DNA of 64,000 nucleotides from Bacteroidales bacterium (GTDB lineage Bacteria; Bacteroidota; Bacteroidia; Bacteroidales; 4484-276), in contig JACZJL010000085.1 in NCBI GenBank assembly GCA_014860585.1, positions 1-64,000 on the forward strand, given 5' to 3'. Positions 1 to 64,000 of the stretch are shown here, piece after piece. The notes under the pieces were generated by a model that worked only from the letters and a program-made list of their open reading frames with translations, was not told the origin of the DNA and did no database searches. Numbering within the stretch: position 1 is the first letter of the stretch; every line of letters begins with the position of its first letter. A program made the translations under genes and the position numbers.

Positions 1-794
1 TGAGACAATATCTTGATTTACTTGATCATGTATTAAAAAACGGTGTCGAAAAACGCGACCGCACAGGAACCGGAACCATCAGCGTGTTTGGCTACCAGAT
101 GCGTTTTAACCTGGAAGCTGGATTTCCGGTGATGACCACCAAAAAGTTGCACCTCCGCTCCATCATCCACGAGTTGTTGTGGTTTTTAAAAGGAGAAACC
201 AATCTCCGCTATCTTCACGAAAACAAAGTGACCATCTGGGATGAATGGGCTGATGACCAGGGCAACCTCGGGCCTATCTACGGCTATCAGTGGCGCTCAT
301 GGCCAGCGCCGGACGGCAGGCACATTGACCAGATCAGCCATGTTGTCCAATCGATAAAAGAAAACCCCGACTCCCGCCGGCACCTTGTCAGTGCCTGGAA
401 TGTCGGGGAATTGGATAAGATGGCACTTCCGCCATGCCATATCATTTTCCAGTTTTATGTGGCCAACGGGAAACTCTCCTGCCAGATGTACCAGCGCAGC
501 GCCGATATTTTCCTCGGAGTTCCGTTTAATATTGCTTCCTATGCTCTGCTTTTAATGATGGTAGCTCAGGTGACCGGCCTGAAACCTGGCGAGTTCGTCC
601 ACACATTTGGCGATGCCCATATCTATCTGAACCATATCGAGCAGGTGAAGCTGCAACTTACCCGCGAGCCACACCCGTTACCTAAAATGCAAATCAATCC
701 GGAGATAACGAACATTTTCGATTTCACCTTTGATGATTTCCACCTGGTCAATTACCAGTCACATCCACACATCAAGGGTGAAATATCCATCTGA
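1..794 (+). CDS. thyA: Thymidylate synthase (first base of start codon lies outside the window)
   Basis: Makes dTMP from dUMP with methylene-tetrahydrofolate, in the cytoplasm. Base 1 is the T of the start codon, so only one base is missing; with an A at position 0 the protein would be 264 residues, the same length as E. coli ThyA. The catalytic cysteine lies in [10 protein letters not shown] and falls at residue 146, as in E. coli. The dUMP-binding stretch with [17 protein letters not shown] and the C-terminal region are intact. The folA gene that often follows thyA is not present here; a minus-strand gene follows after 17 bp. The reading frame opens before the first internal start, so starts within the gene (for example the GTG at 84) are not real. 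Confidence 0.97.
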
Positions 795-811
795 TAACCT
801 CCTCGAAAACC

Positions 812-1258
812 TTAATCCTTCGTAAAAAACAGCCTGGTAATAAAAATTCCGTTACCGTCTTCTTTGCCTCCGTCACTTTCCACAGCGCTGGTTACAAAAG
901 TCAGTTTCCATCCCTCTTTCACCAGTTTGTTGATCTTCGCAGTGATCAAAGCGTCATTGGAAGCGATGTTCTGGAAATTGATCCCTGCAAGGCTGTAAAA
1001 GTTCAACAGCTTGGTTTCATCAAATTCACTCACTTTGGCATCGGCACGACTGATGTCATCCTGCTTACTGGTTTTTCCGTCGGTACGGCTGGTAGTGAAA
1101 TTATCAACCTCGATATCGGATTTGGTTTCAACCATCCTGGACCTTCCCAGACCTGCCGGGACGATCGACTCAACAATAGTTACCACTTTGAACTCCTGAG
1201 CATAACTCAGCATTGTAAACCCTAAAACTGCAATCATTGCAAATGCGATTCTTTTCAT
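812..1258 (-). CDS. Small exported protein of unknown function
   Basis: A 148-residue protein with an N-terminal signal peptide (MKRIAFAMIAVLGFTMLSYA, cleavage probably before QEF). The longer frame from 1321 adds 21 residues without signal character, so I start at the ATG at 1258. The mature part is polar, with a central Asp/Ser/Lys-rich stretch and a C-terminal segment with the pattern INKLVKEGWKLTFVTS followed by FITRLFFTKD. That pattern recalls small families in which a basic helix leads into GW and beta strands (DUF4177-like), but I cannot assign a family. It is convergent with thyA. Probably periplasmic; function unknown. Confidence 0.75.
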   Translation of the reverse strand: MKRIAFAMIAVLGFTMLSYAQEFKVVTIVESIVPAGLGRSRMVETKSDIEVDNFTTSRTDGKTSKQDDISRADAKVSEFDETKLLNFYSLAGINFQNIASNDALITAKINKLVKEGWKLTFVTSAVESDGGKEDGNGIFITRLFFTKD

Positions 1259-1448
1259 AAACTTTAGTTTTGATGAATTAGACTTAAAAATGAATTGGCT
1301 GCATACCGTTTTCAGTAGCAAAGGATTCTAACTTTAATTCTTTGATAAAATTATTGCAAGCAGTTTAGGGTAAGATTTTGTAAAAGAAAACAATAGCAGA
1401 ACGAGTTTCAAAGGAGACGGAAAAACAAACCAGAGATATTTAAATTAG

Positions 1449-2471
1449 TTACTTTCCGGGAAATTCTTCTATGCCATCGCTGTACCTGGCAAACCGGCCT
1501 TTTTCGCGGGGATGCACATTGTCGTATCGAGGCCATGGCCATCCGCCAAACTGGGTTGCTCTGAAATCGCTGATGGCTTGCTGGATTTCATTTTGATTGT
1601 TCATCACAAAAGGACCGTATTGTGCGACCGGTTCATTGATGGGCTTTCCCTGAAGGAGGAGCAGTTTGCTTATAGTAATTCCCGATTCGACAATAATCTC
1701 CTGGTCGGGAAGCATTTCGATGGCTTGTTTGGGGGTAATTTCGATGCCTGCAACGGAGATGGTTGAGCCTTCATAGAAGTAAAGTGTTCTGCGCACGCCA
1801 TCTGAAGCTGGCGGAATAGACCAATTTGCTCCCGGTTCCATTTTGATTTTCCAGATGCCCACTTCGTTTGCAGGGTCGGCGGCCCAGGAATCGGGGGCAG
1901 GCGCCGGCGAACGGGTTTCGCCAATTTGTCCGGCAACTACGGTTACTTCGGTTGTTTTCCCGTTTTCATCTTTCATTTTGATTGTTGGAATGGTTTCAGC
2001 CCAAAGCATGGCAAAATGTGGTTTTGCAAATTTCTTTGCCTTCGGGAGGTTGAGCCAAATCTGGAACAATTCAGCCGGGTTGTCCCGATCTTTAGCAATC
2101 AGCGGGAACATTTCGGCGTGTTGTAAACCGGCGCCCGCAGTCATCCATTGTACGTCGCCATTGCCATAACGACCGGCAGCACCATGCGAGTCGGAATGAT
2201 CAACAAAGCCATTCAGTACAATAGTCACAGTCTCAAAGCCCCGGTGCGGATGAGCCGGAAATCCAGGAATCTTTGTTCCGTGATACATCCGCCAGCCGTC
2301 TTTGACAGTAAAATCCTGCCCGAGATGTCGTCCTGCAAGCGATGCCGCAGGCCCCATATCTTCATTGCCGGCGGGATAAGCATCGGCATGATGAACACAG
2401 AAAAGGAAAGGGTCAATGGTGTCCCACATGAATCCCAACGGCTTGATGTTGATAATGACTTTGTTGTACAT
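1449..2471 (-). CDS. Pirin family protein
   Basis: A 340-residue double-cupin protein of the pirin family, cytosolic metal-binding proteins; some bacterial members have quercetin dioxygenase activity and others act as regulators. The four metal ligands of the N-terminal cupin are visible: two His in HPHRGFET and His plus Glu in AGAGLQHAE. A pirin C-terminal domain follows (about residues 200-300). The long frame starts at 2522, but the ATG at 2471 (MYNKVIINIK) is a better start because a -7 promoter box lies at 2497-2504 inside the extension. Divergent from the TauE-like permease. The physiological substrate cannot be told from sequence. Confidence 0.9.
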   Translation of the reverse strand: MYNKVIINIKPLGFMWDTIDPFLFCVHHADAYPAGNEDMGPAASLAGRHLGQDFTVKDGWRMYHGTKIPGFPAHPHRGFETVTIVLNGFVDHSDSHGAAGRYGNGDVQWMTAGAGLQHAEMFPLIAKDRDNPAELFQIWLNLPKAKKFAKPHFAMLWAETIPTIKMKDENGKTTEVTVVAGQIGETRSPAPAPDSWAADPANEVGIWKIKMEPGANWSIPPASDGVRRTLYFYEGSTISVAGIEITPKQAIEMLPDQEIIVESGITISKLLLLQGKPINEPVAQYGPFVMNNQNEIQQAISDFRATQFGGWPWPRYDNVHPREKGRFARYSDGIEEFPGK

Positions 2472-2496
2472 TGTTGCTGAGTTTAATGATTTTGAG

Positions 2497-2504
2497 CAAA
2501 AATA
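2497..2504 (-). promoter_or_regulatory. Bacteroidetes -7 box for the pirin gene
   Basis: TATTTTTG on the minus strand fits TAnnTTTG and lies 26 bp before the ATG at 2471. No clear -33 TTTG at the usual distance. Confidence 0.45.
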
Positions 2505-2546
2505 GCTCAAATTGAAAAACAATTTACTTTAGCCGAAAAAAAGAAA

Positions 2547-3338
2547 ATGGATTTCATTGTCATTGCGATTGTTGCCTTCGGCGCCGCCATGTTGACTTTT
2601 TTCTCCGGATTTGGGCTGGGTACGATCCTGATGCCGGTGTTTGCGCTGTTCTTTCCGGTAGAAATTGCCATTGCTCTAACGGCCGTTGTTCATTTAACCA
2701 ATAACCTGTTCAAGACCAGCCTGATTTGGCGGTCCATCAATCTGAAAGTTGTAGCCATGTTTGCAATCCCGGCGGCTGTGGCAGCATTTTTAGGCGCTTC
2801 AACGCTTAACTGGTTTAGCCGCAACGAAATGTTGATTTATGGTTATGAAATTGCCGGGAAATCATTTCAAATCACGTTACTGAAAGTGATCATTGCCACA
2901 TTGCTGATTATCTTCTCGTTTTTTGAACTCAGCAAGAAGCTGGCAAAGGTTACCCTTTCGAAAAAATACCTTCCGCTTGGCGGACTGCTCTCGGGTTTTT
3001 TTGGAGGGCTGTCCGGACACCAGGGGGCACTGCGCTCGGTATTTTTACTGCGGTCAGGTTTGGGAAAAGAAGGTTATATCGCCACAGGCATTGCATCGGC
3101 TGTGTTGATTGATATTTCGAGGCTTTCGGTGTATGGCACTTCATTCTTTGCCAGGCATTTCGATACGCTTGCCGGCGATCAATCCGTTAACATGATGATC
3201 GTTGCGATTCTTTTTGCATTTGCCGGTTCGTTTATCGGGCGTAAAGCTTTGAAAAAGATTAAACTGCCGACCATCCATCTGATTGTTGGGATAATGATCT
3301 TTGTACTCGGCGTATTGTTAGGATTAGGAATGATTTAA
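2547..3338 (+). CDS. TauE/SafE family (DUF81) membrane permease
   Basis: A 263-residue, highly hydrophobic protein with about seven or eight predicted membrane segments, including residues 1-30, 65-85, 105-125, 140-160, 205-225 and 240-262. The glycine-rich LGGLLSGFFGGLSGHQGALRS block in the middle is characteristic of the TauE/SafE sulfite-exporter family. Members move sulfite, sulfoacetate or other small organic anions across the inner membrane; the substrate here is unknown. It is transcribed divergently from the pirin gene, 75 bp away, and followed 41 bp later by the PfkB kinase, probably as one transcript. No sulfur-metabolism genes are nearby to support sulfite specifically. Confidence 0.85.
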   Translation: MDFIVIAIVAFGAAMLTFFSGFGLGTILMPVFALFFPVEIAIALTAVVHLTNNLFKTSLIWRSINLKVVAMFAIPAAVAAFLGASTLNWFSRNEMLIYGYEIAGKSFQITLLKVIIATLLIIFSFFELSKKLAKVTLSKKYLPLGGLLSGFFGGLSGHQGALRSVFLLRSGLGKEGYIATGIASAVLIDISRLSVYGTSFFARHFDTLAGDQSVNMMIVAILFAFAGSFIGRKALKKIKLPTIHLIVGIMIFVLGVLLGLGMI

Positions 3339-3379
3339 AACCAAAATAATTATCAACTTTCATCCTTCAAATTTTTCAA

Positions 3380-4306
3380 ATGAAAAGGACGGTTTATACG
3401 ATCGGCGAAACGGTTTACGACATCATCTTCCATCACGGTCAAATTCAGGCCGGGAGGGTAGGGGGCTCGATGCTCAATTCTTCGGTATCGCTTGGCCGGC
3501 TTGGTTATAATAGTTGCTTTGTAAGCGAAGTTGGTAACGATGACCTGGGGGAACTCGTGATTGATTTTCTCGAAAGAAACAAGGTCAACGCTCGGTTCAT
3601 TGATCGCTTCAACGAGGGTAAAACGCCTGTGGCGCTTGCATTTTTGGATGACCAGAAAAATGCACGATACACATTTTTGAAGGACTATCCTTCAATACGC
3701 TTACAGCAACACCTCCCGCAGGTTACTGAAAATGACATCGTGATGTTTGGTTCGTTTTTTTCCATAAGCCCTGCTGTCAGAGCTACCGTTTTAAGGTTTT
3801 TAAAGCAGGCCGGGGAGGCTGGTGCGCTGGTAATTTATGATCCAAACATCCGCAAACCACGCAAAAATGAAATTCCTGAGTTGTTGCCAATGATCTTTGA
3901 AAATTTCGCACTGGCCGATATCGTCAGGGCTTCGCATGAGGATTTTCAAACTATTTTTGGAACTGATGAAGCAGATGAGGCCTCCCGGATTGTAAAAGTG
4001 TATAGTGATGCTGCATTGATTTTTACCAGAGGGTCAAACGGGATCAAACTTTTTGCAGGAGATTGTATTCGTGAATATAGCGTACCTGCAATTGAGGTTT
4101 TGAGCACGATCGGGGCCGGCGACACTTTTAATGCAGGCATAGCCAAATCGCTGATTGATCAGAGCATTCTGAAGCGTGGGCTTTCAGAAATTTCTCCAAA
4201 TCAATGGGATCAACTCATTCAAACCGGGATAAGCCTCAGTCAGGAGGTCTGTTTAAGTTATGATAATTATGTCAGTGAGAGGGAGTCTGCAACCAACACA
4301 ATCTAA
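3380..4306 (+). CDS. PfkB family carbohydrate kinase (fructokinase-like)
   Basis: A 308-residue ribokinase-fold sugar kinase. The N-terminal PfkB signature region is seen as GGSMLNSSVSLGRLG, and the C-terminal signature as STIGAGDTFNAGIA, with catalytic Asp at about residue 248. DPNIRKPRKNE matches the central ATP-site region of fructokinases. It would phosphorylate a sugar or sugar alcohol with ATP in the cytosol; fructose is the most likely substrate by similarity, but family members vary widely. Its stop codon overlaps that of the convergent gene 4303-5235 by four bases. Confidence 0.88.
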   Translation: MKRTVYTIGETVYDIIFHHGQIQAGRVGGSMLNSSVSLGRLGYNSCFVSEVGNDDLGELVIDFLERNKVNARFIDRFNEGKTPVALAFLDDQKNARYTFLKDYPSIRLQQHLPQVTENDIVMFGSFFSISPAVRATVLRFLKQAGEAGALVIYDPNIRKPRKNEIPELLPMIFENFALADIVRASHEDFQTIFGTDEADEASRIVKVYSDAALIFTRGSNGIKLFAGDCIREYSVPAIEVLSTIGAGDTFNAGIAKSLIDQSILKRGLSEISPNQWDQLIQTGISLSQEVCLSYDNYVSERESATNTI

Positions 4307-5235
4307 TACCTCACCACCTTCAGGCTGGAAACTGCAGCATCAATTCTGATGGAGATTTTTTTGGTTGCATCCTCGAAATTGGCAGTTTTGTAATGATTAT
4401 TGTTCCCTTTGATGAATCCCTCGAACTCACGGGAGGTGAGCACAGTGCTTGTTTGGATTTCACAGCCTGAGGTTTCAGGCACTTCCACCTCAATTGAAGC
4501 AGCCCCTGCATCAATGCGCAAGTTGGTGTTGTCATTCAAATCACCAAGCCGTATTCTTATTGAGGCTGCTCCACCATCAACCTCTACCCGGTCAACTTTA
4601 AAAGGTTGAAGGTCGAAATCAATATCTGCAGCCCCGGCGTCCATTTTAATATCCCATGTAGGTTGGGTATTCAAGCCGATCGTAGCGGTATTGGAACGGT
4701 TCATCCGCCTGACTTTACCCTCTTCCATCCTTAACCTGAGAATTACCGAACTACCTGCATTTTCAGTGTTTAGCTTATACAAACCCATTGTACCGACTTT
4801 TTCGAATTTCAGCAGATAATCTTCAGTTGGGGTAATTTTGAAATCACCGGCAATGGCATCCAGTTCCAGCACTGCATTCAGAATTTCAGGGTTGAAGCTT
4901 TCATAAAGCGACTGATCAGTCCATTCGTTTTCGTCTCCCCAGTTTTCGTCATCTTCCCAATCCCAACTGAATTTTTCCGGAAACCTGAAAAAACTTGAAC
5001 TATCTGGTTCCTGAACTGAGAGAAAGATAACTGATCCTGCCATGATGATCAAAGCAAGTAGAATCCGAATGAGTCCGTGAATAGGGAGCAATGCAACTCC
5101 TAACAGGATAATCAGAACAGGCCATAACGTGCGAAACATACGCCAGTCGAACGAAATAACGTCGAAATTCCTGAGCAGGAACATCAGGCCGATGCCTACC
5201 AGCACCACGCCCCAAAATATGTCTTTTGATTTCAT
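4303..5235 (-). CDS. LiaF/DUF5668-like membrane protein with C-terminal DUF4097-like beta-helix
   Basis: A 310-residue protein. Residues 1-75 form three short hydrophobic segments (around 7-24, 37-52 and 58-74) of the LiaI/LiaF-TM or DUF5668 type. An acidic, Trp-rich linker follows (about residues 80-110). The rest is a repetitive beta-rich domain with recurring DAGAA(D/S)I motifs, as in DUF4097 or LiaF C-terminal domains. Start codon and upstream stop overlap as TGATG, implying translational coupling to the PspC gene. PspC plus LiaF-like pairs are linked to envelope stress sensing in other bacteria; that role is inferred here. Confidence 0.8.
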   Translation of the reverse strand: MKSKDIFWGVVLVGIGLMFLLRNFDVISFDWRMFRTLWPVLIILLGVALLPIHGLIRILLALIIMAGSVIFLSVQEPDSSSFFRFPEKFSWDWEDDENWGDENEWTDQSLYESFNPEILNAVLELDAIAGDFKITPTEDYLLKFEKVGTMGLYKLNTENAGSSVILRLRMEEGKVRRMNRSNTATIGLNTQPTWDIKMDAGAADIDFDLQPFKVDRVEVDGGAASIRIRLGDLNDNTNLRIDAGAASIEVEVPETSGCEIQTSTVLTSREFEGFIKGNNNHYKTANFEDATKKISIRIDAAVSSLKVVRY

Positions 5236-5747
5236 CAGCTATTGATTTTTGGTTTTGATATTGCACTTCTCATCACTAAGATCCCGGCGGCAATCAGCAA
5301 CAATGGCCACAGGTCTCTCATATTAATACCCGGAATAATTCTGGCAAACAAGAAAATACTGCCCAGAACAATGAAAATAATTCCTGCAATAAGGCTTCCT
5401 TCATTACGGGGATTTCGCTTTACATCCATGGTAAAGGTAGTTTCCCTGGCTTCTGACTGAGGTTCATCCTTTTTTTCCATATCTGGTTCGACTTCCTGCG
5501 GCGGTTCCATTGTTGGTTTGTACCCGGTCTGTCGGTTGTATTTAAAAAAAGTATAATCCGGATCAAGTGGTACAGCAATCCATAAAATGATATAAATCAG
5601 CACACCGCTTGCTCCTGCGAAGACGAGCGCAACAAACAGAATCCTGAAAATAATCGGGTCGATGTTGAAGTACTTTGCGAGCCCGCCGGCAACACCGGCA
5701 ATAACTGAGTCGTAGCGACTACGATAAAGCCTTTTAGTTTGTTCCAT
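5235..5747 (-). CDS. PspC domain-containing membrane protein
   Basis: A 170-residue protein. Residues 5-62 are a PspC domain (LYRSRYDSVIAGVAGGLAKY, then FNIDPIIFRILFVAL and a transmembrane helix ending in LWIAVPLDP). A charged Glu/Lys-rich linker with DPE..PDMEKKDEPQ character is followed by two C-terminal hydrophobic helices (about 115-135 and 142-158) of the DUF5668 type. In Gram-negative bacteria PspC senses inner-membrane stress; in Bacteroidetes the domain is common in multi-domain forms of unknown output. First gene of a two-gene operon with 4303-5235. Confidence 0.87.
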   Translation of the reverse strand: MEQTKRLYRSRYDSVIAGVAGGLAKYFNIDPIIFRILFVALVFAGASGVLIYIILWIAVPLDPDYTFFKYNRQTGYKPTMEPPQEVEPDMEKKDEPQSEARETTFTMDVKRNPRNEGSLIAGIIFIVLGSIFLFARIIPGINMRDLWPLLLIAAGILVMRSAISKPKINS

Positions 5748-5772
5748 ATGAAGTGTTTTTTTTAAATTGTGT

Positions 5773-5780
5773 CAAAGTTA
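5773..5780 (-). promoter_or_regulatory. Bacteroidetes -7 box for the PspC operon
   Basis: TAACTTTG on the minus strand fits TAnnTTTG, 26 bp before the PspC start. No matching -33 element seen. Confidence 0.45.
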
Positions 5781-5881
5781 TGCTAAAAATTACCGGATTG
5801 TTATTTGAGTAATAAATTGTAAACCGGTTACAAGATTTCTTAAAATTTATCATTAAAAATGTAACTCTCTCATTTTATTGC

Positions 5882-5889
5882 TATTTTTG
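5882..5889 (+). promoter_or_regulatory. Bacteroidetes -7 box for the PHP-like gene
   Basis: TATTTTTG, an exact TAnnTTTG match, 46 bp before the ATG at 5935. Confidence 0.45.
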
Positions 5890-5934
5890 CTCTGACCAAA
5901 TGATGAAAAGTTATCAAATTCTAAATAGAACGGG

Positions 5935-7170
5935 ATGATTCTCAAAAGCATAAGGTTTCTGTTAAAAGCATTCCTCTGGCTGATCATTGCTTTGATAGTC
6001 ACCTTCTTCATTGTGTATGCTATTGCTCCAGTTTATGATTTTCAACACTCTAAGCCATTTTCAGGGGAAAATATTCATAATCCTTATGAAGGCATGGATA
6101 GCACCTGTTGGAAAAAAGGAAACTTTCAGATTCAATCCCGTGTTTGGTTTGGCATCACCGATGGTAGCAACAACACCCCAACAGCCGTGTATGCCATTTA
6201 TGAGCAATTGGGTTACGACATCATTACCATTACTGACTACATGAAGATCAACCGTTTTGGGGTTGAAAAGGAAGGTTATGTTGCTGCATACGAACATGGC
6301 TATGGGATCAGGAAGACACACCAGGTGTGTCTTGGCGCCGGAAGAGTGACCTGGCTTGACTATCCTTTTTACCAGAATCTGAATCACAAACAGCATATCA
6401 TCAACATACTCCAACGTCACAATGAAGTGGTCTGTGTTGTTCATCCCCGGGTAAGACATGGATATGTACCTGCGGAAATGGAGGTACTCGCTAACTACGA
6501 CCTGCTTGAGGCCGTCAGCCATTATGTGGTATCGCTGGACTATTGGGATTCAGCGTTATCTTCCGGCCATGCAGTTTATATCGTTTCCAATGATGATTCT
6601 CATGATGTTCTGAACCCTACAAAAGTAGGGCGGTATTGCACTTTCATTAATACTGAAAGCCTTGAGCAAGAGGATATTCTGGCAGCATTGAAAGCAGGGA
6701 AAGCGTTTGGGGCAAAAATCAATATGCTCGAAGGCGCTGATTTTTTTCAAAAAGCAGAAGACCACCGGAAAATCCCTGTGTTAAAATCAGTAGTAGTAAA
6801 AAATGATACACTTTTTGTGGAGTTAAGTAAACAGGCAAGGATTGTTACTTTCATTGGACATAAGGGCATGATCAAAAAGTCATCATCAAACACCGAAAAG
6901 GCATTTTATCCCATCTCACCAGACGATCCCTATATCCGCACCGAGATCATTTTTGATGACAATACACAATTTTTCCTCAACCCGGTAATCCGTTATGACG
7001 AACGTTTGCCGGAAAGAACCCCATCACCTGAAATCAACTGGATTAAAACCTGGCTACAACGCATCATTGCATTAATGATCGCAGGCACAATTATGCTGCT
7101 GCTGGTTAAATTCAGAAAACCCGGTGAGAAAAAGGGCCACCTCCGTCCAAGGCAGTATTTTTATGAATGA
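5935..7170 (+). CDS. Double-membrane-anchored PHP-like protein with altered metal ligands
   Basis: A 411-residue protein with one transmembrane helix at each end (about residues 8-30 and 378-398), so the central domain should lie outside the cytoplasm. The centre resembles a PHP-domain (polymerase and histidinol phosphatase) phosphoesterase: GNFQIQS aligns with the family's GN-L-HxH motif, TDGSNNTP with SDGS, IITITDY with TDH, CVVHPR with the conserved HP motif, and SNDDSHD with the C-terminal DxH motif. Both His of HxH are Gln here and the His of TDH is Tyr, so catalysis is doubtful, although the later His/Asp ligands remain. Single gene; function unknown. Confidence 0.75.
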   Translation: MILKSIRFLLKAFLWLIIALIVTFFIVYAIAPVYDFQHSKPFSGENIHNPYEGMDSTCWKKGNFQIQSRVWFGITDGSNNTPTAVYAIYEQLGYDIITITDYMKINRFGVEKEGYVAAYEHGYGIRKTHQVCLGAGRVTWLDYPFYQNLNHKQHIINILQRHNEVVCVVHPRVRHGYVPAEMEVLANYDLLEAVSHYVVSLDYWDSALSSGHAVYIVSNDDSHDVLNPTKVGRYCTFINTESLEQEDILAALKAGKAFGAKINMLEGADFFQKAEDHRKIPVLKSVVVKNDTLFVELSKQARIVTFIGHKGMIKKSSSNTEKAFYPISPDDPYIRTEIIFDDNTQFFLNPVIRYDERLPERTPSPEINWIKTWLQRIIALMIAGTIMLLLVKFRKPGEKKGHLRPRQYFYE

Positions 7171-7271
7171 CGAAATATTAAAAAAATCATTTCCAGGTGC
7201 GTCAAAACCAAATAAACATCGTTATTTTGCACCACAAAACTTTTTGTTAAAAGGATAACATACAGAGCAGA

Positions 7272-9368
7272 ATGGCGCAAAATCTTTATGTAGCAGCATC
7301 TGAAGCGATGTCGGGCAAATCGCTGATCGTATTGGGTTTCATGGAATTGCTTTCAAGACATGTTGGGAGGATTGGATTCTTCAGACCTATTGTGAAGGAC
7401 GGTAAAGATCAGGATAATCATATACGCCTAATCTCCCAGCGGTTTAAATTGCCATTTTCCTACACTTCAATGTACGGGGTTACAAGTAAGGTGGCTTTTG
7501 AGCTGATCCAGGCCGGCGACATGGATTCCATTTTTACAGCGGTTTTAAATAAGTACAAGAACCTTGAAAAAGATTGTGATTTCATCCTTATTGAAGGGAC
7601 AGATTTCAGGGGCTCGTTGGTTTCGTTTGAGTTTGATATGAACGCCCGCATTGCCAACAACCTTGGCGCTCCTATTCTTGCTGTTATCAATGGTTCCGGT
7701 AAAAACGCAAACGAGATTGCAGACTCAATGCAGATGGTCAAAGGAACCCTGACTGCTGAGAATTGTGCACAGATTGGAACCGTGATCAACCGGGTTGCCG
7801 AGGATGAATTTGCTGCCATCAAGCACATGCTCGACAAATTCAGTAAAGAAGGAGAGATCAACTTCATACTTCCCGAAAAAAGTGTACTCCAAACCATCAC
7901 TATCCGCCAGATTGCCTCAGCGTTGCAGGCAGAGCACATTTATGGAAGTAAAGAAAGCCTGAACCTTGATGTACTCGATTTCAGGATTGCAGCCATGTCG
8001 CTGGATCAAATTTTAAAGTTCACAACATCCGGTTCTCTTGTCATCACTCCCGGCGACAGAACAGATATTATAATCGGATTGCTGATGACCATGATTGCCG
8101 ACAATTTCCCCAAAATTTCAGGGATATTGCTTACCGGAGGTATCCAACCAGGCACGCAAATGATAAAACTGATGGACGGAATCCAGCCCCTTCCTTTGTA
8201 CATCATGTCGGTAAATACTGATACTTACGAGACTGCAATGGCCGTGAGCAGGATTCACCCGGCGCTGAATCCCGAGAATGAAAGAAGACTTACAACAGCA
8301 CTCAATCATTTCGAGTCGAACGTGGATGTGGGAATCATGGGGCAAATCCTAAAAATTACCCATTCAAAAGTAGTTACCCCCGTAATGTTTGAATACGAAC
8401 TCTTCGAGCGTGCCCGCGCCGACCGTAAACATATCGTGCTGCCGGAGTCTGAAGATGAACGCATCCTGCGGGCTGCTGAAATTTTACTCAAACGAAATGT
8501 CGTGGATATTACCCTGCTTGGCAATGAAAATGAGATTTTAAAACGAGCAGCTTCATTGCAGTTGCAGCTTACCGGCGTCAATATTATCGATCCTTACGAC
8601 AATGATCTGGTTCATGAATATGCTGCCGAATATTACCGCCTGCGCAAGCATAAAGGCGCCACCAAGGAAAAGGCTTACGAGTTGATGCATGACGTCAGTT
8701 ACCTCGGCACAATGATGGTACACAAGGGGCATGCCGACGGGATGGTTTCTGGCGCAGCTCATACTACGGCACATACCATTAAACCTGCATTTGAATTTGT
8801 CAAGACAAAACCAGGTGTGTCTATTGTGTCCAGTTCTTTCCTGATGTGCTTCAACGATCGTGTGCTCGTGTATGCTGATTGTGCTGTGAATCCCAACCCG
8901 GATGCCGATCAGCTGGCCGATATCGCCATTAGTTCAGCCGAAACTGCCATGAATTTCGGTATTGAGCCACGGATTGCTATGCTCTCCTACTCAACCGGCG
9001 AATCCGGTAAAGGGGAGGATGTGGAAAAGGTGCGCAAAGCCACGCAAATTGCCCGAGAGCGCCGTCCTGATCTAAAAATCGAAGGGCCGATTCAATACGA
9101 TGCTGCCATCGAACCTACCGTTGCAAAGCAGAAAATGCCCGGCAGCGATGTGGCCGGAAAAGCTACCGTCTTTATTTTCCCCGACCTGAATACAGGGAAC
9201 AATACTTACAAAGCAGTGCAGCGTGCTGCCAATGCTGTGGCAATTGGACCGGTTCTGCAAGGTTTGAACAAGCCGGTGAATGACCTGAGCCGTGGCTGTA
9301 CCGTGAAAGATATTGTGAATACCGTGGTGATCACTGCCATCCAGGCACAGGGCGGAGGGAAAAACTAA
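7272..9368 (+). CDS. pta: Phosphate acetyltransferase, long form
   Basis: Interconverts acetyl-CoA and acetyl phosphate in acetate fermentation and overflow metabolism; cytosolic. At 698 residues it is the long, E. coli-like type: an N-terminal P-loop/BioD-like domain (ASEAMSGKS at residues 9-17), a DRTGG domain (about 210-330), and the catalytic PTA domain from about 373 (ERARADRKHIVLPESEDERI) to the end. The usual partner ackA is not adjacent; the stop codon is followed six bases later by a palindromic repeat. Upstream, TTATTTTG near 7222 is close to a -7 box but one base short of consensus spacing. Confidence 0.95.
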   Translation: MAQNLYVAASEAMSGKSLIVLGFMELLSRHVGRIGFFRPIVKDGKDQDNHIRLISQRFKLPFSYTSMYGVTSKVAFELIQAGDMDSIFTAVLNKYKNLEKDCDFILIEGTDFRGSLVSFEFDMNARIANNLGAPILAVINGSGKNANEIADSMQMVKGTLTAENCAQIGTVINRVAEDEFAAIKHMLDKFSKEGEINFILPEKSVLQTITIRQIASALQAEHIYGSKESLNLDVLDFRIAAMSLDQILKFTTSGSLVITPGDRTDIIIGLLMTMIADNFPKISGILLTGGIQPGTQMIKLMDGIQPLPLYIMSVNTDTYETAMAVSRIHPALNPENERRLTTALNHFESNVDVGIMGQILKITHSKVVTPVMFEYELFERARADRKHIVLPESEDERILRAAEILLKRNVVDITLLGNENEILKRAASLQLQLTGVNIIDPYDNDLVHEYAAEYYRLRKHKGATKEKAYELMHDVSYLGTMMVHKGHADGMVSGAAHTTAHTIKPAFEFVKTKPGVSIVSSSFLMCFNDRVLVYADCAVNPNPDADQLADIAISSAETAMNFGIEPRIAMLSYSTGESGKGEDVEKVRKATQIARERRPDLKIEGPIQYDAAIEPTVAKQKMPGSDVAGKATVFIFPDLNTGNNTYKAVQRAANAVAIGPVLQGLNKPVNDLSRGCTVKDIVNTVVITAIQAQGGGKN

Positions 9369-9374
9369 TTTTCT

Positions 9375-9453
9375 ATTCACCCCGTGAGTGGTTTATTTGC
9401 GACCACTAAAATTAAAAATTCGGTGTTGGCCGGACGGAACTCACGGGGTGAAT
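9375..9453. repeat. Palindromic intergenic repeat, copy 1 (79 bp)
   Basis: Ends are perfect 15-bp inverted arms, ATTCACCCCGTGAGT and ACTCACGGGGTGAAT. Inside is a second small hairpin, AGTGGT...ACCACT, and a GTTGGCCGGACGGA segment next to the right arm. Lies directly after pta and may also act as its terminator, although no T-run follows. Confidence 0.9.
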
Positions 9454-9499
9454 TTTGGAATAAGGTGAAAAAGGTTTGGTGGTGACTTGGGTGGCGGCA

Positions 9500-9649
9500 A
9501 TTCTACTAAGGTTGTTTATTGAAAATAAGGTTGTTCCTCTTCACCACAGGCATTTTGAAAAATGAATTGCCGCATTTTTGGCTGTATTCCTTTCATTAGC
9601 TTCAAATGAAAAAGAAAAACCTTATCAAATCAATAAACCTTAGTAGAAT
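9500..9649. repeat. Imperfect 150-bp inverted repeat
   Basis: The left arm, ATTCTACTAAGGTT with TTTATTG and ATAAGGTT (9500-9532), is matched in reverse by AACCTTAT, CAATAAA and CCTTAGTAGAAT (about 9618-9649), with small gaps. About 60-70 bp separates the arms. A partial copy of the right arm (AAACCTTATTCC..., CTGGTAGAATAGG) lies at about 10657-10690, on the other side of the toxin-antitoxin pair. Possible miniature mobile element remnant. Confidence 0.55.
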
Positions 9650-9682
9650 GGTGCAATGCATTGAAATTCATAACCTTATTCA

Positions 9683-9761
9683 ATTCACCCCGTGAGTGGC
9701 TAATTTGCGACCTCCATAGTTGAAAATTCAGTGTTGGCCGGACGGAACTCACGGGGTGAAT
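9683..9761. repeat. Palindromic intergenic repeat, copy 2 (79 bp)
   Basis: Same perfect 15-bp arms as copy 1. The small internal hairpin is disrupted here (AGTGG...CCTCCA), while the GTGTTGGCCGGACGGA segment is kept. Confidence 0.9.
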
Positions 9762-9783
9762 TTCGGAATAGAGTACTATAAAC

Positions 9784-9863
9784 ATTCACCCCGTGAGTGG
9801 TTAATATAGTACCACCAAAGTTGAAAATTCAGTGCTGGACCGGAGAGAACTCACGGGGTGAAT
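9784..9863. repeat. Palindromic intergenic repeat, copy 3 (80 bp)
   Basis: Same perfect 15-bp arms, 22 bp after copy 2 and in the same orientation. The interior has diverged (GTGCTGGACCGGAGAGA) but keeps GTGGT...ACCAC. Confidence 0.9.
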
Positions 9864-10033
9864 TGTCATTGGGATGGCAGAAAACATGAGAATCAACAAA
9901 CGAATTATTCTTATTTTTGTGGCAATTTTATATCTCTATGAGAAAACTTAATTTAAAAATGCCTGGTATCAGCTATTACTGATCAGATGTTGGGCGAAAT
10001 TAAGCTGAATAACTTTAAAAAAGAACACAAATC

Positions 10034-10276
10034 ATGGATATCAAAACATTAAAAACCGACCTTCATAAGTTTATTGATCAGATTGAAAACAGGCAGATAC
10101 TCAAAGATTATTATGATGATATGAAATCTTTGATCGAACATCAGAATGATGGCGCCTGGGACAATTTATCAGAAGATCAAAAGCAGGAGTTGCTAATAGC
10201 ATACGAAGAAAGCGAGGACGAGCAAAACCTTGTGGATCATGAGGCTGTAATGAAAAAATATGAAAAATGGCTTTAG
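10034..10276 (+). CDS. Putative antitoxin of a RelE/ParE-type module
   Basis: An 80-residue acidic, all-helical protein. The C-terminal part (QKQELLIAYEESEDEQNLVD, then HEAVMKKYEKWL) is like antitoxins that sit upstream of RelE/ParE toxins in Bacteroidetes. It overlaps the toxin start by 10 bp, the usual arrangement for a co-translated type II pair. The N-terminal region (LKTDLHKFIDQIENRQILKD) is probably helical; no ribbon-helix-helix or Xre domain is evident, so DNA binding is uncertain. Family assignment rests on context and general resemblance. Confidence 0.8.
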   Translation: MDIKTLKTDLHKFIDQIENRQILKDYYDDMKSLIEHQNDGAWDNLSEDQKQELLIAYEESEDEQNLVDHEAVMKKYEKWL

Positions 10277-10566
10277 CTCTTCAATGGAACACCAGCGCCA
10301 TTGCTTCATTTTATAAAACGGTGGTTTACCTTGAAAACGAGTGGGGAATAAATGCTGCTATCAGGTTTGTTAGAAAAGTGAATCACATTCTTTTCCTCCT
10401 CCAATCATATCCTGAGATTGGACGGCCTGAAAACCCAAAAACCGACCTTTTCAGCGTTGTGATAACCCATCAGACTACGCTGTTTTACAGAATGAAATCG
10501 GATAAAATTATTCTCCTGATGTTTTTTGACACCAGAAGAAGTCCAACCAGAAAGCCTAAACAGTAA
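10267..10566 (+). CDS. RelE/ParE family toxin
   Basis: A 99-residue protein with the RelE/ParE pattern: N-terminal WNTSAIASFYKTVVYLENEW (helix), AAIRFVRKVNHILFLLQSYP, EIGRPE, then beta strands LFSVVITHQTTLFYRM, IILLMFFDTRRSP. The arginine after DT near the C-terminus (FFDTRRSP) is typical of the family. RelE members cut ribosome-bound mRNA and ParE members poison gyrase; which applies cannot be told. Downstream is a hairpin with a T-run. The pair lies in a palindrome-rich region between pta and unrelated minus-strand genes, suggesting insertion. Confidence 0.85.
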   Translation: MALALQWNTSAIASFYKTVVYLENEWGINAAIRFVRKVNHILFLLQSYPEIGRPENPKTDLFSVVITHQTTLFYRMKSDKIILLMFFDTRRSPTRKPKQ

Positions 10567-10575
10567 TCAAATTGC

Positions 10576-10599
10576 ACTTTTCTCATCCGAAAAGTTTTT
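10576..10599 (+). terminator. Rho-independent terminator after the toxin gene
   Basis: ACTTTTC, six-base loop TCATCC, GAAAAGT, followed by TTTT; 10 bp after the toxin stop codon. Confidence 0.6.
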
Positions 10600-10722
10600 C
10601 AGGGATTTGATGACAAAGCAGCCAGGTCGGTATTTTTTACCTTCATCTATAAAGCAAAACCTTATTCCGTCCCCAAACCTGGTAGAATAGGTTATCTGAA
10701 GAAGTACAATAAACTTTAAAAA

Positions 10723-12543
10723 TTACTTTTCTGCTTTAAAAACAACTGCCCTCAGATTTTTATCGAGCCATTGATTGATCATTGCCCTGAACTCATTGTA
10801 TTCTTCCGGATGAATGAAGGTTTCGCTGATTCTTATTTCCCGGGTTATCTCTACCTGGTTTTCCTTTGGCTTAATATCAATACTTACTGATCCTGCTTCA
10901 CTTTTAAAACGGTCGCCTGTGCGCTTGTTTACAAAAACATAACCATCCGGTAGCTCAATTGTATAAACATATTTTTCTGTGATTGGGAAAGGTATTACGA
11001 AGGGGTCTTTTCTGGTGCTTTCGAGATAAGTAATCCGCCACCTGTCGAAACCATTGGTCATGTTTGGCAGCATCCAACGATAATAACCTGACTGTTCGGT
11101 AACGGGTTTATTGTTTTCAGCCTTGAATGTGAGTGTTGATTTTGCAATATTACTATTGACAACCTGAATAGTACTGTCATTCTTAATCAGATCGCCGGTT
11201 AACATGGATTTTATGCTGTTTTTATCTTCCTGCAAGGCAAGGAAAGGGTTAGCAGCACCGGAGAGTACCAGGTCAACCTGGCCAGAAGCCTTCAGTTCAG
11301 CATCAAATGTAATTTTTGCTGTATAAATAATCTCGTTATCCATCTTAGCAGGTTCAACAGGAGAGGCTGCTGCATCTTTTGAAAGCGGTATCACCACAAC
11401 CTGTGCCAGGCTATATTCAAGGCTTTGGCTATCCGTTGTAACAGCGGATAAATAAATTGTCCCGAATCCTTTGGTATTAGCCATCACGGCGATATCGTCA
11501 AAAAGAGAAAGGTTGCCTGAATTGACATCAAAAAATTGCTGTGGGGCAATGAGCACCGGCACAGCATTGAAATTGGCATAACCGAGCAGTGCTGCAAGCA
11601 GGATGGATTTTTCCAGCTTACTTCCTCCATTGCTTTTCCAAACTTCCACTGGTTGTCTCACCTGATATCCGAGCCATGAAGGATCATACCTTTCGTAAAC
11701 TATATTTCCTGTAACTTCCTTTTGGATGGCAAGCAGCGTTTTTATCTCATCAGTTTGTTTTGCTTTTATGCTGTCCACTAAACTTTTCATTTGATCGTTC
11801 ATTTCAAAATTGAAAGTCTGTTGCCTGGTGATCCAGTTGACCACATCTGCTGTGGTTCCAGCTGTAGTGAAGGAAAGCCGTGGAGTTGCCGGCTGGAATT
11901 TTCCACGGAATTGTTCTTTTGGAGAAGCCTGCAATCCGGTGAATTTCCAGGTATACACCTTCTGGCTCCCAACCACCATAATTTCCGGCGCAGTTCTTAA
12001 TCCCGTCATCCTGTGATTTAGCTCAACATCGGGCGGGACTTTAACATTGACCTCCATATCGAGCACCGGGGATGATTCCTCAATAATTACCGTACCCATC
12101 AGCCCGGGCGTGAACCCTTTGGCTGAAGTCAGGGTATAGTCGAGATAAATGGTGGCGCCGATCTCAAGTGCTGTATGCGTGACCACCATTTCGCGAAGGT
12201 GATTGGCGGTAGCCGAAAGGGCGGCGTTACGCGGTAGCACTTCATTGAAGGCATTTTCCGGAGTTTCAATCTTTGTGCTGTCGGCCATAATGGTGTAGGC
12301 TTCATTTATTGTCAGCTTTTGAAATTCTGGATTGTAAATGATAAAGGTTTCACCATAAAGACGATTGAACGAAAGATGTGTTTTCAGTTTCAACTGTTTT
12401 ACTTCCCTGAAACTTGTGCTGCCGTCGTTTTCGAGTGTATATTCCCGGATCAGCTTTTCATACACAGCATCGGCATTTTCAGTTTGTGCAAAAGTTATAT
12501 TGACGAATAAAAATGCGGCTAAGGATAGAATAATCTGTTTCAT
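10723..12543 (-). CDS. Exported DUF3857 protein with degenerate transglutaminase-like domain
   Basis: A 606-residue protein from the ATG at 12543 (MKQIILSLAAFLFVNITFAQ, signal peptide); the frame from 12567 adds eight residues. An N-terminal DUF3857 beta domain (about 30-240) is followed by a transglutaminase-like fold (about 250-370). The active-site segment reads NGGSKLEKSILLAALLGYAN where the paralogous gene 12595-14544 has GVCKDKAALLISFLRMAGFE, so the catalytic Cys is absent, and the matching His/Asp positions are not recognisable. C-terminal domain is beta-rich. Probably periplasmic and non-enzymatic. It lies 51 bp downstream of its apparently active homologue, likely in one operon. Confidence 0.8.
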   Translation of the reverse strand: MKQIILSLAAFLFVNITFAQTENADAVYEKLIREYTLENDGSTSFREVKQLKLKTHLSFNRLYGETFIIYNPEFQKLTINEAYTIMADSTKIETPENAFNEVLPRNAALSATANHLREMVVTHTALEIGATIYLDYTLTSAKGFTPGLMGTVIIEESSPVLDMEVNVKVPPDVELNHRMTGLRTAPEIMVVGSQKVYTWKFTGLQASPKEQFRGKFQPATPRLSFTTAGTTADVVNWITRQQTFNFEMNDQMKSLVDSIKAKQTDEIKTLLAIQKEVTGNIVYERYDPSWLGYQVRQPVEVWKSNGGSKLEKSILLAALLGYANFNAVPVLIAPQQFFDVNSGNLSLFDDIAVMANTKGFGTIYLSAVTTDSQSLEYSLAQVVVIPLSKDAAASPVEPAKMDNEIIYTAKITFDAELKASGQVDLVLSGAANPFLALQEDKNSIKSMLTGDLIKNDSTIQVVNSNIAKSTLTFKAENNKPVTEQSGYYRWMLPNMTNGFDRWRITYLESTRKDPFVIPFPITEKYVYTIELPDGYVFVNKRTGDRFKSEAGSVSIDIKPKENQVEITREIRISETFIHPEEYNEFRAMINQWLDKNLRAVVFKAEK

Positions 12544-12594
12544 TTTATTTTGTGTTAATGCATTCATAATCTGGAATTTTGGAAGATTTGGCGG

Positions 12595-14544
12595 TTATTT
12601 TTTTAAGACAATTGGGGAGTCGGCCATTTTTTTCTGGGCTTTAACGGCTGATCTCATTTCAGGCCAGTCGCTGGCTTGATAAACCCGTTTCTCAAGAAGG
12701 ACTTCCTGTTTGAGTGCAATGGTATTGTTCTTTGCCTGGTAACCACCATTGTAGTAAGCCGAACAACCCAGTGAAGTTGTGTTCACATCTGGCAAAACGG
12801 GGGAGTATCCTGCGGGTATGGTAATCGTCTCATCCAGTTCTACCATGCGGCTGCAACGGTCGCGGAAATCAAATTTGCGTTCTTCGAGGTCTGTATTCAT
12901 GTAAAGATGACCCATGGCACGGCTCATGAAATTGGTGGCTAAGAGCGGAATAAAGATGAGCTCATTTTCTCCGGTAAATGCATAACCCGGAATGCGGTAA
13001 CTGATTTTGATGTTGATCGGCCCTGCCATATAATCTATCGGATCTCCGTAATCCATGGCGATGATCTCGGCCGCCGGATGTATTCTTAACAATTCTGCTT
13101 CGACACCTTTGTTCCACTCCGATTTATAATCGCGGGTGAAAATACCCCGAACTGCTGCATCAGTTTGTCCTTCGGCTTCCAGTACCATTTGTCCTTCCAG
13201 GGTTCCATCGGTTTTCAGTTCGGATGTTGCTTTGATTTTGAGGTAATGATTTTCGGAGGGCGAAACAGGTGTGATGGCCAGGTCGGCTCCTTCGGGTAGC
13301 CCCATCAGGTAATTTTGTTGCTGTTCGGCGCTTGACCATAGCTCCCTGACAAAAGGAACCCAGGTTGGATCGAGGAGGTGGTATTCGCCATCAGAAAGTT
13401 TTACAACGGTTACGCTGTGATTAAAATGATCGGCGGGAATATCTTCGATTCGGGAACCGGCCATGGTCATGGCTGCATAAGATTCAAAACCTGCCATACG
13501 CAGGAATGAGATCAGCAAAGCTGCTTTGTCTTTGCAAACGCCACAACGGTCGCGGAAATTCATGGCGGTGTTGTGCAGGGTAAATCCCTCGCCCGGCCCC
13601 ATCGAAATCCCTGAATAGCGCATGTTATCGGCCACCCAGTGGGTAAGTATCGAAACGCTGTCCATTTCTGTTTTGGCAGGCTTGAGCAATTCCTTTACAA
13701 AAGCTTCCGCTTCGGGGGTTGGGTCAAAACTTCCGTAATCTTCATTTACACCGTAAAACCAGCGTGATTTTGCCTCCCAGTCAGGGCTGGTGGTTAACAG
13801 CAGTTTGGGAGCTATGTCAAAAAAATCAACCATATTGGGTTCGGCTTTGATGGGCATGATATCCTTTTTTGAAAATGTATAAACATGCTTCCCATCCACA
13901 AACCGCAATGTTGTCTTGCATTCACCGTGGAAAAACTCATATTGCAGCGGCTTGTCTGCTGGTACATGGGTGATGTAAACCTTTTCGAGTATCGGATGAG
14001 AACTCCAGAAAGGGATGATATCGTAAAAATGCCCTCGCATAGGGGGAATGAACCGCTCCTCATCGTCTTGCATCAGCAGGGCGTATGTAAATCCTTTTTT
14101 AAAATACTTGACTTCAACGGCATCGCCAGGTTCAAGCCTGCCCACCTCGATCATTTTTTCGCGGGCGCCCCAATAGATGGCGCGGGCAGGCGCCGGATAA
14201 TCACGTACTCCGCCAAGATCCACATTTTCAACCGTCCCGTCCTTCCTGTATATTTTTATCAACAGGATATCAAGGGCGGCTGACAATGGGTCGTAATCAA
14301 TCTTAATCACCCGTTGCTCTGAAGCGCCTTTGGGGGTGAGCACCTTCGTTAACTGATGCATGTGGAAATAACTCAGGCCGGTCTCCTGAACATCCACCCT
14401 GGTGCTGTCGAACAGGATGAGCAGGTTGCTTCCTTTGTAATCAGCGGCATTTCCTGAGTTTTTGATCAAATCTTCAATCGGGCCGGCGTTCAGGATCAGC
14501 CCGGCAAATAGTATAACAAGCAGTGAGGTAAATTTTTTAAGCAT
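12595..14544 (-). CDS. Exported DUF3857 and transglutaminase-like protein
   Basis: A 649-residue protein with a signal peptide (MLKKFTSLLVILFAGLILNA). DUF3857 spans about 45-200 (SEQRVIKIDYDPLSAALDIL region). The transglutaminase core spans about 290-410 with a complete Cys-His-Asp triad: RDRCGVCKDKA (second Cys), DHFNHSVTVV, and YHLLDPTW. Such proteins may cross-link, deamidate or proteolyse peptides or act in an unknown periplasmic process. First gene of a minus-strand pair with the degenerate homologue 10723-12543. Upstream at 14573-14580, TACTTTAG is one base off a -7 box. Confidence 0.87.
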   Translation of the reverse strand: MLKKFTSLLVILFAGLILNAGPIEDLIKNSGNAADYKGSNLLILFDSTRVDVQETGLSYFHMHQLTKVLTPKGASEQRVIKIDYDPLSAALDILLIKIYRKDGTVENVDLGGVRDYPAPARAIYWGAREKMIEVGRLEPGDAVEVKYFKKGFTYALLMQDDEERFIPPMRGHFYDIIPFWSSHPILEKVYITHVPADKPLQYEFFHGECKTTLRFVDGKHVYTFSKKDIMPIKAEPNMVDFFDIAPKLLLTTSPDWEAKSRWFYGVNEDYGSFDPTPEAEAFVKELLKPAKTEMDSVSILTHWVADNMRYSGISMGPGEGFTLHNTAMNFRDRCGVCKDKAALLISFLRMAGFESYAAMTMAGSRIEDIPADHFNHSVTVVKLSDGEYHLLDPTWVPFVRELWSSAEQQQNYLMGLPEGADLAITPVSPSENHYLKIKATSELKTDGTLEGQMVLEAEGQTDAAVRGIFTRDYKSEWNKGVEAELLRIHPAAEIIAMDYGDPIDYMAGPINIKISYRIPGYAFTGENELIFIPLLATNFMSRAMGHLYMNTDLEERKFDFRDRCSRMVELDETITIPAGYSPVLPDVNTTSLGCSAYYNGGYQAKNNTIALKQEVLLEKRVYQASDWPEMRSAVKAQKKMADSPIVLKK

Positions 14545-14653
14545 AGCAATTTAAGCTTTAGAATTAATGCCGCTAAAGTAGGGAAAATTTGTGTGACCGG
14601 TTACCCTAATTTTTCTGACTTTCAATTGAAGTTATGATTGATCGATAAAGAGC

Positions 14654-14686
14654 AAAAAAAGCCCCTGCGAAAGCAGAAGCTTTTTT
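14654..14686 (-). terminator. Rho-independent terminator after paralogue 1
   Basis: GCTTCTGC, GNRA-like loop, GCAGGGGC flanked by T-runs on both strands. Lies about 90 bp past the stop of the gene at 14774-16681 and could act in either direction. The stem sequence resembles the terminator at 18923-18957. Confidence 0.6.
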
Positions 14687-14712
14687 GGGAATTACTTTTC
14701 CGAAGGATAATT

Positions 14713-14776
14713 TAGTGTCAGTAGAAAAACATCCTGTATTTGATTTTCAACAAATGGTGTTTTCCTGCTGACACTA
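14713..14776. repeat. Hairpin element with CCTG.ATTTGATTTTCAACA core, member A
   Basis: Arms TAGTGTCAG and CTGACACTA pair perfectly, then AGAAAAAC with GTTTTCCT with small mismatches. The loop carries CCTGTATTTGATTTTCAAC. The right arm contains the stop codon of the adjacent gene. A second member with the same core but a different stem is at 27703-27758. Confidence 0.75.
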
Positions 14777-16681
14777 TTTAACAATCATTTTGCGGGTGGC
14801 TGTCTCATTGCCTGCTGTTACAGTGTAGAAATAAACTCCGGAGTTAAGTCCTGAAGCGTCAAATGACAAGAAATGACTACCGGGTTGTAATGATTTTGCA
14901 GGAATTGTCAACACTTTCTGTCCGGTTAGATTAAACACTTCAATTCCAACAAGGTTAGGTTGTGTAATTTCGACAGTTACCTGAGTATTGCCGCCCGTTG
15001 GGTTGGGGTAGCTTTGTGAAACAGAAAGTGCAGTTTCAACCGGTTTCGGATCATTGACACCAACAGTGAATTCCATTGAATTGTGGATCACCCTGTTGAT
15101 CACCGGATCATGATCTTCGTCAAGGAAAAGACCGGGGATATTATCGGCCTGGTAGATCAACTGGAAGGCGCCTTCCGGGGAAGTATTTGGCGCCAAAACA
15201 GGGTAAATACACTCATCGTAAAGGTGGAAAATATTTCCTGCCTGAAGATCAAAGAATGTACCCCAGGTTTGTCCTAAGTCGTAGGAAAACCTTGTCCAGA
15301 TGTGTTTGTAATTGTACAAGCCATCAGCGGTTACATATGTCTCGGTTGTTGAGGCATAAGCAAGCGCTATCATACCATCATGAATAGCAATGGTTGGCAT
15401 GGTGGAAATACCCAGGGAACGATAAACTCCAAAGGGTGTTTCTGCCGTGCCCTCAAAGTCAAAAATGAAACCGCTGTTGTTCACGTCCTGGGTCCAGCCG
15501 ATCAACATGCCGAGGCTTTCAAGGTATTCGGGCATCATGGTGTGATGTGGGTTGTCGGCTTCGGGAATTTGCCCCATACTTTCGTTCCAGTAACCGATTC
15601 CGTCAGTGTATGGCCAGTAAGAGTAAAAACCCGGATCGGGAGGGGCTGCGGCCAGACGAGCTACACGACCAATCCCCCAAACTACGTGAACCATACCGTT
15701 GTCATCAATAGCCAGATTGGCTGAATTATCAACTGAATAAAGCGTATCCGGCATCAGGGTCGTATTGAAATCGAAGAAAGGGTAGGGGTGTTCCCAGATG
15801 ATTGTCTTTTCCCATGTTTCACCCATATCAGTCGATTTCATCATAAAAAGGTCGAACCATGCACTTGACCCAAGCAGTACAACAATATTTCCTTTTGAAG
15901 CCATCACATAATCATCAGCATTGATTTGCAAATAATAGTCTGATCCCACCCCTTCAAGCACTTCATCCTGGATGTCCCAGGTTTGGGTGTCTTTTGAATA
16001 GCGCGAATAGAGAATTGCGGTTGTTTGCCCCTGGTATACCGAATTTGTGTTATAGAACATATTCAGGTAATTATTGTCCGGACCGCTTGTTACTACACGT
16101 GGCCATGCCGGCTGCAATCCACCACCCGGGCCGGAATATATAAATTGCTGCCATGGTCCTGTCCCTTTATTTTCGCGGTGGTTTAAAACAATCTCAACAT
16201 TGAAGTTATGAGATACCACTATTTCACCGGTCTCACCCCATGGCGCAATATTTGGCCATCCTGTTCTTTTGGTCTCAATCCTTGCGGTAGGTTTGGGGCC
16301 CCATGCAGTTCCATCAAAATAGTTGTATCCTGTGCCTCTGTCAGGAAAAGCAAATCCTGTCGGATTTTCAACTCCACGGGTACAGGTTGCAGCCATCGTG
16401 CCATCTTCCCATACCCAGAACCGGTTGGAAAGATTTGCATTAGATTGTAAATCGTACACCGTTTCGATGATTTCTGTTTCATCGCCAAGTAATCTCCCAT
16501 CTTTTATTACACCGGGAGTTGTATAGTTGTGGTTTGTCATGGGGTAAGTCAGGTCTGATGGGACCGTATGTTGCCTGATTACAGCAATCTTACTGAGTCC
16601 ATTCACAACTGTTGCCCGCTCCTGGGCGAAACCAGATGAAAGGAATCCGATGGTCAAAAGAAGAATAAAAACTTTTTTCAT
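14774..16681 (-). CDS. Secreted Asp-box beta-propeller protein with T9SS tail, paralogue 1
   Basis: A 635-residue exported protein: signal peptide (MKKVFILLLTIGFLSSGFAQ), a long beta-propeller-like region, and a T9SS type A sorting domain (about 560-635: SQSYPNPTGG ... SGVYFYTVTAGNE, ending RKMIVK). Two Asp-box (sialidase/BNR) motifs are clear, STDMGETW and SYDLGQTWG; a third, present in the other three copies, is broken here to SKDTQTW. The block ARLAAAPPDPGFYSYWPYTD and the following GIGYWNESMGQIPE are nearly invariant in all four copies. Sialidase Arg-triad and FRIP motifs are not seen. Likely cell-surface or extracellular; substrate unknown. Confidence 0.85.
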   Translation of the reverse strand: MKKVFILLLTIGFLSSGFAQERATVVNGLSKIAVIRQHTVPSDLTYPMTNHNYTTPGVIKDGRLLGDETEIIETVYDLQSNANLSNRFWVWEDGTMAATCTRGVENPTGFAFPDRGTGYNYFDGTAWGPKPTARIETKRTGWPNIAPWGETGEIVVSHNFNVEIVLNHRENKGTGPWQQFIYSGPGGGLQPAWPRVVTSGPDNNYLNMFYNTNSVYQGQTTAILYSRYSKDTQTWDIQDEVLEGVGSDYYLQINADDYVMASKGNIVVLLGSSAWFDLFMMKSTDMGETWEKTIIWEHPYPFFDFNTTLMPDTLYSVDNSANLAIDDNGMVHVVWGIGRVARLAAAPPDPGFYSYWPYTDGIGYWNESMGQIPEADNPHHTMMPEYLESLGMLIGWTQDVNNSGFIFDFEGTAETPFGVYRSLGISTMPTIAIHDGMIALAYASTTETYVTADGLYNYKHIWTRFSYDLGQTWGTFFDLQAGNIFHLYDECIYPVLAPNTSPEGAFQLIYQADNIPGLFLDEDHDPVINRVIHNSMEFTVGVNDPKPVETALSVSQSYPNPTGGNTQVTVEITQPNLVGIEVFNLTGQKVLTIPAKSLQPGSHFLSFDASGLNSGVYFYTVTAGNETATRKMIVK

Positions 16682-16722
16682 GTTGGTAAGTTTTTGGTGA
16701 TTGATAAAAATGATTGTGAAGA

Positions 16723-16738
16723 CAAAAGTACAAAAATA
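16723..16738 (-). promoter_or_regulatory. Two adjacent -7 boxes for paralogue 1
   Basis: On the minus strand TATTTTTG (16731-16738) and TACTTTTG (16723-16730) both fit TAnnTTTG, 42-57 bp before the start at 16681. A TTTG at 16752-16755, inside the left arm of the 150-bp element, sits at a -33-like distance from the second box. Confidence 0.5.
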
Positions 16739-16742
16739 TTAA

Positions 16743-16892
16743 AGGCTGTCTCAAAAGTCTTTCATTTGGATTTTCAACGTTTTTTGACCCTTGATCCCTA
16801 AAGTGAAAACGTTGAAAATCAGGCTCCCTTTAGGGACGGGGTACTCCTGATTTTCAACGGTTCGGGTTAAATCCAGACTTTTGAGACAGCCT
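16743..16892. mobile_element. 150-bp MITE-like element with 18-bp perfect terminal inverted repeats
   Basis: Begins AGGCTGTCTCAAAAGTCT and ends with its exact reverse complement. The interior has nested repeats: GATTTTCAACG occurs twice forward and once inverted (CGTTGAAAATC), and CCCTAAAG pairs with CTTTAGGG. No coding capacity. The ends look like transposon termini, so a non-autonomous element is likely; a target-site duplication was not evident. It separates paralogues 1 and 2. Confidence 0.7.
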
Positions 16893-16918
16893 CTTTTACT
16901 GTCAGGAAGTGTAAGTAT

Positions 16919-18850
16919 TTACTTCACAACCATCTTCTTCGAAACCTTTTCGCTGCCGGTTGTAACGGTGTAGAAATATACGCCGGGTTTCAGTACTGAT
17001 GCATCAAAGCTCAGATTGTGGCTGCCTTGCTGCAGGTTTATGGCAGGAATATCCACCACCTTCTGACCGGTTGCGTTTATAATTTCGAGGCCAACTAAAG
17101 CAGGTTTATCTAGAATAACATTGATTTGAGTGATTCCTGTTGCCGGGTTGGGATAATTCTGAGCTACCGATATGCTGTTGTTTTGCTCAGGGGAATCAAT
17201 CCCAACAAGCCACCATAAACGGTTATGAATAATCCGGTTAATCACCGGGTCATGATCTCCGTCGAAAGCATAGATCCCCGGAATGTTATCAGCATTGTAA
17301 ATCAGATTAAATGACCCACCTGGATCGGGTTTATCAGCCAGTACCGGATAAATACACTCATCGTATAAATGGAAGATATTGTCGGCATTCATGTCAAGAA
17401 AATCACCCCAGGTTTGTCCCAGATCATAGGATTGTCTCAGCCAGAGGTGCTTGTAGTTCATGGTACCGTCGGCAGTGACGAATGTTTCCGTGACGGATGA
17501 ATAAACAAGCGCAATATAGTTGTCGTAGATGGCAATAGTTGGCATGCAGGAGATTCCAAGCGACCGGTACACATTGAAAGGCGTTTCGGCCGTTCCTTCA
17601 AAATCGAAGATAAATCCGCTGTTGTTCACATCCTGTGTCCACCCGATCAACATTCCCAATTCTTCAAGATTTTCGGGCATCATGGTGTGGTGTGGATTAT
17701 CGGCTTCGGGGATTTGACCCATACTTTCGTTCCAGTAACCAATGCCATCAGTGTAAGGCCAGTAAGAATAGAAACCCGGATCGGGGGGCGCCGCAGCAAG
17801 CCTTGCAACACGGCCAACACCCCAAACTACGTGCACCATCCCGTTGTTGTCAATGGCCATGTTTGCTGAGTTATCGCAGGCATAAAGCGTATCGTCCATC
17901 AGCGTGGTGTTGAAATCAAAAAATGGGTAGGGATGTTCCCAAATAATGGTTTTTTCCCAGGTTTCTCCGTTATCCATTGATTTGAGAATAAACATATCCG
18001 ACCAGGCGCTTCCATGCAGCATCACCACCATATCTCCTTTTGAGGCCAATGCGTAGTTGTCGGAACTGAAACTGGTATAAAAGTCTGATCCGAGGCCGTC
18101 AATCAGTTCAGCCTGGATATCCCAGGTTTGGCCGGCGTCAGATGAGCGGTAATAAAGCAAAGCGCCATCCTGTCCCAGGTAAGGGGTGCCGCCGTTACCA
18201 CTGGGTGCCGTCATTACAAATACATGCACAATGTTGTTGTCGGGGCCGCTGGTGACCACTCTTGGCCAAAGCAATCCGGTAGATCCGGCCGGAGCAGGAG
18301 CAAATTCAGTTTGAGTCCATGCGCCGGTTCCCTTTGTTGCGCGGTAATTAACAATCATTGGCGCTGTTCCCGAAACGTGTGCCACCACGATTTCACCATT
18401 TGGACCAAGTGGGGCAATGGATGGCCAGCCGGTTCTTACTGTTTCAATACGAGCGGTGGGTTTTGGCCCCCATGAAATCCCATCAAAATAGTTGTAACCT
18501 GTTCCCCTGTCAGGAAATGCATTGTTGGTAGGGTTTTCCACGCCGCGAATGCAGGTAGCAGCCATAGTGCCATCTTCCCAAACCAGGAACCGGTTGGCAA
18601 GGCTTGAATTGCTCTGCAGGTCAAAAACTGTTTCGATAATCTCGGTTTCATCGCCAAGAAGTCTTGCGTCCTTCATTTTTCCGGGAGCAATGTAAATGGG
18701 ATTGAGCATTGGGGGAGGGATGTCGGCAGGAACATCAAATTTCCTGGTTAGCGACATTTTGGTCAGTTCCTTGTCGGCAGGTATCCGGCTTTGGGAATAA
18801 CCTGCAAAGAGGAATCCTAAAACAATTAACGATAAGAATAAATGCTTCAT
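16919..18850 (-). CDS. Secreted Asp-box beta-propeller protein with T9SS tail, paralogue 2
   Basis: A 643-residue protein with signal peptide (MKHLFLSLIVLGFLFAGYSQ) and T9SS sorting domain (AQNYPNPATGITQINV to KMVVK). Three Asp-boxes are present: SSDAGQTW, SMDNGETW and SYDLGQTWG. Nucleotide differences from its neighbours in the best-conserved block are mostly at third codon positions, so the conservation reflects protein-level selection rather than very recent copying. Upstream at about 18890-18897 CGAAAATA is one base off the -7 box. Flanked by the 150-bp element downstream and a terminator upstream (that of paralogue 3), so it is probably its own transcription unit. Confidence 0.85.
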   Translation of the reverse strand: MKHLFLSLIVLGFLFAGYSQSRIPADKELTKMSLTRKFDVPADIPPPMLNPIYIAPGKMKDARLLGDETEIIETVFDLQSNSSLANRFLVWEDGTMAATCIRGVENPTNNAFPDRGTGYNYFDGISWGPKPTARIETVRTGWPSIAPLGPNGEIVVAHVSGTAPMIVNYRATKGTGAWTQTEFAPAPAGSTGLLWPRVVTSGPDNNIVHVFVMTAPSGNGGTPYLGQDGALLYYRSSDAGQTWDIQAELIDGLGSDFYTSFSSDNYALASKGDMVVMLHGSAWSDMFILKSMDNGETWEKTIIWEHPYPFFDFNTTLMDDTLYACDNSANMAIDNNGMVHVVWGVGRVARLAAAPPDPGFYSYWPYTDGIGYWNESMGQIPEADNPHHTMMPENLEELGMLIGWTQDVNNSGFIFDFEGTAETPFNVYRSLGISCMPTIAIYDNYIALVYSSVTETFVTADGTMNYKHLWLRQSYDLGQTWGDFLDMNADNIFHLYDECIYPVLADKPDPGGSFNLIYNADNIPGIYAFDGDHDPVINRIIHNRLWWLVGIDSPEQNNSISVAQNYPNPATGITQINVILDKPALVGLEIINATGQKVVDIPAINLQQGSHNLSFDASVLKPGVYFYTVTTGSEKVSKKMVVK

Positions 18851-18922
18851 AGTAAAATGTTTAAATGGTTAGTAAATAATTTGAGGTGCGAAAATACAAA
18901 AAAGAAATGATGTTCATAAAGC

Positions 18923-18957
18923 AAAAAAGGCCTCTGCATTGCAGAAGCCTTTTTTTT
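18923..18957 (-). terminator. Rho-independent terminator after paralogue 3
   Basis: Near-perfect stem AAGGCTTCTGC / GCAGAGGCCTT on the minus strand with a short loop and T-runs on both sides; 17 bp after the stop of 18974-20911. Confidence 0.75.
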
Positions 18958-18973
18958 ATTTTGTGGAGTTCAA

Positions 18974-20911
18974 TTACTTCACAATCATTTTGCGGGTAAC
19001 TTTTTCGCCACCGGCATTAACTGTGTAAAAATAAACGCCTGAAGTGAATTGAGAAGCATCGAAAGTAATTTCGTTGATGCCGGCATTCATGTTTCTTGCC
19101 TGAATTTCATACACTTTTTGTCCGGTCATATTGAATACTTCAAAACCAACTGTTGAAGGCTGAGCGAGTTCAACTGAAACGCTTGTAGTTCCGGTAGTTG
19201 GGTTTGGAACACTCTGTGAAACATTGACTGATGAAACTTGCTGTGTTGGGTTTTCGATACCAACAGTGAAGCTCATCGAATTGTGGATTACCCGGTTGAT
19301 TACAGGATCATGATCTTCGTCAAGATAGAGACCAGGAATGTTGTCAGCCTGATAAATCAGCTGGAATGCGCCATCCGGGTTGGTATTTGCAGCCATCACC
19401 GGGTAAATACACTCATCATAGAGGTGGAAAATATTATCACCCACAATGTTTTGGAAATCACCCCATGTTTGTCCCATGTCATAGGAGAAGCGAGCCCAGA
19501 TATGTTTGTAGTTCTGGGTTCCGTCGGCGGTTACAAAAGTTTCGGTGGTTGAAGCATAGGCCAGTGCCATCATGTTACCGTTGATTGCAAGAGTTGGCAT
19601 TGTGGAAATACCCAATGAACGGTAAGTGGCAAATTGCGGATCGCCGGTTCCTTCATAGTCAAAAATGAAACCGCTGTTGTTTACGTCCTGTGTCCAGCCA
19701 ATCAACATACCAAGTGTTTCAAGGTATTCCGGCATCATGGTTTTATGCGGATTATCATTTTCAGGAATTTGTCCCATGCTTTCGTTCCAGTAACCAATAC
19801 CATCAGTATAAGGCCAGTAGCTGTATGAACCTGGATCCGGAGGAGCAGCTGCAAGACGTGCAACCCGGCCGATTCCGAATACTACGTGAACCATACCATT
19901 GTCGTCAATGGCAAGATTACCTGAATTATCAACAGCATAAAGTGTATCATCCATCAAGGTAGTTTGCATATCAAAGAAAGGATAAGGATGTTCCCAGATC
20001 ATGATTTTATCCCATGTTTCACCGTTATCCGTTGATTTCATTACAAACATGTCAATCCATGCGCTGGTCAATAACAAAGCAACCGTGTTACCTTTTGATG
20101 CTAAAACATAATCATCAGCACTGATATCAAGGTAAAAATCGGCGCCCATTCCTTCAAGATTCACGTGCTGGATGTCCCAGGTTGCGCCACCATCGGTTGA
20201 ACGGTTGTACAACATGCAGCCATCCTGACCTAACCATGGTGTTCCGCCATTGGCTGATGGTGCAGTCAGACCGAACAGATGTACGTACTCGTTATTTGGT
20301 CCTGAGGTAGCCATTCTTGGCCATAAATATTGAGGAATAGCAGTTCCGGCAGGACCATTATAAGTTGTCTGTGTCCATGCACCGGTACCTTTTGTAGCAC
20401 GGCTTGAAATCACCATAGGTGCAGTACCTGAAACGTGACCGCAAATAATTTCACCATCAGCGCCCCATTTTGCAATGGAAGGCCAGCCTGTTCTGGTAGT
20501 TTCAACTCTTGCTGTGGGTTTTGGTCCCCAGGTTGAGCCATTGAAATAGTTGTAACCTGTTCCCCTGTCAGGGAAAGCAAAGCCTGTTGGGTTCTCAACG
20601 CCGCGTGTACAAACAGCCGCCATTGTTCCGTCTTCCCATACAACAAACCTGTTACCAACAGTGGTGTTAGACTGCAGATCATACACCGTTTCGATAATTT
20701 CTGTTTCATCGCCAAGCAGCCTGGCATCTTTCATCAGACCAGGGGTGGTATAGGTCGAATTGACCATCGGCGGAACCGGATCAACAGGTACATTGTAGAA
20801 CCTGGTTACTGACTTGTTAATTAACTCGTTTGATGCAGGAACAGCACGTTGCTGTGCAAACCCGATCAAAACAATGCTCATCGCGAAAACAATTAGTAAT
20901 GCTTTTTTCAT
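18974..20911 (-). CDS. Secreted Asp-box beta-propeller protein with T9SS tail, paralogue 3
   Basis: A 645-residue protein: signal peptide (MKKALLIVFAMSIVLIGFAQ), propeller region, and T9SS sorting domain (SQSVPNPTTGTTSVSV to RKMIVK). Asp-boxes are STDGGATW, STDNGETW and SYDMGQTWG. A slight variant of the conserved block reads GQIPENDNPHKTMMPE where the others have His in place of Lys (HHTMMPE). Has its own -7 box and its own strong terminator, so the array is made of separately transcribed units, not one operon. Confidence 0.85.
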   Translation of the reverse strand: MKKALLIVFAMSIVLIGFAQQRAVPASNELINKSVTRFYNVPVDPVPPMVNSTYTTPGLMKDARLLGDETEIIETVYDLQSNTTVGNRFVVWEDGTMAAVCTRGVENPTGFAFPDRGTGYNYFNGSTWGPKPTARVETTRTGWPSIAKWGADGEIICGHVSGTAPMVISSRATKGTGAWTQTTYNGPAGTAIPQYLWPRMATSGPNNEYVHLFGLTAPSANGGTPWLGQDGCMLYNRSTDGGATWDIQHVNLEGMGADFYLDISADDYVLASKGNTVALLLTSAWIDMFVMKSTDNGETWDKIMIWEHPYPFFDMQTTLMDDTLYAVDNSGNLAIDDNGMVHVVFGIGRVARLAAAPPDPGSYSYWPYTDGIGYWNESMGQIPENDNPHKTMMPEYLETLGMLIGWTQDVNNSGFIFDYEGTGDPQFATYRSLGISTMPTLAINGNMMALAYASTTETFVTADGTQNYKHIWARFSYDMGQTWGDFQNIVGDNIFHLYDECIYPVMAANTNPDGAFQLIYQADNIPGLYLDEDHDPVINRVIHNSMSFTVGIENPTQQVSSVNVSQSVPNPTTGTTSVSVELAQPSTVGFEVFNMTGQKVYEIQARNMNAGINEITFDASQFTSGVYFYTVNAGGEKVTRKMIVK

Positions 20912-20955
20912 AGTTTTTAATGTTTAAATTAGATTTATAATGTTGATTACGTCGG

Positions 20956-20963
20956 CAAAAATA
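20956..20963 (-). promoter_or_regulatory. Bacteroidetes -7 box for paralogue 3
   Basis: TATTTTTG on the minus strand, 45 bp before the start at 20911. Confidence 0.45.
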
Positions 20964-20998
20964 GAAAAATCAAATAACATTCAATGTTTTTATGACCA

Positions 20999-21018
20999 AA
21001 ACTCAATATATTGAGTTT
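20999..21018. repeat. 20-bp perfect palindrome
   Basis: AAACTCAATATATTGAGTTT reads the same on both strands. It directly abuts the hairpin at 21019-21056. Could be a dimeric regulator site or part of a compound terminator. Confidence 0.6.
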
Positions 21019-21056
21019 GAACATGGGCTTCCAGAAGATACCGGAAGCCCATGTTC
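21019..21056 (-). terminator. Strong hairpin after paralogue 4
   Basis: Perfect 14-bp stem GAACATGGGCTTCC / GGAAGCCCATGTTC with a 10-base loop, 7 bp past the stop codon of 21064-22980. No T-run follows on the minus strand, so termination may need the adjacent palindrome or another factor. Confidence 0.6.
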
Positions 21057-21063
21057 TATACTC

Positions 21064-22980
21064 TTATTTAACAATCATCTTCCTGGTAATGGTCTCGCTG
21101 CCATTTGAAACGGAGTAAAAATATACACCTGAAGTAAGCCCTGAAGCATCAAACCTCAGATTGTGGCTACCGGCATTCACTGATTTTGCAGGTAGTTCAA
21201 ATACTTTTTGGCCGGTCATGTTAAAAACTTCCACACTTACAGTAGCCGGATTTGTCACTTCAACAATGATGTCAGTTACCCCACTGGTTGGGTTGGGATA
21301 GCTTTGAGAAACTGTGAGTGCCCTCGCATCTGCCTGAGGTTCGTCAATCCCGATGGTGTAATCCATCTTATTGTGAATGATCAGGTTAATCAATGGTTCA
21401 ACTTGCATATCGTCATCGATCAGGTACAATCCGGGTGAGTTGTCAGCATTATAGATCAGATGGAAGACTCCATCTTCAGTTGTATTTGCTGCTACAAGCG
21501 GCCACAGGCATTCATCATACAAATGAAAAATATTACCGGTCTGAAGATCAGTAAATCCACCCCAGGTCTGACCGAGGTCGTAAGAAAATCTGGTCCAAAT
21601 ATGCTTGTAGTTGTACATTCCATCTGCAGTGATAAATGTTTCGGTTGTTGACGAATAAGCCAATGCGATCATATTGCCATGAATAGCAATGGAAGGCATG
21701 GTAGAAATTCCCAGCGAACGGTAAACTGCGAAAGGTGTTTCAGCAGTACCTTCATAGTCAAAAACAAGACCGCTGTTATTTACATCCTGGGTCCAGCCAA
21801 TCAACATTCCCAACGATTCAAGGTACTCTGGCATCATGGTGTGGTGAACATTTGGAGCATCAGGAATTTGTCCCATACTTTCGTTCCAGTAACCGATACC
21901 ATCGGTAAAAGGCCAGTAGGAATAGCTCCCCGGTGCAGGCGGGGCAGCTGCCAGACGTGCAACACGTCCAAGACCGAATACAATGTGAACCATTCCATTG
22001 TCGTCGATGGCAAGATTTCCTGAATAGTCAACGGCATACAAGGTGTCGGGCATGAGGGTGGTGTTAAAGTCAAAAAATGGATAGGGATGCTCCCAGATCA
22101 TAATTTTTTCCCAATTTTCTCCATTATCAGTGGATTTTAGTATGAACATATCGGCAAAAGCATCGGTGTAAAGCATGGCAACAGTATTGCCTTTTGATGC
22201 AAGCACATAAGCATCTGCCCTGATATCAGTGTAACTGTCAGATCCTAATCCGGGTAAAATCTCATCTTCAGGAAACCATGTTACACCGCCGTCTTCCGAG
22301 CGAGAGTAAAGCAATGCATTGTCCTGTCCCTGATAAAGATTGTATGAACTATAAAAAAGGTGAATGATCTCGTTGTTTTCGCCAGTTGTGGCCAAACGAG
22401 GCCAGGTTGGTTCAACGGTACCGCCAGGTCCGGGGTAATTAACGCGCTCCCATGCATCAACACCTTTATTTTCACGCTTGTAAATCGTTAGGATGTAAGG
22501 AGCACCCATAGTGTGAGCCACTACCATTTCTCCGTTTGGTCCCCAGGGAGCTATGCTTGGCCATCCGGTAGCCACATTCTCAATTCTGGCTGTAGGTTTG
22601 GGACCCCATGTGGATCCGTCGAAATAGTTGTAACCTGTACCTCTGTCACTCCAGTTGGATGAAATCATACCCCTGGTAGCAGTTGCAGCCATAGTTCCAT
22701 CTTCCCAAACCCAAAAACGATTACCGATAGAAGAGTTTGTTTGAAGGTCATACGCTGTTTCCATGAGTTCGGTTTCCACCCCTGCCAGCGAAGCATCCTT
22801 CAATGATGGAGCAGTGGCAAAGTTGAAATTCACAATGGGTACCAATGGTTCCTTTAACTGCGAATATTTTCTCTCTACTGATTTGTTGGCCACCTCTTTT
22901 GAGAAAGGTACTCGTTTTTGCTGTGCAACACTCATTAGTGCAAAGCAAACTGTAAATGCTAAAAGTAAAATTTTCTTCAT
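21064..22980 (-). CDS. Secreted Asp-box beta-propeller protein with T9SS tail, paralogue 4
   Basis: A 638-residue protein: signal peptide (MKKILLLAFTVCFALMSVAQ), propeller region, T9SS sorting domain (SQSYPNPTSGVTDIIV to RKMIVK). It is the most diverged of the four: RGMISSNWSDRGTGYNYFDG replaces the RGVENPT..FPDRGTGYNYF of the others, the second Asp-box is STDNGENW (Thr to Asn), and a C-terminal loop reads DDDMQVEPLINLIIHNKM where the others have DEDHDPVINRVIHN. The first box (SEDGGVTW) and third (SYDLGQTWG) are intact. It has its own -7 box. Confidence 0.85.
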   Translation of the reverse strand: MKKILLLAFTVCFALMSVAQQKRVPFSKEVANKSVERKYSQLKEPLVPIVNFNFATAPSLKDASLAGVETELMETAYDLQTNSSIGNRFWVWEDGTMAATATRGMISSNWSDRGTGYNYFDGSTWGPKPTARIENVATGWPSIAPWGPNGEMVVAHTMGAPYILTIYKRENKGVDAWERVNYPGPGGTVEPTWPRLATTGENNEIIHLFYSSYNLYQGQDNALLYSRSEDGGVTWFPEDEILPGLGSDSYTDIRADAYVLASKGNTVAMLYTDAFADMFILKSTDNGENWEKIMIWEHPYPFFDFNTTLMPDTLYAVDYSGNLAIDDNGMVHIVFGLGRVARLAAAPPAPGSYSYWPFTDGIGYWNESMGQIPDAPNVHHTMMPEYLESLGMLIGWTQDVNNSGLVFDYEGTAETPFAVYRSLGISTMPSIAIHGNMIALAYSSTTETFITADGMYNYKHIWTRFSYDLGQTWGGFTDLQTGNIFHLYDECLWPLVAANTTEDGVFHLIYNADNSPGLYLIDDDMQVEPLINLIIHNKMDYTIGIDEPQADARALTVSQSYPNPTSGVTDIIVEVTNPATVSVEVFNMTGQKVFELPAKSVNAGSHNLRFDASGLTSGVYFYSVSNGSETITRKMIVK

Positions 22981-23028
22981 GACATCTTTGAATTTTAATG
23001 ATTAAAATACTGATTTTTCAAATTTGGG

Positions 23029-23036
23029 CAAAGATA
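23029..23036 (-). promoter_or_regulatory. Bacteroidetes -7 box for paralogue 4
   Basis: TATCTTTG on the minus strand, 49 bp before the start at 22980. Confidence 0.45.
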
Positions 23037-23337
23037 AAGAAAAATTGTAAGGCCAATTGAACAGCATAAAATTTCTACTTAGCACAAAAATAGTTTCATT
23101 TTTTGGTCAAACCATGTGTCAATCAAGTAAAAGGTTAGAAACATTAAGTTATCGGATTTAAAAAATCAATCATTAATTTATCGTGCTCAATTCTCTGTTT
23201 CAGCCCAGGCATCCGTCCTCTTTAAGGCTTCTTACTACAGTGTCTTTTATTTACATTTGTTCTTAAACCACATAATATCAATAATTTAGTATTTATTAAA
23301 CTTATTAACAAACACAGCCCGACCGTTTGGTTTTGCC

Positions 23338-23345
23338 TAATTTTG
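23338..23345 (+). promoter_or_regulatory. Bacteroidetes -7 box for dnaE
   Basis: TAATTTTG, exact TAnnTTTG, 43 bp before the dnaE start. Confidence 0.45.
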
Positions 23346-23387
23346 CCCTCAGTTTAATTTTCATATTGATCAAACCATTTTGCGACA

Positions 23388-26300
23388 ATGTATTTAATCT
23401 TCGATACCGAAACCACCGGCCTTCCCCGTGATCATAAAGCACCATTAACCGATTTCCTGAACTGGCCCCGGATGGTACAACTAGCCTGGCAAATTCATGA
23501 TTTTGAAGGAATTCTGATTGAAACCGTGAATTTTATCATCCGTCCCGACGGGTTTACGATTCCTTTTAATGCGGAGAAGATTCACGGCATTTCGACGCAA
23601 ATGGCCATGGAGCGTGGCACTCCTTTAGATGAAGTCCTTGGAAAATTTGAAGAGGCAGTTCAAAAATGCTCGCACATTGCCGGCCACAACATCGAATTTG
23701 ACCTGAACATTGCCGGTTCTGAATTTCTGCGCAATGGACGCGCCAATCCCTTCGAAGGTAAAAATATTGTGGATTCAATGCATGAATCGGTGCAATATTG
23801 TGCACTTTCGGGTGGTCGGGGTGGGGGATTGAAATACCCGACATTGGAGGAACTGTACCAGAAATTGTTTAATGAGAAGTTTTCAGAAGCGCATAATGCG
23901 TCTGCCGATGTTGCTGCCACAGCCCGGTGCTTTCTCGAGTTGATCCGGATTGGGGTCATTGCCCAAAAACAACTCAAAATTGATGTGGAAATCATCAGTG
24001 CGTTCAAATCAAAAAACCCCGGAGAGATACAACCTTTCGCCCAGCAATCTGAAAGCAACAGGCGCCTGAGTGAGGAATTGGCCAAAATTGAGCAGTCGAA
24101 GCAGGATTCAGGGATAAATCAGGATAGTAGTAAAGGTACTGATGTGCAACATTTTACCCATTTGCATGTCCATTCCCATTTTTCGGTACTTGAAGCCACA
24201 CCTGCACCTGAAAACTTGATTGCAAAAGCCATTTCATTCGGGATGCATGCCCTTGCATTGACCGATCATGGGAATCTCTTCGGGGCTTTTGGGTTTAATA
24301 TGGAAGCCATTGAAAAAGGGATCAAACCGATCATTGGTTGTGAGTTTTTTATGGTTGAAGATCATACGAAACTCAAGTTTACCAAGGATAACCCCGATCG
24401 TCGTACCAACCAGGTGCTGCTTGCAAAGAACCTGAACGGTTACAGAAATCTCTCGAAGTTGTCTTCGATGGGCTGGATTGAAGGATATTACGACGAGCGC
24501 CCGAGAATCGACAAAGCGTTGCTTGTAAAGTATAAGGATGACCTGATTGCATTGTCAGGAGGGATTTACTCCGAAATCAATGACCTGATCCTTAATGTAG
24601 GCGAGCACCAGGCTGAAGAAGCTTTCCTATGGTGGAAAGAGCAATTCGGGGATGATTTTTATGTACAGATCAACCGGCACAACCTGCCAGAAGAAGACCG
24701 TGCAAATGCGGTTTTACTGCAGTTGGCAAGGAAACATGATGTAAAAATTGTGGCAGCCAACAATGTGTACTACATCGAAAAAGAAGATGCTGACCTGCAT
24801 GACAGCCTTTTATGCATTAAAAATGGCGAATACCAGTCAACTCCGAAAGGCTGGGGGCGTGGCAGGCGGTATGGCTTTCCCAATGATGAATTTTACCTTA
24901 AGACCAAAGAAGAGATGCTTACACTCTTTGCCGATCATCCCGAAGCGTTGAGCAACACACAGGAAATCGTGGATAAGGTGGAAACTTACAAACTAAGCCG
25001 CGACGCCATGATGCCGCACTTTACCCTTCCCGAAGGTTTTGATGATCCTAACGACTACCTCCGACACATCACTTACCGTGGCGCCGGAGAGTTATATCAC
25101 GACATTACCGGTGACATCAGAGAAAGGATAGAATACGAGTTAGTAACGATAAAAAAAATGGGCTATCCGGACTATTTTCTCATAGTTGAGGATCTCCTTC
25201 GTGAAGCGAGAAAAATGGGTGTCTGGGTTGGGCCGGGACGAGGTTCTGCTGCCGGTTCTGTCGTGGCCTATTGCCTGCGCATTACCAACATAGACCCCCT
25301 GGAATATGGATTATTATTCGAGCGCTTTCTCAATCCCGATCGTATTTCACTGCCCGATATTGATATCGATTTTGATGAAGATGGCAGAGACAGGATTTTA
25401 AAATGGGTAGCTGATAAATACGGTCATCAGCGCGTAGCGCACATTATCACTTTCGGAAAAATGGCGCCAAAGATGGCTATTCGTGATGTAGCCAGGGTAA
25501 AGCAACTTCCGTTGCACGAAGCCAACCGTCTTTCAAAAATGATTCCTGCAAAACCCGGGGTAACCTTCCCGGATGCTTATAAACTTGTTAAAGAACTTGG
25601 CCAGGAAAAGAATTCAGCCAATCCTTTGATTAAAAATACACTCAACGTTGCCGAAAAACTCGAAGGAACAGTGAGAAACATAGGTACACATGCGTGCGGA
25701 ATCATCATCAGTAAAGACGACCTGACGGAACACATCCCGGTGAGTATTGCAAAAGATACTGACCTGCTGGTTACCCAGTTCGACGGCATTCATGCAGAAA
25801 AAGCCGGTATGCTGAAAATGGATTTCCTCGGATTAAAAACCCTTTCGATCATCAAAGATGCGGTGGAACTCATCAAAAAATCCCGCGGAATTGATATCGA
25901 TATCGACGCTATACCACACGATGATGAGGCGACATACAACCTTTACAGCCGGGGCGACACAACAGCCATTTTTCAGTTTGAGTCGGACGGAATGAAGAAA
26001 AACCTGCGCAAACTCAAGCCCAACCGGTTTGAAGACCTGATTGCCATGAATGCCCTATACCGTCCGGGACCTATGGAGTATATCCCAAACTACATCGCCC
26101 GGAAGCATGGTAAAGAAAAGGTGGAATACGACATTCCGGAAATGGAAGATATTTTGAAAGAGACTTACGGGATCACCATTTACCAGGAACAGGTGATGAA
26201 GCTTTCGCAGGTACTGGCTAACTTTAGCGGTGGTGATGCCGATAACCTGAGGAAAGCCATGGGGAAGAAAATCGAAAAAATGCTGAAGGATTTGAAACCC

Positions 26301-27632
26301 AAATTTATGACCGGCGCCAAAAGCAACAATCATAATCCTGATAAGCTGAAGAAAATCTGGGATGACTGGCTGAAATTTGCCAATTATGCATTCAATAAAT
26401 CCCACGCCACCTGCTATGCTTACCTCTCTTACCGCATGGCCTATCTTAAAGCCAACTACCCGGCTGAGTTCATGGCAGCTGTGCTTAGCCGCAACCTGAG
26501 CGACATCACCAAGATTACTTTTTTCATTGATGAAGTCAAGCAGATGGGTATCAATGTGTTGAAGCCGGATGTGAATGAGTCGGATTTAAAATTTATCGTC
26601 AATAAAAGAGGCGACATCCGTTTCGGAATGGGCGCCATAAAGGGCATGGGCACATCAGTAGCCGAGGCCATCATCGACGAACGCAACGCGAATGGACCTT
26701 TCAGCAGCATTTTCGATTTCGCACAGCGCATTAACCTTAAGGTGGTAAACAAACGTAGTTTTGAGGCGCTCGCTATGGCCGGCGCCTTCGACTCGTTCGA
26801 AAACCTGCACCGTGCACAACTGTTTCATCGCGACAATACCGAAGATTCGATTTTTATCGAGAAACTGATCCGCTACGCCCAGAAGTTCCAGGAACAGAAA
26901 AATTCCCCCCAGGTGTCCCTTTTTGGCGAAATGACAGAAATCACGATCGAAGATCCAAAGTTGCCCGAGTCTAAGCCCTGGTCAAACATCGAGCAGCTAA
27001 AAAATGAAAAAGAGGTCACCGGCTTTTACATCACCGGCCATCCACTGGATGATTATAAACTGGAGATGAAGCATTTTACGAATTGTACCATTGCCGATTT
27101 TAAAGAAAACCTGCAAAAGTATTCTGGCAGGGCACTCGCCTTTGGCGGTATGGTGATATCCACCTCTCACCGGGTAACCAAGGAAGGTAAACCCTGGGGA
27201 CTGTTCACGATCGAGGATTTTGACAGCACATACGAAATCAGGCTCTTTTCGGAAGATTATCTCAAATATAAAAACTACCTGATGGACGGGTTCTTCCTGC
27301 TCATCTCTGCACAAATCCAAAAGAGATACAAAGCCGATGATGAATTCGAATTAAGAATCATTGACCTCCAGCTACTTCAGGATGTTATCGAGAAACGTGT
27401 AAAAAACATTAAACTTCTGATCAATATTGAAGATCTCAACCCTGATCTGGTTGACAGCATTTTCGACCAGGCCGGAAAACATAAAGGAAATTGCAAGCTT
27501 CATTTTCAGGTGATAGATGCTGCTGAAAAATTGCGGTTGAACTTCAACAATGGGGCGATAAGTGTGAGCCCCGCAACCTTCCTGAAGTGGATAGCGAAAA
27601 CAAGCGATGTGGATTATGTGTTGGAGAAATAA
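23388..27632 (+). CDS. dnaE: DNA polymerase III alpha subunit with fused N-terminal DEDDh exonuclease
   Basis: Replicative polymerase of 1414 residues, longer than the 1160 of E. coli DnaE because of an N-terminal exonuclease domain (about 1-195) related to DnaQ: FDTETTG, HNIEFDLNIAG and HNASADVAATA supply the DEDDh residues. Then a PHP domain (from about 255: HLHVHSHFS, LTDHGN) with intact metal motifs, palm with GPGRGSAAGSVV (about 610) and the catalytic LPDIDIDFDEDG (about 657), fingers, a helix-hairpin-helix region, the clamp-binding motif QVSLFGE (about 1174), and an OB-fold (about 1245-1320). Proofreading and polymerisation would thus be on one chain, possibly with a proofreading-capable PHP too. 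Confidence 0.95.
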   Translation: MYLIFDTETTGLPRDHKAPLTDFLNWPRMVQLAWQIHDFEGILIETVNFIIRPDGFTIPFNAEKIHGISTQMAMERGTPLDEVLGKFEEAVQKCSHIAGHNIEFDLNIAGSEFLRNGRANPFEGKNIVDSMHESVQYCALSGGRGGGLKYPTLEELYQKLFNEKFSEAHNASADVAATARCFLELIRIGVIAQKQLKIDVEIISAFKSKNPGEIQPFAQQSESNRRLSEELAKIEQSKQDSGINQDSSKGTDVQHFTHLHVHSHFSVLEATPAPENLIAKAISFGMHALALTDHGNLFGAFGFNMEAIEKGIKPIIGCEFFMVEDHTKLKFTKDNPDRRTNQVLLAKNLNGYRNLSKLSSMGWIEGYYDERPRIDKALLVKYKDDLIALSGGIYSEINDLILNVGEHQAEEAFLWWKEQFGDDFYVQINRHNLPEEDRANAVLLQLARKHDVKIVAANNVYYIEKEDADLHDSLLCIKNGEYQSTPKGWGRGRRYGFPNDEFYLKTKEEMLTLFADHPEALSNTQEIVDKVETYKLSRDAMMPHFTLPEGFDDPNDYLRHITYRGAGELYHDITGDIRERIEYELVTIKKMGYPDYFLIVEDLLREARKMGVWVGPGRGSAAGSVVAYCLRITNIDPLEYGLLFERFLNPDRISLPDIDIDFDEDGRDRILKWVADKYGHQRVAHIITFGKMAPKMAIRDVARVKQLPLHEANRLSKMIPAKPGVTFPDAYKLVKELGQEKNSANPLIKNTLNVAEKLEGTVRNIGTHACGIIISKDDLTEHIPVSIAKDTDLLVTQFDGIHAEKAGMLKMDFLGLKTLSIIKDAVELIKKSRGIDIDIDAIPHDDEATYNLYSRGDTTAIFQFESDGMKKNLRKLKPNRFEDLIAMNALYRPGPMEYIPNYIARKHGKEKVEYDIPEMEDILKETYGITIYQEQVMKLSQVLANFSGGDADNLRKAMGKKIEKMLKDLKPKFMTGAKSNNHNPDKLKKIWDDWLKFANYAFNKSHATCYAYLSYRMAYLKANYPAEFMAAVLSRNLSDITKITFFIDEVKQMGINVLKPDVNESDLKFIVNKRGDIRFGMGAIKGMGTSVAEAIIDERNANGPFSSIFDFAQRINLKVVNKRSFEALAMAGAFDSFENLHRAQLFHRDNTEDSIFIEKLIRYAQKFQEQKNSPQVSLFGEMTEITIEDPKLPESKPWSNIEQLKNEKEVTGFYITGHPLDDYKLEMKHFTNCTIADFKENLQKYSGRALAFGGMVISTSHRVTKEGKPWGLFTIEDFDSTYEIRLFSEDYLKYKNYLMDGFFLLISAQIQKRYKADDEFELRIIDLQLLQDVIEKRVKNIKLLINIEDLNPDLVDSIFDQAGKHKGNCKLHFQVIDAAEKLRLNFNNGAISVSPATFLKWIAKTSDVDYVLEK

Positions 27633-27650
27633 TTCGGGTCAACAAAAATC

Positions 27651-27686
27651 CCCCTGATGTTAAAATTCACTTTCAGGGTGTTTTTT
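27651..27686 (+). terminator. Rho-independent terminator after dnaE
   Basis: CCCTGA...TCAGGG stem with a 15-base loop, then TGTTTTTT; starts 19 bp after the dnaE stop. Confidence 0.65.
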
Positions 27687-27702
27687 CGCAATCACTAATA
27701 AG

Positions 27703-27758
27703 ACCTGCCAGAAAACCCCCTGAATTTGATTTTCAACATGAAGCGTTTTCTGGCAGGT
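27703..27758. repeat. Hairpin element with CCTG.ATTTGATTTTCAACA core, member B
   Basis: Perfect 14-bp arms ACCTGCCAGAAAAC / GTTTTCTGGCAGGT around a 28-base loop containing CCTGAATTTGATTTTCAACA. Compared with member A (14713-14776) the core is nearly identical while both outer arms differ in a matching way. Confidence 0.75.
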
Positions 27759-27763
27759 ACTAA

Positions 27764-29239
27764 TTAAGAAAATTCACTTCCGAAAACAATGGCTTCGTAA
27801 ATATAAATCTCGGCATTTTTCCATCCATCCCATCCAATATGAGCTTTGTCGCGTGCACAATGACCCAGAAATTCCTCGCGGCTCCAGTTGTTTTTGGCAG
27901 CCACCTGGGGTAAAAAAGTTCCGCTATTGAAGCCTTTTTTGATGTAAATACCGTGCTTCCCTGGTTCAATTTTACCAATGGAATCAATTTTTTCTAAAGG
28001 TGTTAACACCGAAAGTTCTATTGCCAGTTGGTCAAGTTCATCCATTGTGACCGGATGAAATCTGGAATCGCCGGTGGCAGCAGAAACAGCCATCTCTTCC
28101 ACTAATTTAAAAAGCGGTTCTTTACCGTCAAAACGCCCAATGCATCCACGCAACGCTCCATCAACATACACTGAAACAAAAACCCCTAGTTCAGCTAACA
28201 GGGCTTTTGAAAGATTTTTTGGCTCAATTTGTAAAATTTCAGTAACGCCAACCTTGCTTTTAATTGCATTCATGGCGAATGAGATCAGGCTGTTTTTGTC
28301 CTCATCTGAGAATAGAATTTCGGTATTGCTCAGCTTTTCATTTTCATAAACCGCCATGGCCCAGTACCCCACCACGTGATCCATACTACCATAGCGGGAA
28401 TCACCGGAATTTTTGTAATCAATCGGTTTTATCACAATGGAAGAATTATGCTCTGTAATGTACAGCAAAGTCAGCATAGATGACCATCCGCACATAGCTG
28501 TCGAGAGGCCGTGAATATTCCTGCTTTCGATCTTTTTGATGGTTTCAAGAAAATTTTCAGCGGAGTTTAAGGCAATAGCTTCTGCGGTCATCCTATCGAC
28601 CTCCATGGCTTGTTCATACGCGGGGTAATGTGAAAAATCGCTGCTGATTACAAAAAGATTTCCTGGGTTAAAAAACGGTTTCAGTGTTTCAGAAATCTTT
28701 TGAATGGTGGCTATTGACTGGGTTGCAATGATAATTGGAACAATCCGGAAATCGGATTCCAGGTGGTATTGTAAAAACGGCAACTGCACTTCGAGGCCAT
28801 GCTCTTTGGTGTGGGCTTCAGGTCGAAACTCAAACACATCAGAGGTTTTGATGAATTGGTTGGCCAGTTCAAGATCAACCCTGACCTTGCCGAGTGGAGT
28901 GACATAATCACCCTGGTTGTAAACAGAAGCGCCATCAAACCATGTCCTGTGGCTGGAGCCAATTAAAAAGATCCGGTCATATTTCGCTCCGGGTTCTATT
29001 TGATTATAAGCTGTAGCTGCAACCTGGCCTGAAAACACATAACCGGCATGAGGTGAAACCAGCGCCAGAATCTTTCCCTGCTTTCGTGGTAAGGCAAGGG
29101 CAAACATTTTTTTTAGCTCAGCATTAAGTTCGCCAGCATTGCCAGGATAAAACTGTCCGGCGACACATGGCTGCCTGTCAGTGAATCCTGAATCATCAGA
29201 GGAGTTGCCTTCTTTTCCCGAAAAAAATTTATTTAACAT
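27764..29239 (-). CDS. Memo (AmmeMemoRadiSam B) - AMMECR1 (AmmeMemoRadiSam A) fusion protein
   Basis: A 491-residue two-domain protein. Residues 20-300 are a Memo domain, related to extradiol dioxygenases, with the family's metal/active-site residues: SPHAGYVFSG, GSSHRTW, SSDFSHYP and MCGWSS. Residues 315-490 are AMMECR1, with the invariant LRGCIGRF motif. Both families occur in bacterial loci with a radical SAM enzyme (AmrS); that partner is not in this window. The biochemical role of the bacterial system is not settled in what I know. Single gene, divergent from nothing obvious: the upstream 308 bp is non-coding. Confidence 0.92.
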   Translation of the reverse strand: MLNKFFSGKEGNSSDDSGFTDRQPCVAGQFYPGNAGELNAELKKMFALALPRKQGKILALVSPHAGYVFSGQVAATAYNQIEPGAKYDRIFLIGSSHRTWFDGASVYNQGDYVTPLGKVRVDLELANQFIKTSDVFEFRPEAHTKEHGLEVQLPFLQYHLESDFRIVPIIIATQSIATIQKISETLKPFFNPGNLFVISSDFSHYPAYEQAMEVDRMTAEAIALNSAENFLETIKKIESRNIHGLSTAMCGWSSMLTLLYITEHNSSIVIKPIDYKNSGDSRYGSMDHVVGYWAMAVYENEKLSNTEILFSDEDKNSLISFAMNAIKSKVGVTEILQIEPKNLSKALLAELGVFVSVYVDGALRGCIGRFDGKEPLFKLVEEMAVSAATGDSRFHPVTMDELDQLAIELSVLTPLEKIDSIGKIEPGKHGIYIKKGFNSGTFLPQVAAKNNWSREEFLGHCARDKAHIGWDGWKNAEIYIYEAIVFGSEFS

Positions 29240-29547
29240 AACGTTTCAATCAGGGGATAAAGAAATTTTTACCCTGAGAGCAAATGTACTCATTTTTGGG
29301 GAAGAAAAACTTACTTTTGTTAATGAAAGTGGTGGAGAAACTTTTAGTATTTTATTTTCCAATTTCTTGTTTTTTTGGCAGAATATTTCGCGCAAAGTTC
29401 GCAAAGCTTGGTTATTCAAAGCACGCAAAGAATTGCAACTTTGCGGTGTTTGCGTGTTTTAGCTTAGCGGTGTTTGCGTGAAACTTTTCTGGTTTATCCA
29501 GTTTAGGGATTTAATTCAAAGATCCACAAACCTGAAACCAATGGGTT
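29240..29547. other. 308-bp non-coding region
   Basis: Lies between the Memo-AMMECR1 gene start and the DUF6132 gene end, both minus strand. Its right half holds an imperfect palindromic element (29386-29483). Small overlapping frames here show no recognisable protein features. Confidence 0.6.
29386..29483. repeat. Imperfect palindrome of the CGCAAAG type
   Basis: Starts TTTCGCGCAAAGTTCGCAAAG and ends with a loose reverse complement (CTTAGCGGTGTTTGCGTGAAA); the middle repeats GCACGCAAAG and CTTTGCGGTGTTTGCGTG. Short G/C-poor elements of this kind are common between genes in Bacteroidetes. A similar ACACAAAGAAACAAAGAG / TTCGTGGT stretch lies at about 36612-36670. Confidence 0.55.
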
Positions 29548-29808
29548 TTACTTGCTCCCTTCGCCGGTTTCAGCAGGTTTTCTTTTTTTGAACATGTCCG
29601 AGATCAGGTAGCCGACCAATGCTCCCCATAAAATGGTCAGGTAAGGATTGGAAGTAAGGGGGCACCCGCCTGTGGTGCAAACCACCTGGGTATAATAAAT
29701 GTAACCCCCTATTGCTCCGGATAGAATGCCAATCAGGGTGGAGAGCGGAATATATTTGAAAATCCCGGAATTTAACCGGCTGTTTTTATTCGATGTTTGA
29801 TCAGTCAT
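29548..29808 (-). CDS. DUF6132 family small membrane protein
   Basis: 86 residues from the ATG at 29808 (MTDQTSNKN); a start at 29829 would overlap the upstream thioredoxin by 29 bp instead of 8. Two membrane segments (about 20-40 and 56-72) flank VVCTTGGCPLTSNPYLTILW, the Cys-rich signature of the family (CxxxxCP). C-terminal tail is basic then acidic. Translationally coupled to the thioredoxin-like gene upstream, which suggests a redox or sulfur-handling link between the two; this is inference. Confidence 0.82.
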   Translation of the reverse strand: MTDQTSNKNSRLNSGIFKYIPLSTLIGILSGAIGGYIYYTQVVCTTGGCPLTSNPYLTILWGALVGYLISDMFKKRKPAETGEGSK

Positions 29809-30133
29809 TGTTGATTTTGTCGTTGGCAAGTTGTTTTTCGAGTTGAATTATAAGTTGTTCTTTGTTCTGCAATCCAATGAAGCGGCGAACTTCTTTTCCA
29901 TTTACAAAGAGAATCAGCGTGGGAAGATTTCTTACTCCGTGAGTTGCGGCAATTACTTTATTGTCATCAACATTAACAGAAGCAAAATTCAAAAGATAGT
30001 CATACTGGATGCTTAATTCCTCGAGCATCCGGTGCTGCGGTTTACATGGATGACACCATTCAGCCCAGAAGTCCACCAGAACGGTTTTAGACTCCAGAAA
30101 GGAATTAAAATTTGTGAAGTTTAAGGCGATCAT
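29801..30133 (-). CDS. Thioredoxin-like protein with CHPC active site
   Basis: About 110 residues from the ATG at 30133 (MIALNFTNFN), which lines up with the TrxA start in this window; upstream ATG (30148) and TTG (30154) starts are possible. WAEWCHPCKPQ replaces the usual WCGPC, and NLPTLILF carries the conserved cis-Pro. There is no signal peptide, so it is cytosolic. The CHPC dipeptide should shift the redox potential relative to CGPC. Followed with 8-bp overlap by the DUF6132 membrane protein. Confidence 0.88.
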   Translation of the reverse strand: MIALNFTNFNSFLESKTVLVDFWAEWCHPCKPQHRMLEELSIQYDYLLNFASVNVDDNKVIAATHGVRNLPTLILFVNGKEVRRFIGLQNKEQLIIQLEKQLANDKINND

Positions 30134-30200
30134 TTTACTGCTTGTCATGTTCAAGTAACAATATTGTCGGGAAGATGTTTTCTTTTCGAGTGAAAATAAA

Positions 30201-32633
30201 TCACTTTAGTCTCACTATTGTTGCGCCACTTCCGCCTCGTTCAACATGCTCGTCTTCGAACAGTACAACTTCGGTGATTGCTCTGAGGTTTTCACGGACG
30301 ATCTTGCGCAATATGCCATCGCCCTTGCCATGTATGATTTTTACCTCTTTCACATTGAGCAGCATGGCTTCATCAATGTACTTATTCAGGTCTGATGCTG
30401 CTTCCTCACCGCGCATACCCCTAACATCCAATGTCAGACTGAAGTTAGCCATCCTCGAATTGATGTCGCTCATAATATGATTCTGGCTGCTCCTGCGGAT
30501 CATCACCTTTTGGTAATACTCTTCCTCACCCACATTTACGACCTTCGACGCCGGTACACGCATTTTGATGCTTCCAAAACTCACCACTACGTCATTGCCT
30601 GAAATCTCCATCACCTCGCCCACTGTTTCCTGCGGTGGGATGCGCACCCGGTTTCCAACAAAAATTTTTGTTTCGGCTTGCACGGGCTTGTCGATATTAG
30701 GCTTTGGTTTGGCTTGAGGCTGTTTTATTTCCGGGTTAGATTTGAAGGTTGCCACGATATGAGTAGCTTCAGTTTTCATTTTCTCACGCAGTTGTTTTGT
30801 TTTCTCTTTTTCGGCCTGCGCCTCCCTGATCTCCCTAATGGTGTTTTCGACCAGCCTGTTGCTTTCTTCGATGATCCTCACAGCCTCTGATTTGGCATCC
30901 CTGAGCACTTTGTCTTTTGAGTCCTGTACTTTAATGATCAGTTGATCATATTTCATGGTGAGTTCTTCCAGCTTTCTTTCTGTGTCAGTCAGTTTTCGCT
31001 GCTTTTCGATGAGTTCTTTCTTTTCCAGTTCCAGCTGTTGCAACTGCTGGTCAAACCTGATCTGGGCTTTTCCCACTTTTTTCTCGGCATTTCGAAGAAT
31101 GTACCAGGGGAAACCGGTTTTTTTTGCAATTTCGAAAGCAAACGAACTTCCCGGATTCCCAATCTGGAGTCTGAATAACGGTCTCATTTCCCGCGTATCG
31201 AAAAGCATGGCGCCGTTGATCAGTCCCGGTGTTCTTCCTGCCAGTTGTTTGAGGTTTCCGTAGTGTGTCGTCACTACGCCAAAGGCTTCTTTCTGGTTCA
31301 AATGTTCGAGGACTGCTTCAGCAATGGCGCCTCCAAGTTGTGGCTCCGTTCCTGTTCCAAACTCGTCGATCAGGAAAAGACTCTGTTTGCCGGCTTTTAG
31401 AGACAAATGTTTCATGTTTCGCAGATGAGAAGTGTAAGTACTTAGGTCATCCTCGATGGATTGTTCATCGCCAATGTCAATGAAAATATCTTTGAAAATG
31501 CCGGTTTCAGAGTTTTCGTTCACTGGGATCAACAGCCCGCACTGGAGCATATATTGCAGAAGGCCGACCGTTTTGAGACAAACTGATTTACCACCGGCAT
31601 TTGGCCCTGAGATCACCAGGATGCGGTCATCAGAATCAAGTGAAATATCCAGTGGCTCTACACTTTTTTTTTGTTTTTGATGAACCAGGAAAAGTAACGG
31701 GTGAATGGCCTGTTGCCATTGGATCAGCGTTGTTTCGTTCATGAGCGGCTTCACAGCGTTTATTTTAATGGCCATCGCTGCTTTTGCCCTTATAAAATCA
31801 ACAAGGCCGAGAAAGTGGTAACACTCAATCAAAACATCCAGTTGGTCTCTGATTTTATCGGTAAATGCAGTCAAAATGCGGATAATCTCCCTTTTTTCTG
31901 CATTTTGCAATTCGAGAATTTCGTTATTGGCTTCGAGTGCTTCAGCAGGTTCAATGAATACCGTTTGGCCGGTAGATGACTCGTCGTGTATAAAACCCCT
32001 GATCCTGCGCTTGTTGGAAGCCGGTACAGGAATCACCAACCTGCCGTTCCTGATCGTCACTTCGTCGTTGGGGTTGATCCATCCGCTTTTGCGGGCCTGC
32101 AACAAAACCTGCCTTACTGCTTTATCAATTTCTCCGGTAAGTTTTATCAGCCTTTTCCTGATTTCGCGTAACTTCTCCGAAGCCGTGTCTTTTATGTTCC
32201 CTTTTTCATCAATAATCCGCCCTATTGCACGCATGATATCACGATCAACAGCCAGATCACCGGTGACGGCTCTTAATAATGGATAATTTTCGATGTTGAG
32301 TGATTTAAGGTAAGTAAGGACCTCATTCAGGGTTTCAAGCGAGCTTTTCAAATCGAATAACTGTTCCTGAAAAATATAAGTGCCGGGGAGCTTGATACGA
32401 TGCAATTCAGGGACAAGGTTGAAGTAATTCTGCGCAGGGAAAGGATTTTCATATTTAAGGATTCTGAGGAATTCGGCAGCTTGTCCGACTTTCCGCTCAA
32501 TCTGGCTGAAATTGGCATCAAATCTCATTTTATCGGCATATTCCCTCCCCATCTCACTTACACAGTGATCTTTGAGCAAATGGCGGATTTGATCAAAACC
32601 TATTTTCTCTTCAAAATTGTGTGGGAATATCAC
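30201..32633 (-). CDS. mutS2: MutS2-family endonuclease/ATPase
   Basis: About 810 residues. MutS2 family members bind branched DNA or collided ribosomes; they suppress recombination or act in ribosome rescue. MutS ATPase motifs are clear: Walker A ISGPNAGGKSVCLKT, ST....HLRNM region, Walker B LFLIDEFGTGTEP. A long charged coiled coil follows, then a C-terminal Smr nuclease domain (LDVRGMRGEEAA, HGKGDGILRKIVRE). The frame opens at 32738, but typical MutS2 proteins begin near IFPHNFEEKIGFDQIR, and a -7 box (32648-32655) lies just ahead of a GTG at 32633, which I take as the start. Confidence 0.92.
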   Translation of the reverse strand: MIFPHNFEEKIGFDQIRHLLKDHCVSEMGREYADKMRFDANFSQIERKVGQAAEFLRILKYENPFPAQNYFNLVPELHRIKLPGTYIFQEQLFDLKSSLETLNEVLTYLKSLNIENYPLLRAVTGDLAVDRDIMRAIGRIIDEKGNIKDTASEKLREIRKRLIKLTGEIDKAVRQVLLQARKSGWINPNDEVTIRNGRLVIPVPASNKRRIRGFIHDESSTGQTVFIEPAEALEANNEILELQNAEKREIIRILTAFTDKIRDQLDVLIECYHFLGLVDFIRAKAAMAIKINAVKPLMNETTLIQWQQAIHPLLFLVHQKQKKSVEPLDISLDSDDRILVISGPNAGGKSVCLKTVGLLQYMLQCGLLIPVNENSETGIFKDIFIDIGDEQSIEDDLSTYTSHLRNMKHLSLKAGKQSLFLIDEFGTGTEPQLGGAIAEAVLEHLNQKEAFGVVTTHYGNLKQLAGRTPGLINGAMLFDTREMRPLFRLQIGNPGSSFAFEIAKKTGFPWYILRNAEKKVGKAQIRFDQQLQQLELEKKELIEKQRKLTDTERKLEELTMKYDQLIIKVQDSKDKVLRDAKSEAVRIIEESNRLVENTIREIREAQAEKEKTKQLREKMKTEATHIVATFKSNPEIKQPQAKPKPNIDKPVQAETKIFVGNRVRIPPQETVGEVMEISGNDVVVSFGSIKMRVPASKVVNVGEEEYYQKVMIRRSSQNHIMSDINSRMANFSLTLDVRGMRGEEAASDLNKYIDEAMLLNVKEVKIIHGKGDGILRKIVRENLRAITEVVLFEDEHVERGGSGATIVRLK

Positions 32634-32647
32634 GTTAATTTTTTTGG

Positions 32648-32655
32648 CAAAATTA
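32648..32655 (-). promoter_or_regulatory. Bacteroidetes -7 box for mutS2
   Basis: TAATTTTG on the minus strand, 14 bp before the GTG at 32633. It lies within the longest frame, arguing for the shorter protein. Confidence 0.5.
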
Positions 32656-32851
32656 GGAAAATGAAAGAACGGCGGCTGCAGACCTATCAAAATCGGTTTA
32701 TCAATGCGCAAAAATTTATCATCTTTGCCCGGATTCATAACTTTTTAAAAAGGCTGAAATAATCACAGCGACCTCCTGGAATTGTTCCTGTTATACATCT
32801 ACCGGAGATCTCTTTAAACCAAACATTTATCAACCAAATATTCAAGATCAA

Positions 32852-34384
32852 TTGCAGTACAAAGAAATTGAGATCAAGCTGCCGACAAAGTTTACTGCGC
32901 AGGATTTGCGCAAAGTCATCAGCAAAAAACTGCATGTAAAGCAGTTCAACTACGAAATTCTGCTTCAAAGCCTTGATGCACGTCATAAACCTGATGTTTA
33001 TTGGGTGCTTAGGGTCAGAGTGATGTCGAAAGAGATTAATGGGGAAAGCTACAATAGCGATCCGGGGTTGGTTATTCCTTATCGGAAGCGCGATCGGAAG
33101 GTGATTATTGTTGGCAGCGGACCGGCAGGTTTTTTTGCAGGTTTCGTCTTGCAAAAGGCTGGATTTAAGGTGACCATTTTAGAAAAGGGACCGAAGGTAG
33201 GACAGCGGTATCAGGACATCATCTCCTTTGAATCGGGAGGTGAATTTAAAGACAATTCAAATTATTGTCATGGCGAGGGTGGCGCCGGAACTTTTTCCGA
33301 TGGGAAACTGACCTCCAGAACCAAAGGAATTGCCATCGAAAAGCAATTTATTTTTGATAGTTATGCCCATGCAGGTGCACCGGAGGAAATCCGTTACCTG
33401 GCCAAACCACACATCGGTAGCGATAGACTCCGGATAGTCATCCCCAACCTTCGGAAACAGTTTGAAAGCCTCGGTGGTAAAATGCTGTTTGAAACTGAAG
33501 TTTCATGCCTTGTTATCAAGGATAAAAAATGCCGGGCCGTTGTTGCGGGAAACGATGAAATCCTTTGCGACATGCTCATTCTGGCGCCCGGACATTCATC
33601 TTATAAAACGTACCGCATGTTGCATCAACATGGAATCCTTTTCCGCTCAAAGCCTTTTGCCATAGGAGTCAGGGTTGAACATCCACAGGAGTTGATCAAC
33701 ACTTCACAGTGGAATACAGCAACGCTTCCGGGGCTGAAAGCCGCCGAATATAAACTTACGCATACTGCTTCTTCGGGGCTTCCTGTGTACTCATTCTGCA
33801 TGTGCCCGGGAGGTAAAGTCATCCCCTCAGCCCCCGCTGACATGCAGAACATTGTGAACGGCGTTTCCGATTACGCGCGCAACTCGACCTTTGCCAACTC
33901 AGCCATTGTTGCAGGTATTGACCTGAACAAAATATTGGGAAAGGACGTTGGTTTTGTTGAAGCACTTGCATGGCTCGAAAATCTTGAAAAAAGAGTGTTC
34001 GACCTCACCGGCTCATACAAAATCCCAGGGCAAAGGATAGCAGACTTTCTTGGACAAAAAATTTCCTCATCAATTCCATCAAACAGTTACCCTTTCGAGG
34101 TTTTTCCGTACAATTTTGAAGATCTTTTCCCGGTAGCGATCACCCGTAGCCTCAGAGAGGGTATGACTGATTTTTCCAGAAAGATCAAAGGTTTTGAGTC
34201 CGGCCTGATGATGGGGCTGGAAAGTAAAACATCTTCACCCGTTCAGGTTATCCGTAATGAGCATCGCCGGTGTGAGGGCTTCGACAATATCTTTATTGTT
34301 GGCGAAGGCAGCGGATATGCTGGCGGCATCACCAGTTCAGCGGTTGATGGCGTGAAACTGGGGATTGATTTGACCAATGGATAG
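32852..34384 (+). CDS. COG2509-type FAD-dependent dehydrogenase
   Basis: A 510-residue flavoprotein. An N-terminal 80-residue domain (YKEIEIKLPTKFTAQDLRKV..., with DVYWVLRVRV) precedes a Rossmann FAD site, IIVGSGPAGFFAG (about 92-104). The family signature CHGEGGAGTFSDGKLTSR and the C-terminal GEGSGYAGGITSSAVDG, which contacts FAD, are both present. This family of uncharacterised FAD-dependent dehydrogenases is widespread; its substrate is not known. The only plausible start is the TTG at 32852, as no in-frame ATG lies upstream and the next Met is at about residue 64. Divergent from mutS2. Confidence 0.88.
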   Translation: MQYKEIEIKLPTKFTAQDLRKVISKKLHVKQFNYEILLQSLDARHKPDVYWVLRVRVMSKEINGESYNSDPGLVIPYRKRDRKVIIVGSGPAGFFAGFVLQKAGFKVTILEKGPKVGQRYQDIISFESGGEFKDNSNYCHGEGGAGTFSDGKLTSRTKGIAIEKQFIFDSYAHAGAPEEIRYLAKPHIGSDRLRIVIPNLRKQFESLGGKMLFETEVSCLVIKDKKCRAVVAGNDEILCDMLILAPGHSSYKTYRMLHQHGILFRSKPFAIGVRVEHPQELINTSQWNTATLPGLKAAEYKLTHTASSGLPVYSFCMCPGGKVIPSAPADMQNIVNGVSDYARNSTFANSAIVAGIDLNKILGKDVGFVEALAWLENLEKRVFDLTGSYKIPGQRIADFLGQKISSSIPSNSYPFEVFPYNFEDLFPVAITRSLREGMTDFSRKIKGFESGLMMGLESKTSSPVQVIRNEHRRCEGFDNIFIVGEGSGYAGGITSSAVDGVKLGIDLTNG

Positions 34385-34632
34385 TTACTCGTTGCTTATT
34401 AATTCCGTCAATAATGAATCATTAACGCTTTCCGACGGTTTATTCCTCACGATTTTACTCAAAATTAAAAATTTTATTCAGCAATAGATTACTGAATATA
34501 GGAGCTTCTTCTTAGTTGGAGTCATCACAGGCTTTCATTTTTATGGACATTTGGCCATATCTTATTCAGTTGGAAAAATTCCGTATTCATCAAAAATTAA
34601 AATATTTTGATGCTTTTTTTAAAATAAAATCA

Positions 34633-34640
34633 TACTTTTG
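34633..34640 (+). promoter_or_regulatory. Bacteroidetes promoter for the 479-residue protein
   Basis: TACTTTTG (-7 box) with TTTG at 34606-34609, 27 bp upstream start to start, matching the -33/-7 arrangement. 39 bp before the ATG at 34680. This is the best complete promoter in the window. Confidence 0.6.
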
Positions 34641-34679
34641 GGGCATGATTATTTTAGTATTTTCAATTGATCATAAATA

Positions 34680-36119
34680 ATGAAAACGATACTTGAGAAG
34701 CGGGAGTTTATCCGGTCTGTAAAAACAGCAGCAAAGGATGATTTCCTTTTTGAACTGATGCATAGTAATGACAGATTGCTCATGCGGTTTGAAGAATTTG
34801 TAAAGAGTTTCGACCCCGGCACCAACCATGTAAGACGAGAGTTGAACGTGATTTCATTCGAAGACGAATTACAGCAGGCATACGAAGCCTTTAAGGAGGG
34901 TCTTGAAGAGCTCGATTTTGAGCACCTTAGCCTTGAAAAATGGCGTAGTGAACCTGGAGAATATCTTGATGACCATGAAGTAAAAAAGGAAGTTGCAAAA
35001 AGTTTAGCATTCGATTATTTCGAAGCCTGGCGTATGGACATCATGACCGAAATCAGTTCAGGCTATCATTACCAGGGTTTGGCAATGATTGCAGGAATGA
35101 TGGCTGGAGCGCTGGAAGCCAGGATTCATGATCCACACCTTAATTTGGGCGATCCTCCCAATCTTGTATTTATCGAATGGATTGAAAAAGAACTTGATAA
35201 ACTGATTAAAGATGGTTTTGAAGATTTACCAGCTGAAGATTCCGATATTTTAACCATTTCTGAGAGTCTCTTTCAGTTTGCCAAAAATCATAGTATTGGC
35301 CTTCTAAAGCACCTGCCTCAATTTTATGACACACTGGTAAAGACTCCGGAACTGGCCAAGTCGTTGATAGCCAGTCTGGATGAAAATTCCATACCGCTTC
35401 AGATTATCCCAAAACTTGCAGATCTGCTCACTACAAAAACAGGTGATGAGCAAATTTGGCTCAACTTTGCCGAGACTATTTTCCCGGATGATTTTGACCT
35501 GGCCAAAGAACTGCTCGATTATTATTACAACCGAATCCCAGAAGATTTTGAGCATATGGCCATGATTGCCTTCAAACATCATGGATTGGTTTTGGCGGAT
35601 TATTTAGCCGGCAAGATGAAAGAGGGAAGTCCGCTCTTTTGCAGTTATCAGCTTGCAAGGGCAGGATTTGAATGCTCCATATCTATTTACGAGCAGGCAA
35701 GAAAATACATCTCGCGCAACGAAGGGATTGCTTTTGCGAAAGAGCATCCGGATTTTGAATTTAAACTGGGAATTCTGACCAAAGAAGAAGCCTGGGACGA
35801 TATTCTTCTGATGGCTAAATCAAAGCAGGCTGCTGATCAGCTCAACGACTTACTTCCTCCAATTATGAAACACTTCCCCGATGATTGTCTTGCTATTATC
35901 GAAAGCAATGCAGCACATTCATTCAAGCATCATCGCAACCGTGATGGATACAGCAGATTGGTGGGATTTTTAAAACTTGGAACTGAGATCCCCGGGAAAG
36001 ACGAAGAGATAAAAACGCTCATTAATTATTATGTCAACATTTCGCCACGATTGCCCGCGTTAAAGGACGAACTTAGAAACTACGGGTTTTTGGTCAATGA
36101 ATCAGAAAAACCTACCTGA
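34680..36119 (+). CDS. Large helical protein of unknown function
   Basis: A 479-residue acidic, soluble protein with no signal peptide or membrane segment. The N-terminal 150 residues are rich in Glu/Asp and aromatic residues (FEDELQQAYEAFKEGLEELD). From about 230 onward the sequence looks like irregular helical repeats of the TPR/SEL or HEAT type (for example DFDLAKELLDYYYNRIPEDF, SISIYEQARKYISRNEG, EEAWDDILLMAKSKQAADQL). I do not recognise a family; the C-terminal half recalls the helical repeats that follow SWIM zinc fingers, but no Cys/His zinc motif is present. Stands alone with a good promoter; the 3' end overlaps the convergent DUF454 gene by 8 bp. Confidence 0.7.
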   Translation: MKTILEKREFIRSVKTAAKDDFLFELMHSNDRLLMRFEEFVKSFDPGTNHVRRELNVISFEDELQQAYEAFKEGLEELDFEHLSLEKWRSEPGEYLDDHEVKKEVAKSLAFDYFEAWRMDIMTEISSGYHYQGLAMIAGMMAGALEARIHDPHLNLGDPPNLVFIEWIEKELDKLIKDGFEDLPAEDSDILTISESLFQFAKNHSIGLLKHLPQFYDTLVKTPELAKSLIASLDENSIPLQIIPKLADLLTTKTGDEQIWLNFAETIFPDDFDLAKELLDYYYNRIPEDFEHMAMIAFKHHGLVLADYLAGKMKEGSPLFCSYQLARAGFECSISIYEQARKYISRNEGIAFAKEHPDFEFKLGILTKEEAWDDILLMAKSKQAADQLNDLLPPIMKHFPDDCLAIIESNAAHSFKHHRNRDGYSRLVGFLKLGTEIPGKDEEIKTLINYYVNISPRLPALKDELRNYGFLVNESEKPT

Positions 36120-36546
36120 TGGTCTTCAGGCACAGGATATGCGATGTTACACCTATTGCAACCACGATCAGCAGCAACCTGACCCATACAAGATCGACTA
36201 CCCAAAAAGCAGAAAATAAAATCGTAGCCCAAAGAAGGGCTATAGACCCGATTTTTACTTTCATCGGCACACCTCTTTTTTCGCGGTAATCCCTGATATA
36301 TTTTCCAAAATAACGGTGATAAATCAGCCACTTGTAAAGCCGCTGTGAACTTCGGGCAAAAAGATAAGCTGATAAAAGCAGAAACGGTGTGGTGGGCAGC
36401 ATTGGAACAGGTATCCCGATCAGCCCGAGTGCCAGAGAAACAACACCACCAGTAACCAGCAGTGCTTTTTTGAACGGATTTATCCGGTCGATTTCATCAG
36501 TCCGAAGATTTTCGATGCGCTTATTTTTATCTCTGCAAAAAATCAT
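36112..36546 (-). CDS. DUF454 (YbaN-like) inner-membrane protein
   Basis: A 144-residue protein. The family core GLIGIPVPMLPTTPFLLLSA and YLFARSSQRLYKWLIYHRYF are clear (about 40-80), followed by FGKYIRDYREKRGVPMKVK and two more hydrophobic helices (about 97-137). Three or four membrane segments in all. Function of YbaN-like proteins is unknown. Convergent with, and overlapping by 8 bp, the 479-residue gene. Confidence 0.87.
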   Translation of the reverse strand: MIFCRDKNKRIENLRTDEIDRINPFKKALLVTGGVVSLALGLIGIPVPMLPTTPFLLLSAYLFARSSQRLYKWLIYHRYFGKYIRDYREKRGVPMKVKIGSIALLWATILFSAFWVVDLVWVRLLLIVVAIGVTSHILCLKTIR

Positions 36547-36590
36547 ATTGGCGGCAAATTAAAAACAAATAATGATCATTCGATTTTATT

Positions 36591-36598
36591 TATTTTTG
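36591..36598 (+). promoter_or_regulatory. Bacteroidetes -7 box for the FG-GAP gene pair
   Basis: TATTTTTG, exact TAnnTTTG, about 90 bp before the start at 36689; the leader holds an ACACAAAGAAACAAAGAG repeat-like stretch. Confidence 0.4.
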
Positions 36599-36688
36599 GC
36601 AAAAAAAATCAGGTCTCTAGGACACAAAGAAACAAAGAGTTATATTCAGAGCCATAGCGTCTTCGTGGTAAATTAAAATCAAGGTTTA

Positions 36689-38464
36689 ATGGAAAACAAA
36701 ATTTCTGTAATGGTATTGGGGTTTCTTTTTCTGACCATTTCGGCGCAACCTCAAATTCTGTCCTATAGCCGTGTTACCTCAGGATTTAATGTTCCAACTT
36801 TTGAGGGAGGCCGCAGCGATTTCCATTTCTGCGACATCAATGAGGACGGGCATGTTGATATTATTTCCATTGGCGATCACGGAAATCCAAACATCGGCTC
36901 TACCCAGGAAGGACTGTTGATATGGTTCAACCAGGGTGACGGCAGTTTTCAGAACTTTATGACCGGCTATTTCGGCTATGGCGGCATTGTAGCCGGTGAT
37001 GTGAATAACGACGGCTTCAAAGATATTGGGTTTGGAATGCACCATAATTATTCCACTACCAGCTTTGGTGATCAACTGATCGAAGTAGCTTTGGGCGATG
37101 GTACCGGTCAGGGTTGGACACCCTGGGATGTTGGATTGGCTACAAACGGCGAAACATGGGGCATGTTCGGGACTGATTTTGGGGATGTAAATAACGATGG
37201 CTTCCTCGACCTGGTCAGCATTTCGTTCGGTTCAGGAGCGGGAATGCACGTTTACATCAATCAGGCCAATGGCGCCTGGATTCCCAGTTTCGGATTTCTT
37301 GGAAACAATTCTGATCAACTTGTTCAATTTTGCGACATCAACAATGATGGTTTTATGGATATTATTGCCGGTCACGCGCAGGGAACAGCTTATTTTGGAG
37401 ACGGTTCCGGAAGTTTTGTAAAAAACGATACCGGACTACCTGCTGTGGGAGAATTTTCGCCAAGATACGGGATTGCAGTGGGCGATGTAAATAATAATGG
37501 CGGCAGCGGGTTTGCCTATGTTACCAGTGGTGGCGGTATTAAAGTTTTTGAGTGGGACAATGATGACAACATCTGGACTGATTATTCCGGTAATTTACCG
37601 ACTGCAGGAAGTTACGATCTTGCCCAGCTTTACGATATGAATGCCGATGGATTTATGGATGTGATGGCTTATGGCGGACGAACTTTCCAACTGTGGTTAG
37701 GGAATGGCGTAGGCAACTGGATCGCAGATGCAACTTTTCAGACCGACAATACACCCGGCTCTGCCAAAGCCTTCAGGGTTGGCGGTGATTTGAATAAAAA
37801 CGGGCATGGCGATATTGTGCTTCTTACCCAGGAAGGAACATGGATCAACTACAAAAACTACCTCTATGTTTATGCCGAAAATGACACACCCGAAAACGTC
37901 TGGATAAGATCACTTTACCCGAAAGGAAATGAAAATTTTTATCCCGGATCGGTCCGGTTTATTCGATGGGCATCTGCGATTCCAAACGGGGATTCTTCGT
38001 CAGTTAAGGTCGAAATTTCTATTTTCGGACCTACCGGACCCTGGTGGCTTGTGGCCGATAATCTTCCCAATAATGGCAAATACCAATGGACGGTTCCAAA
38101 CTACGGCTCTGATGAGTGTTATCTAAAACTTACTGTCAGTGATGGTATTGAAGAAATGTCCTCCGTTATCGATGCTCCTTTCATCATTATTGGAGAGCCA
38201 ACAGCAGTATCCAAAAAACCAGTTTCATTTGATGCAGCGGTTTACCCAAACCCGGGAAATCAAATCCTGATGATCAATACCATTCAGCCGGTTAAGCAAT
38301 TTGTGCTGATGAATAGCCTTGGGCAAACAGTTCTTGACATTGAAAATCCACCAGTTACTTTGAATGTTTCTGCCCTTCCTCCCGGGTTGTATTTTTATAA
38401 AATTCAGATGAATAATGGCAATTCGCTTAATGGGAAATGGGTGAAAAGCAAAGTATCAAATTAG
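36689..38464 (+). CDS. Secreted FG-GAP/VCBS propeller protein with T9SS tail, copy 1
   Basis: A 591-residue exported protein: signal peptide (MENKISVMVLGFLFLTISAQ), then about seven FG-GAP/VCBS-type repeats with calcium-binding loops of the DxNxDG form (DINEDGHVD, DVNNDGFKD, DVNNDGFLD, DINNDGFMD, DVNNNGGSG, DMNADGFMD, DLNKNGHGD), consistent with a seven-bladed propeller (residues 40-380). A Kre9/KNH-like domain follows (about 405-500, YPGSVRFIRW ... NGKYQWTVPN), then a T9SS sorting domain (VYPNPGNQ ... GLYFYKIQ). Cell surface or secreted, likely adhesive or carbohydrate-related. Twelve bases upstream of a paralogue. Confidence 0.88.
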   Translation: MENKISVMVLGFLFLTISAQPQILSYSRVTSGFNVPTFEGGRSDFHFCDINEDGHVDIISIGDHGNPNIGSTQEGLLIWFNQGDGSFQNFMTGYFGYGGIVAGDVNNDGFKDIGFGMHHNYSTTSFGDQLIEVALGDGTGQGWTPWDVGLATNGETWGMFGTDFGDVNNDGFLDLVSISFGSGAGMHVYINQANGAWIPSFGFLGNNSDQLVQFCDINNDGFMDIIAGHAQGTAYFGDGSGSFVKNDTGLPAVGEFSPRYGIAVGDVNNNGGSGFAYVTSGGGIKVFEWDNDDNIWTDYSGNLPTAGSYDLAQLYDMNADGFMDVMAYGGRTFQLWLGNGVGNWIADATFQTDNTPGSAKAFRVGGDLNKNGHGDIVLLTQEGTWINYKNYLYVYAENDTPENVWIRSLYPKGNENFYPGSVRFIRWASAIPNGDSSSVKVEISIFGPTGPWWLVADNLPNNGKYQWTVPNYGSDECYLKLTVSDGIEEMSSVIDAPFIIIGEPTAVSKKPVSFDAAVYPNPGNQILMINTIQPVKQFVLMNSLGQTVLDIENPPVTLNVSALPPGLYFYKIQMNNGNSLNGKWVKSKVSN

Positions 38465-38475
38465 CGCATGGAAAA

Positions 38476-40251
38476 ATGAAAACTTACTCCTTCACCTGTT
38501 TGTTCATCACAGCATTATTGCTGCATGGAGTTCTCTTTGGGCAAAAAACACTTTCTTACAGCAGGGTCACCAATGGCCTTGGAATTCCCGAATTTGAAGA
38601 GGGAAGAACTGATTTTGCACTGGATGACATCAATATGGATGGACATCTCGATTTACTTTCTGTTGGCGATCACGGTTCGCCGTTTTTCAACTCCGACCAG
38701 CATGGCATTATGGTTTGGTTTGGTGATGGACAGGGCAATTTTCAGAATTTTTCGAACGGACAATTTGGCTATGGGGGTATTGCCGTTGGAGATGTGAACA
38801 ACGATGGATATAAAGATGTCGGTTATGGCGTGCATCACAACTATTCGGGAACGAACTGGGGAGACCAGCTGATAGAGGTTGTCCTGGGCGATGGCACGGG
38901 AATGAACTGGACGTCATGGGATGAAGGGCTGGCGACCAATGGAGAAACCTGGGGCATGTTTGGAACGGCTTTCGCCGATTTTAACAATAACAGCCTTCTC
39001 GATCTGGTAAGTATTTCCTTTGGCTGTTGTTCCGGATTGCAGGTTTATTTGAACCAGTCGGACGGAACATGGGTAAATTCCTTTGGATTTCTTAATGGCA
39101 ATACTTCCCTGCTTGTCAGGGTATTCGACATAAATAAAGATGGGTTTATGGACATCATCAGCGGGCACCAGTACGGTACGGTATATTTTGGCGATGGAAC
39201 GGGCAATTTCATCAATAATGACAGCGGTTTGCCGGGAGCCGGAAATACAGCCAGGGCCGGATTTGATGTGGCCTATTTAAACCCTGAAGCGTTAACCGGT
39301 ATTTCATTTACCAACTCTTCCGGTGGTGTTTTTGTCTATTCATGGAATCATGGGTCTTCAGGCTGGCAAAACTTGTCAGGTACTCTCCCGGCTTCCGGAA
39401 CTTATCAGATGACCCAACTTTGTGATATGAACAGTGACGGTTTTGCCGATGTGATGGCTTTCGGTAACCGGAACTTCAAACTTTGGCTTGGCGATGGCGC
39501 CGGAAACTGGACTCCCGATGCTACTTTCATGACCGACGGAAACCCGGGATTAGGAAGAGCAATGAGAACCGGCGGCGACTTTGACAATAACGGCTACGCT
39601 GACCTTGTGATTCTTGCGCAGGAATTGTCGGGAGGGTGGATTCAGTTTGATAAAAACTTCCTTTACGTTTATTTCGAAAATAATCCGGCTGAATCGTTGT
39701 GGATAAAAGCGGTTTACCCATTAGGTTCCGAAACGTTCTATCCCGGTTCGGTGCGTTTTGTTGAGTGGCGATCGGCTGTGCCGGGGAATGTTTTTTCGAC
39801 TGTAAAAATCGAAATTTCAGCACTCGGACCAGATGGTCCCTGGTGGCTGGTGGCTGAAAATCTCCCCAACAATGGCAAACATCAATGGATAGTACCCGAT
39901 TATGGATCGGAAGATTGTTATTTGCGGTTTACAGTTAACACTGACGATGAATCGGCTTCAACAATCACAACAACCCCATTCCACATTCCTGGCGAGCCAA
40001 CTGCCGTAAAATTAGCAAACAAAAAAAATCAGGTAACTGTTTATCCCAACCCCGGTAGCGATTTCATTTCAATAAGCTGTAAAGATCCAGTTTTTAACCT
40101 GACTTTAATAGACATTCACGGGCGCATTGTGCTTGAATTAACCGACCCTAATCTGCAGGTTAATGTAAGTGGGTTGTCACCGGGGATTTATTATTTTGAT
40201 GCAAAATTGGCGGATAAAAGCAGGGTGCGCGGGAAATGGATAAAGTATTAA
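38476..40251 (+). CDS. Secreted FG-GAP/VCBS propeller protein with T9SS tail, copy 2
   Basis: A 591-residue paralogue of the preceding gene, with the same order: signal peptide (MKTYSFTCLFITALLLHGVLFG), FG-GAP repeats, a Kre9/KNH-like domain and a T9SS sorting domain (VYPNPGSDFISI ... GIYYFDAKL). The ATG at 38476 gives a clean signal peptide; the longer frame from 38437 would overlap the upstream gene. Calcium loops are weaker than in copy 1 (DINMDGHLD, DVNNDGYKD, DFNNNSLLD, DINKDGFMD, AYLNPEALTG, DMNSDGFAD, DFDNNGYAD), with one blade losing the loop. A Cys pair (FGCCSG) is unique to this copy. Its 3' end overlaps the helicase by 4 bp. Confidence 0.87.
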   Translation: MKTYSFTCLFITALLLHGVLFGQKTLSYSRVTNGLGIPEFEEGRTDFALDDINMDGHLDLLSVGDHGSPFFNSDQHGIMVWFGDGQGNFQNFSNGQFGYGGIAVGDVNNDGYKDVGYGVHHNYSGTNWGDQLIEVVLGDGTGMNWTSWDEGLATNGETWGMFGTAFADFNNNSLLDLVSISFGCCSGLQVYLNQSDGTWVNSFGFLNGNTSLLVRVFDINKDGFMDIISGHQYGTVYFGDGTGNFINNDSGLPGAGNTARAGFDVAYLNPEALTGISFTNSSGGVFVYSWNHGSSGWQNLSGTLPASGTYQMTQLCDMNSDGFADVMAFGNRNFKLWLGDGAGNWTPDATFMTDGNPGLGRAMRTGGDFDNNGYADLVILAQELSGGWIQFDKNFLYVYFENNPAESLWIKAVYPLGSETFYPGSVRFVEWRSAVPGNVFSTVKIEISALGPDGPWWLVAENLPNNGKHQWIVPDYGSEDCYLRFTVNTDDESASTITTTPFHIPGEPTAVKLANKKNQVTVYPNPGSDFISISCKDPVFNLTLIDIHGRIVLELTDPNLQVNVSGLSPGIYYFDAKLADKSRVRGKWIKY

Positions 40252-42497
40252 AGCTTGCTTTCCGGCCGTTCTTTTTCAAGGCTTGCCAGCGCTAATTTAA
40301 TTTCTCCCCAGGAAAAATTTGCACCAAGTTTCTCTTTAATCGGTGTAAGTTGACCCTCCTCAAACTCTGAAGCCGCCTTCAGTATTTCAGCCACTTTCTC
40401 CGCATCAACCAACTTTGAGATGTCAACCAACCCTTGTTGAACAAAAGGAACCAGGTGGCCTTCGATGGTTGACACGGCCAGCGAACGTTCTTTTGCAATT
40501 TCCGTAATTGTTTTGCCCTCAAGAAACATGCTATAAGTAATTACGCGGGTGCCTTGCTTCCGTTCTTTTTCATCTCTCCTTTTCTTTTTGCCCTGATTTG
40601 TCCGGATTTCTTCAGCCATCTTCTTTCGTTCACCATAAATCGCATCACCTTTCACTTCATCCTTCTTCAATTCAGTGTTGTCGATCGCTGATCTGATAAT
40701 GGCTTCGGCTTTGTGGATGTAATACATCTGGCGTAGAAACATCATTTCCAGCTCCATCAGTTCATTCAGGTAGGCTTTGATCTTTTTCTCCGATTTTACG
40801 GCTACTTTTTGCTCGAAAACTTTTTTTGTAAAATCCCTGAATATCGGATCAAAATAATTTCTGGCAGCGCCCACCCGTGCATGAAGCGTTGCCAATCCCT
40901 GCTGATCGGTCTGCTGAATCAACCGGGTGACCTGTGTCACAAATTTATCGGCCACTTCTGCCACCTCCCTGAACGACTTGAGAAGGTTGGATGCCCAGGT
41001 CTTATACTTTTGTTTTGCCGACTTACTTTCGTCTTTATCATAGCTTTGGAGATGATAGTACAGATTGCGCTGCAGTTCCGAAAAGTCAAAGGTTTTCAAC
41101 ACATTATTCAAAGTATAGGCTTTAGTATCTGCTTGCAAATGATCTCTTACTGAAGAGATGTCCGGTTTGTTTTCGGCATATGCGATCACAATTTGATCGG
41201 TTCGGAGATGGTTATGAGTGAGCGGAGCAGCCAGAACCAGCCCATTGAGAGCCCGCAGCCGGGACAGTGCAACATAAATTTGCCCGGGAGCAAAGGCGCC
41301 TGAAAGATCAAGAATCGCCTTTTCAAAGGTGAGCCCCTGGCTTTTGTGCACGGTAACCGCCCAGGCAAGTCTCAGCGGATAGTGGGAAAAAGTACCTGTT
41401 ACCTCTTCCATGATTTCGCCGGTATCCTCGTTGAGTTCATAGGATTTATTTTCCCAAACATAGGGCTCAACCCAAACCTCCTGAGAATCGTCATCAAAAC
41501 CTACCTCAATGTCATCCTCATCAAGACTTAATACGGTTCCGATTTTACCGTTGAAATAAAGCTGGTCGCCGGAGTAGTCATTTTTGATAAACATCACGCG
41601 GGCGCCTTTTTTCAGTTTAAGGGTAAATTCAACCGGGTAGAGATGTTCCGGAAAATCGCCCGTAATTTCAGCATCATAGGTAAATTGTTTCCCTTTAAGT
41701 TTCTCCAATTCATCGGAATTTCTTTCGTCAACAATACGGTTGTGTGTAGTGATGAAAATGTAGTCATTCCTGCTGTGCACTGCAGCCATCTTTTCACAGG
41801 TGGCATTCAGAACCGAAAGATCATGCTGTGTTGGTTTGTTAAAGCGGAAATGGTTAAGAATCTCAATGAAATCGGCATCGCTCTGGCGGTACACTTTTTC
41901 AAGCTCGATATAAACCGGCGGATTACCCTGTAAAGCTTTAGCCTCAAAGAAATAGGGGGATTTGTAATAGGCTGATAAATACCTCCATTCATGGTCTTTC
42001 ACCACAGGTGGCAGTTGCAATAAATCGCCGAAGAATAAAATCTGCAACCCGCCGAAAGGCTCTCTTTTTCTCCGTGCAAAACGCAAAACGGCGTCAATTG
42101 CGTCGAGAAGATCGGCACGCAACATGCTCACCTCGTCGATGATAAGCAGCTCAAGTTCGCGAAGGAGTATCAGCTTACGCTTGCTGAGATGGAGGTCTCT
42201 GACAATGGTTTTTGGGGTGCTGATTTTTGATGAAATATCGTAGAAACCGAATGGAGCATCGTTTGGGATGAAACTCCCGAAAGGCAGTTGCAGCAGAGAG
42301 TGTAGCGTAACCCCGCCGGCATTGATGGCTGCCACTCCGGTTGGCGCTGTAACCACTGTTTTCTTGTGCGTAGTTTTTGAAATACTTTTCAGAAAAGTGG
42401 TCTTTCCCGTACCTGCCTTCCCGGTGATGAATACATGCCGGTTAGTGCAATTGACATACCTGGAGGCGATATGCAATGGGTTTTCGGCTGCTGGCAT
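40248..42497 (-). CDS. Pif1-like helicase with C-terminal helix-turn-helix domain
   Basis: A 749-residue SF1B helicase. Walker A GKAGTGKTTFLK, motif Ia TAPTGVAAINAGG, Walker B LLIIDEVSMLRADLLDAID, and motif VI region VTVHKSQGLTFEKAILDL with YVALSRLR are all present in residues 15-430. A charged linker follows, then a C-terminal domain (about 645-745) with ITYSMFLEGKTITEIAKERS and GHLVPFVQQGLVD, like the HTH_40 domain found at the end of some RecQ proteins. Likely acts in genome stability, for example on G-quadruplexes or stalled forks. The frame opens at a TTG; I use the ATG at 42497. Confidence 0.9.
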   Translation of the reverse strand: MPAAENPLHIASRYVNCTNRHVFITGKAGTGKTTFLKSISKTTHKKTVVTAPTGVAAINAGGVTLHSLLQLPFGSFIPNDAPFGFYDISSKISTPKTIVRDLHLSKRKLILLRELELLIIDEVSMLRADLLDAIDAVLRFARRKREPFGGLQILFFGDLLQLPPVVKDHEWRYLSAYYKSPYFFEAKALQGNPPVYIELEKVYRQSDADFIEILNHFRFNKPTQHDLSVLNATCEKMAAVHSRNDYIFITTHNRIVDERNSDELEKLKGKQFTYDAEITGDFPEHLYPVEFTLKLKKGARVMFIKNDYSGDQLYFNGKIGTVLSLDEDDIEVGFDDDSQEVWVEPYVWENKSYELNEDTGEIMEEVTGTFSHYPLRLAWAVTVHKSQGLTFEKAILDLSGAFAPGQIYVALSRLRALNGLVLAAPLTHNHLRTDQIVIAYAENKPDISSVRDHLQADTKAYTLNNVLKTFDFSELQRNLYYHLQSYDKDESKSAKQKYKTWASNLLKSFREVAEVADKFVTQVTRLIQQTDQQGLATLHARVGAARNYFDPIFRDFTKKVFEQKVAVKSEKKIKAYLNELMELEMMFLRQMYYIHKAEAIIRSAIDNTELKKDEVKGDAIYGERKKMAEEIRTNQGKKKRRDEKERKQGTRVITYSMFLEGKTITEIAKERSLAVSTIEGHLVPFVQQGLVDISKLVDAEKVAEILKAASEFEEGQLTPIKEKLGANFSWGEIKLALASLEKERPESKL

Positions 42498-42573
42498 AAA
42501 ATCAGTCAATTGATCCGGAATTAATTCAGCGATAAAACTAAATATTTTTCTTCAACCGCAGGTCGACTGAAGA

Positions 42574-43509
42574 TCAATACATCTTTTCTCTTTTTAACAG
42601 ATAGGGGAGAAGGATTTGCTTAAAGCCTTTGTTGATGTCGGCTTCCACGAAATCAATACGGTACTGGCCGCAGCGCAATTTTAGTTCGTTTTTGTAAGCC
42701 TTCAATTGTGCAACATACAGGTCTTTAACCTCGAGGGGATTAACCTTTAATTCGTGGCCACTCTCCATATCGATGAACTTGTATGGCCGGTTTTCAAAAT
42801 CAAATTCAACTTCTTTGGCCTGATCAACTACATGAAAAAGAATGACTTCATGCTTGTTGTGCCGCAGATGCTGCAGGGCAGAAAAAACCTCTTCGGCGCT
42901 GGCCATGCTGTCGAACATATCGGAAAAGATGATCACCAGCGAACGTTTATGTATATTATCGGAGATTTCATGCAGAGAATCAGCAGCGAAAGTTTTCTTA
43001 TGTATCTCTTCGCCGATGGGCTGAAGCATTTTTTCGAGCTGGGAGTAAAGATATTTCTGATGGGCAGTGGTGGAACGGGCATTCGTGTGGAGTTCGATAC
43101 GATCAGAAAACAGGGAGAGTCCCACGGCATCGCGTTGCTTTTTCAGCATTCCAATGATGGCTGCGGCTGCATAGATCGAAAAAGTGATTTTGTTCGGGTT
43201 GTCAATGGAAAGATTGTCCTTCACCGGAAAGTACATCGAAGAGGAGTTGTCGATGATGATCTGGCACCTGAGATTGGTCTCTTCTTCGTACCGTTTCACA
43301 AAAAGTTTGTCAGTCCGGCCGTACAACTTCCAGTCGATGTGCTTGGTTGACTCGCCGGTGTTGTAAAGTCTGTGTTCGGCAAATTCTACCGAAAAGCCGT
43401 GAAACGGGCTTTTATGAAGGCCGGTGATAAAACCTTCAACCACTTGCCGGGCAATGAATTCCAGTGAACCAAATTGTTGAAGTCTGTTTTTGTCTATCGA
43501 ATATTCCAC
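42574..43509 (-). CDS. DUF58 domain protein (VWA-like)
   Basis: A 311-residue protein of the DUF58 family. The signature YNTGESTKHIDWKLYGRTDKLFVKRYEEET is present (about 52-80; key residues Asp-Trp-Lys and Arg) with a degenerate von Willebrand-type metal site, IIIDNSSSMYFP. No membrane segments, unlike longer DUF58 proteins. In Bacteroidetes these usually sit beside a MoxR AAA ATPase and VWA membrane proteins (BatA/BatB), but no such neighbour is here. The start appears to be a GTG at 43509. Role unclear; probably chaperone-like assembly of a periplasmic or envelope process. Confidence 0.85.
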   Translation of the reverse strand: MEYSIDKNRLQQFGSLEFIARQVVEGFITGLHKSPFHGFSVEFAEHRLYNTGESTKHIDWKLYGRTDKLFVKRYEEETNLRCQIIIDNSSSMYFPVKDNLSIDNPNKITFSIYAAAAIIGMLKKQRDAVGLSLFSDRIELHTNARSTTAHQKYLYSQLEKMLQPIGEEIHKKTFAADSLHEISDNIHKRSLVIIFSDMFDSMASAEEVFSALQHLRHNKHEVILFHVVDQAKEVEFDFENRPYKFIDMESGHELKVNPLEVKDLYVAQLKAYKNELKLRCGQYRIDFVEADINKGFKQILLPYLLKREKMY

Positions 43510-43549
43510 AAATTTGTTTTTAGCTATGCAAACGAAAAGAAAATCAAAA

Positions 43550-43592
43550 AGGTGTAACAGGATTTTTTTTGCTTTGTTTTCCTGTTACACCT
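43550..43592. repeat. Perfect 13-bp stem hairpin
   Basis: AGGTGTAACAGGA / TCCTGTTACACCT around a T-rich 17-base loop, followed by CTGATTTTTTT. The right side (GTTTTCCTG) resembles the arms of the elements at 14713 and 27703, but the loop core differs. It may help terminate trxA transcription. Confidence 0.6.
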
Positions 43593-43658
43593 GATTTTTT
43601 TGCCCGATAAGCGACAGATTAATGATGAAATGACGCCTACCCTTACCGGCAGAGGTAA

Positions 43659-43685
43659 ATGATTGAATAGCCGGCATTCAATCAT
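43659..43685 (-). terminator. Hairpin after trxA
   Basis: Perfect stem ATGATTGAAT / ATTCAATCAT, seven-base loop, 21 bp past the trxA stop. No strong T-run; the second hairpin at 43550-43592 lies further downstream. Confidence 0.45.
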
Positions 43686-43705
43686 CAGTTTCGCCAGGCG
43701 ATCAA

Positions 43706-44023
43706 TTACATGATTGCTTCGAGTTTTTTTACCAATACTTGTTTTGGTACTGCGCCAACTACCTTATCCACGATTTGTCCACCTTTGAGGAACAAAAGTG
43801 TGGGGATGTTTCGTATTCCGAATTTCTGGGCAATTGCAGGGTTGGTGTCCACATCGAGTTTTCCGACAACAACTTTTCCTTCATACTCTTTTCCAATTTC
43901 TTCGACTATGGGGCCAACCATACGACAAGGGCCGCACCATACTGCCCAAAAGTCAACAATAACAGGCTTATCTGATTTCAGCGCCAGTTCGTCAAAGTTT
44001 GCATCTGTGAATTCTAAGGCCAT
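43706..44023 (-). CDS. trxA: Thioredoxin
   Basis: A 105-residue classic thioredoxin. VDFWAVWCGPCRM holds the WCGPC redox centre, NIPTLLFLKGG the cis-Pro loop, and the C-terminal GAVPKQVLVKKLE is typical. Reduces disulfides in cytosolic proteins with electrons from thioredoxin reductase. The frame from 44191 is too long and would run through a promoter; the ATG at 44023 (MALEFTDANFDELALKS) is the natural start, and a -7 box sits 35 bp before it. Confidence 0.95.
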   Translation of the reverse strand: MALEFTDANFDELALKSDKPVIVDFWAVWCGPCRMVGPIVEEIGKEYEGKVVVGKLDVDTNPAIAQKFGIRNIPTLLFLKGGQIVDKVVGAVPKQVLVKKLEAIM

Positions 44024-44057
44024 GATTTTACTATTTTTGGTTAGTGAAAAATTTTGC

Positions 44058-44065
44058 CAAAAGTA
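44058..44065 (-). promoter_or_regulatory. Bacteroidetes -7 box for trxA
   Basis: TACTTTTG on the minus strand, 35 bp before the ATG at 44023. Supports the 105-residue form. Confidence 0.5.
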
Positions 44066-44190
44066 AAAAATGTTTTTGCAATCGGAAGTACAATACGGAA
44101 AAATGGCAAACCTGCGACGAATATTAATTATGAGATCATACAAAGAGTTGGTTGAACCCCCAATCATTATGACTGGATAAACACTATCCA

Positions 44191-44586
44191 TTATTCACTG
44201 CTCTCCTGGTTCAAGTCCTTTTGATCCGGGTTCTTTAATTCGGTTTGCCTTTGGGTTAACTGGGTGATCACTTTTTCGTAAATCTTATCGTAAAGTTCAA
44301 TATTTTTTTCATAAAACCTTGTGCTTTCAATGAATTGCTCACGTGTAATGCTATGTTTTTCAAAAACTTCTGAAAGATAATTCACTGTTTGGTCGTCAGT
44401 ACGTTTACCCGATCGCTCGTTCTCGCGCAGCACGGCCTCAGCAATCTGAATATCTACAATGATGGCTGCCATGGCTTCCGGTTGTATGATGTTTGATGGG
44501 ATTTTCCTTGATTCACCTTCACCCGAAGGGGCACAACCTGCCAGCAAGCTGACCAGTAATAGGGTAGCAATAAGTTGTTGTTTCAT
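44191..44586 (-). CDS. DUF4296 lipoprotein
   Basis: A 131-residue protein from the ATG at 44586 (MKQQLIATLLLVSLLAGC), whose signal sequence ends in a lipobox with Cys at about residue 18; the frame from 44643 adds residues without signal features. The mature part is helical and charged (MAAIIVDIQIAEAVLRENER ... ITREQFIESTRFYEKN), as in DUF4296, a Bacteroidetes-specific family of unknown role. Probably anchored in the outer membrane or periplasmic face. Lies between recQ (78 bp upstream) and trxA. Confidence 0.82.
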   Translation of the reverse strand: MKQQLIATLLLVSLLAGCAPSGEGESRKIPSNIIQPEAMAAIIVDIQIAEAVLRENERSGKRTDDQTVNYLSEVFEKHSITREQFIESTRFYEKNIELYDKIYEKVITQLTQRQTELKNPDQKDLNQESSE

Positions 44587-44664
44587 TATCGCTGATAGTT
44601 TTTTTAAAGAAAAAGCGCGGCTGTCTGAAGTCAGGAACTCCACGCCGGGTATTGAATTTTTCTA

Positions 44665-46884
44665 TTAATTACCGACTTCTGACATGAACTTGATTCGCAT
44701 CAGCCTGATTTCATATTCATTGAATTCGTCTTCACCCAATTCTTTCAAAGCTGCGTCAATCGAATCCGACTCGGCTTCCTGGAAGTATTCGATAATTTCT
44801 TCCTGGTGATAAGGGTCAACAAATTCGTTGATGTAATAATTGATGTCGATTTTGGTGCCCGATGCCACAATGCTTTCGATTTCGTTCAGGAGTTCGTCGA
44901 AAGCAAGGTCTTTGGTGTGGGCAATGTCTTCGAGCGATAATTTCCGGTCAATACTTTTGATGATATAAACCTTCAGCCCCGACTTGTTCACTACCGACTT
45001 TACAACCATGTCGTTCGGACGGATGATTTCATTTTCTTCGACATAGTTTTTGATGAAGTCCAAAAATGGCTTTCCGTACTTCTGTGCTTTACCTATTCCA
45101 ACGCCGGTGATTTGAGTCAACTCATCCATGGTAACGGGATACTGGATGGCCATGTCTTCAAGCGAAGGATCCTGGAAGATGACAAATGGTGGCAGGTTTT
45201 CTTTCTTTGAAATCTGTTTCCGCAGGTCTTTTAACATAGAGAACAGTGCCTGGTCGGCCGAACTTGTTTTGTGAGCGCCGGTAATGATGTCAACTTCTTC
45301 GTCAAAGTTGTCATAGTCATGATCTTTGGTGAGCATGAACGACCAGGGGTTATCCAAAAACTGGTACCCTAATTTGCTTATTTTCAACAGGCCGTAATTG
45401 TCGATATCCTTTACAAGCAGGTTGGAAATCAGTGCCTGCCGGATAACGGCATTCCAGAATTTTTCATCTTCTTCCTCACCCCGGCCAAATGATTTGATCA
45501 GGTGGTGCTTGTATGACTTGAGTGTAGCTGTATTTCTACCGACAAGAATATTTACTATGTGTTTTGACTTGAAGAGTTGCTTCACTTCGAGCACGGCCTC
45601 AAGTACGATGGTCACATATTTTTTCCCTTCAAATTTTTCTTTGGGATGCAGGCAATTGTCGCAGGCGCCACAATTATCCTGTTTATACTCTTCGCCGAAA
45701 TAGTGCAGTAACTGGCGATGACGACACACTGAAGATTCGGCATAGGAAACGGTTTCGAGCAGCAGTTGCTGGGCAATTTCCTGTTCTGCTACCGGTTTAC
45801 CTTTCATGAACTTCTCCAATTTCTGAATGTCATCATAGCTATAGAAGGTGATGCAGTTTCCTTCGCCGTCATCACGACCGGAGCGACCAGTCTCCTGGTA
45901 ATAACCTTCAAGGCTTTTTGGCATGTCATGGTGAATCACAAAACGCACGTCCGGCTTGTCTATACCCATCCCAAAAGCAATGGTGGCAACGATGATATCA
46001 ACATCTTCCATCAGGAATTTATCCTGGTTGTTACGGCGTGTTACGGCATCCAATCCTGCGTGGTAAGGCAATGCTTTAATCCCATTTACCTGGAGTGTTT
46101 CTGCAAGTTCCTCAACCTTTTTGCGGCTAAGACAATACACAATACCTGATTTGCCGGGGTGTGATTTTATGTATTTGATTACATCTTTAATCACATCTTT
46201 TGTTTTTGGTCTTACTTCATAATAAAGATTCGGCCTGTCGAAGGAGGATTTATAAATTGTTGCATCGATGATATTGAGATTTTTCAAAATATCCTGCTGA
46301 ACCTTTGGTGTTGCTGTAGCGGTGAGTGCTATCACAGGAACATCTTTGCCTATAGACTCGATAATAGGACGAAGGCGGCGATATTCCGGTCTGAAATCGT
46401 GACCCCATTCTGAGATGCAGTGCGCCTCATCAATGGCATAGAACGAAACATCTATCCCCTTCAAAAAATCGACGTTCTCATCTTTGGTCAATGATTCGGG
46501 AGCCACATAAAGCAATTTTGTAGTTCCTTCGGTCATATCATTTTTTACCTGAATGATTTCCGGCTTTGTCAGGGATGAATTTAAAAAATGTGCGATTCCT
46601 TCTTTTGCCCCAAAATTCCTGAGTGCATCCACCTGATTTTTCATCAATGCGATAAGCGGCGAAATAATGATTGCTGTGCCATCTTTCATTAGGGCCGGCA
46701 GTTGATAACACATTGATTTTCCACCACCGGTGGGCATAATTACAAACGTATTGTTTCCCTGTAGAAGATTTTTTATGATGGCCTCCTGGTGTCCCTTGAA
46801 GCTATCAAACCCAAAAAACCGCTTCAACATCTGATGTAGCGGGTAATCTTCTGTCCTGGTTATTGTCATTTCCTGTTCCAACAT
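44665..46884 (-). CDS. recQ: ATP-dependent DNA helicase RecQ
   Basis: A 739-residue RecQ. SF2 motifs: QxxGHQEAI region, Walker [17 protein letters not shown] (about 50-60), [17 protein letters not shown] (about 150), [26 protein letters not shown] and [14 protein letters not shown] zinc site follows ([20 protein letters not shown]), a winged helix, and an HRDC domain (about 535-605). An additional C-terminal region (about 610-739) has HTH_40-like features ([20 protein letters not shown]). Unwinds recombination and stalled-fork intermediates. Transcribed divergently from kdsD. Confidence 0.95.
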
Positions 46885-47003
46885 AAAAGCTTAAAAATCC
46901 GATAGTATTTTTTATAGTTCTGATTATCATTATTGAAGCTCGCTAACGAAATATTGGATACTATATTTTTAAATATCCATTTTCCAACTTTAAGACTTCA
47001 GTA

Positions 47004-47011
47004 CAAATCTA
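47004..47011 (-). promoter_or_regulatory. Candidate -7 box for recQ
   Basis: TAGATTTG on the minus strand fits TAnnTTTG, 120 bp before the recQ start. A TTTG at 47031-47034 is close to but short of the usual -33 spacing. No closer box seen. Confidence 0.35.
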
Positions 47012-47132
47012 AATGTTTTTTACAAACCACCAAATAAAAATAAAATCTTTCATTTTTAAACAAAAATAATTTGAAGATCAAATTAGTGATCTGAACTTAT
47101 TAGTAAAATTAAACCTTATTTTATTAATGAAT

Positions 47133-47140
47133 TACATTTG
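47133..47140 (+). promoter_or_regulatory. Bacteroidetes -7 box for kdsD
   Basis: TACATTTG, exact TAnnTTTG, 40 bp before the ATG at 47180. It includes the TTG that opens the longest frame, so that TTG is not the start. Confidence 0.5.
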
Positions 47141-47179
47141 TCGAAAAAATTAACTTTTTTTGAGGTTAAAGATAGAACG

Positions 47180-48151
47180 ATGAAGCATTTGACAAACAGA
47201 CAAATCAGTGAAATTGCTGTATCCACGCTAATTTCAGAGGCCGAGGCGATCAATGGATTAAAAGAATTTGTTGATGAAAATTTCGCCAATTGTGTCCGGC
47301 TCATTTATGAGTCTAAAGGAAGAGTAGTAGTGACCGGGATTGGGAAAAGTGCCATTATTGGGCAAAAGATTGTAGCATCGCTCAATTCAACCGGAACGCC
47401 TTCGATTTTTATGCATGCTGCGGATGCCGTTCATGGCGATCTGGGTATTGTTCAGCCGGATGATATTATAATAGGTATATCAAATAGCGGGAATACTCCC
47501 GAAATCAAAGTTTTGCTGCCATTTATCAGACTTTCAGGGAATAAATTGATTGCCATGGTTGGCAATCCCAGCTCATACCTGGCCCGGCAGGCCGATTTTG
47601 TGATCAGGACTTCTGTTCAAAAAGAGGTGGGGTTGAACAATCTTGCCCCAACCACAAGTACGGCAGCCCAGTTGGCGATGGGAGATGCCCTTGCGGTTTG
47701 CCTTCTCGAGTATCGCGGTTTTACGCAGGAAAAGTTTGCCATGCTGCATCCGGGAGGTACGCTGGGTAAAAAACTATTCCTGCGGGTTTCTGATATTTTT
47801 CCCAACAATGAAAAACCATCCGTTCAGGTTGATGCTGATATCCCCTCGGCCATCATTGAAATTTCTTCAAAAAGACTTGGCGCCACTGCAGTGCTTAATG
47901 GGGATCAATTGGTTGGAATCATCACAGATGGCGATTTACGGAGGATGATGCAGGGTGGCAGGCCGATGAATGAATTGAAAGCATCTGATATTATGACAAA
48001 GAACCCAAAAACAATCAGCCCCGGAATGTTAGTGGCCCATGCCCTCGATGTCATGCGCACCAATAACATTACCCAACTCCCCGTTACCGACAATAATGTC
48101 TACCTAGGGGTAATTCACATCCACGACATTCTCAGAGAAGGGATTTTGTAA
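47180..48151 (+). CDS. kdsD: Arabinose-5-phosphate isomerase (KpsF/GutQ family)
   Basis: A 323-residue enzyme that converts ribulose-5-phosphate to arabinose-5-phosphate for Kdo synthesis in LPS. A SIS domain (about 35-170: VVVTGIGKSAIIGQKI, GISNSGNTPEI) is followed by two CBS domains (about 200-320, including GVIHIHDILREGIL). The family signature with ALAVCLLEYRGFTQEKFAMLHPGGTLG is intact. Start set at the ATG at 47180 because the upstream TTG at 47138 is part of a promoter box. First gene of a plus-strand envelope cluster running to 53327. Confidence 0.93.
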   Translation: MKHLTNRQISEIAVSTLISEAEAINGLKEFVDENFANCVRLIYESKGRVVVTGIGKSAIIGQKIVASLNSTGTPSIFMHAADAVHGDLGIVQPDDIIIGISNSGNTPEIKVLLPFIRLSGNKLIAMVGNPSSYLARQADFVIRTSVQKEVGLNNLAPTTSTAAQLAMGDALAVCLLEYRGFTQEKFAMLHPGGTLGKKLFLRVSDIFPNNEKPSVQVDADIPSAIIEISSKRLGATAVLNGDQLVGIITDGDLRRMMQGGRPMNELKASDIMTKNPKTISPGMLVAHALDVMRTNNITQLPVTDNNVYLGVIHIHDILREGIL

Positions 48152-48203
48152 AAGCAATAAACAACCGCGCTTAATTGTTTAATTGTTTGCTTACAAATGG
48201 CCT

Positions 48204-50693
48204 ATGAACTTGTTTACCAACAATCGCAGTTTCTTGCTTTTATCCCTTCTTCTGGTGATTGGCCAGACAGTTTCCGGCCAGTTGACAAAAATCATGGGAA
48301 CTGTGACTGACCAACAAACCGGCGAACCCATGCCCTATGTGAATATCGTATTCAACGACAAAGCCATTGGTATTACGTCAGATTTTAACGGAAAATATTC
48401 CATCGAAACTAAAACGCCCGGCGACAGCCTGATTGCCTCTTTCATGGGCTACGAAAGGCAAATTAAAAAAGTGGTAAAAGGAAAATTCCAATACATCGAT
48501 TTTCAAATGGTTCCTCTTGAGTTCGAATTGCAAACGGTCGTAATCGTTGCCGGGGAAAACCCTGCCGAAGTATTATTGCGGAAAATTATCGAAAACAAAT
48601 CAAATAATGATCCCACCAAATTTGATGCATTTGAGTACGAAGCATACAATAAGATTCAGATTGATGTGAACAATATTGATGATGATTTCCGGAAAAAAAG
48701 GATTTTCAGGCCATTTAGTTTCATTTTCGATTATGTGGATACATCGGCAGTTAACGGTAAAACCTACCTTCCGATTTTTCTTTCTGAAGCTGTTTCGAAT
48801 GTTTATTATCGTAAGAATCCGCGTGCTTCCATCGAAAAGATAAAAGCGACCAAAGTATCGGGAATCGAAAACGAGAGCATGACACAGTTTTTAGGCGACA
48901 AAGTTCAATACACCAACGTTTATGATAATTATATCGAGCTTTTTCAGAAAAATTTCGTGAGCCCGATTGCCAACTTCGGGCTGAATTTTTACAGGTATTA
49001 CCTTGTCGACAGTGCTTATCACGACAACAAATGGTGTTACAAGGTGATGTTCAAACCACGACGAAAGCAAACACTGACTTTTACCGGCCATTACTGGGTG
49101 CACGATACAACATTTGCCATTAAGGAGATTGAAATGAAGATTGCAGATGATGCCAATATTAACTTCATCAATGACATGGTGATAGCCAAAACCTACGATT
49201 TGATCAGCGACACCTCGTGGCTGCCGGTGAGAGACTTTGTGATCGGCGATTTTAACCTGATCGAAAACAATGACAAAGTGTTGGGATTTTTTGGACACAA
49301 AACCACAACCTACCGCGACTATGTTGTTAATCAGCCCCGTACGGATGATTTTTATAAAACGCCGGTAAATATCATTGTGGAAGAGAATGCCAGTAAACAG
49401 TCAGATGATTTTTGGGTCGAAAACCGCCATGAGGAGCTAACCCGAGACGAAAAGACCATTTACTTTATGATTGATACGCTGAAGACATTACCTCGCTTCA
49501 ATACCTATATTGATATCATTGAGATGATCACAACCGGTTACTATGTTTCAGGGAATTTTGAGTATGGGCCTTATGCCTCACTCTTAAGCCTGAATGATGT
49601 TGAAGGCCTGCGAATGAGGATTGGCGGGCGTACCAGTAATGCATTCAGCACAAAATTGATGGTAAATGGTCACCTGGCTTATGGTACAAAAGATCAGGAG
49701 TTTAAGTATGGCGCAGGGCTGCTTTACATGCTCAGCAAAAACCCTAGGCGGGCGCTCGGTGCTTCGTACAAATTTGATATCGAGCAATTGGGCGCCAGTG
49801 AGAACGCTTTCAGAGAGGATTTCTTCCTCGCTTTCCTGTTCAGGCGAAATCCGGCTGATAAACTTTCGATGGTAAGGGAGTATAAAACTTACTATGAACA
49901 TGAGTGGTTCACGGGTTTTCAAAACACAATCAATTTCATCCACCGCGATCTTTATTCGCCTGCAAATACGGATTTTCAGTTTTACTTCTACGACGATACC
50001 GTGCAAAGTTTTGTGGCGCAAAACAAGATACCTTATACTGAAGTCAGGCTCGACACCCGTCTGGCTTACCGGGAGCAATATCTGATGGGTGAGTTTGAAC
50101 GGATCAGCCTGGGCGCCAAGTATCCGATTCTTGACATTCGCTATGGGTATGGTATTCCTAAAAAGTTGAACGGCGAATATGAATACCACAAATTACAACT
50201 TGGCATCACGCACTGGTTCAACGTGCTTAATATAGGTTGGAGTAAATACATGATCGAAACCGGCAGGATATGGGGAAGACTCCCTTACCCTTTGCTCAAA
50301 CTGCATGAGGGAAACGAAACCTTTATCTATGATGAGTACGCTTTTAACATGATGAACTACTATGAATTTGTAAGTGACAAATACCTGAATGTTTTTTATA
50401 CACATCATTTCGACGGTTACTTTTTCAACCGTGTGCCTTTGTTGCGTAAGTTAAAATGGCGTGAGGTAGTTTACGGAAGAGCGTTAATTGGGGGGCTTGA
50501 CGAGAAGAACCAGGATTATTCTGTATTTCCCGAAGGCTTGTATTCCCTGGATAAACCCTACTTTGAAACAGGAGCCGGAATCGAAAACATCTTTAAGGTA
50601 CTTAGGGTGGATGCCATCTGGAGGTTATCTTACCTCGATCATCCGGGAATTACAAAATTTGCTGTTTTTGTGAGCCTTCAGTTACAGTTTTAA
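48204..50693 (+). CDS. DUF5686 outer-membrane protein with carboxypeptidase-regulatory-like domain
   Basis: A 829-residue exported protein: signal peptide ([20 protein letters not shown] with cleavage near SGQ), an N-terminal CarboxypepD_reg-like beta sandwich (about 25-115: [19 protein letters not shown]), then the large DUF5686 region predicted as a beta-barrel ending in an aromatic residue (VFVSLQLQF), typical for outer-membrane insertion. Family members are common in Bacteroidetes, with unclear transport or assembly function. The ATG at 48204 gives the best signal peptide; the TTG at 48183 adds seven residues. Followed 34 bp later by lptB. Confidence 0.86.
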
Positions 50694-50727
50694 ACTATTT
50701 TTGAATTTTGATTTGAAAATCAATCAG

Positions 50728-51453
50728 ATGATATTAGAAACAAAGAATATTTTTAAAAAGTATAAGCAGCGCATGGTTGTGAACGATGTGTCGGTGAGTG
50801 TTGAGCAGGGAGAGATCGTGGGTCTTCTTGGGCCAAACGGCGCCGGAAAAACCACCACATTTTATATGATGGTCGGATTGATCAAGCCTTACGATGGCAG
50901 GGTGTTGCTGGATAATGTGGAAATCACTTTCGAACCGATGTACCGCCGGGCGCAGCGGGGAATAGGATACCTGGCACAGGAAGCATCGGTGTTCAGAAAA
51001 CTAAGCGTAGAGGACAACATCAGGGCGGTGCTTGAATTTTCGAGATTTACCAAAATCGAACAAAAAGAACGTCTTGAGCAGATGCTTGAAGAGTTTGGCC
51101 TGAAACACGTCAGGAAAAGCCAGGGGATTACACTTTCGGGTGGTGAACGCCGAAGAACCGAGATTGCCCGCGCGCTGGCTGTTGATCCAAAGTTTATCCT
51201 GCTCGATGAACCTTTTGCCGGCGTTGACCCGATTGCAGTGGAAGATATTCAAAATATCGTCAGCAAATTAAAGGAGAAAAACATCGGCATCCTCATCACC
51301 GACCACAATGTGCACGAAACCCTTTCGATTACCGACCGTGCTTACCTGCTTTTCGAAGGATCAATCCTGAAATCGGGCAATGCCGAAGAGCTTGCCGCCG
51401 ATGAACATGTACGCCGGGTGTATCTAGGACAGAATTTTGAACTCAGACGATAA
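50728..51453 (+). CDS. lptB: LPS export ABC transporter ATP-binding protein
   Basis: A 241-residue ATPase that powers LPS extraction by LptFG at the inner membrane. Walker [12 protein letters not shown]-loop region [20 protein letters not shown], signature [16 protein letters not shown], Walker [13 protein letters not shown] and H-loop TDHNVHE are all canonical for LptB. The C-terminal [15 protein letters not shown] is also typical. The ATG at 50728 (MILETKNIF) is preferred to the frame opening at a TTG at 50701. In the same strand run as kdsD and two glycosyltransferases, consistent with LPS biogenesis; lptFG, lptA and lptC are not here. Confidence 0.95.
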
Positions 51454-51458
51454 TCATC

Positions 51459-51473
51459 AACCCTGACAGGGTT
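51459..51473. repeat. Small palindrome between lptB and glycosyltransferase
   Basis: AACCCTGACAGGGTT: 7-bp perfect arms around one base. Seen in the 33-bp gap between lptB and the next gene; a common type of short intergenic palindrome. Confidence 0.45.
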
Positions 51474-51486
51474 ACAAAAACCAAAA

Positions 51487-52257
51487 ATGCCAAAACTTTC
51501 AGCCGTCATCATCACTTTTAACGAAGAGCGCAACATTGGCCGCTGCCTCGAATCCGTTTCTGATATTGCCGATGAAATTGTTGTTGTGGATTCCCTTTCA
51601 ACTGACAATACAAAGCAGATTTGTGAAAGTTTTGGAGTGCAGTTTTTCCAGGTAGCCTGGAAAGGCTATTCAGGTCAAAAAAATTATGCCAATGCCCTGG
51701 CGTCGAACAACTGGATTTTGTCCATTGATGCTGATGAGGCTATTTCAGAAGAATTGAAAGAATCAATCCTTGGATGGAAAAAGCTGCCCGATCCTCAATT
51801 TTCCAGTTTCAACCGGTTAACCAATTACTGCGGTCAGTGGATCCGCCATTGTGGCTGGTATCCCGACACTAAACTCAGAATTTTCGACAAAACCAAAGCC
51901 GTCTGGAAAGGCGAAGTTCATGAGGATCTTATCTATGACAAATCAATACAAGTCAGCCATCTCACCGGTAATCTGCTGCATTACAGTTATTACAGCGTTG
52001 AGGAACACATTGCACAGACCAATAAATTCAGCACGATCGGAGCACGGCAGCTTGTCGAAAGCGGAAAAAAAGTTTCTTTTTTAAAAGTGTTGATTAATCC
52101 ATTGGTGAAATTTATCCGGAAATATGTTTTCAACCTCGGATTTCTTGACGGATACAACGGTTATGTGATCTGCCGGATTTCGGCTCTTCAAACATTCCTG
52201 AAATATTTCAAAGCCTGGCAGTTGCAGCAGGAAAGACCAAAAACCCATCAGTCATGA
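51487..52257 (+). CDS. Family 2 glycosyltransferase (WaaE/KdtX-like)
   Basis: A 256-residue GT-A fold enzyme. VIITFNEERNIGRCLESVSD is the nucleotide-sugar binding start, DEIVVVDSLSTDNT follows, and SIDADEAIS holds the DxD metal site. Length and the HCGWYPDTKLRIF/GEVHEDL segment are like WaaE-type LPS core glucosyltransferases. Probably cytosolic face of the inner membrane, adding a sugar to lipid-linked glycan or LPS core. The stop overlaps the start of the next gene by ATGA. Confidence 0.9.
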   Translation: MPKLSAVIITFNEERNIGRCLESVSDIADEIVVVDSLSTDNTKQICESFGVQFFQVAWKGYSGQKNYANALASNNWILSIDADEAISEELKESILGWKKLPDPQFSSFNRLTNYCGQWIRHCGWYPDTKLRIFDKTKAVWKGEVHEDLIYDKSIQVSHLTGNLLHYSYYSVEEHIAQTNKFSTIGARQLVESGKKVSFLKVLINPLVKFIRKYVFNLGFLDGYNGYVICRISALQTFLKYFKAWQLQQERPKTHQS

Positions 52258-53327
52258 TCTGTTTTTTCAATACAACCAAAGCCTGGGGAGGTGGCGAAAA
52301 ATGGCATTTTGATATGGCTACCAGACTTTTGGATGAGGGCAAAAAAGTAATTGTGATAACAAACACGAATTCAGAATTACAAAAAAGGCTTGAGGCAAAA
52401 GGGCTGAAACCAATTGCGCTCACTGTTTCGAACCTAAGTTTTCTGAATGTTTTCAAAATGCTGCGATTGAAGCGGTTCTTCAGGAAGCACCGGGTGCGTG
52501 CGATCGTGATGAACCTTCCGGCTGATCTAAAACTGGCAGGCATTGCTGCCCGGCTGGCCGGAGTTCGCAGGGTCATTTACCGCAGAGGCAGTGCCATCCC
52601 GATTCGCAATACCATGCTCAACCGTTTTTTATTTAAAAAAGTAATCACCGATGTTTTGGTCAATTCGCTGGAAACAAAACGGACAATACTTTCCAACAAG
52701 CCAGACCTGATTGAACCGGAACGGATAAGGATGATTTATAACGGATTGAACCTATCGGAGTTTGATCTGCCTGTTTTCCCAGTAAGGGCTCAAAATGACC
52801 CGGTGATCATCGGTAACCTTGGAAGACTGGAAAAGCAAAAAGCACAACACCTGTTTATCGAATTGGGGAAAATGTTGCGGGAGGGCGGTTTTAATTTCAA
52901 AATACTGATCGGTGGGGATGGCAGGCTCAGGGAAGAGCTGGCGGGTAAAATTGCAAAGGAAGGTTTGCAACAATTCATTCAACTGGTTGGATATGTGAAA
53001 GATGTTACGGCCTTTATGCAACAGATTGATATTTTTGTTTTAACCTCTCAATGGGAGGGATTCGGATATGTGCTGGCTGAGGCGATGGCTTGTCATAAAC
53101 CGGTCATTGCATTCAATCACAGCAGTAATCCCGAATTGATTGACAACCAAAAAACCGGTTTTTTGGTTGAACCTGGCAACATGGATGAGCTTTTTCAAAA
53201 AACCACTTTAATGATTAAAGATAAAAGTCTCAGGTTAGCCATGGGAAAAGCCGGGCGAGAGAGAGTAGAACGCGAATTTGATTTTGAGCAAACCTACAGG
53301 CAGATAAAGGATTTTCTCACAGCCTGA
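52254..53327 (+). CDS. Family 4 (GT-B) glycosyltransferase
   Basis: A 357-residue GT-B enzyme. N-terminal WGGGEKWHFDMATRL is the acceptor-side glycine loop; the C-terminal domain shows IGNLGRLEKQKAQHLFIELG, IGGDGRLREELAGK, and EGFGYVLAEAMACHKPVIAF with the donor-binding Glu pair. Translationally coupled (ATGA) to the GT2 gene, so both likely act on the same LPS or surface glycan. The cluster ends here: the next gene starts 155 bp later with a different theme. Confidence 0.9.
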   Translation: MICFFNTTKAWGGGEKWHFDMATRLLDEGKKVIVITNTNSELQKRLEAKGLKPIALTVSNLSFLNVFKMLRLKRFFRKHRVRAIVMNLPADLKLAGIAARLAGVRRVIYRRGSAIPIRNTMLNRFLFKKVITDVLVNSLETKRTILSNKPDLIEPERIRMIYNGLNLSEFDLPVFPVRAQNDPVIIGNLGRLEKQKAQHLFIELGKMLREGGFNFKILIGGDGRLREELAGKIAKEGLQQFIQLVGYVKDVTAFMQQIDIFVLTSQWEGFGYVLAEAMACHKPVIAFNHSSNPELIDNQKTGFLVEPGNMDELFQKTTLMIKDKSLRLAMGKAGRERVEREFDFEQTYRQIKDFLTA

Positions 53328-53482
53328 TTCCCCACACTTCAAACCTCGCAGGTAATGGAGACTTTACAAAATCAAACCTGCTATATTCATTGGCAATAAT
53401 TCCGCGTCGAAATGCGATGTAGTCAGATTCATTTAATCTTGCCGGGGATTTTTGCAACCCTTGATTTTAAATTTTGTCTTTA

Positions 53483-54076
53483 ATGCGAAAGGTCATTCAG
53501 AATAACGCGAATTTGGAGCATACAGAGGTACACAAAGACGTCATAGAAAAATGCAGAAAAGGTGATGCGCGGGCACAATACGAGCTTTACCAGCTCTATG
53601 CGCGTTCGATGTACAACATCTGCCTCAGAATGATGCAAACACGCGAAGCTGCTGAAGATTTGCTGCAGGAAGCCTTTTCGGATGCTTTTGGGAAGTTGGA
53701 TACATTCAGGTTTGATTCAGGTTTTGGTTCATGGCTCAAAAGAATTGTAATTAATCATTGTATTAACGAGATCAACCGCCGTAAAACTGACCTGGAGTTC
53801 TTTGACGACATGGTGATGTTTGAGAGCGAAGATGAAACGGAAGACCAGGAATACGAGAATCAGTTAAGCGTAGAAAACGTAAAAAGGGCATTGGTGCAGT
53901 TGCCTGAAGGAAGCCGGTTGATTTTTTCGCTTTATCTGCTCGAAGGTTACGATCATACAGAGATTTCAGAGATACTCAGTATTTCCGAGTCTAACTCAAA
54001 ATCGCAATACATGCGGGCAAAAAGAAGGATTAAGGAAATACTTCTGAGTGGGGGAGGTAACTTCAATGAAAATTAG
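53483..54076 (+). CDS. ECF-type RNA polymerase sigma factor
   Basis: A 197-residue sigma-70 family factor with only regions 2 and 4. Region 2: YELYQLYARSMYNICLRMM, AAEDLLQEAFSDAFGKLDTF. Region 4: RALVQLPEGSRLIFSLYLLE and GYDHTEISEILSISESNSKSQYMRAK, a helix-turn-helix for -35 recognition. The longest frame opens at a TTG at 53474; the ATG at 53483 is better. A near -7 sequence, TAAATTTTG (one base over consensus), sits just before it, so the leader would be very short. Heads an operon with a putative anti-sigma factor and envelope proteins. Confidence 0.92.
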   Translation: MRKVIQNNANLEHTEVHKDVIEKCRKGDARAQYELYQLYARSMYNICLRMMQTREAAEDLLQEAFSDAFGKLDTFRFDSGFGSWLKRIVINHCINEINRRKTDLEFFDDMVMFESEDETEDQEYENQLSVENVKRALVQLPEGSRLIFSLYLLEGYDHTEISEILSISESNSKSQYMRAKRRIKEILLSGGGNFNEN

Positions 54077-54144
54077 GATGTGATTAACATCAGCAAATTA
54101 TAAAGGTCAATCATAAAGGTGAAGAAAAGATTATTCCGATTAAA

Positions 54145-54714
54145 ATGAAAAAAGATAAATTAGAACAGTTTATTATCAGCAACCGCGATAAGTTCGACGA
54201 GTTCGAACCTGATCCTGCGCTGTTTGAGCGTATCAGGAAACCAAAACCGGTTATTCCCATGTTTAGCTGGAACAATGTGCTTTGGAAAGCTGCAGCCGTT
54301 TTGGTAATTTTTGTCGCCTCTTACTATTTTCATGACTATATGAGTCCTCGGCAGCCAATACCGCAGACTGCTGAAGCCACCTCCGAACAACCTTCGGAAA
54401 TGATTCAAATGATGATCGAAGCCGAAGCTTTTTACACAGCACAAATTGACGATCGTCGGAGGGAACTGAACCTGCTGGCGCAGGATCAACCTGAAATTCA
54501 ACTGGAAATTAACTATGAACTGGTGGAGTTGGATAGTATTTATGCCGACCTGAAGCGTGATTTGAAAGACAATGCCTCCAATGAGGAAGTGATCGAAGCC
54601 ATGATCCAGAATTACCGGATTAAACTCGATATACTTGAAGATGTGCTGAGCCAGATGCGCTCAGCAAGAAATGAAGAAACAGAAACCAACCAAACAAATG
54701 ATGTCAACTTATAA
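54145..54714 (+). CDS. Putative anti-sigma factor (single-pass membrane protein)
   Basis: A 189-residue protein. A short cytoplasmic N-terminus with FIISNRDKFDEFEPDPALFERI (reminiscent of small Bacteroidetes anti-sigma N-termini), one transmembrane helix (about 48-66: NVLWKAAAVLVIFVASYYFH), and a periplasmic part of about 120 residues predicted to be coiled coil (EAEAFYTAQIDDRRRELNLL...). Location directly after an ECF sigma factor is the main reason for the call; I see no ZAS zinc motif. It overlaps the next gene by 17 bp. Confidence 0.7.
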   Translation: MKKDKLEQFIISNRDKFDEFEPDPALFERIRKPKPVIPMFSWNNVLWKAAAVLVIFVASYYFHDYMSPRQPIPQTAEATSEQPSEMIQMMIEAEAFYTAQIDDRRRELNLLAQDQPEIQLEINYELVELDSIYADLKRDLKDNASNEEVIEAMIQNYRIKLDILEDVLSQMRSARNEETETNQTNDVNL

Positions 54715-55801
54715 TAAGCGACCATTAATTTTAATGATCTTTTGGCTGTTGGCCTGTCAATTCAGTGCCGTTGCCTACGAAAGTGTTCGTAACGAAACGA
54801 GGGCATTCGCTATCAATGCCGGAACAGAAATTCAGATTTCGAATAAGTACGGAAATGTTCATATTGTAGCCTGGGACAAGGATTCCGTGAGATTTGAGAT
54901 CAACCTCGTGGTGGTTTCGAACAAAATGGACAAGGCCGAAAAGACCATGAGCGAAATTAATTTTGACTTTTTACCCACCTCACATTATGTGATTGCCAAA
55001 ACCGTATTTAAAAATCCTCAGGGAACGTTTCTTGATGAAATGAGCAGCCTTGCCAACACCTTGTTTACCGCTACCAATCGTGTGAAGATTGATTACAAGG
55101 TATTTGTTCCGGAAAGCAGCCCACTGAAAATTGAAAATAAATTTGGGAACATCTTTATGACTGATTTTAAAGAGCGGGTCAACATTATCCTTTCCAACGG
55201 CGATATGAAGGCCAATGAATTCTCAAAAGAGCTCGATCTGAAAATTGATTTTGGCTCGGTAAATATCAAAAAATCAGGCGACTGTAAAATTTCATCGGGC
55301 TATGCAGAGGTGGAAATTCAACAGGCAGGCAAAGTTCGGCTCGATTCAAAGTCTTCAACCTTTGATTTTGGCGTTGTGGAATCCCTCGAGATCACTTCCC
55401 GCCGCGATAAAATCAACATTGACGCAGTAAAGGTCATCAAAGGCGACCTGTCATTCACAGATTTACGTATGGATCAATTAACAACAAATGCCATCCTGAC
55501 TGCCAACTATGGAAAAATTGACCTGCAGTCAGTTCACAAAACATTTGGCGCCATTCATCTCACCGCTAAATATACCGAGGTCAGCCTGAATTTTGACAAA
55601 ACATCGGCATTTAAACTGATGCTGGCGTATTCAAAACAGACAACCCTCGCAAATACCCTCGATTTCTCAAACATTAAAAAGGAAGTGATCGACGAAAAAG
55701 CCGGACTGTATCAAAGTTCAGGAATGATCGGTTCAGGAAAAAATTTCCCTGATGTGAATATCAACATCACCTCAGGACAGCTGTCGCTAACAAATTTTTA
55801 A
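54698..55801 (+). CDS. Exported DUF4097-like beta-helix protein
   Basis: About 367 residues. Signal peptide from MMSTYNKRPLILMIFWLLAC (54698 or 54701; frame opens at 54671). The rest is a repetitive beta region of the putative auto-transporter adhesin head/GIN or DUF4097 type, with recurrent short strands such as GTEIQISNKYGNVHIVAWDKD, LKIENKFGNIFMTDF, LDLKIDFGSVNIKKSG and NAILTANYGKIDLQSV. Similar to the C-terminal domain of the gene at 4303-5235, which is also near an envelope-stress-type gene. Probably periplasmic or surface; part of the sigma factor operon. Confidence 0.8.
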   Translation: MMSTYNKRPLILMIFWLLACQFSAVAYESVRNETRAFAINAGTEIQISNKYGNVHIVAWDKDSVRFEINLVVVSNKMDKAEKTMSEINFDFLPTSHYVIAKTVFKNPQGTFLDEMSSLANTLFTATNRVKIDYKVFVPESSPLKIENKFGNIFMTDFKERVNIILSNGDMKANEFSKELDLKIDFGSVNIKKSGDCKISSGYAEVEIQQAGKVRLDSKSSTFDFGVVESLEITSRRDKINIDAVKVIKGDLSFTDLRMDQLTTNAILTANYGKIDLQSVHKTFGAIHLTAKYTEVSLNFDKTSAFKLMLAYSKQTTLANTLDFSNIKKEVIDEKAGLYQSSGMIGSGKNFPDVNINITSGQLSLTNF

Positions 55802-55847
55802 AATAATTTGATTCAACTGCAACTGTTAACATTTAATCTTGTCAATA

Positions 55848-56378
55848 ATGATGAAAATTAGCCGTATGAAAAGAGTAATCAGTTTATTAGTCATTACCCT
55901 GGTAATGATTGCAGCAAAAGGTTCTAAAGCGCAGGAAGTTGTAAACTCGATCGGAGTACGCTTTGGGCATGGAGGGATCTCCTACAAGTATATTGAAGAT
56001 TATTACCGGGGATTCGAAACGATTCTTGCATTCCGCGACAATGGAATACAGTTTATCGGTCTTATTCAAGCCTATAAACCTATCAAAACTGACCGGATCA
56101 GTAACTTATACTTATACTATGGCGCCGGCGGACATGCAGGGTACAAAGGAATTGAAAGAACTTACGCACGACAAGGGGTAAATGGATGCGAAATATATAC
56201 CGACACAAGGTTCAATCCGGTATTAGGGGCTGATGGGATTGTTGGCGCCGAATACCATTTTTACAGTATTCCACTGGCCATGAGCCTCGATTACAAACCG
56301 TTTATCGAATTTTTCAGCGAAAATATGGTCAGGGTTGACCTCTGGGATTTCGGATTTACTTTGAGGTACACATTTTAA
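55848..56378 (+). CDS. Small outer-membrane-like beta-barrel protein
   Basis: About 176 residues, starting at one of several Met codons (55848, 55851 or 55866; the track opens with a TTG at 55839). A signal peptide (KRVISLLVITLVMIAAKGSKAQ) precedes beta strands rich in Gly and Tyr (VNSIGVRFGHGGISYKYIED, IQFIGLIQAYKP, LYLYYGAGGHAGYKG) and a C-terminal strand ending in Phe (FGFTLRYTF), the classic outer-membrane insertion signal. No named family recognised. In the sigma factor operon, 46 bp after the preceding gene. Confidence 0.75.
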   Translation: MMKISRMKRVISLLVITLVMIAAKGSKAQEVVNSIGVRFGHGGISYKYIEDYYRGFETILAFRDNGIQFIGLIQAYKPIKTDRISNLYLYYGAGGHAGYKGIERTYARQGVNGCEIYTDTRFNPVLGADGIVGAEYHFYSIPLAMSLDYKPFIEFFSENMVRVDLWDFGFTLRYTF

Positions 56379-56416
56379 TGAATTCAATAAATTATTAATC
56401 CATAAATTATTTCACA

Positions 56417-57067
56417 ATGAAAAAAACAAGTCTGATGTTTTTAATTGCAACATTTGTTATTTGCAATTTGTCTTTTGCTCAGGAACAGAAAGAGGGGGAA
56501 ATCCGCACCTTGTTTGGCAATAACGACAAAATTTCACATGGGGGTTACGGAGCGCTCCTGATTAATTATTCTCAATTTGAAGATAAGGATGTCATCCTCG
56601 TTGGCGGCAGGGGCGGATGGATTATCAATCATGGAATTGCTATAGGATTGGGGGGATATGGATTCGCCAACCAGATTGCCTATGATGATTTACAGATAGG
56701 TGGACAAACATACGATGACTATTTTCTCAGCGGAGGATACGGAGGATTGCTGATTGAGCCAATTCTTTTTCCACATCAACCTGTGCACGTTGCATTACCA
56801 ATCCTAATCGGAGGAGGGGGTGCTGCCTATGTAAACAATGGCTGGTATGACTACCAGGGTGACGACTGGGATTATTATACCATCGACAGTTCGCCGTTTT
56901 TTGTGGTTGAACCGGGTATCGAGATTGAATTTAACATGGTAAAGTTTATGCGGATCGGCTTAGGCGCCTATTATCGTTACACTTCGGGACTTAACCTCGT
57001 GAAAACCGACGAACACGTGCTGGATGGATTTTCAACGGGGTTATCGTTGAAATTTGGAAAATTCTAA
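56417..57067 (+). CDS. Exported Gly-rich outer-membrane-like protein
   Basis: A 216-residue protein with signal peptide (MKKTSLMFLIATFVICNLSFA). The mature part alternates hydrophobic and polar residues with many glycines (GGYGALLINYSQFEDKDVIL, GGRGGWIINHGIAIGLGGYG, GGYGGLLIEPILF) and ends in LSLKFGKF, with a terminal Phe as expected of an outer-membrane barrel of eight or so strands. Not assigned to a named family. Last gene of the sigma factor operon; a strong terminator follows. Confidence 0.8.
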   Translation: MKKTSLMFLIATFVICNLSFAQEQKEGEIRTLFGNNDKISHGGYGALLINYSQFEDKDVILVGGRGGWIINHGIAIGLGGYGFANQIAYDDLQIGGQTYDDYFLSGGYGGLLIEPILFPHQPVHVALPILIGGGGAAYVNNGWYDYQGDDWDYYTIDSSPFFVVEPGIEIEFNMVKFMRIGLGAYYRYTSGLNLVKTDEHVLDGFSTGLSLKFGKF

Positions 57068-57086
57068 CAATTCACACTAAACACGG

Positions 57087-57122
57087 AAGCCGGCAGCGTA
57101 TAAGACTGACCGGCTTTTTTTT
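57087..57122 (+). terminator. Rho-independent terminator of the sigma factor operon
   Basis: AAGCCGG / CCGGCTT stem, 16-base loop, then T-run; 20 bp after the stop of 56417-57067. It also lies just past the 3' end of convergent xseB, so it may serve both. Confidence 0.75.
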
Positions 57123-57127
57123 CGGCA

Positions 57128-57349
57128 TTACTGTTCTTCGCTTTCAATCCCGGAACCATCGAGTTCTGCAAGAATGCGGCTGACATCGCTTTCGGTTGTA
57201 GTTAGTTTTTTCCTGCAAATCCTGATGAGCTCGGATGCTCTTTTCACCTTAGCCGAAAGTTCATCAACAGTGATTTCGCCCTTTTCGATTTCGCTTACAA
57301 TCTGCTGAAGCTCATGAAAGGCTTCTGTATAGTCCATTTGTTTACTCAT
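57128..57349 (-). CDS. xseB: Exodeoxyribonuclease VII small subunit
   Basis: A 73-residue protein with the XseB pattern: MDYTEAFHELQQIVSEIEKG, EITVDELSAKVKRASELIRI, CRKKLTTTESDVSRIL. Helical; binds XseA and is needed for activity. Overlaps the end of xseA by 8 bp, so the two are translationally coupled and probably made in the right ratio. Confidence 0.93.
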   Translation of the reverse strand: MSKQMDYTEAFHELQQIVSEIEKGEITVDELSAKVKRASELIRICRKKLTTTESDVSRILAELDGSGIESEEQ

Positions 57350-58748
57350 GATCCTCGGTATTTGATGTTTTTATTATTTTGCTTTTTAGATTTCCCTGAT
57401 GCAAAATGGTCTCAATGATATCGCCCTGCACAATGTTCTTCGTTGAGGTTACCGATTTACCATTTAACAAAGTAATACTGTAGCCGCGCTTAAGCACATT
57501 TTCAGGGTGCAACAAACTCAATTGTTTTTCAAGGCTGGAAAGTTCTCCTTCTGTGGATTTTAAAAATGCATCCATGTTCTTGTTCAGTAGAAAAACTTCT
57601 TGATCCAACTCATTAACAGCCCTGATTATATATATTGATGGGAGTTTTAGTAATTCGTTAAATAGTGAGTTCAGATGCCCCTTTTGCTCTTTCAGACTTG
57701 TTTTGGCATGCTGGGCAGTTTGCCGTGTTGTACTCATCACCAACTCACGATTACGCATGATTGCATAGCTTGTCACCGATCTGAAATAACGCACCTCTTC
57801 GATAAGGCGCTTCCATTCAGAATGCATAATGCTTTGGGACAACCCGGAGATTTTTCTGCTGGCATCGTTCAATGGTACAGCCAAGTTATGGAACTTCTGG
57901 ATAAGATAGTCGGCCAGTTCAGTGGGTGTGATGGCATTGGTATGTGCAACCATCTCCGCAACTGTTTCGTTGGTGGAATGGCCTATACCTGTCAGTACCG
58001 GAATGGGAAAGGTGGTTATAGTCCTGGCCAGTTGATAGTTATTATAACTTGAAAGACCCACTTCTCCTCCACCACCTCTAACAATGGCCACAGCATCAAA
58101 ATGACGGATGACTCTTTTTATCCGGGATAGCTGACCCATTATTGATTCCGGTGCTTTATCACCCTGCAGCAACGCCGGAAACAGCATTAGAAAATACTTG
58201 TACCCCCAGGTGTTTCCTTTGATTATTTTTTTGAAATCAGCATATCCCTTGCTGGTTTCCACAGAAATGATGGCAATCCTTTGCGGGAGTGGAGCAAGAG
58301 GGAGTAGTTTATTTTGGTCGAAGATGTCTTCCTGCTTCAATCTTTTGATGGTTTCCAGCTTCTCACGTTCGAGATCACCTAAAGTGTATGCCGGATCGAT
58401 ATCGAGGATCATGAGACTGATGCCATGCACAGGACTAAAGCTTACTTTGGCCAGAAATAGAATGTTGATTCCGTCTTTTAGTGGTTCTTTAAGTATGCTT
58501 AAGAAATTGTTGTTGATGCGGTTGAAGTCGTCGCTCCAAAGTGTACCCCTGATTTGTGCCACCACCTTGCCATCCTGCCGCTCCACCAAATCGGGGTAGC
58601 AATGCCCTGAGTACTTGTAAAAATTGAGTTTATTCATCTCCGCTTTGATCCAGTAAGCACCTGAGTACCATTGCTGAAAAGCACGCTGAATGCTCTGTGT
58701 AATTTCGAGCAGCGAAAATACCTTATGGTTCTGAACACTTTCGGGCAT
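57342..58748 (-). CDS. xseA: Exodeoxyribonuclease VII large subunit
   Basis: Catalytic subunit of the bidirectional single-strand nuclease ExoVII, 468 residues from the ATG at 58748 (MPESVQNHKVFSLLEITQSI). An N-terminal OB-fold (about 10-105) is followed by the nuclease domain: IAIISVETSKGYADFKKII, AVAIVRGGGGEVGLSSYNNY, PVLTGIGHSTNETVAEMVAHTNAITPTELADYL, then a long coiled coil and the C-terminal VLKRGYSITLLNGK. The longest frame begins at 58820, but a -7 box (58768-58775) lies within that extension, so the shorter start is preferred. Confidence 0.94.
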   Translation of the reverse strand: MPESVQNHKVFSLLEITQSIQRAFQQWYSGAYWIKAEMNKLNFYKYSGHCYPDLVERQDGKVVAQIRGTLWSDDFNRINNNFLSILKEPLKDGINILFLAKVSFSPVHGISLMILDIDPAYTLGDLEREKLETIKRLKQEDIFDQNKLLPLAPLPQRIAIISVETSKGYADFKKIIKGNTWGYKYFLMLFPALLQGDKAPESIMGQLSRIKRVIRHFDAVAIVRGGGGEVGLSSYNNYQLARTITTFPIPVLTGIGHSTNETVAEMVAHTNAITPTELADYLIQKFHNLAVPLNDASRKISGLSQSIMHSEWKRLIEEVRYFRSVTSYAIMRNRELVMSTTRQTAQHAKTSLKEQKGHLNSLFNELLKLPSIYIIRAVNELDQEVFLLNKNMDAFLKSTEGELSSLEKQLSLLHPENVLKRGYSITLLNGKSVTSTKNIVQGDIIETILHQGNLKSKIIKTSNTEDHE

Positions 58749-58767
58749 GGTGGGAATTTGATGCTGA

Positions 58768-58775
58768 CAAATATA
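58768..58775 (-). promoter_or_regulatory. Bacteroidetes -7 box for xseAB
   Basis: TATATTTG on the minus strand, 20 bp before the ATG at 58748; supports the shorter XseA. Confidence 0.5.
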
Positions 58776-58844
58776 GCACAATGAAAGGAAAGGATGGTTG
58801 TTTCGGATTTCCGGCAACAACGCATGAGAAGTGAGCGGACAGCT

Positions 58845-60371
58845 CTATCTCACCTCTTTCAGCCTGCCTGCAATGATTCCGGCAATATTGTCTATCGGGA
58901 TTCTGTCCTGCTTCATCGAGTCACGTTCACGGATGGTCACTGTGTTGTTTTCGAGCGTTTCGTTATCGATGGTGATACAGTAAGGCGTTCCGATGGCATC
59001 CTGTCGGCGGTAACGACGTCCGATGGCGTCCTTGTCATCGTATTGGCACATGAAGTCCAGTTTCAGGTTGTCGAAGATTTCGCGGGCTTTTTCCGGCAAT
59101 CCGTCCTTTTTCACCAAAGGCAATACGGCTGCCTTGATGGGGGCAAGGAATGGCGGTATGCGCATTACCACGCGTTCCGATCCGTCTTCAAGGGTTTCTT
59201 CATTATAGGAGAAAGATAGGACGGCAAGGAATGTCCTGTCTAATCCAATCGAAGTTTCGACTACATAAGGAACATAGTTTTCGTTAAGTTCCGGGTCAAA
59301 ATACTGGATTTTTTTACCTGAAAATTTTTGATGTGCACCGAGGTCGAAATCAGTTCTTGAATGAATACCTTCCAATTCTTTAAAGCCCATGGGGAAATTG
59401 AATTCAATGTCAAAAGCTGCGTTGGCGTAGTGAGCGAGTTTATCATGTTCATGGAAACGGTAATTTTCCTCCGGAATCCCCATTCCGAGGTGCCATTTCA
59501 GTCGTTGTTCCTTCCAGTATCTGAACCAGTCGAGTTCTGTTCCGGGTCTGACAAAAAACTGCATTTCCATCTGCTCAAACTCCCGCATCCTGAAAATGAA
59601 CTGCCTGGCAACAATTTCATTCCGGAAGGCTTTGCCAATCTGTGCAATGCCAAATGGGATTTTCATTCTGCCTGATTTCTGCACATTGAGGTAATTCACA
59701 AAAATTCCCTGAGCTGTTTCAGGTCTTAGATAAATCGTGTTTGCACCTTCGGTGAGCGATCCTATTTGTGTAGAGAACATCAGGTTGAATTGCCTGACAT
59801 CGGTCCAGTTGCGGGAGCCGGAGACAGGGCAAACAATTTCCAGTTCTTCAATAAGCAGCCGGAATTTAGTCAGATCATCGCTTTCCATGGCAGCCACAAG
59901 GCGTTTCCTGATATCCTGAATTTGTTCTGCATAACCTAAGACACGCGGGTTAGTGGCAACAAATTGATCACGGTCAAAGGCATCGCCAAAACGTTTTGCC
60001 GCTTTTTCTATTTCTTTTTCAATCTTACCTTCGATTTTCAGCATATGATCTTCCACAAGAACATCAGCTCTGTAACGTTTTTTAGAATCTTTGTTGTCAA
60101 TCATCGGATCGTTGAACGCATCCACGTGCCCCGATGCTTTCCAGGTAGTAGGATGCATGAATATGGCAGAATCCAGTCCGACAATATTTTCATGATGCTG
60201 AACCATGGATTTCCACCAGTAATTCTTGATGTTGTTTTTCATCTCAACGCCGTATTGACCGTAATCATAAACGGCACTCAGTCCATCATAAATTTCGCTG
60301 GATTGAAATACAAACCCATACTCCTTGGAGTGGGAAATTATTTTTTTCAGTTTGTCTTCGTTGTTTGTCAT
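58845..60371 (-). CDS. glyQS: Glycyl-tRNA synthetase (single-chain class II form)
   Basis: A 508-residue homodimeric class II synthetase of the archaeal/eukaryotic and Bacteroidetes type, not the two-subunit E. coli kind. Motif 2 region GIAQIGKAFRNEI and the neighbouring LRPETAQGIFVNYLNV, motif 3 SIGLDRTFLAVLSFSY, and a C-terminal anticodon-binding domain (about 395-508: APIKAAVLPLVKKDG, EKAREIFDNL) are present. Charges tRNA-Gly. The -7 box lies only 5 bp before the ATG, so the mRNA may be leaderless. The 3' end is 96 bp before the xseA start. Confidence 0.95.
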   Translation of the reverse strand: MTNNEDKLKKIISHSKEYGFVFQSSEIYDGLSAVYDYGQYGVEMKNNIKNYWWKSMVQHHENIVGLDSAIFMHPTTWKASGHVDAFNDPMIDNKDSKKRYRADVLVEDHMLKIEGKIEKEIEKAAKRFGDAFDRDQFVATNPRVLGYAEQIQDIRKRLVAAMESDDLTKFRLLIEELEIVCPVSGSRNWTDVRQFNLMFSTQIGSLTEGANTIYLRPETAQGIFVNYLNVQKSGRMKIPFGIAQIGKAFRNEIVARQFIFRMREFEQMEMQFFVRPGTELDWFRYWKEQRLKWHLGMGIPEENYRFHEHDKLAHYANAAFDIEFNFPMGFKELEGIHSRTDFDLGAHQKFSGKKIQYFDPELNENYVPYVVETSIGLDRTFLAVLSFSYNEETLEDGSERVVMRIPPFLAPIKAAVLPLVKKDGLPEKAREIFDNLKLDFMCQYDDKDAIGRRYRRQDAIGTPYCITIDNETLENNTVTIRERDSMKQDRIPIDNIAGIIAGRLKEVR

Positions 60372-60375
60372 GCTG

Positions 60376-60383
60376 CAAAAATA
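60376..60383 (-). promoter_or_regulatory. Bacteroidetes -7 box for glyQS, very close to the start codon
   Basis: TATTTTTG on the minus strand, 5 bp before the ATG at 60371; transcription would begin at or next to the start codon. Confidence 0.4.
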
Positions 60384-60429
60384 TAAGAATTGTGAATTGT
60401 GGGTATGGTAAATACTTTCCTGCCTCTGG

Positions 60430-61281
60430 TCAGTTTACTATCGGGTAACCTTCCGGAACGTTAAAAGGCATCGAAATGGGCTCATCCATTCCTGTTTTAA
60501 TGTGTTTCACGGTTACCTTTACGGGAACATCGGCTTCGATTGTATAATCAACCCGGGTGGGAAATTTCATATTTTGGAGGTCCAGGAAGTCAGAGTAAAA
60601 TGCAGTGAGTTTTTTGCTGTTACGTGTCAGTTCTTTAAGCCTAATTTCACTAATTTTAAATGAAGCCGGGTCGAGCCAGATGGTTTGCAGAAGTAAGCGT
60701 GTGTTGTCTTCGTTATTCCGGACGAATTTTTTCAGTTTATTCCGGCCGGTTGTGATCAGGCGGTATCTTTTACCGTCGACAGAGGCTTTGAAATTTATGT
60801 CTTCATAATACTCAAAGTCATTGCCAATCAGGAGTGATTGCAGAATCCCGAAATCGATGTTGGCACTCAGGAAATCATTGACGAACACATAATCTCCTGC
60901 GAAGTAATTCTTATTGATCCGGTCGATGAATTTAACAGAATCCTCAGTGATAAGAAAGCGTGCAATCTCGATTCCCAGGTCCTGGTTAAAACTGATCCAG
61001 ATGGCACTGTCTTTGACTATCCGCACCTGGCCTTTGAAGTCGTTTTGTTTCCGGTCGTAGGAGTAATCAACTGTAAATTTTGAAGTGAGCGTTTTGAACT
61101 TCAATTCGTTATCATGAAGTTTCGTCATAAGGTAATCGACACCTTCCTCTTTGATGGGTCCTTTTATTGCACTTCGATTACTTTGGCATGCACCAAAGAA
61201 AGTGACGATCAAAATGAATATTAGCAGATGCGATAAGGAAACCTGTTTGGGATAAAATGACCTGATGATTGTTTTACTCAT
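60430..61281 (-). CDS. DUF4292 lipoprotein
   Basis: A 283-residue protein with a lipoprotein signal ending in FFGAC (Cys at about 32). The mature part is a single beta-rich domain: FTVDYSYDRKQNDFKGQVRI, VKDSAIWISFNQDLGIEIAR, FLITEDSVKFIDRINKNYFA, as in DUF4292, and related in shape to LolA/LolB-type lipid-binding folds (the relation is by general pattern). Overlaps the upstream TPR gene by 8 bp, so the two are coupled. Possibly outer-membrane lipid or lipoprotein handling; function not established. Confidence 0.88.
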   Translation of the reverse strand: MSKTIIRSFYPKQVSLSHLLIFILIVTFFGACQSNRSAIKGPIKEEGVDYLMTKLHDNELKFKTLTSKFTVDYSYDRKQNDFKGQVRIVKDSAIWISFNQDLGIEIARFLITEDSVKFIDRINKNYFAGDYVFVNDFLSANIDFGILQSLLIGNDFEYYEDINFKASVDGKRYRLITTGRNKLKKFVRNNEDNTRLLLQTIWLDPASFKISEIRLKELTRNSKKLTAFYSDFLDLQNMKFPTRVDYTIEADVPVKVTVKHIKTGMDEPISMPFNVPEGYPIVN

Positions 61282-63019
61282 ATAAAGTTCCGGTTCGTAT
61301 CTTTTTCTCTAAAAACTCTGAAGTGTCGTTTTCATTACTTTTTTCTCCCGCTTTGATCCAGTATTGCAAGGCTTCATCTTTTCTTCCGAGTTTAAAAAGC
61401 ACATCGCCATAATGTTCCAAAAGCACAGCGCTGTCTTCTTCATCACTGTCGAGTGCTTTTTTGATCCATTTTTCAGCCTCTGCGTATTCACCCAGTTTGA
61501 AAAGAACCCACCCGTAAGTATCCTGAAATGATGATTTATCGGGACTAATTTGGTTGGCCAAAGCGGCCATTTCGCGTGCGCGCTCCAGTTTTTGACCTCT
61601 TAGCGAAAGGTAATAGCTGTAATTGTTGAGAATGAAAGCATCATCCGGTTTTAGTTCAAGGGCTTTTTCGTAACTCTCATCAGATTTTTCAAATTCACTC
61701 AATCGGTTGTAAACATCACCCAAAGTACTGTAAAATTGCGCTTCTAGGACATTGTTGTCTACTACCAAAGTTAAACCGGTTTCAAGCGGACGGAGGGCAG
61801 CGTTGAAATCCTTCAGCTGGTAATGGGCAAAACCATTGAACAGGTAGGCGATTGGTTGCATGGGGAAAAGTTCGATCATGCTGTTGCTTGTGGCCAGTAC
61901 TGCGTTGGAGTCGAGAAGGTCGTTTTCGATAAATAGTTTTTGTTCCCACATTGAGTAGCTGCTGATGTCTTTTTCGAGTACCTCGTTAATAACCTCCAGC
62001 GCCTTTTCATACTGCATGTTGCGGTAGAGCATCTCGCCATAAATCGAAAGCGCCCTTGTATCGTCCGGATGTGCATCGGCCAGTAAGGTAGACAATTCCA
62101 GCACGGTTGACTTTTTTGTATTATAAAATTCATCTATGGTAAAGAAGGAGAGCATGACCTGTATTTTTGTATCAAGATCAAGGTCCGGATTGGCAAATCC
62201 CAGCTTTAGCTCTTCGATGGCCAGGGCATCTTCACCTTTGGAGCGGTGCAAATCGGCCAGCGAGATATGAATAAACGGGTTATCAGGCTCAATTTCAGCT
62301 ATTCTTTTGTAAATGTCAAGTGCATTACTTTCCTGGCCAAGTGCTAAATATGACTCAGCCAGAATTTGCAGGTAACGGACATTTTCAGGATAAGCGCTGA
62401 CCAAACCTTCTATTTCAGCAAGGGCTTGCTTAGGACGTTCTGATTCGAGATATAATTTATGCTTTTGAAGAGAAATATCCTCGGTTTTTCCGATTTTGTC
62501 CTCTATTTCGTCATAAACCGCAATGGCCTTTTTAAAATCTCCTGCAATGATATAAGACATTGCTAAGTCAAGACGGTATTCAATTTTGTCAGGGAACCGG
62601 TTGATGAGGGATTCCTGGGTGAGCATCAGTTTGTCGATCTGATAGGTTTGTTTGTAAAGGTCGGCCAGGAATTGATAGTACCATTCGTTATCCGGATTTA
62701 TTTCTATGGCTTTTTCCATCAGATGAACAGCGTCGCCCGGACGATTGGCCATGCCATAAATCCTTGCCAGTTCATACATCGAGGCATCATGATCAGGGTC
62801 AATATTCAGCACTGCCCTGTACAGTTGCTCCGCTTCAACCCAGTTGCCGAGAATCCGCTCTTTAGCGGCATTCATAAAGAGTTCTTTCCGCTGGTTGATT
62901 TGCTGTTCCGATAGTGATTTACTTTCTTTCGGTTTTCGCTGTGCCGCCAGGTGGTGGCCAAAGCTGCCCAACAAAATGAATAGTATTACAAAAAGTTTTA
63001 TTAAACGTTGTTTTATCAT
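61274..63019 (-). CDS. Exported tetratricopeptide-repeat protein
   Basis: A 581-residue protein with a signal peptide (MIKQRLIKLFVILFILLGSF with cleavage near AAQ). About 11-13 TPR units fill residues 45-565, for example EAEQLYRAVLNIDPDHDASM, DAVHLMEKAIEINPDNEWYY, NALDIYKRIAEIEPDNPFIH and ESYEKALELKPDDAFILNNY. Likely periplasmic scaffold. In Bacteroidetes such proteins are often next to the DUF4292 lipoprotein and dut, as here; the joint role is unknown. The upstream neighbour dut is on the same strand, 137 bp away. Confidence 0.9.
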   Translation of the reverse strand: MIKQRLIKLFVILFILLGSFGHHLAAQRKPKESKSLSEQQINQRKELFMNAAKERILGNWVEAEQLYRAVLNIDPDHDASMYELARIYGMANRPGDAVHLMEKAIEINPDNEWYYQFLADLYKQTYQIDKLMLTQESLINRFPDKIEYRLDLAMSYIIAGDFKKAIAVYDEIEDKIGKTEDISLQKHKLYLESERPKQALAEIEGLVSAYPENVRYLQILAESYLALGQESNALDIYKRIAEIEPDNPFIHISLADLHRSKGEDALAIEELKLGFANPDLDLDTKIQVMLSFFTIDEFYNTKKSTVLELSTLLADAHPDDTRALSIYGEMLYRNMQYEKALEVINEVLEKDISSYSMWEQKLFIENDLLDSNAVLATSNSMIELFPMQPIAYLFNGFAHYQLKDFNAALRPLETGLTLVVDNNVLEAQFYSTLGDVYNRLSEFEKSDESYEKALELKPDDAFILNNYSYYLSLRGQKLERAREMAALANQISPDKSSFQDTYGWVLFKLGEYAEAEKWIKKALDSDEEDSAVLLEHYGDVLFKLGRKDEALQYWIKAGEKSNENDTSEFLEKKIRTGTLYE

Positions 63020-63156
63020 GTTATGCTTCTGTTATCTATTTAATAAACCGTCTTCAACAATTCAAGACTTCAGGTTAAATATTCAATAGCGATTAATTAA
63101 CAATTAAAAACATGATTTTATTCTGATTGGTGTGAATAAATTTGCCAGGGTAAGAT

Positions 63157-63591
63157 CTATTTTTTTCCTGTATGACCGAAACCACCAGCGCCGCGTCCGG
63201 TTGGTTGCAATTCTTCTACCTGGATCCATTCAGCATGTTCAACCTTTGAGATGATCATTTGCGCAATGCGATCACCATCATTGATCACGAAAGCCTCATT
63301 AGACAGATTAACCAAAATGATTTTTATTTCACCACGGTAGTCAGCATCAATGGTTCCCGGTGTGTTAACGAGTGAAATCCCATGCCTGGCAGCCAATCCG
63401 CTTCTTGGTCTGATCTGAGCCTCAAAACCTACAGGTAATTCAACAAACAGTCCTGTAGGTATTAATGATCTTTCCAGCGATTTCAGGGTTACAGGTGATT
63501 CGAGGTTTGCACGTAAATCCATCCCGGCTGAAGCCACCGTTTCATAAGCTGGCAAGGGATGTTTAGAGGTGTTTACAATTTTGATTCTCAT
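63157..63591 (-). CDS. dut: dUTP diphosphatase
   Basis: A 144-residue trimeric dUTPase. It hydrolyses dUTP to dUMP, keeping uracil out of DNA and feeding thymidylate synthesis. The five conserved motifs are visible: [43 protein letters not shown] and [13 protein letters not shown]. The frame begins at 63663, but the extra residues are hydrophobic and unrelated to the family; the ATG at 63591 ([10 protein letters not shown]) is typical, and a -7 box at 63612-63619 supports it. Confidence 0.95.
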
Positions 63592-63611
63592 CATACATTG
63601 AAATAAGGCGG

Positions 63612-63619
63612 CAAAAATA
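63612..63619 (-). promoter_or_regulatory. Bacteroidetes promoter for dut
   Basis: TATTTTTG on the minus strand, 21 bp before the ATG at 63591, with a TTG about 26 bp upstream on the same strand (63642-63644) as a partial -33 element. Confidence 0.5.
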
Positions 63620-63800
63620 AGGAAAAGAAAATGGGTGTAAACAATCCATTTTTTTTGCTTCACATGAATTATTCATAGCATACCTGTTGCAAAGGTCATC
63701 TTTCTATGTTACTGGAAGTCAATAAGCTGCATTGATTTTTTTGTTAATCACCCTTCAAGCCCAAAACCAATGAAAAAGGATAAACTATTAATTGGGAATT

Positions 63801-64000
63801 CTACTGATTGGTTTGAGCCTGTTGTTCTTCTTCCGGTGTAATCCATCCACCGCCCAATGCTTTGTAGAGCTTAACGTAAGAAGACAAATAGGCCTGCCTG
63901 GTGTAAGCAAGTTCTATCTCAATGGAAAAGAGGGTCCGCTCGGTGTCAAGAACTTCCAGGTAGCTGGTCACCCCTGCATCATACCTCTCCCTTGATAATT
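63801..64000 (-). CDS. TolC-family RND efflux outer-membrane lipoprotein, C-terminal part
   Basis: Only the last 66 codons are in the window; the gene runs on past base 64000. Translating the minus strand from the edge to the TAG at 63801-63803 gives YDAGVTSYLEVLDTERTLFS, then YVKLYKALGGGW and a polar tail ending in QAQTNQ. Those blocks are typical of the NodT/OprM type TolC-family lipoproteins that pair with RND multidrug pumps. The rest of the pump should lie beyond the window. Confidence 0.85.
   Translation of the reverse strand, partial: LSRERYDAGVTSYLEVLDTERTLFSIEIELAYTRQAYLSSYVKLYKALGGGWITPEEEQQAQTNQ

Follow-up and report, generated by a model that had tools for sequence, protein, structure and literature searches.

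Organization of the gene array

The window, i.e., the entire stretch of 64,000 nucleotides that was analyzed, is part of contig C85, which belongs to a draft genome (4.7 Mb) of a Bacteroidales bacterium. A first-pass annotation of this DNA had reported four paralogues of 635-645 residues on the minus strand, and the list of open reading frames of the window confirmed four neighboring genes at exactly these coordinates (Table 1). The array is adjoined by dnaE and by genes for DUF3857/transglutaminase proteins. Both here and in other genomes, the flanking genes resemble housekeeping genes and not a polysaccharide-utilization locus. When the source genome was searched for additional copies of the propeller domain, none were found, so that the four genes of the window are its sole copies.

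Table 1. Features of the propeller gene array in window coordinates
Feature	Position	Strand	Remarks
Copy 1	14774..16681	-	635 aa; predicted secreted seven-bladed Asp-box propeller, T9SS type A cargo; blade-3 Asp-box lost
Copy 2	16919..18850	-	643 aa; same propeller family as copy 1
Copy 3	18974..20911	-	645 aa; same family; protein used for the structure models
Copy 4	21064..22980	-	638 aa; same family; first in order of transcription, divergent from dnaE
Propeller span, copy 1	15065-16501	-	homologous to copy 3 domain
Propeller span, copy 2	17207-18670	-	homologous to copy 3 domain
Propeller domain, copy 3	19265..20728	-	residues 62-549, seven blades
Propeller span, copy 4	21355-22797	-	homologous to copy 3 domain
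Near-invariant block, copy 3, main part	19592..19861	-	residues 351-440
Asp-box blade 3, copy 3	20177..20200	-	S238-W245
Asp-box blade 4, copy 3	20012..20035	-	S293-W300
Asp-box blade 6, copy 3	19463..19486	-	S476-W483
T9SS C-terminal sorting domain, copy 1	14780..15010	-	profile match
T9SS C-terminal sorting domain, copy 2	16925..17155	-	profile match
T9SS C-terminal sorting domain, copy 3	18980..19207	-	profile match
T9SS C-terminal sorting domain, copy 4	21070..21300	-	profile match
Two adjacent TAnnTTTG boxes	16723..16738	-	49 and 57 nt upstream of copy 1
Imperfect -7 box	18889..18896	-	TATTTTCG; upstream of copy 2
-7 box	20956..20963	-	TATTTTTG; upstream of copy 3
-7 box	23029..23036	-	TATCTTTG; upstream of copy 4
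Terminator-like hairpin with T-run	14655..14686	-	3' of copy 1
Terminator-like hairpin with T-run	18921..18957	-	3' of copy 3
Long hairpin without T-run	21019..21056	-	3' of copy 4

The -7 box of Bacteroidota promoters has the consensus TAnnTTTG. Strict matches to this consensus, of which only about 0.05 are expected per 100 nt, lie 49-57 nt upstream of the start codons of copies 1, 3 and 4, while copy 2 is preceded by an imperfect box. Together with the terminator-like structures downstream of copies 1 and 3, this agrees with the first-pass annotation, in which promoter boxes had been assigned to at least three copies and terminators to copies 1 and 3. From their own boxes and terminators, it is likely that the copies are transcribed at least partly independently. 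A scan for sigma-70 promoters gave 15 matches compared to 19 in shuffled sequences; the sigma-70 consensus is uninformative for this phylum.

Age of the duplications

The four proteins are 60-68% identical to each other. This identity is unevenly distributed: it amounts to 27-42% for alignment columns 1-50, to 39-68% for columns 151-250 and to 76-96% for columns 301-450. The last of these correspond to a central block previously described as near-invariant. This description holds for the four copies, but much of its ARLAAAPPDPG stretch is conserved within the genus only, and conservation throughout the family starts at DGIGYWNE. At four-fold degenerate sites, approximately 62-66% of the positions differ in all six pairs of genes, and pairwise comparisons of the copies did not reveal any identical DNA run of 35 nt or more. 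Thus, the central block is held by selection on the protein and not by recent gene conversion, which could be ruled out on these grounds. The comparisons support the earlier view that the copies are old duplicates under protein-level selection.

In a tree of 95 family members, each copy of the window pairs with a different copy of a sister species, with supports of 98-100. The counterparts of copies 4 and 2 are L055:5864-7771 and L055:9994-11922, respectively, that of copy 3 is the copy in L030, which corresponds to the middle gene in the L055 array, and that of copy 1 resides in L054. The L055 array has retained the order 4-3-2 and likewise adjoins dnaE. Since the orthologues correspond one to one, the duplications are older than the genus, and all four genes have persisted as distinct ones. 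A recent tandem amplification or an assembly artefact is ruled out by the divergence at four-fold sites, the lack of a 35-nt identical run, the orthologues in the sister species and the conserved gene order. The proposal that the family is diversifying by duplication therefore has to be corrected, in that it describes an old process and not a current one.

Export signals

All four proteins start with a signal peptide which could be read directly from the sequence, showing the Ala/Ser-Gln junction of Bacteroidetes without a lipobox. Gln 20 of copy 3 is situated at the expected cleavage site and is kept in all 95 aligned relatives, in line with the Q-rule of Bacteroidetes, according to which glutamine directly follows the cleaved signal peptide (PMC5837995). 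At the other end, each protein has a type A tail of the type IX secretion system (T9SS) scoring above the curated cut-offs of PF18962 (Pfam) and TIGR04183 (NCBIfam). Hence, the signal peptide and the T9SS C-terminal domain ascribed to each copy in the first-pass annotation were both found. The earlier interpretation also depended on the presence of T9SS genes in the genome. These exist, as the genome encodes SprA (2584 bits) and, in a row, two PorU sortases (1345 and 1262 bits), besides at least 150 proteins with T9SS tails. Judging from these signals, the four proteins are probably secreted. They would be exported by the Sec pathway with cleavage of the signal peptide before the glutamine. 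The type A tail would then direct them across the outer membrane via the T9SS, and the mature propeller may finally either stay attached to the cell surface or be released.

Predicted fold

Structure prediction by AlphaFold2, based on an alignment of 95 full-length sequences, yielded a pLDDT of 89.3 for copy 3 and, for its propeller alone, a pLDDT of 93.7 with a pTM of 0.94. According to the strand order assigned by DSSP, the modeled domain is one propeller of seven four-stranded blades, in which the first strand of the domain completes blade 7. Asp-boxes, which follow the motif XX(S/t)X(D/n)XGX(T/s)(W/f/y) and lie between the two outer strands of propeller blades (PMC2716378), were detected in blades 3, 4 and 6. 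Blade 5 contains a long insertion with a helix at the place where the Asp-box would be. Model and motif together bear out the proposed Asp-box propeller. The box of blade 6 (SYDxGQTW), intact in all four copies, was absent from the earlier list, in which the first box had been regarded as lost in copy 1 and the second as changed in copy 4. The loss in copy 1 is evident, as D and G of the blade-3 box (SxDGGxTW) are substituted. Copy 4 does have ENW in place of ETW in blade 4, but this position is only partly conserved in Asp-boxes generally (PMC2716378).

Comparison of the model with known structures by Foldseek ranked highest the PL42 enzyme FoRham1, GH145/PL42 proteins of Bacteroides, BACOVA_03493, a pseudaminidase, PL25 and the PHL/PLL lectins, along with many sialidases. 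Nearly all top matches are thus carbohydrate-active or lectin propellers. However, identities were 8-12% and TM-scores moderate, not exceeding 0.52 by query and 0.63 by target. These values establish the class of the fold and not a family or function. A viral structure library gave only generic propellers. By sequence, no relatives across the whole domain were found in the PDB, where the profile matched the tail and, locally, Asp-box blades of GH74 enzymes and sialidases. The best of these local matches, to GH74 xyloglucanases, covers two Asp-box blades; unlike the proteins of the window, GH74 enzymes possess two seven-bladed propellers.

Distribution of the family

Searches of the four proteins and 11 relatives against Pfam and NCBIfam did not reveal any propeller profile above its cut-off. 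Matches to the Asp-box profiles BNR and BNR_2 remained below the threshold (BNR_2: 17.6-23.8 bits compared to the 31.4 required), as did a weak local match to the "choice-of-anchor O" proteins of NF040591 (24 compared to 125 bits). Placement of all four proteins in a characterized family would have refuted the first-pass annotation, but the searches of Pfam, NCBIfam and PDB profiles did not place them in any, and they cannot be filed under PL24/PL25/PL42, GH33 or GH74.

With a profile of the domain, the family was found in 33 of 148 related genomes, with up to nine copies per genome. A collection of species-level genomes contributed 61 loci, fetched by means of the peptides VWEDGTM and WEHPYPF, nearly all of them from metagenome-assembled genomes (MAGs) of Bacteroidales or other Bacteroidota; carriers close to the source genome include MAGs labeled Lentimicrobium and "Sphingobacteriia". 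In a sample covering the phylum, 56 of 396 genomes gave matches, including weak local ones, with distant members in other classes, but many of these are generic Asp-box matches alone. Altogether, 110 distinct relatives of nearly full length were collected, a few of which are cut at contig ends. Wherever the reading frame is complete, a signal peptide and a T9SS-like tail are present, with one or two exceptions that are fused or odd in frame. Some members are longer; one of them (L105) has a PKD-like region ahead of the tail that scores just under the Pfam cut-off. Tandem arrays of two to five genes are frequent (five each in L069 and L111, four in L097). In other genomes, a second secreted family, family B, is interleaved in the arrays; when it was examined as a possible divergent homologue of the propellers, the profiles matched weakly and locally, across Asp-box blades only (hhalign probability 64%). 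The collection of literature that was searched contained no paper on Lentimicrobium combined with T9SS or sialidases.

The propellers are thus a widespread, unnamed and uncharacterized family whose parts are each of a familiar type: seven-bladed Asp-box propellers with T9SS tails are new here as a family, while their kind is already known. Its members are frequent in uncultured Bacteroidales and nameless in two main profile libraries, and their genes form old, stably retained tandem arrays.

Conserved residues

Positions outside the Asp-boxes at which at least 85% of the sequences (weighted) agree were mapped on the strands assigned by DSSP, although conservation at VWEDGTM and WEHPYPF (D94, E307, H308 and neighbors) is inflated because these peptides served to find loci. 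Most of the conserved residues are located in the D-A loops or adjoining strand ends, and at least 20 of them are charged, histidine or aromatic. On the D-A side of copy 3, these include D78, R88, E137, H159, R199, Y260, D266, D287, E307, D322, D409, Y430, E457, H496, E500 and D523, all identical in the four copies, as are nearly all of the wider set. By contrast, conservation is lowest in the B-C loops, throughout the family as well as among the four copies, in which 41% of the B-C loop positions are invariant versus 57% of the D-A loop positions. Much of the variation among the copies falls in blades 1 to 3, and many differences, among them an indel, are located in the B-C loops of blades 2 and 3. 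The conserved residues would lie on the D-A/B-C loop face, which in propeller enzymes usually bears the active site; this face was assigned from the topology and strand order of the model and not from its coordinates. With regard to the active-site cluster of charged residues raised in the first-pass annotation, such residues gather at the D-A loops and are kept in all four copies. Conserved D-A loops next to variable B-C loops are consistent with a single conserved site that has a variable rim.

Possible function

We give an even chance to the reading that the proteins are exported propellers which act on or bind glycans through one conserved site surrounded by varied rims. The mature part would be a single seven-bladed Asp-box propeller, whose conserved polar floor on the D-A/B-C loop face may bind, and probably process, a carbohydrate. 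As the four copies share this site but differ in the loops of blades 2 and 3, they probably act on or bind different, related glycans. With few candidate residues and four natural variants, the function is readily testable. Several points speak against this reading: none of the catalytic constellations of known propeller enzymes that were compared matched, the TM-scores are moderate, and the genes flanking the arrays do not resemble a polysaccharide-utilization locus. A more specific version is possible, albeit tentative: an undescribed family of carbohydrate-active enzymes that uses its own catalytic residues on the seven-bladed Asp-box propeller and occurs as tandem sets in T9SS-bearing Bacteroidales, with one mechanism and different specificities. 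Candidate catalytic residues would be E137, H159, D266, D287, D409, E457, D499, E500 and D523 together with R88 and R199 (copy 3). If enzymatic, the propellers would add a new carbohydrate-active enzyme family to bacteria known mainly from metagenomes.

Considerably less probable than the main reading is that the proteins are non-catalytic lectins or adhesins on the surface, which would hold the cell in place by binding glycans of other cells, granules or polysaccharide. With target TM-scores of 0.58-0.63, the PHL/PLL lectins of Photorhabdus, likewise single seven-bladed propellers, belong to the best matches by this measure, and multi-copy arrays without utilization genes nearby would suit a surface coat. 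However, no sequence similarity to these lectins was found, they are not T9SS cargo, and the conserved carboxylates and histidines exceed the needs of a simple lectin site. In PLL-type lectins the blades are repeated in sequence, while the blades of the window proteins are dissimilar.

It is improbable that the proteins are uronate lyases of the PL24/PL25/PL42 type. The seven-bladed fold is shared, and the best E-values were obtained with PL42 and GH145. PL42/former GH145 proteins (FoRham1, BT3686, BACINT_00347) and the putative neuraminidase BACOVA_03493 (4irt) also have a single propeller with Asp-box and include members from Bacteroidota. On the other hand, identity to these best fold matches is 8-12%, TM-scores by target do not exceed 0.62 and whole-domain sequence homology was not detectable. 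The active sites of PL24, PL25 and PL42 comprise two histidines about 20 residues apart, a tyrosine and an arginine (PMC8377490). Columns with at least 70% histidine in our alignment are 159, 211, 308, 342, 470 and 496, giving no counterpart to the catalytic His pair, and the His123/His143/Tyr188/Arg204 set of PL25 ulvan lyase (5uam, 5uas), another fold match, has no counterpart by spacing either. The earlier designation "glycan-binding or lyase-like" consequently stands at the level of the Foldseek matches, while the two-histidine signature of the lyases is absent.

Equally improbable are exo-sialidases or closely related nonulosonic-acid hydrolases similar to GH33. They are Asp-box propellers too, many sialidases occur among the fold matches, and subthreshold BNR_2 scores and local profile matches to GH33 blades point in this direction. 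These local matches are confined to generic Asp-box blades, though, and BNR_2 fails its cut-off. Moreover, GH33 enzymes have six instead of seven blades and an R-I/L-P motif with the first arginine of the triad. As already noted in the first-pass annotation, sialidase motifs are not visible: the conserved arginines stand in the contexts NRF, DRG and WPR and not in Arg-Ile-Pro. Least probable is that the proteins serve the T9SS or gliding as components or accessories, instead of being cargo with a ligand of their own: beta-propellers do occur in PorZ of the T9SS (PMC8545088, PMC5121618), but the majority of related genomes lack the family (found in 33 of 148, and in 56 of 396 phylum-wide even with weak local matches), which reaches nine copies in others.

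Array neighbourhood and possible exchange between families

In other genomes, the arrays of the first family are interleaved with members of a second, unnamed family of Asp-box T9SS proteins of about 670 amino acids, which may or may not be homologous to the first. Seven second-family loci were aligned together (table). For one of these proteins, L075:8068-10110, the T9SS tail (last 45 residues) looks identical to that of its first-family neighbour in the same array, the latter being the same protein as L040:1426-3282. This likeness suggests that recombination within the L075 array exchanged tails between the two families.

Three tandem first-family members (locus L068) stem from a MAG named Candidatus Tenebribacter (Cloacimonadota, i.e. 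another phylum), and in the tree they are nested among Bacteroidales sequences. Either these genes were transferred or the contig was assigned to the wrong bin.

Between copies 2 and 1 of the array, a MITE-like repeat of about 150 bp is inserted. The genome holds about ten copies of it that are nearly complete, along with many fragments. Since the repeat ends only a few bases ahead of the copy 1 promoter boxes, its insertion may have displaced the upstream half of this gene's promoter and put repeat sequence in its place.

The window also contains a tandem pair of secreted propeller-type proteins with FG-GAP repeats; thus, the four-gene array is not the only place where T9SS propellers occur in pairs. 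Secretion genes and further array neighbours are listed in the table.

Location of further features
Feature	Location	Strand	Remarks
Two full-length PorU sortase genes	G000:C28:12345-19505		Source genome; side by side
Two adjoining exported DUF3857 proteins	window 10723-14544	-	Downstream of copy 1; one with transglutaminase-like core
MITE-like repeat	window 16743-16892		Terminal inverted repeats AGGCTGTCTCAAAAGTCT
FG-GAP propeller pair	window 36689-38464 and 38437-40251	+	T9SS tails
Second-family loci	L060:5673-7688, L061, L067, L075, L087, L092, L104		Other genomes
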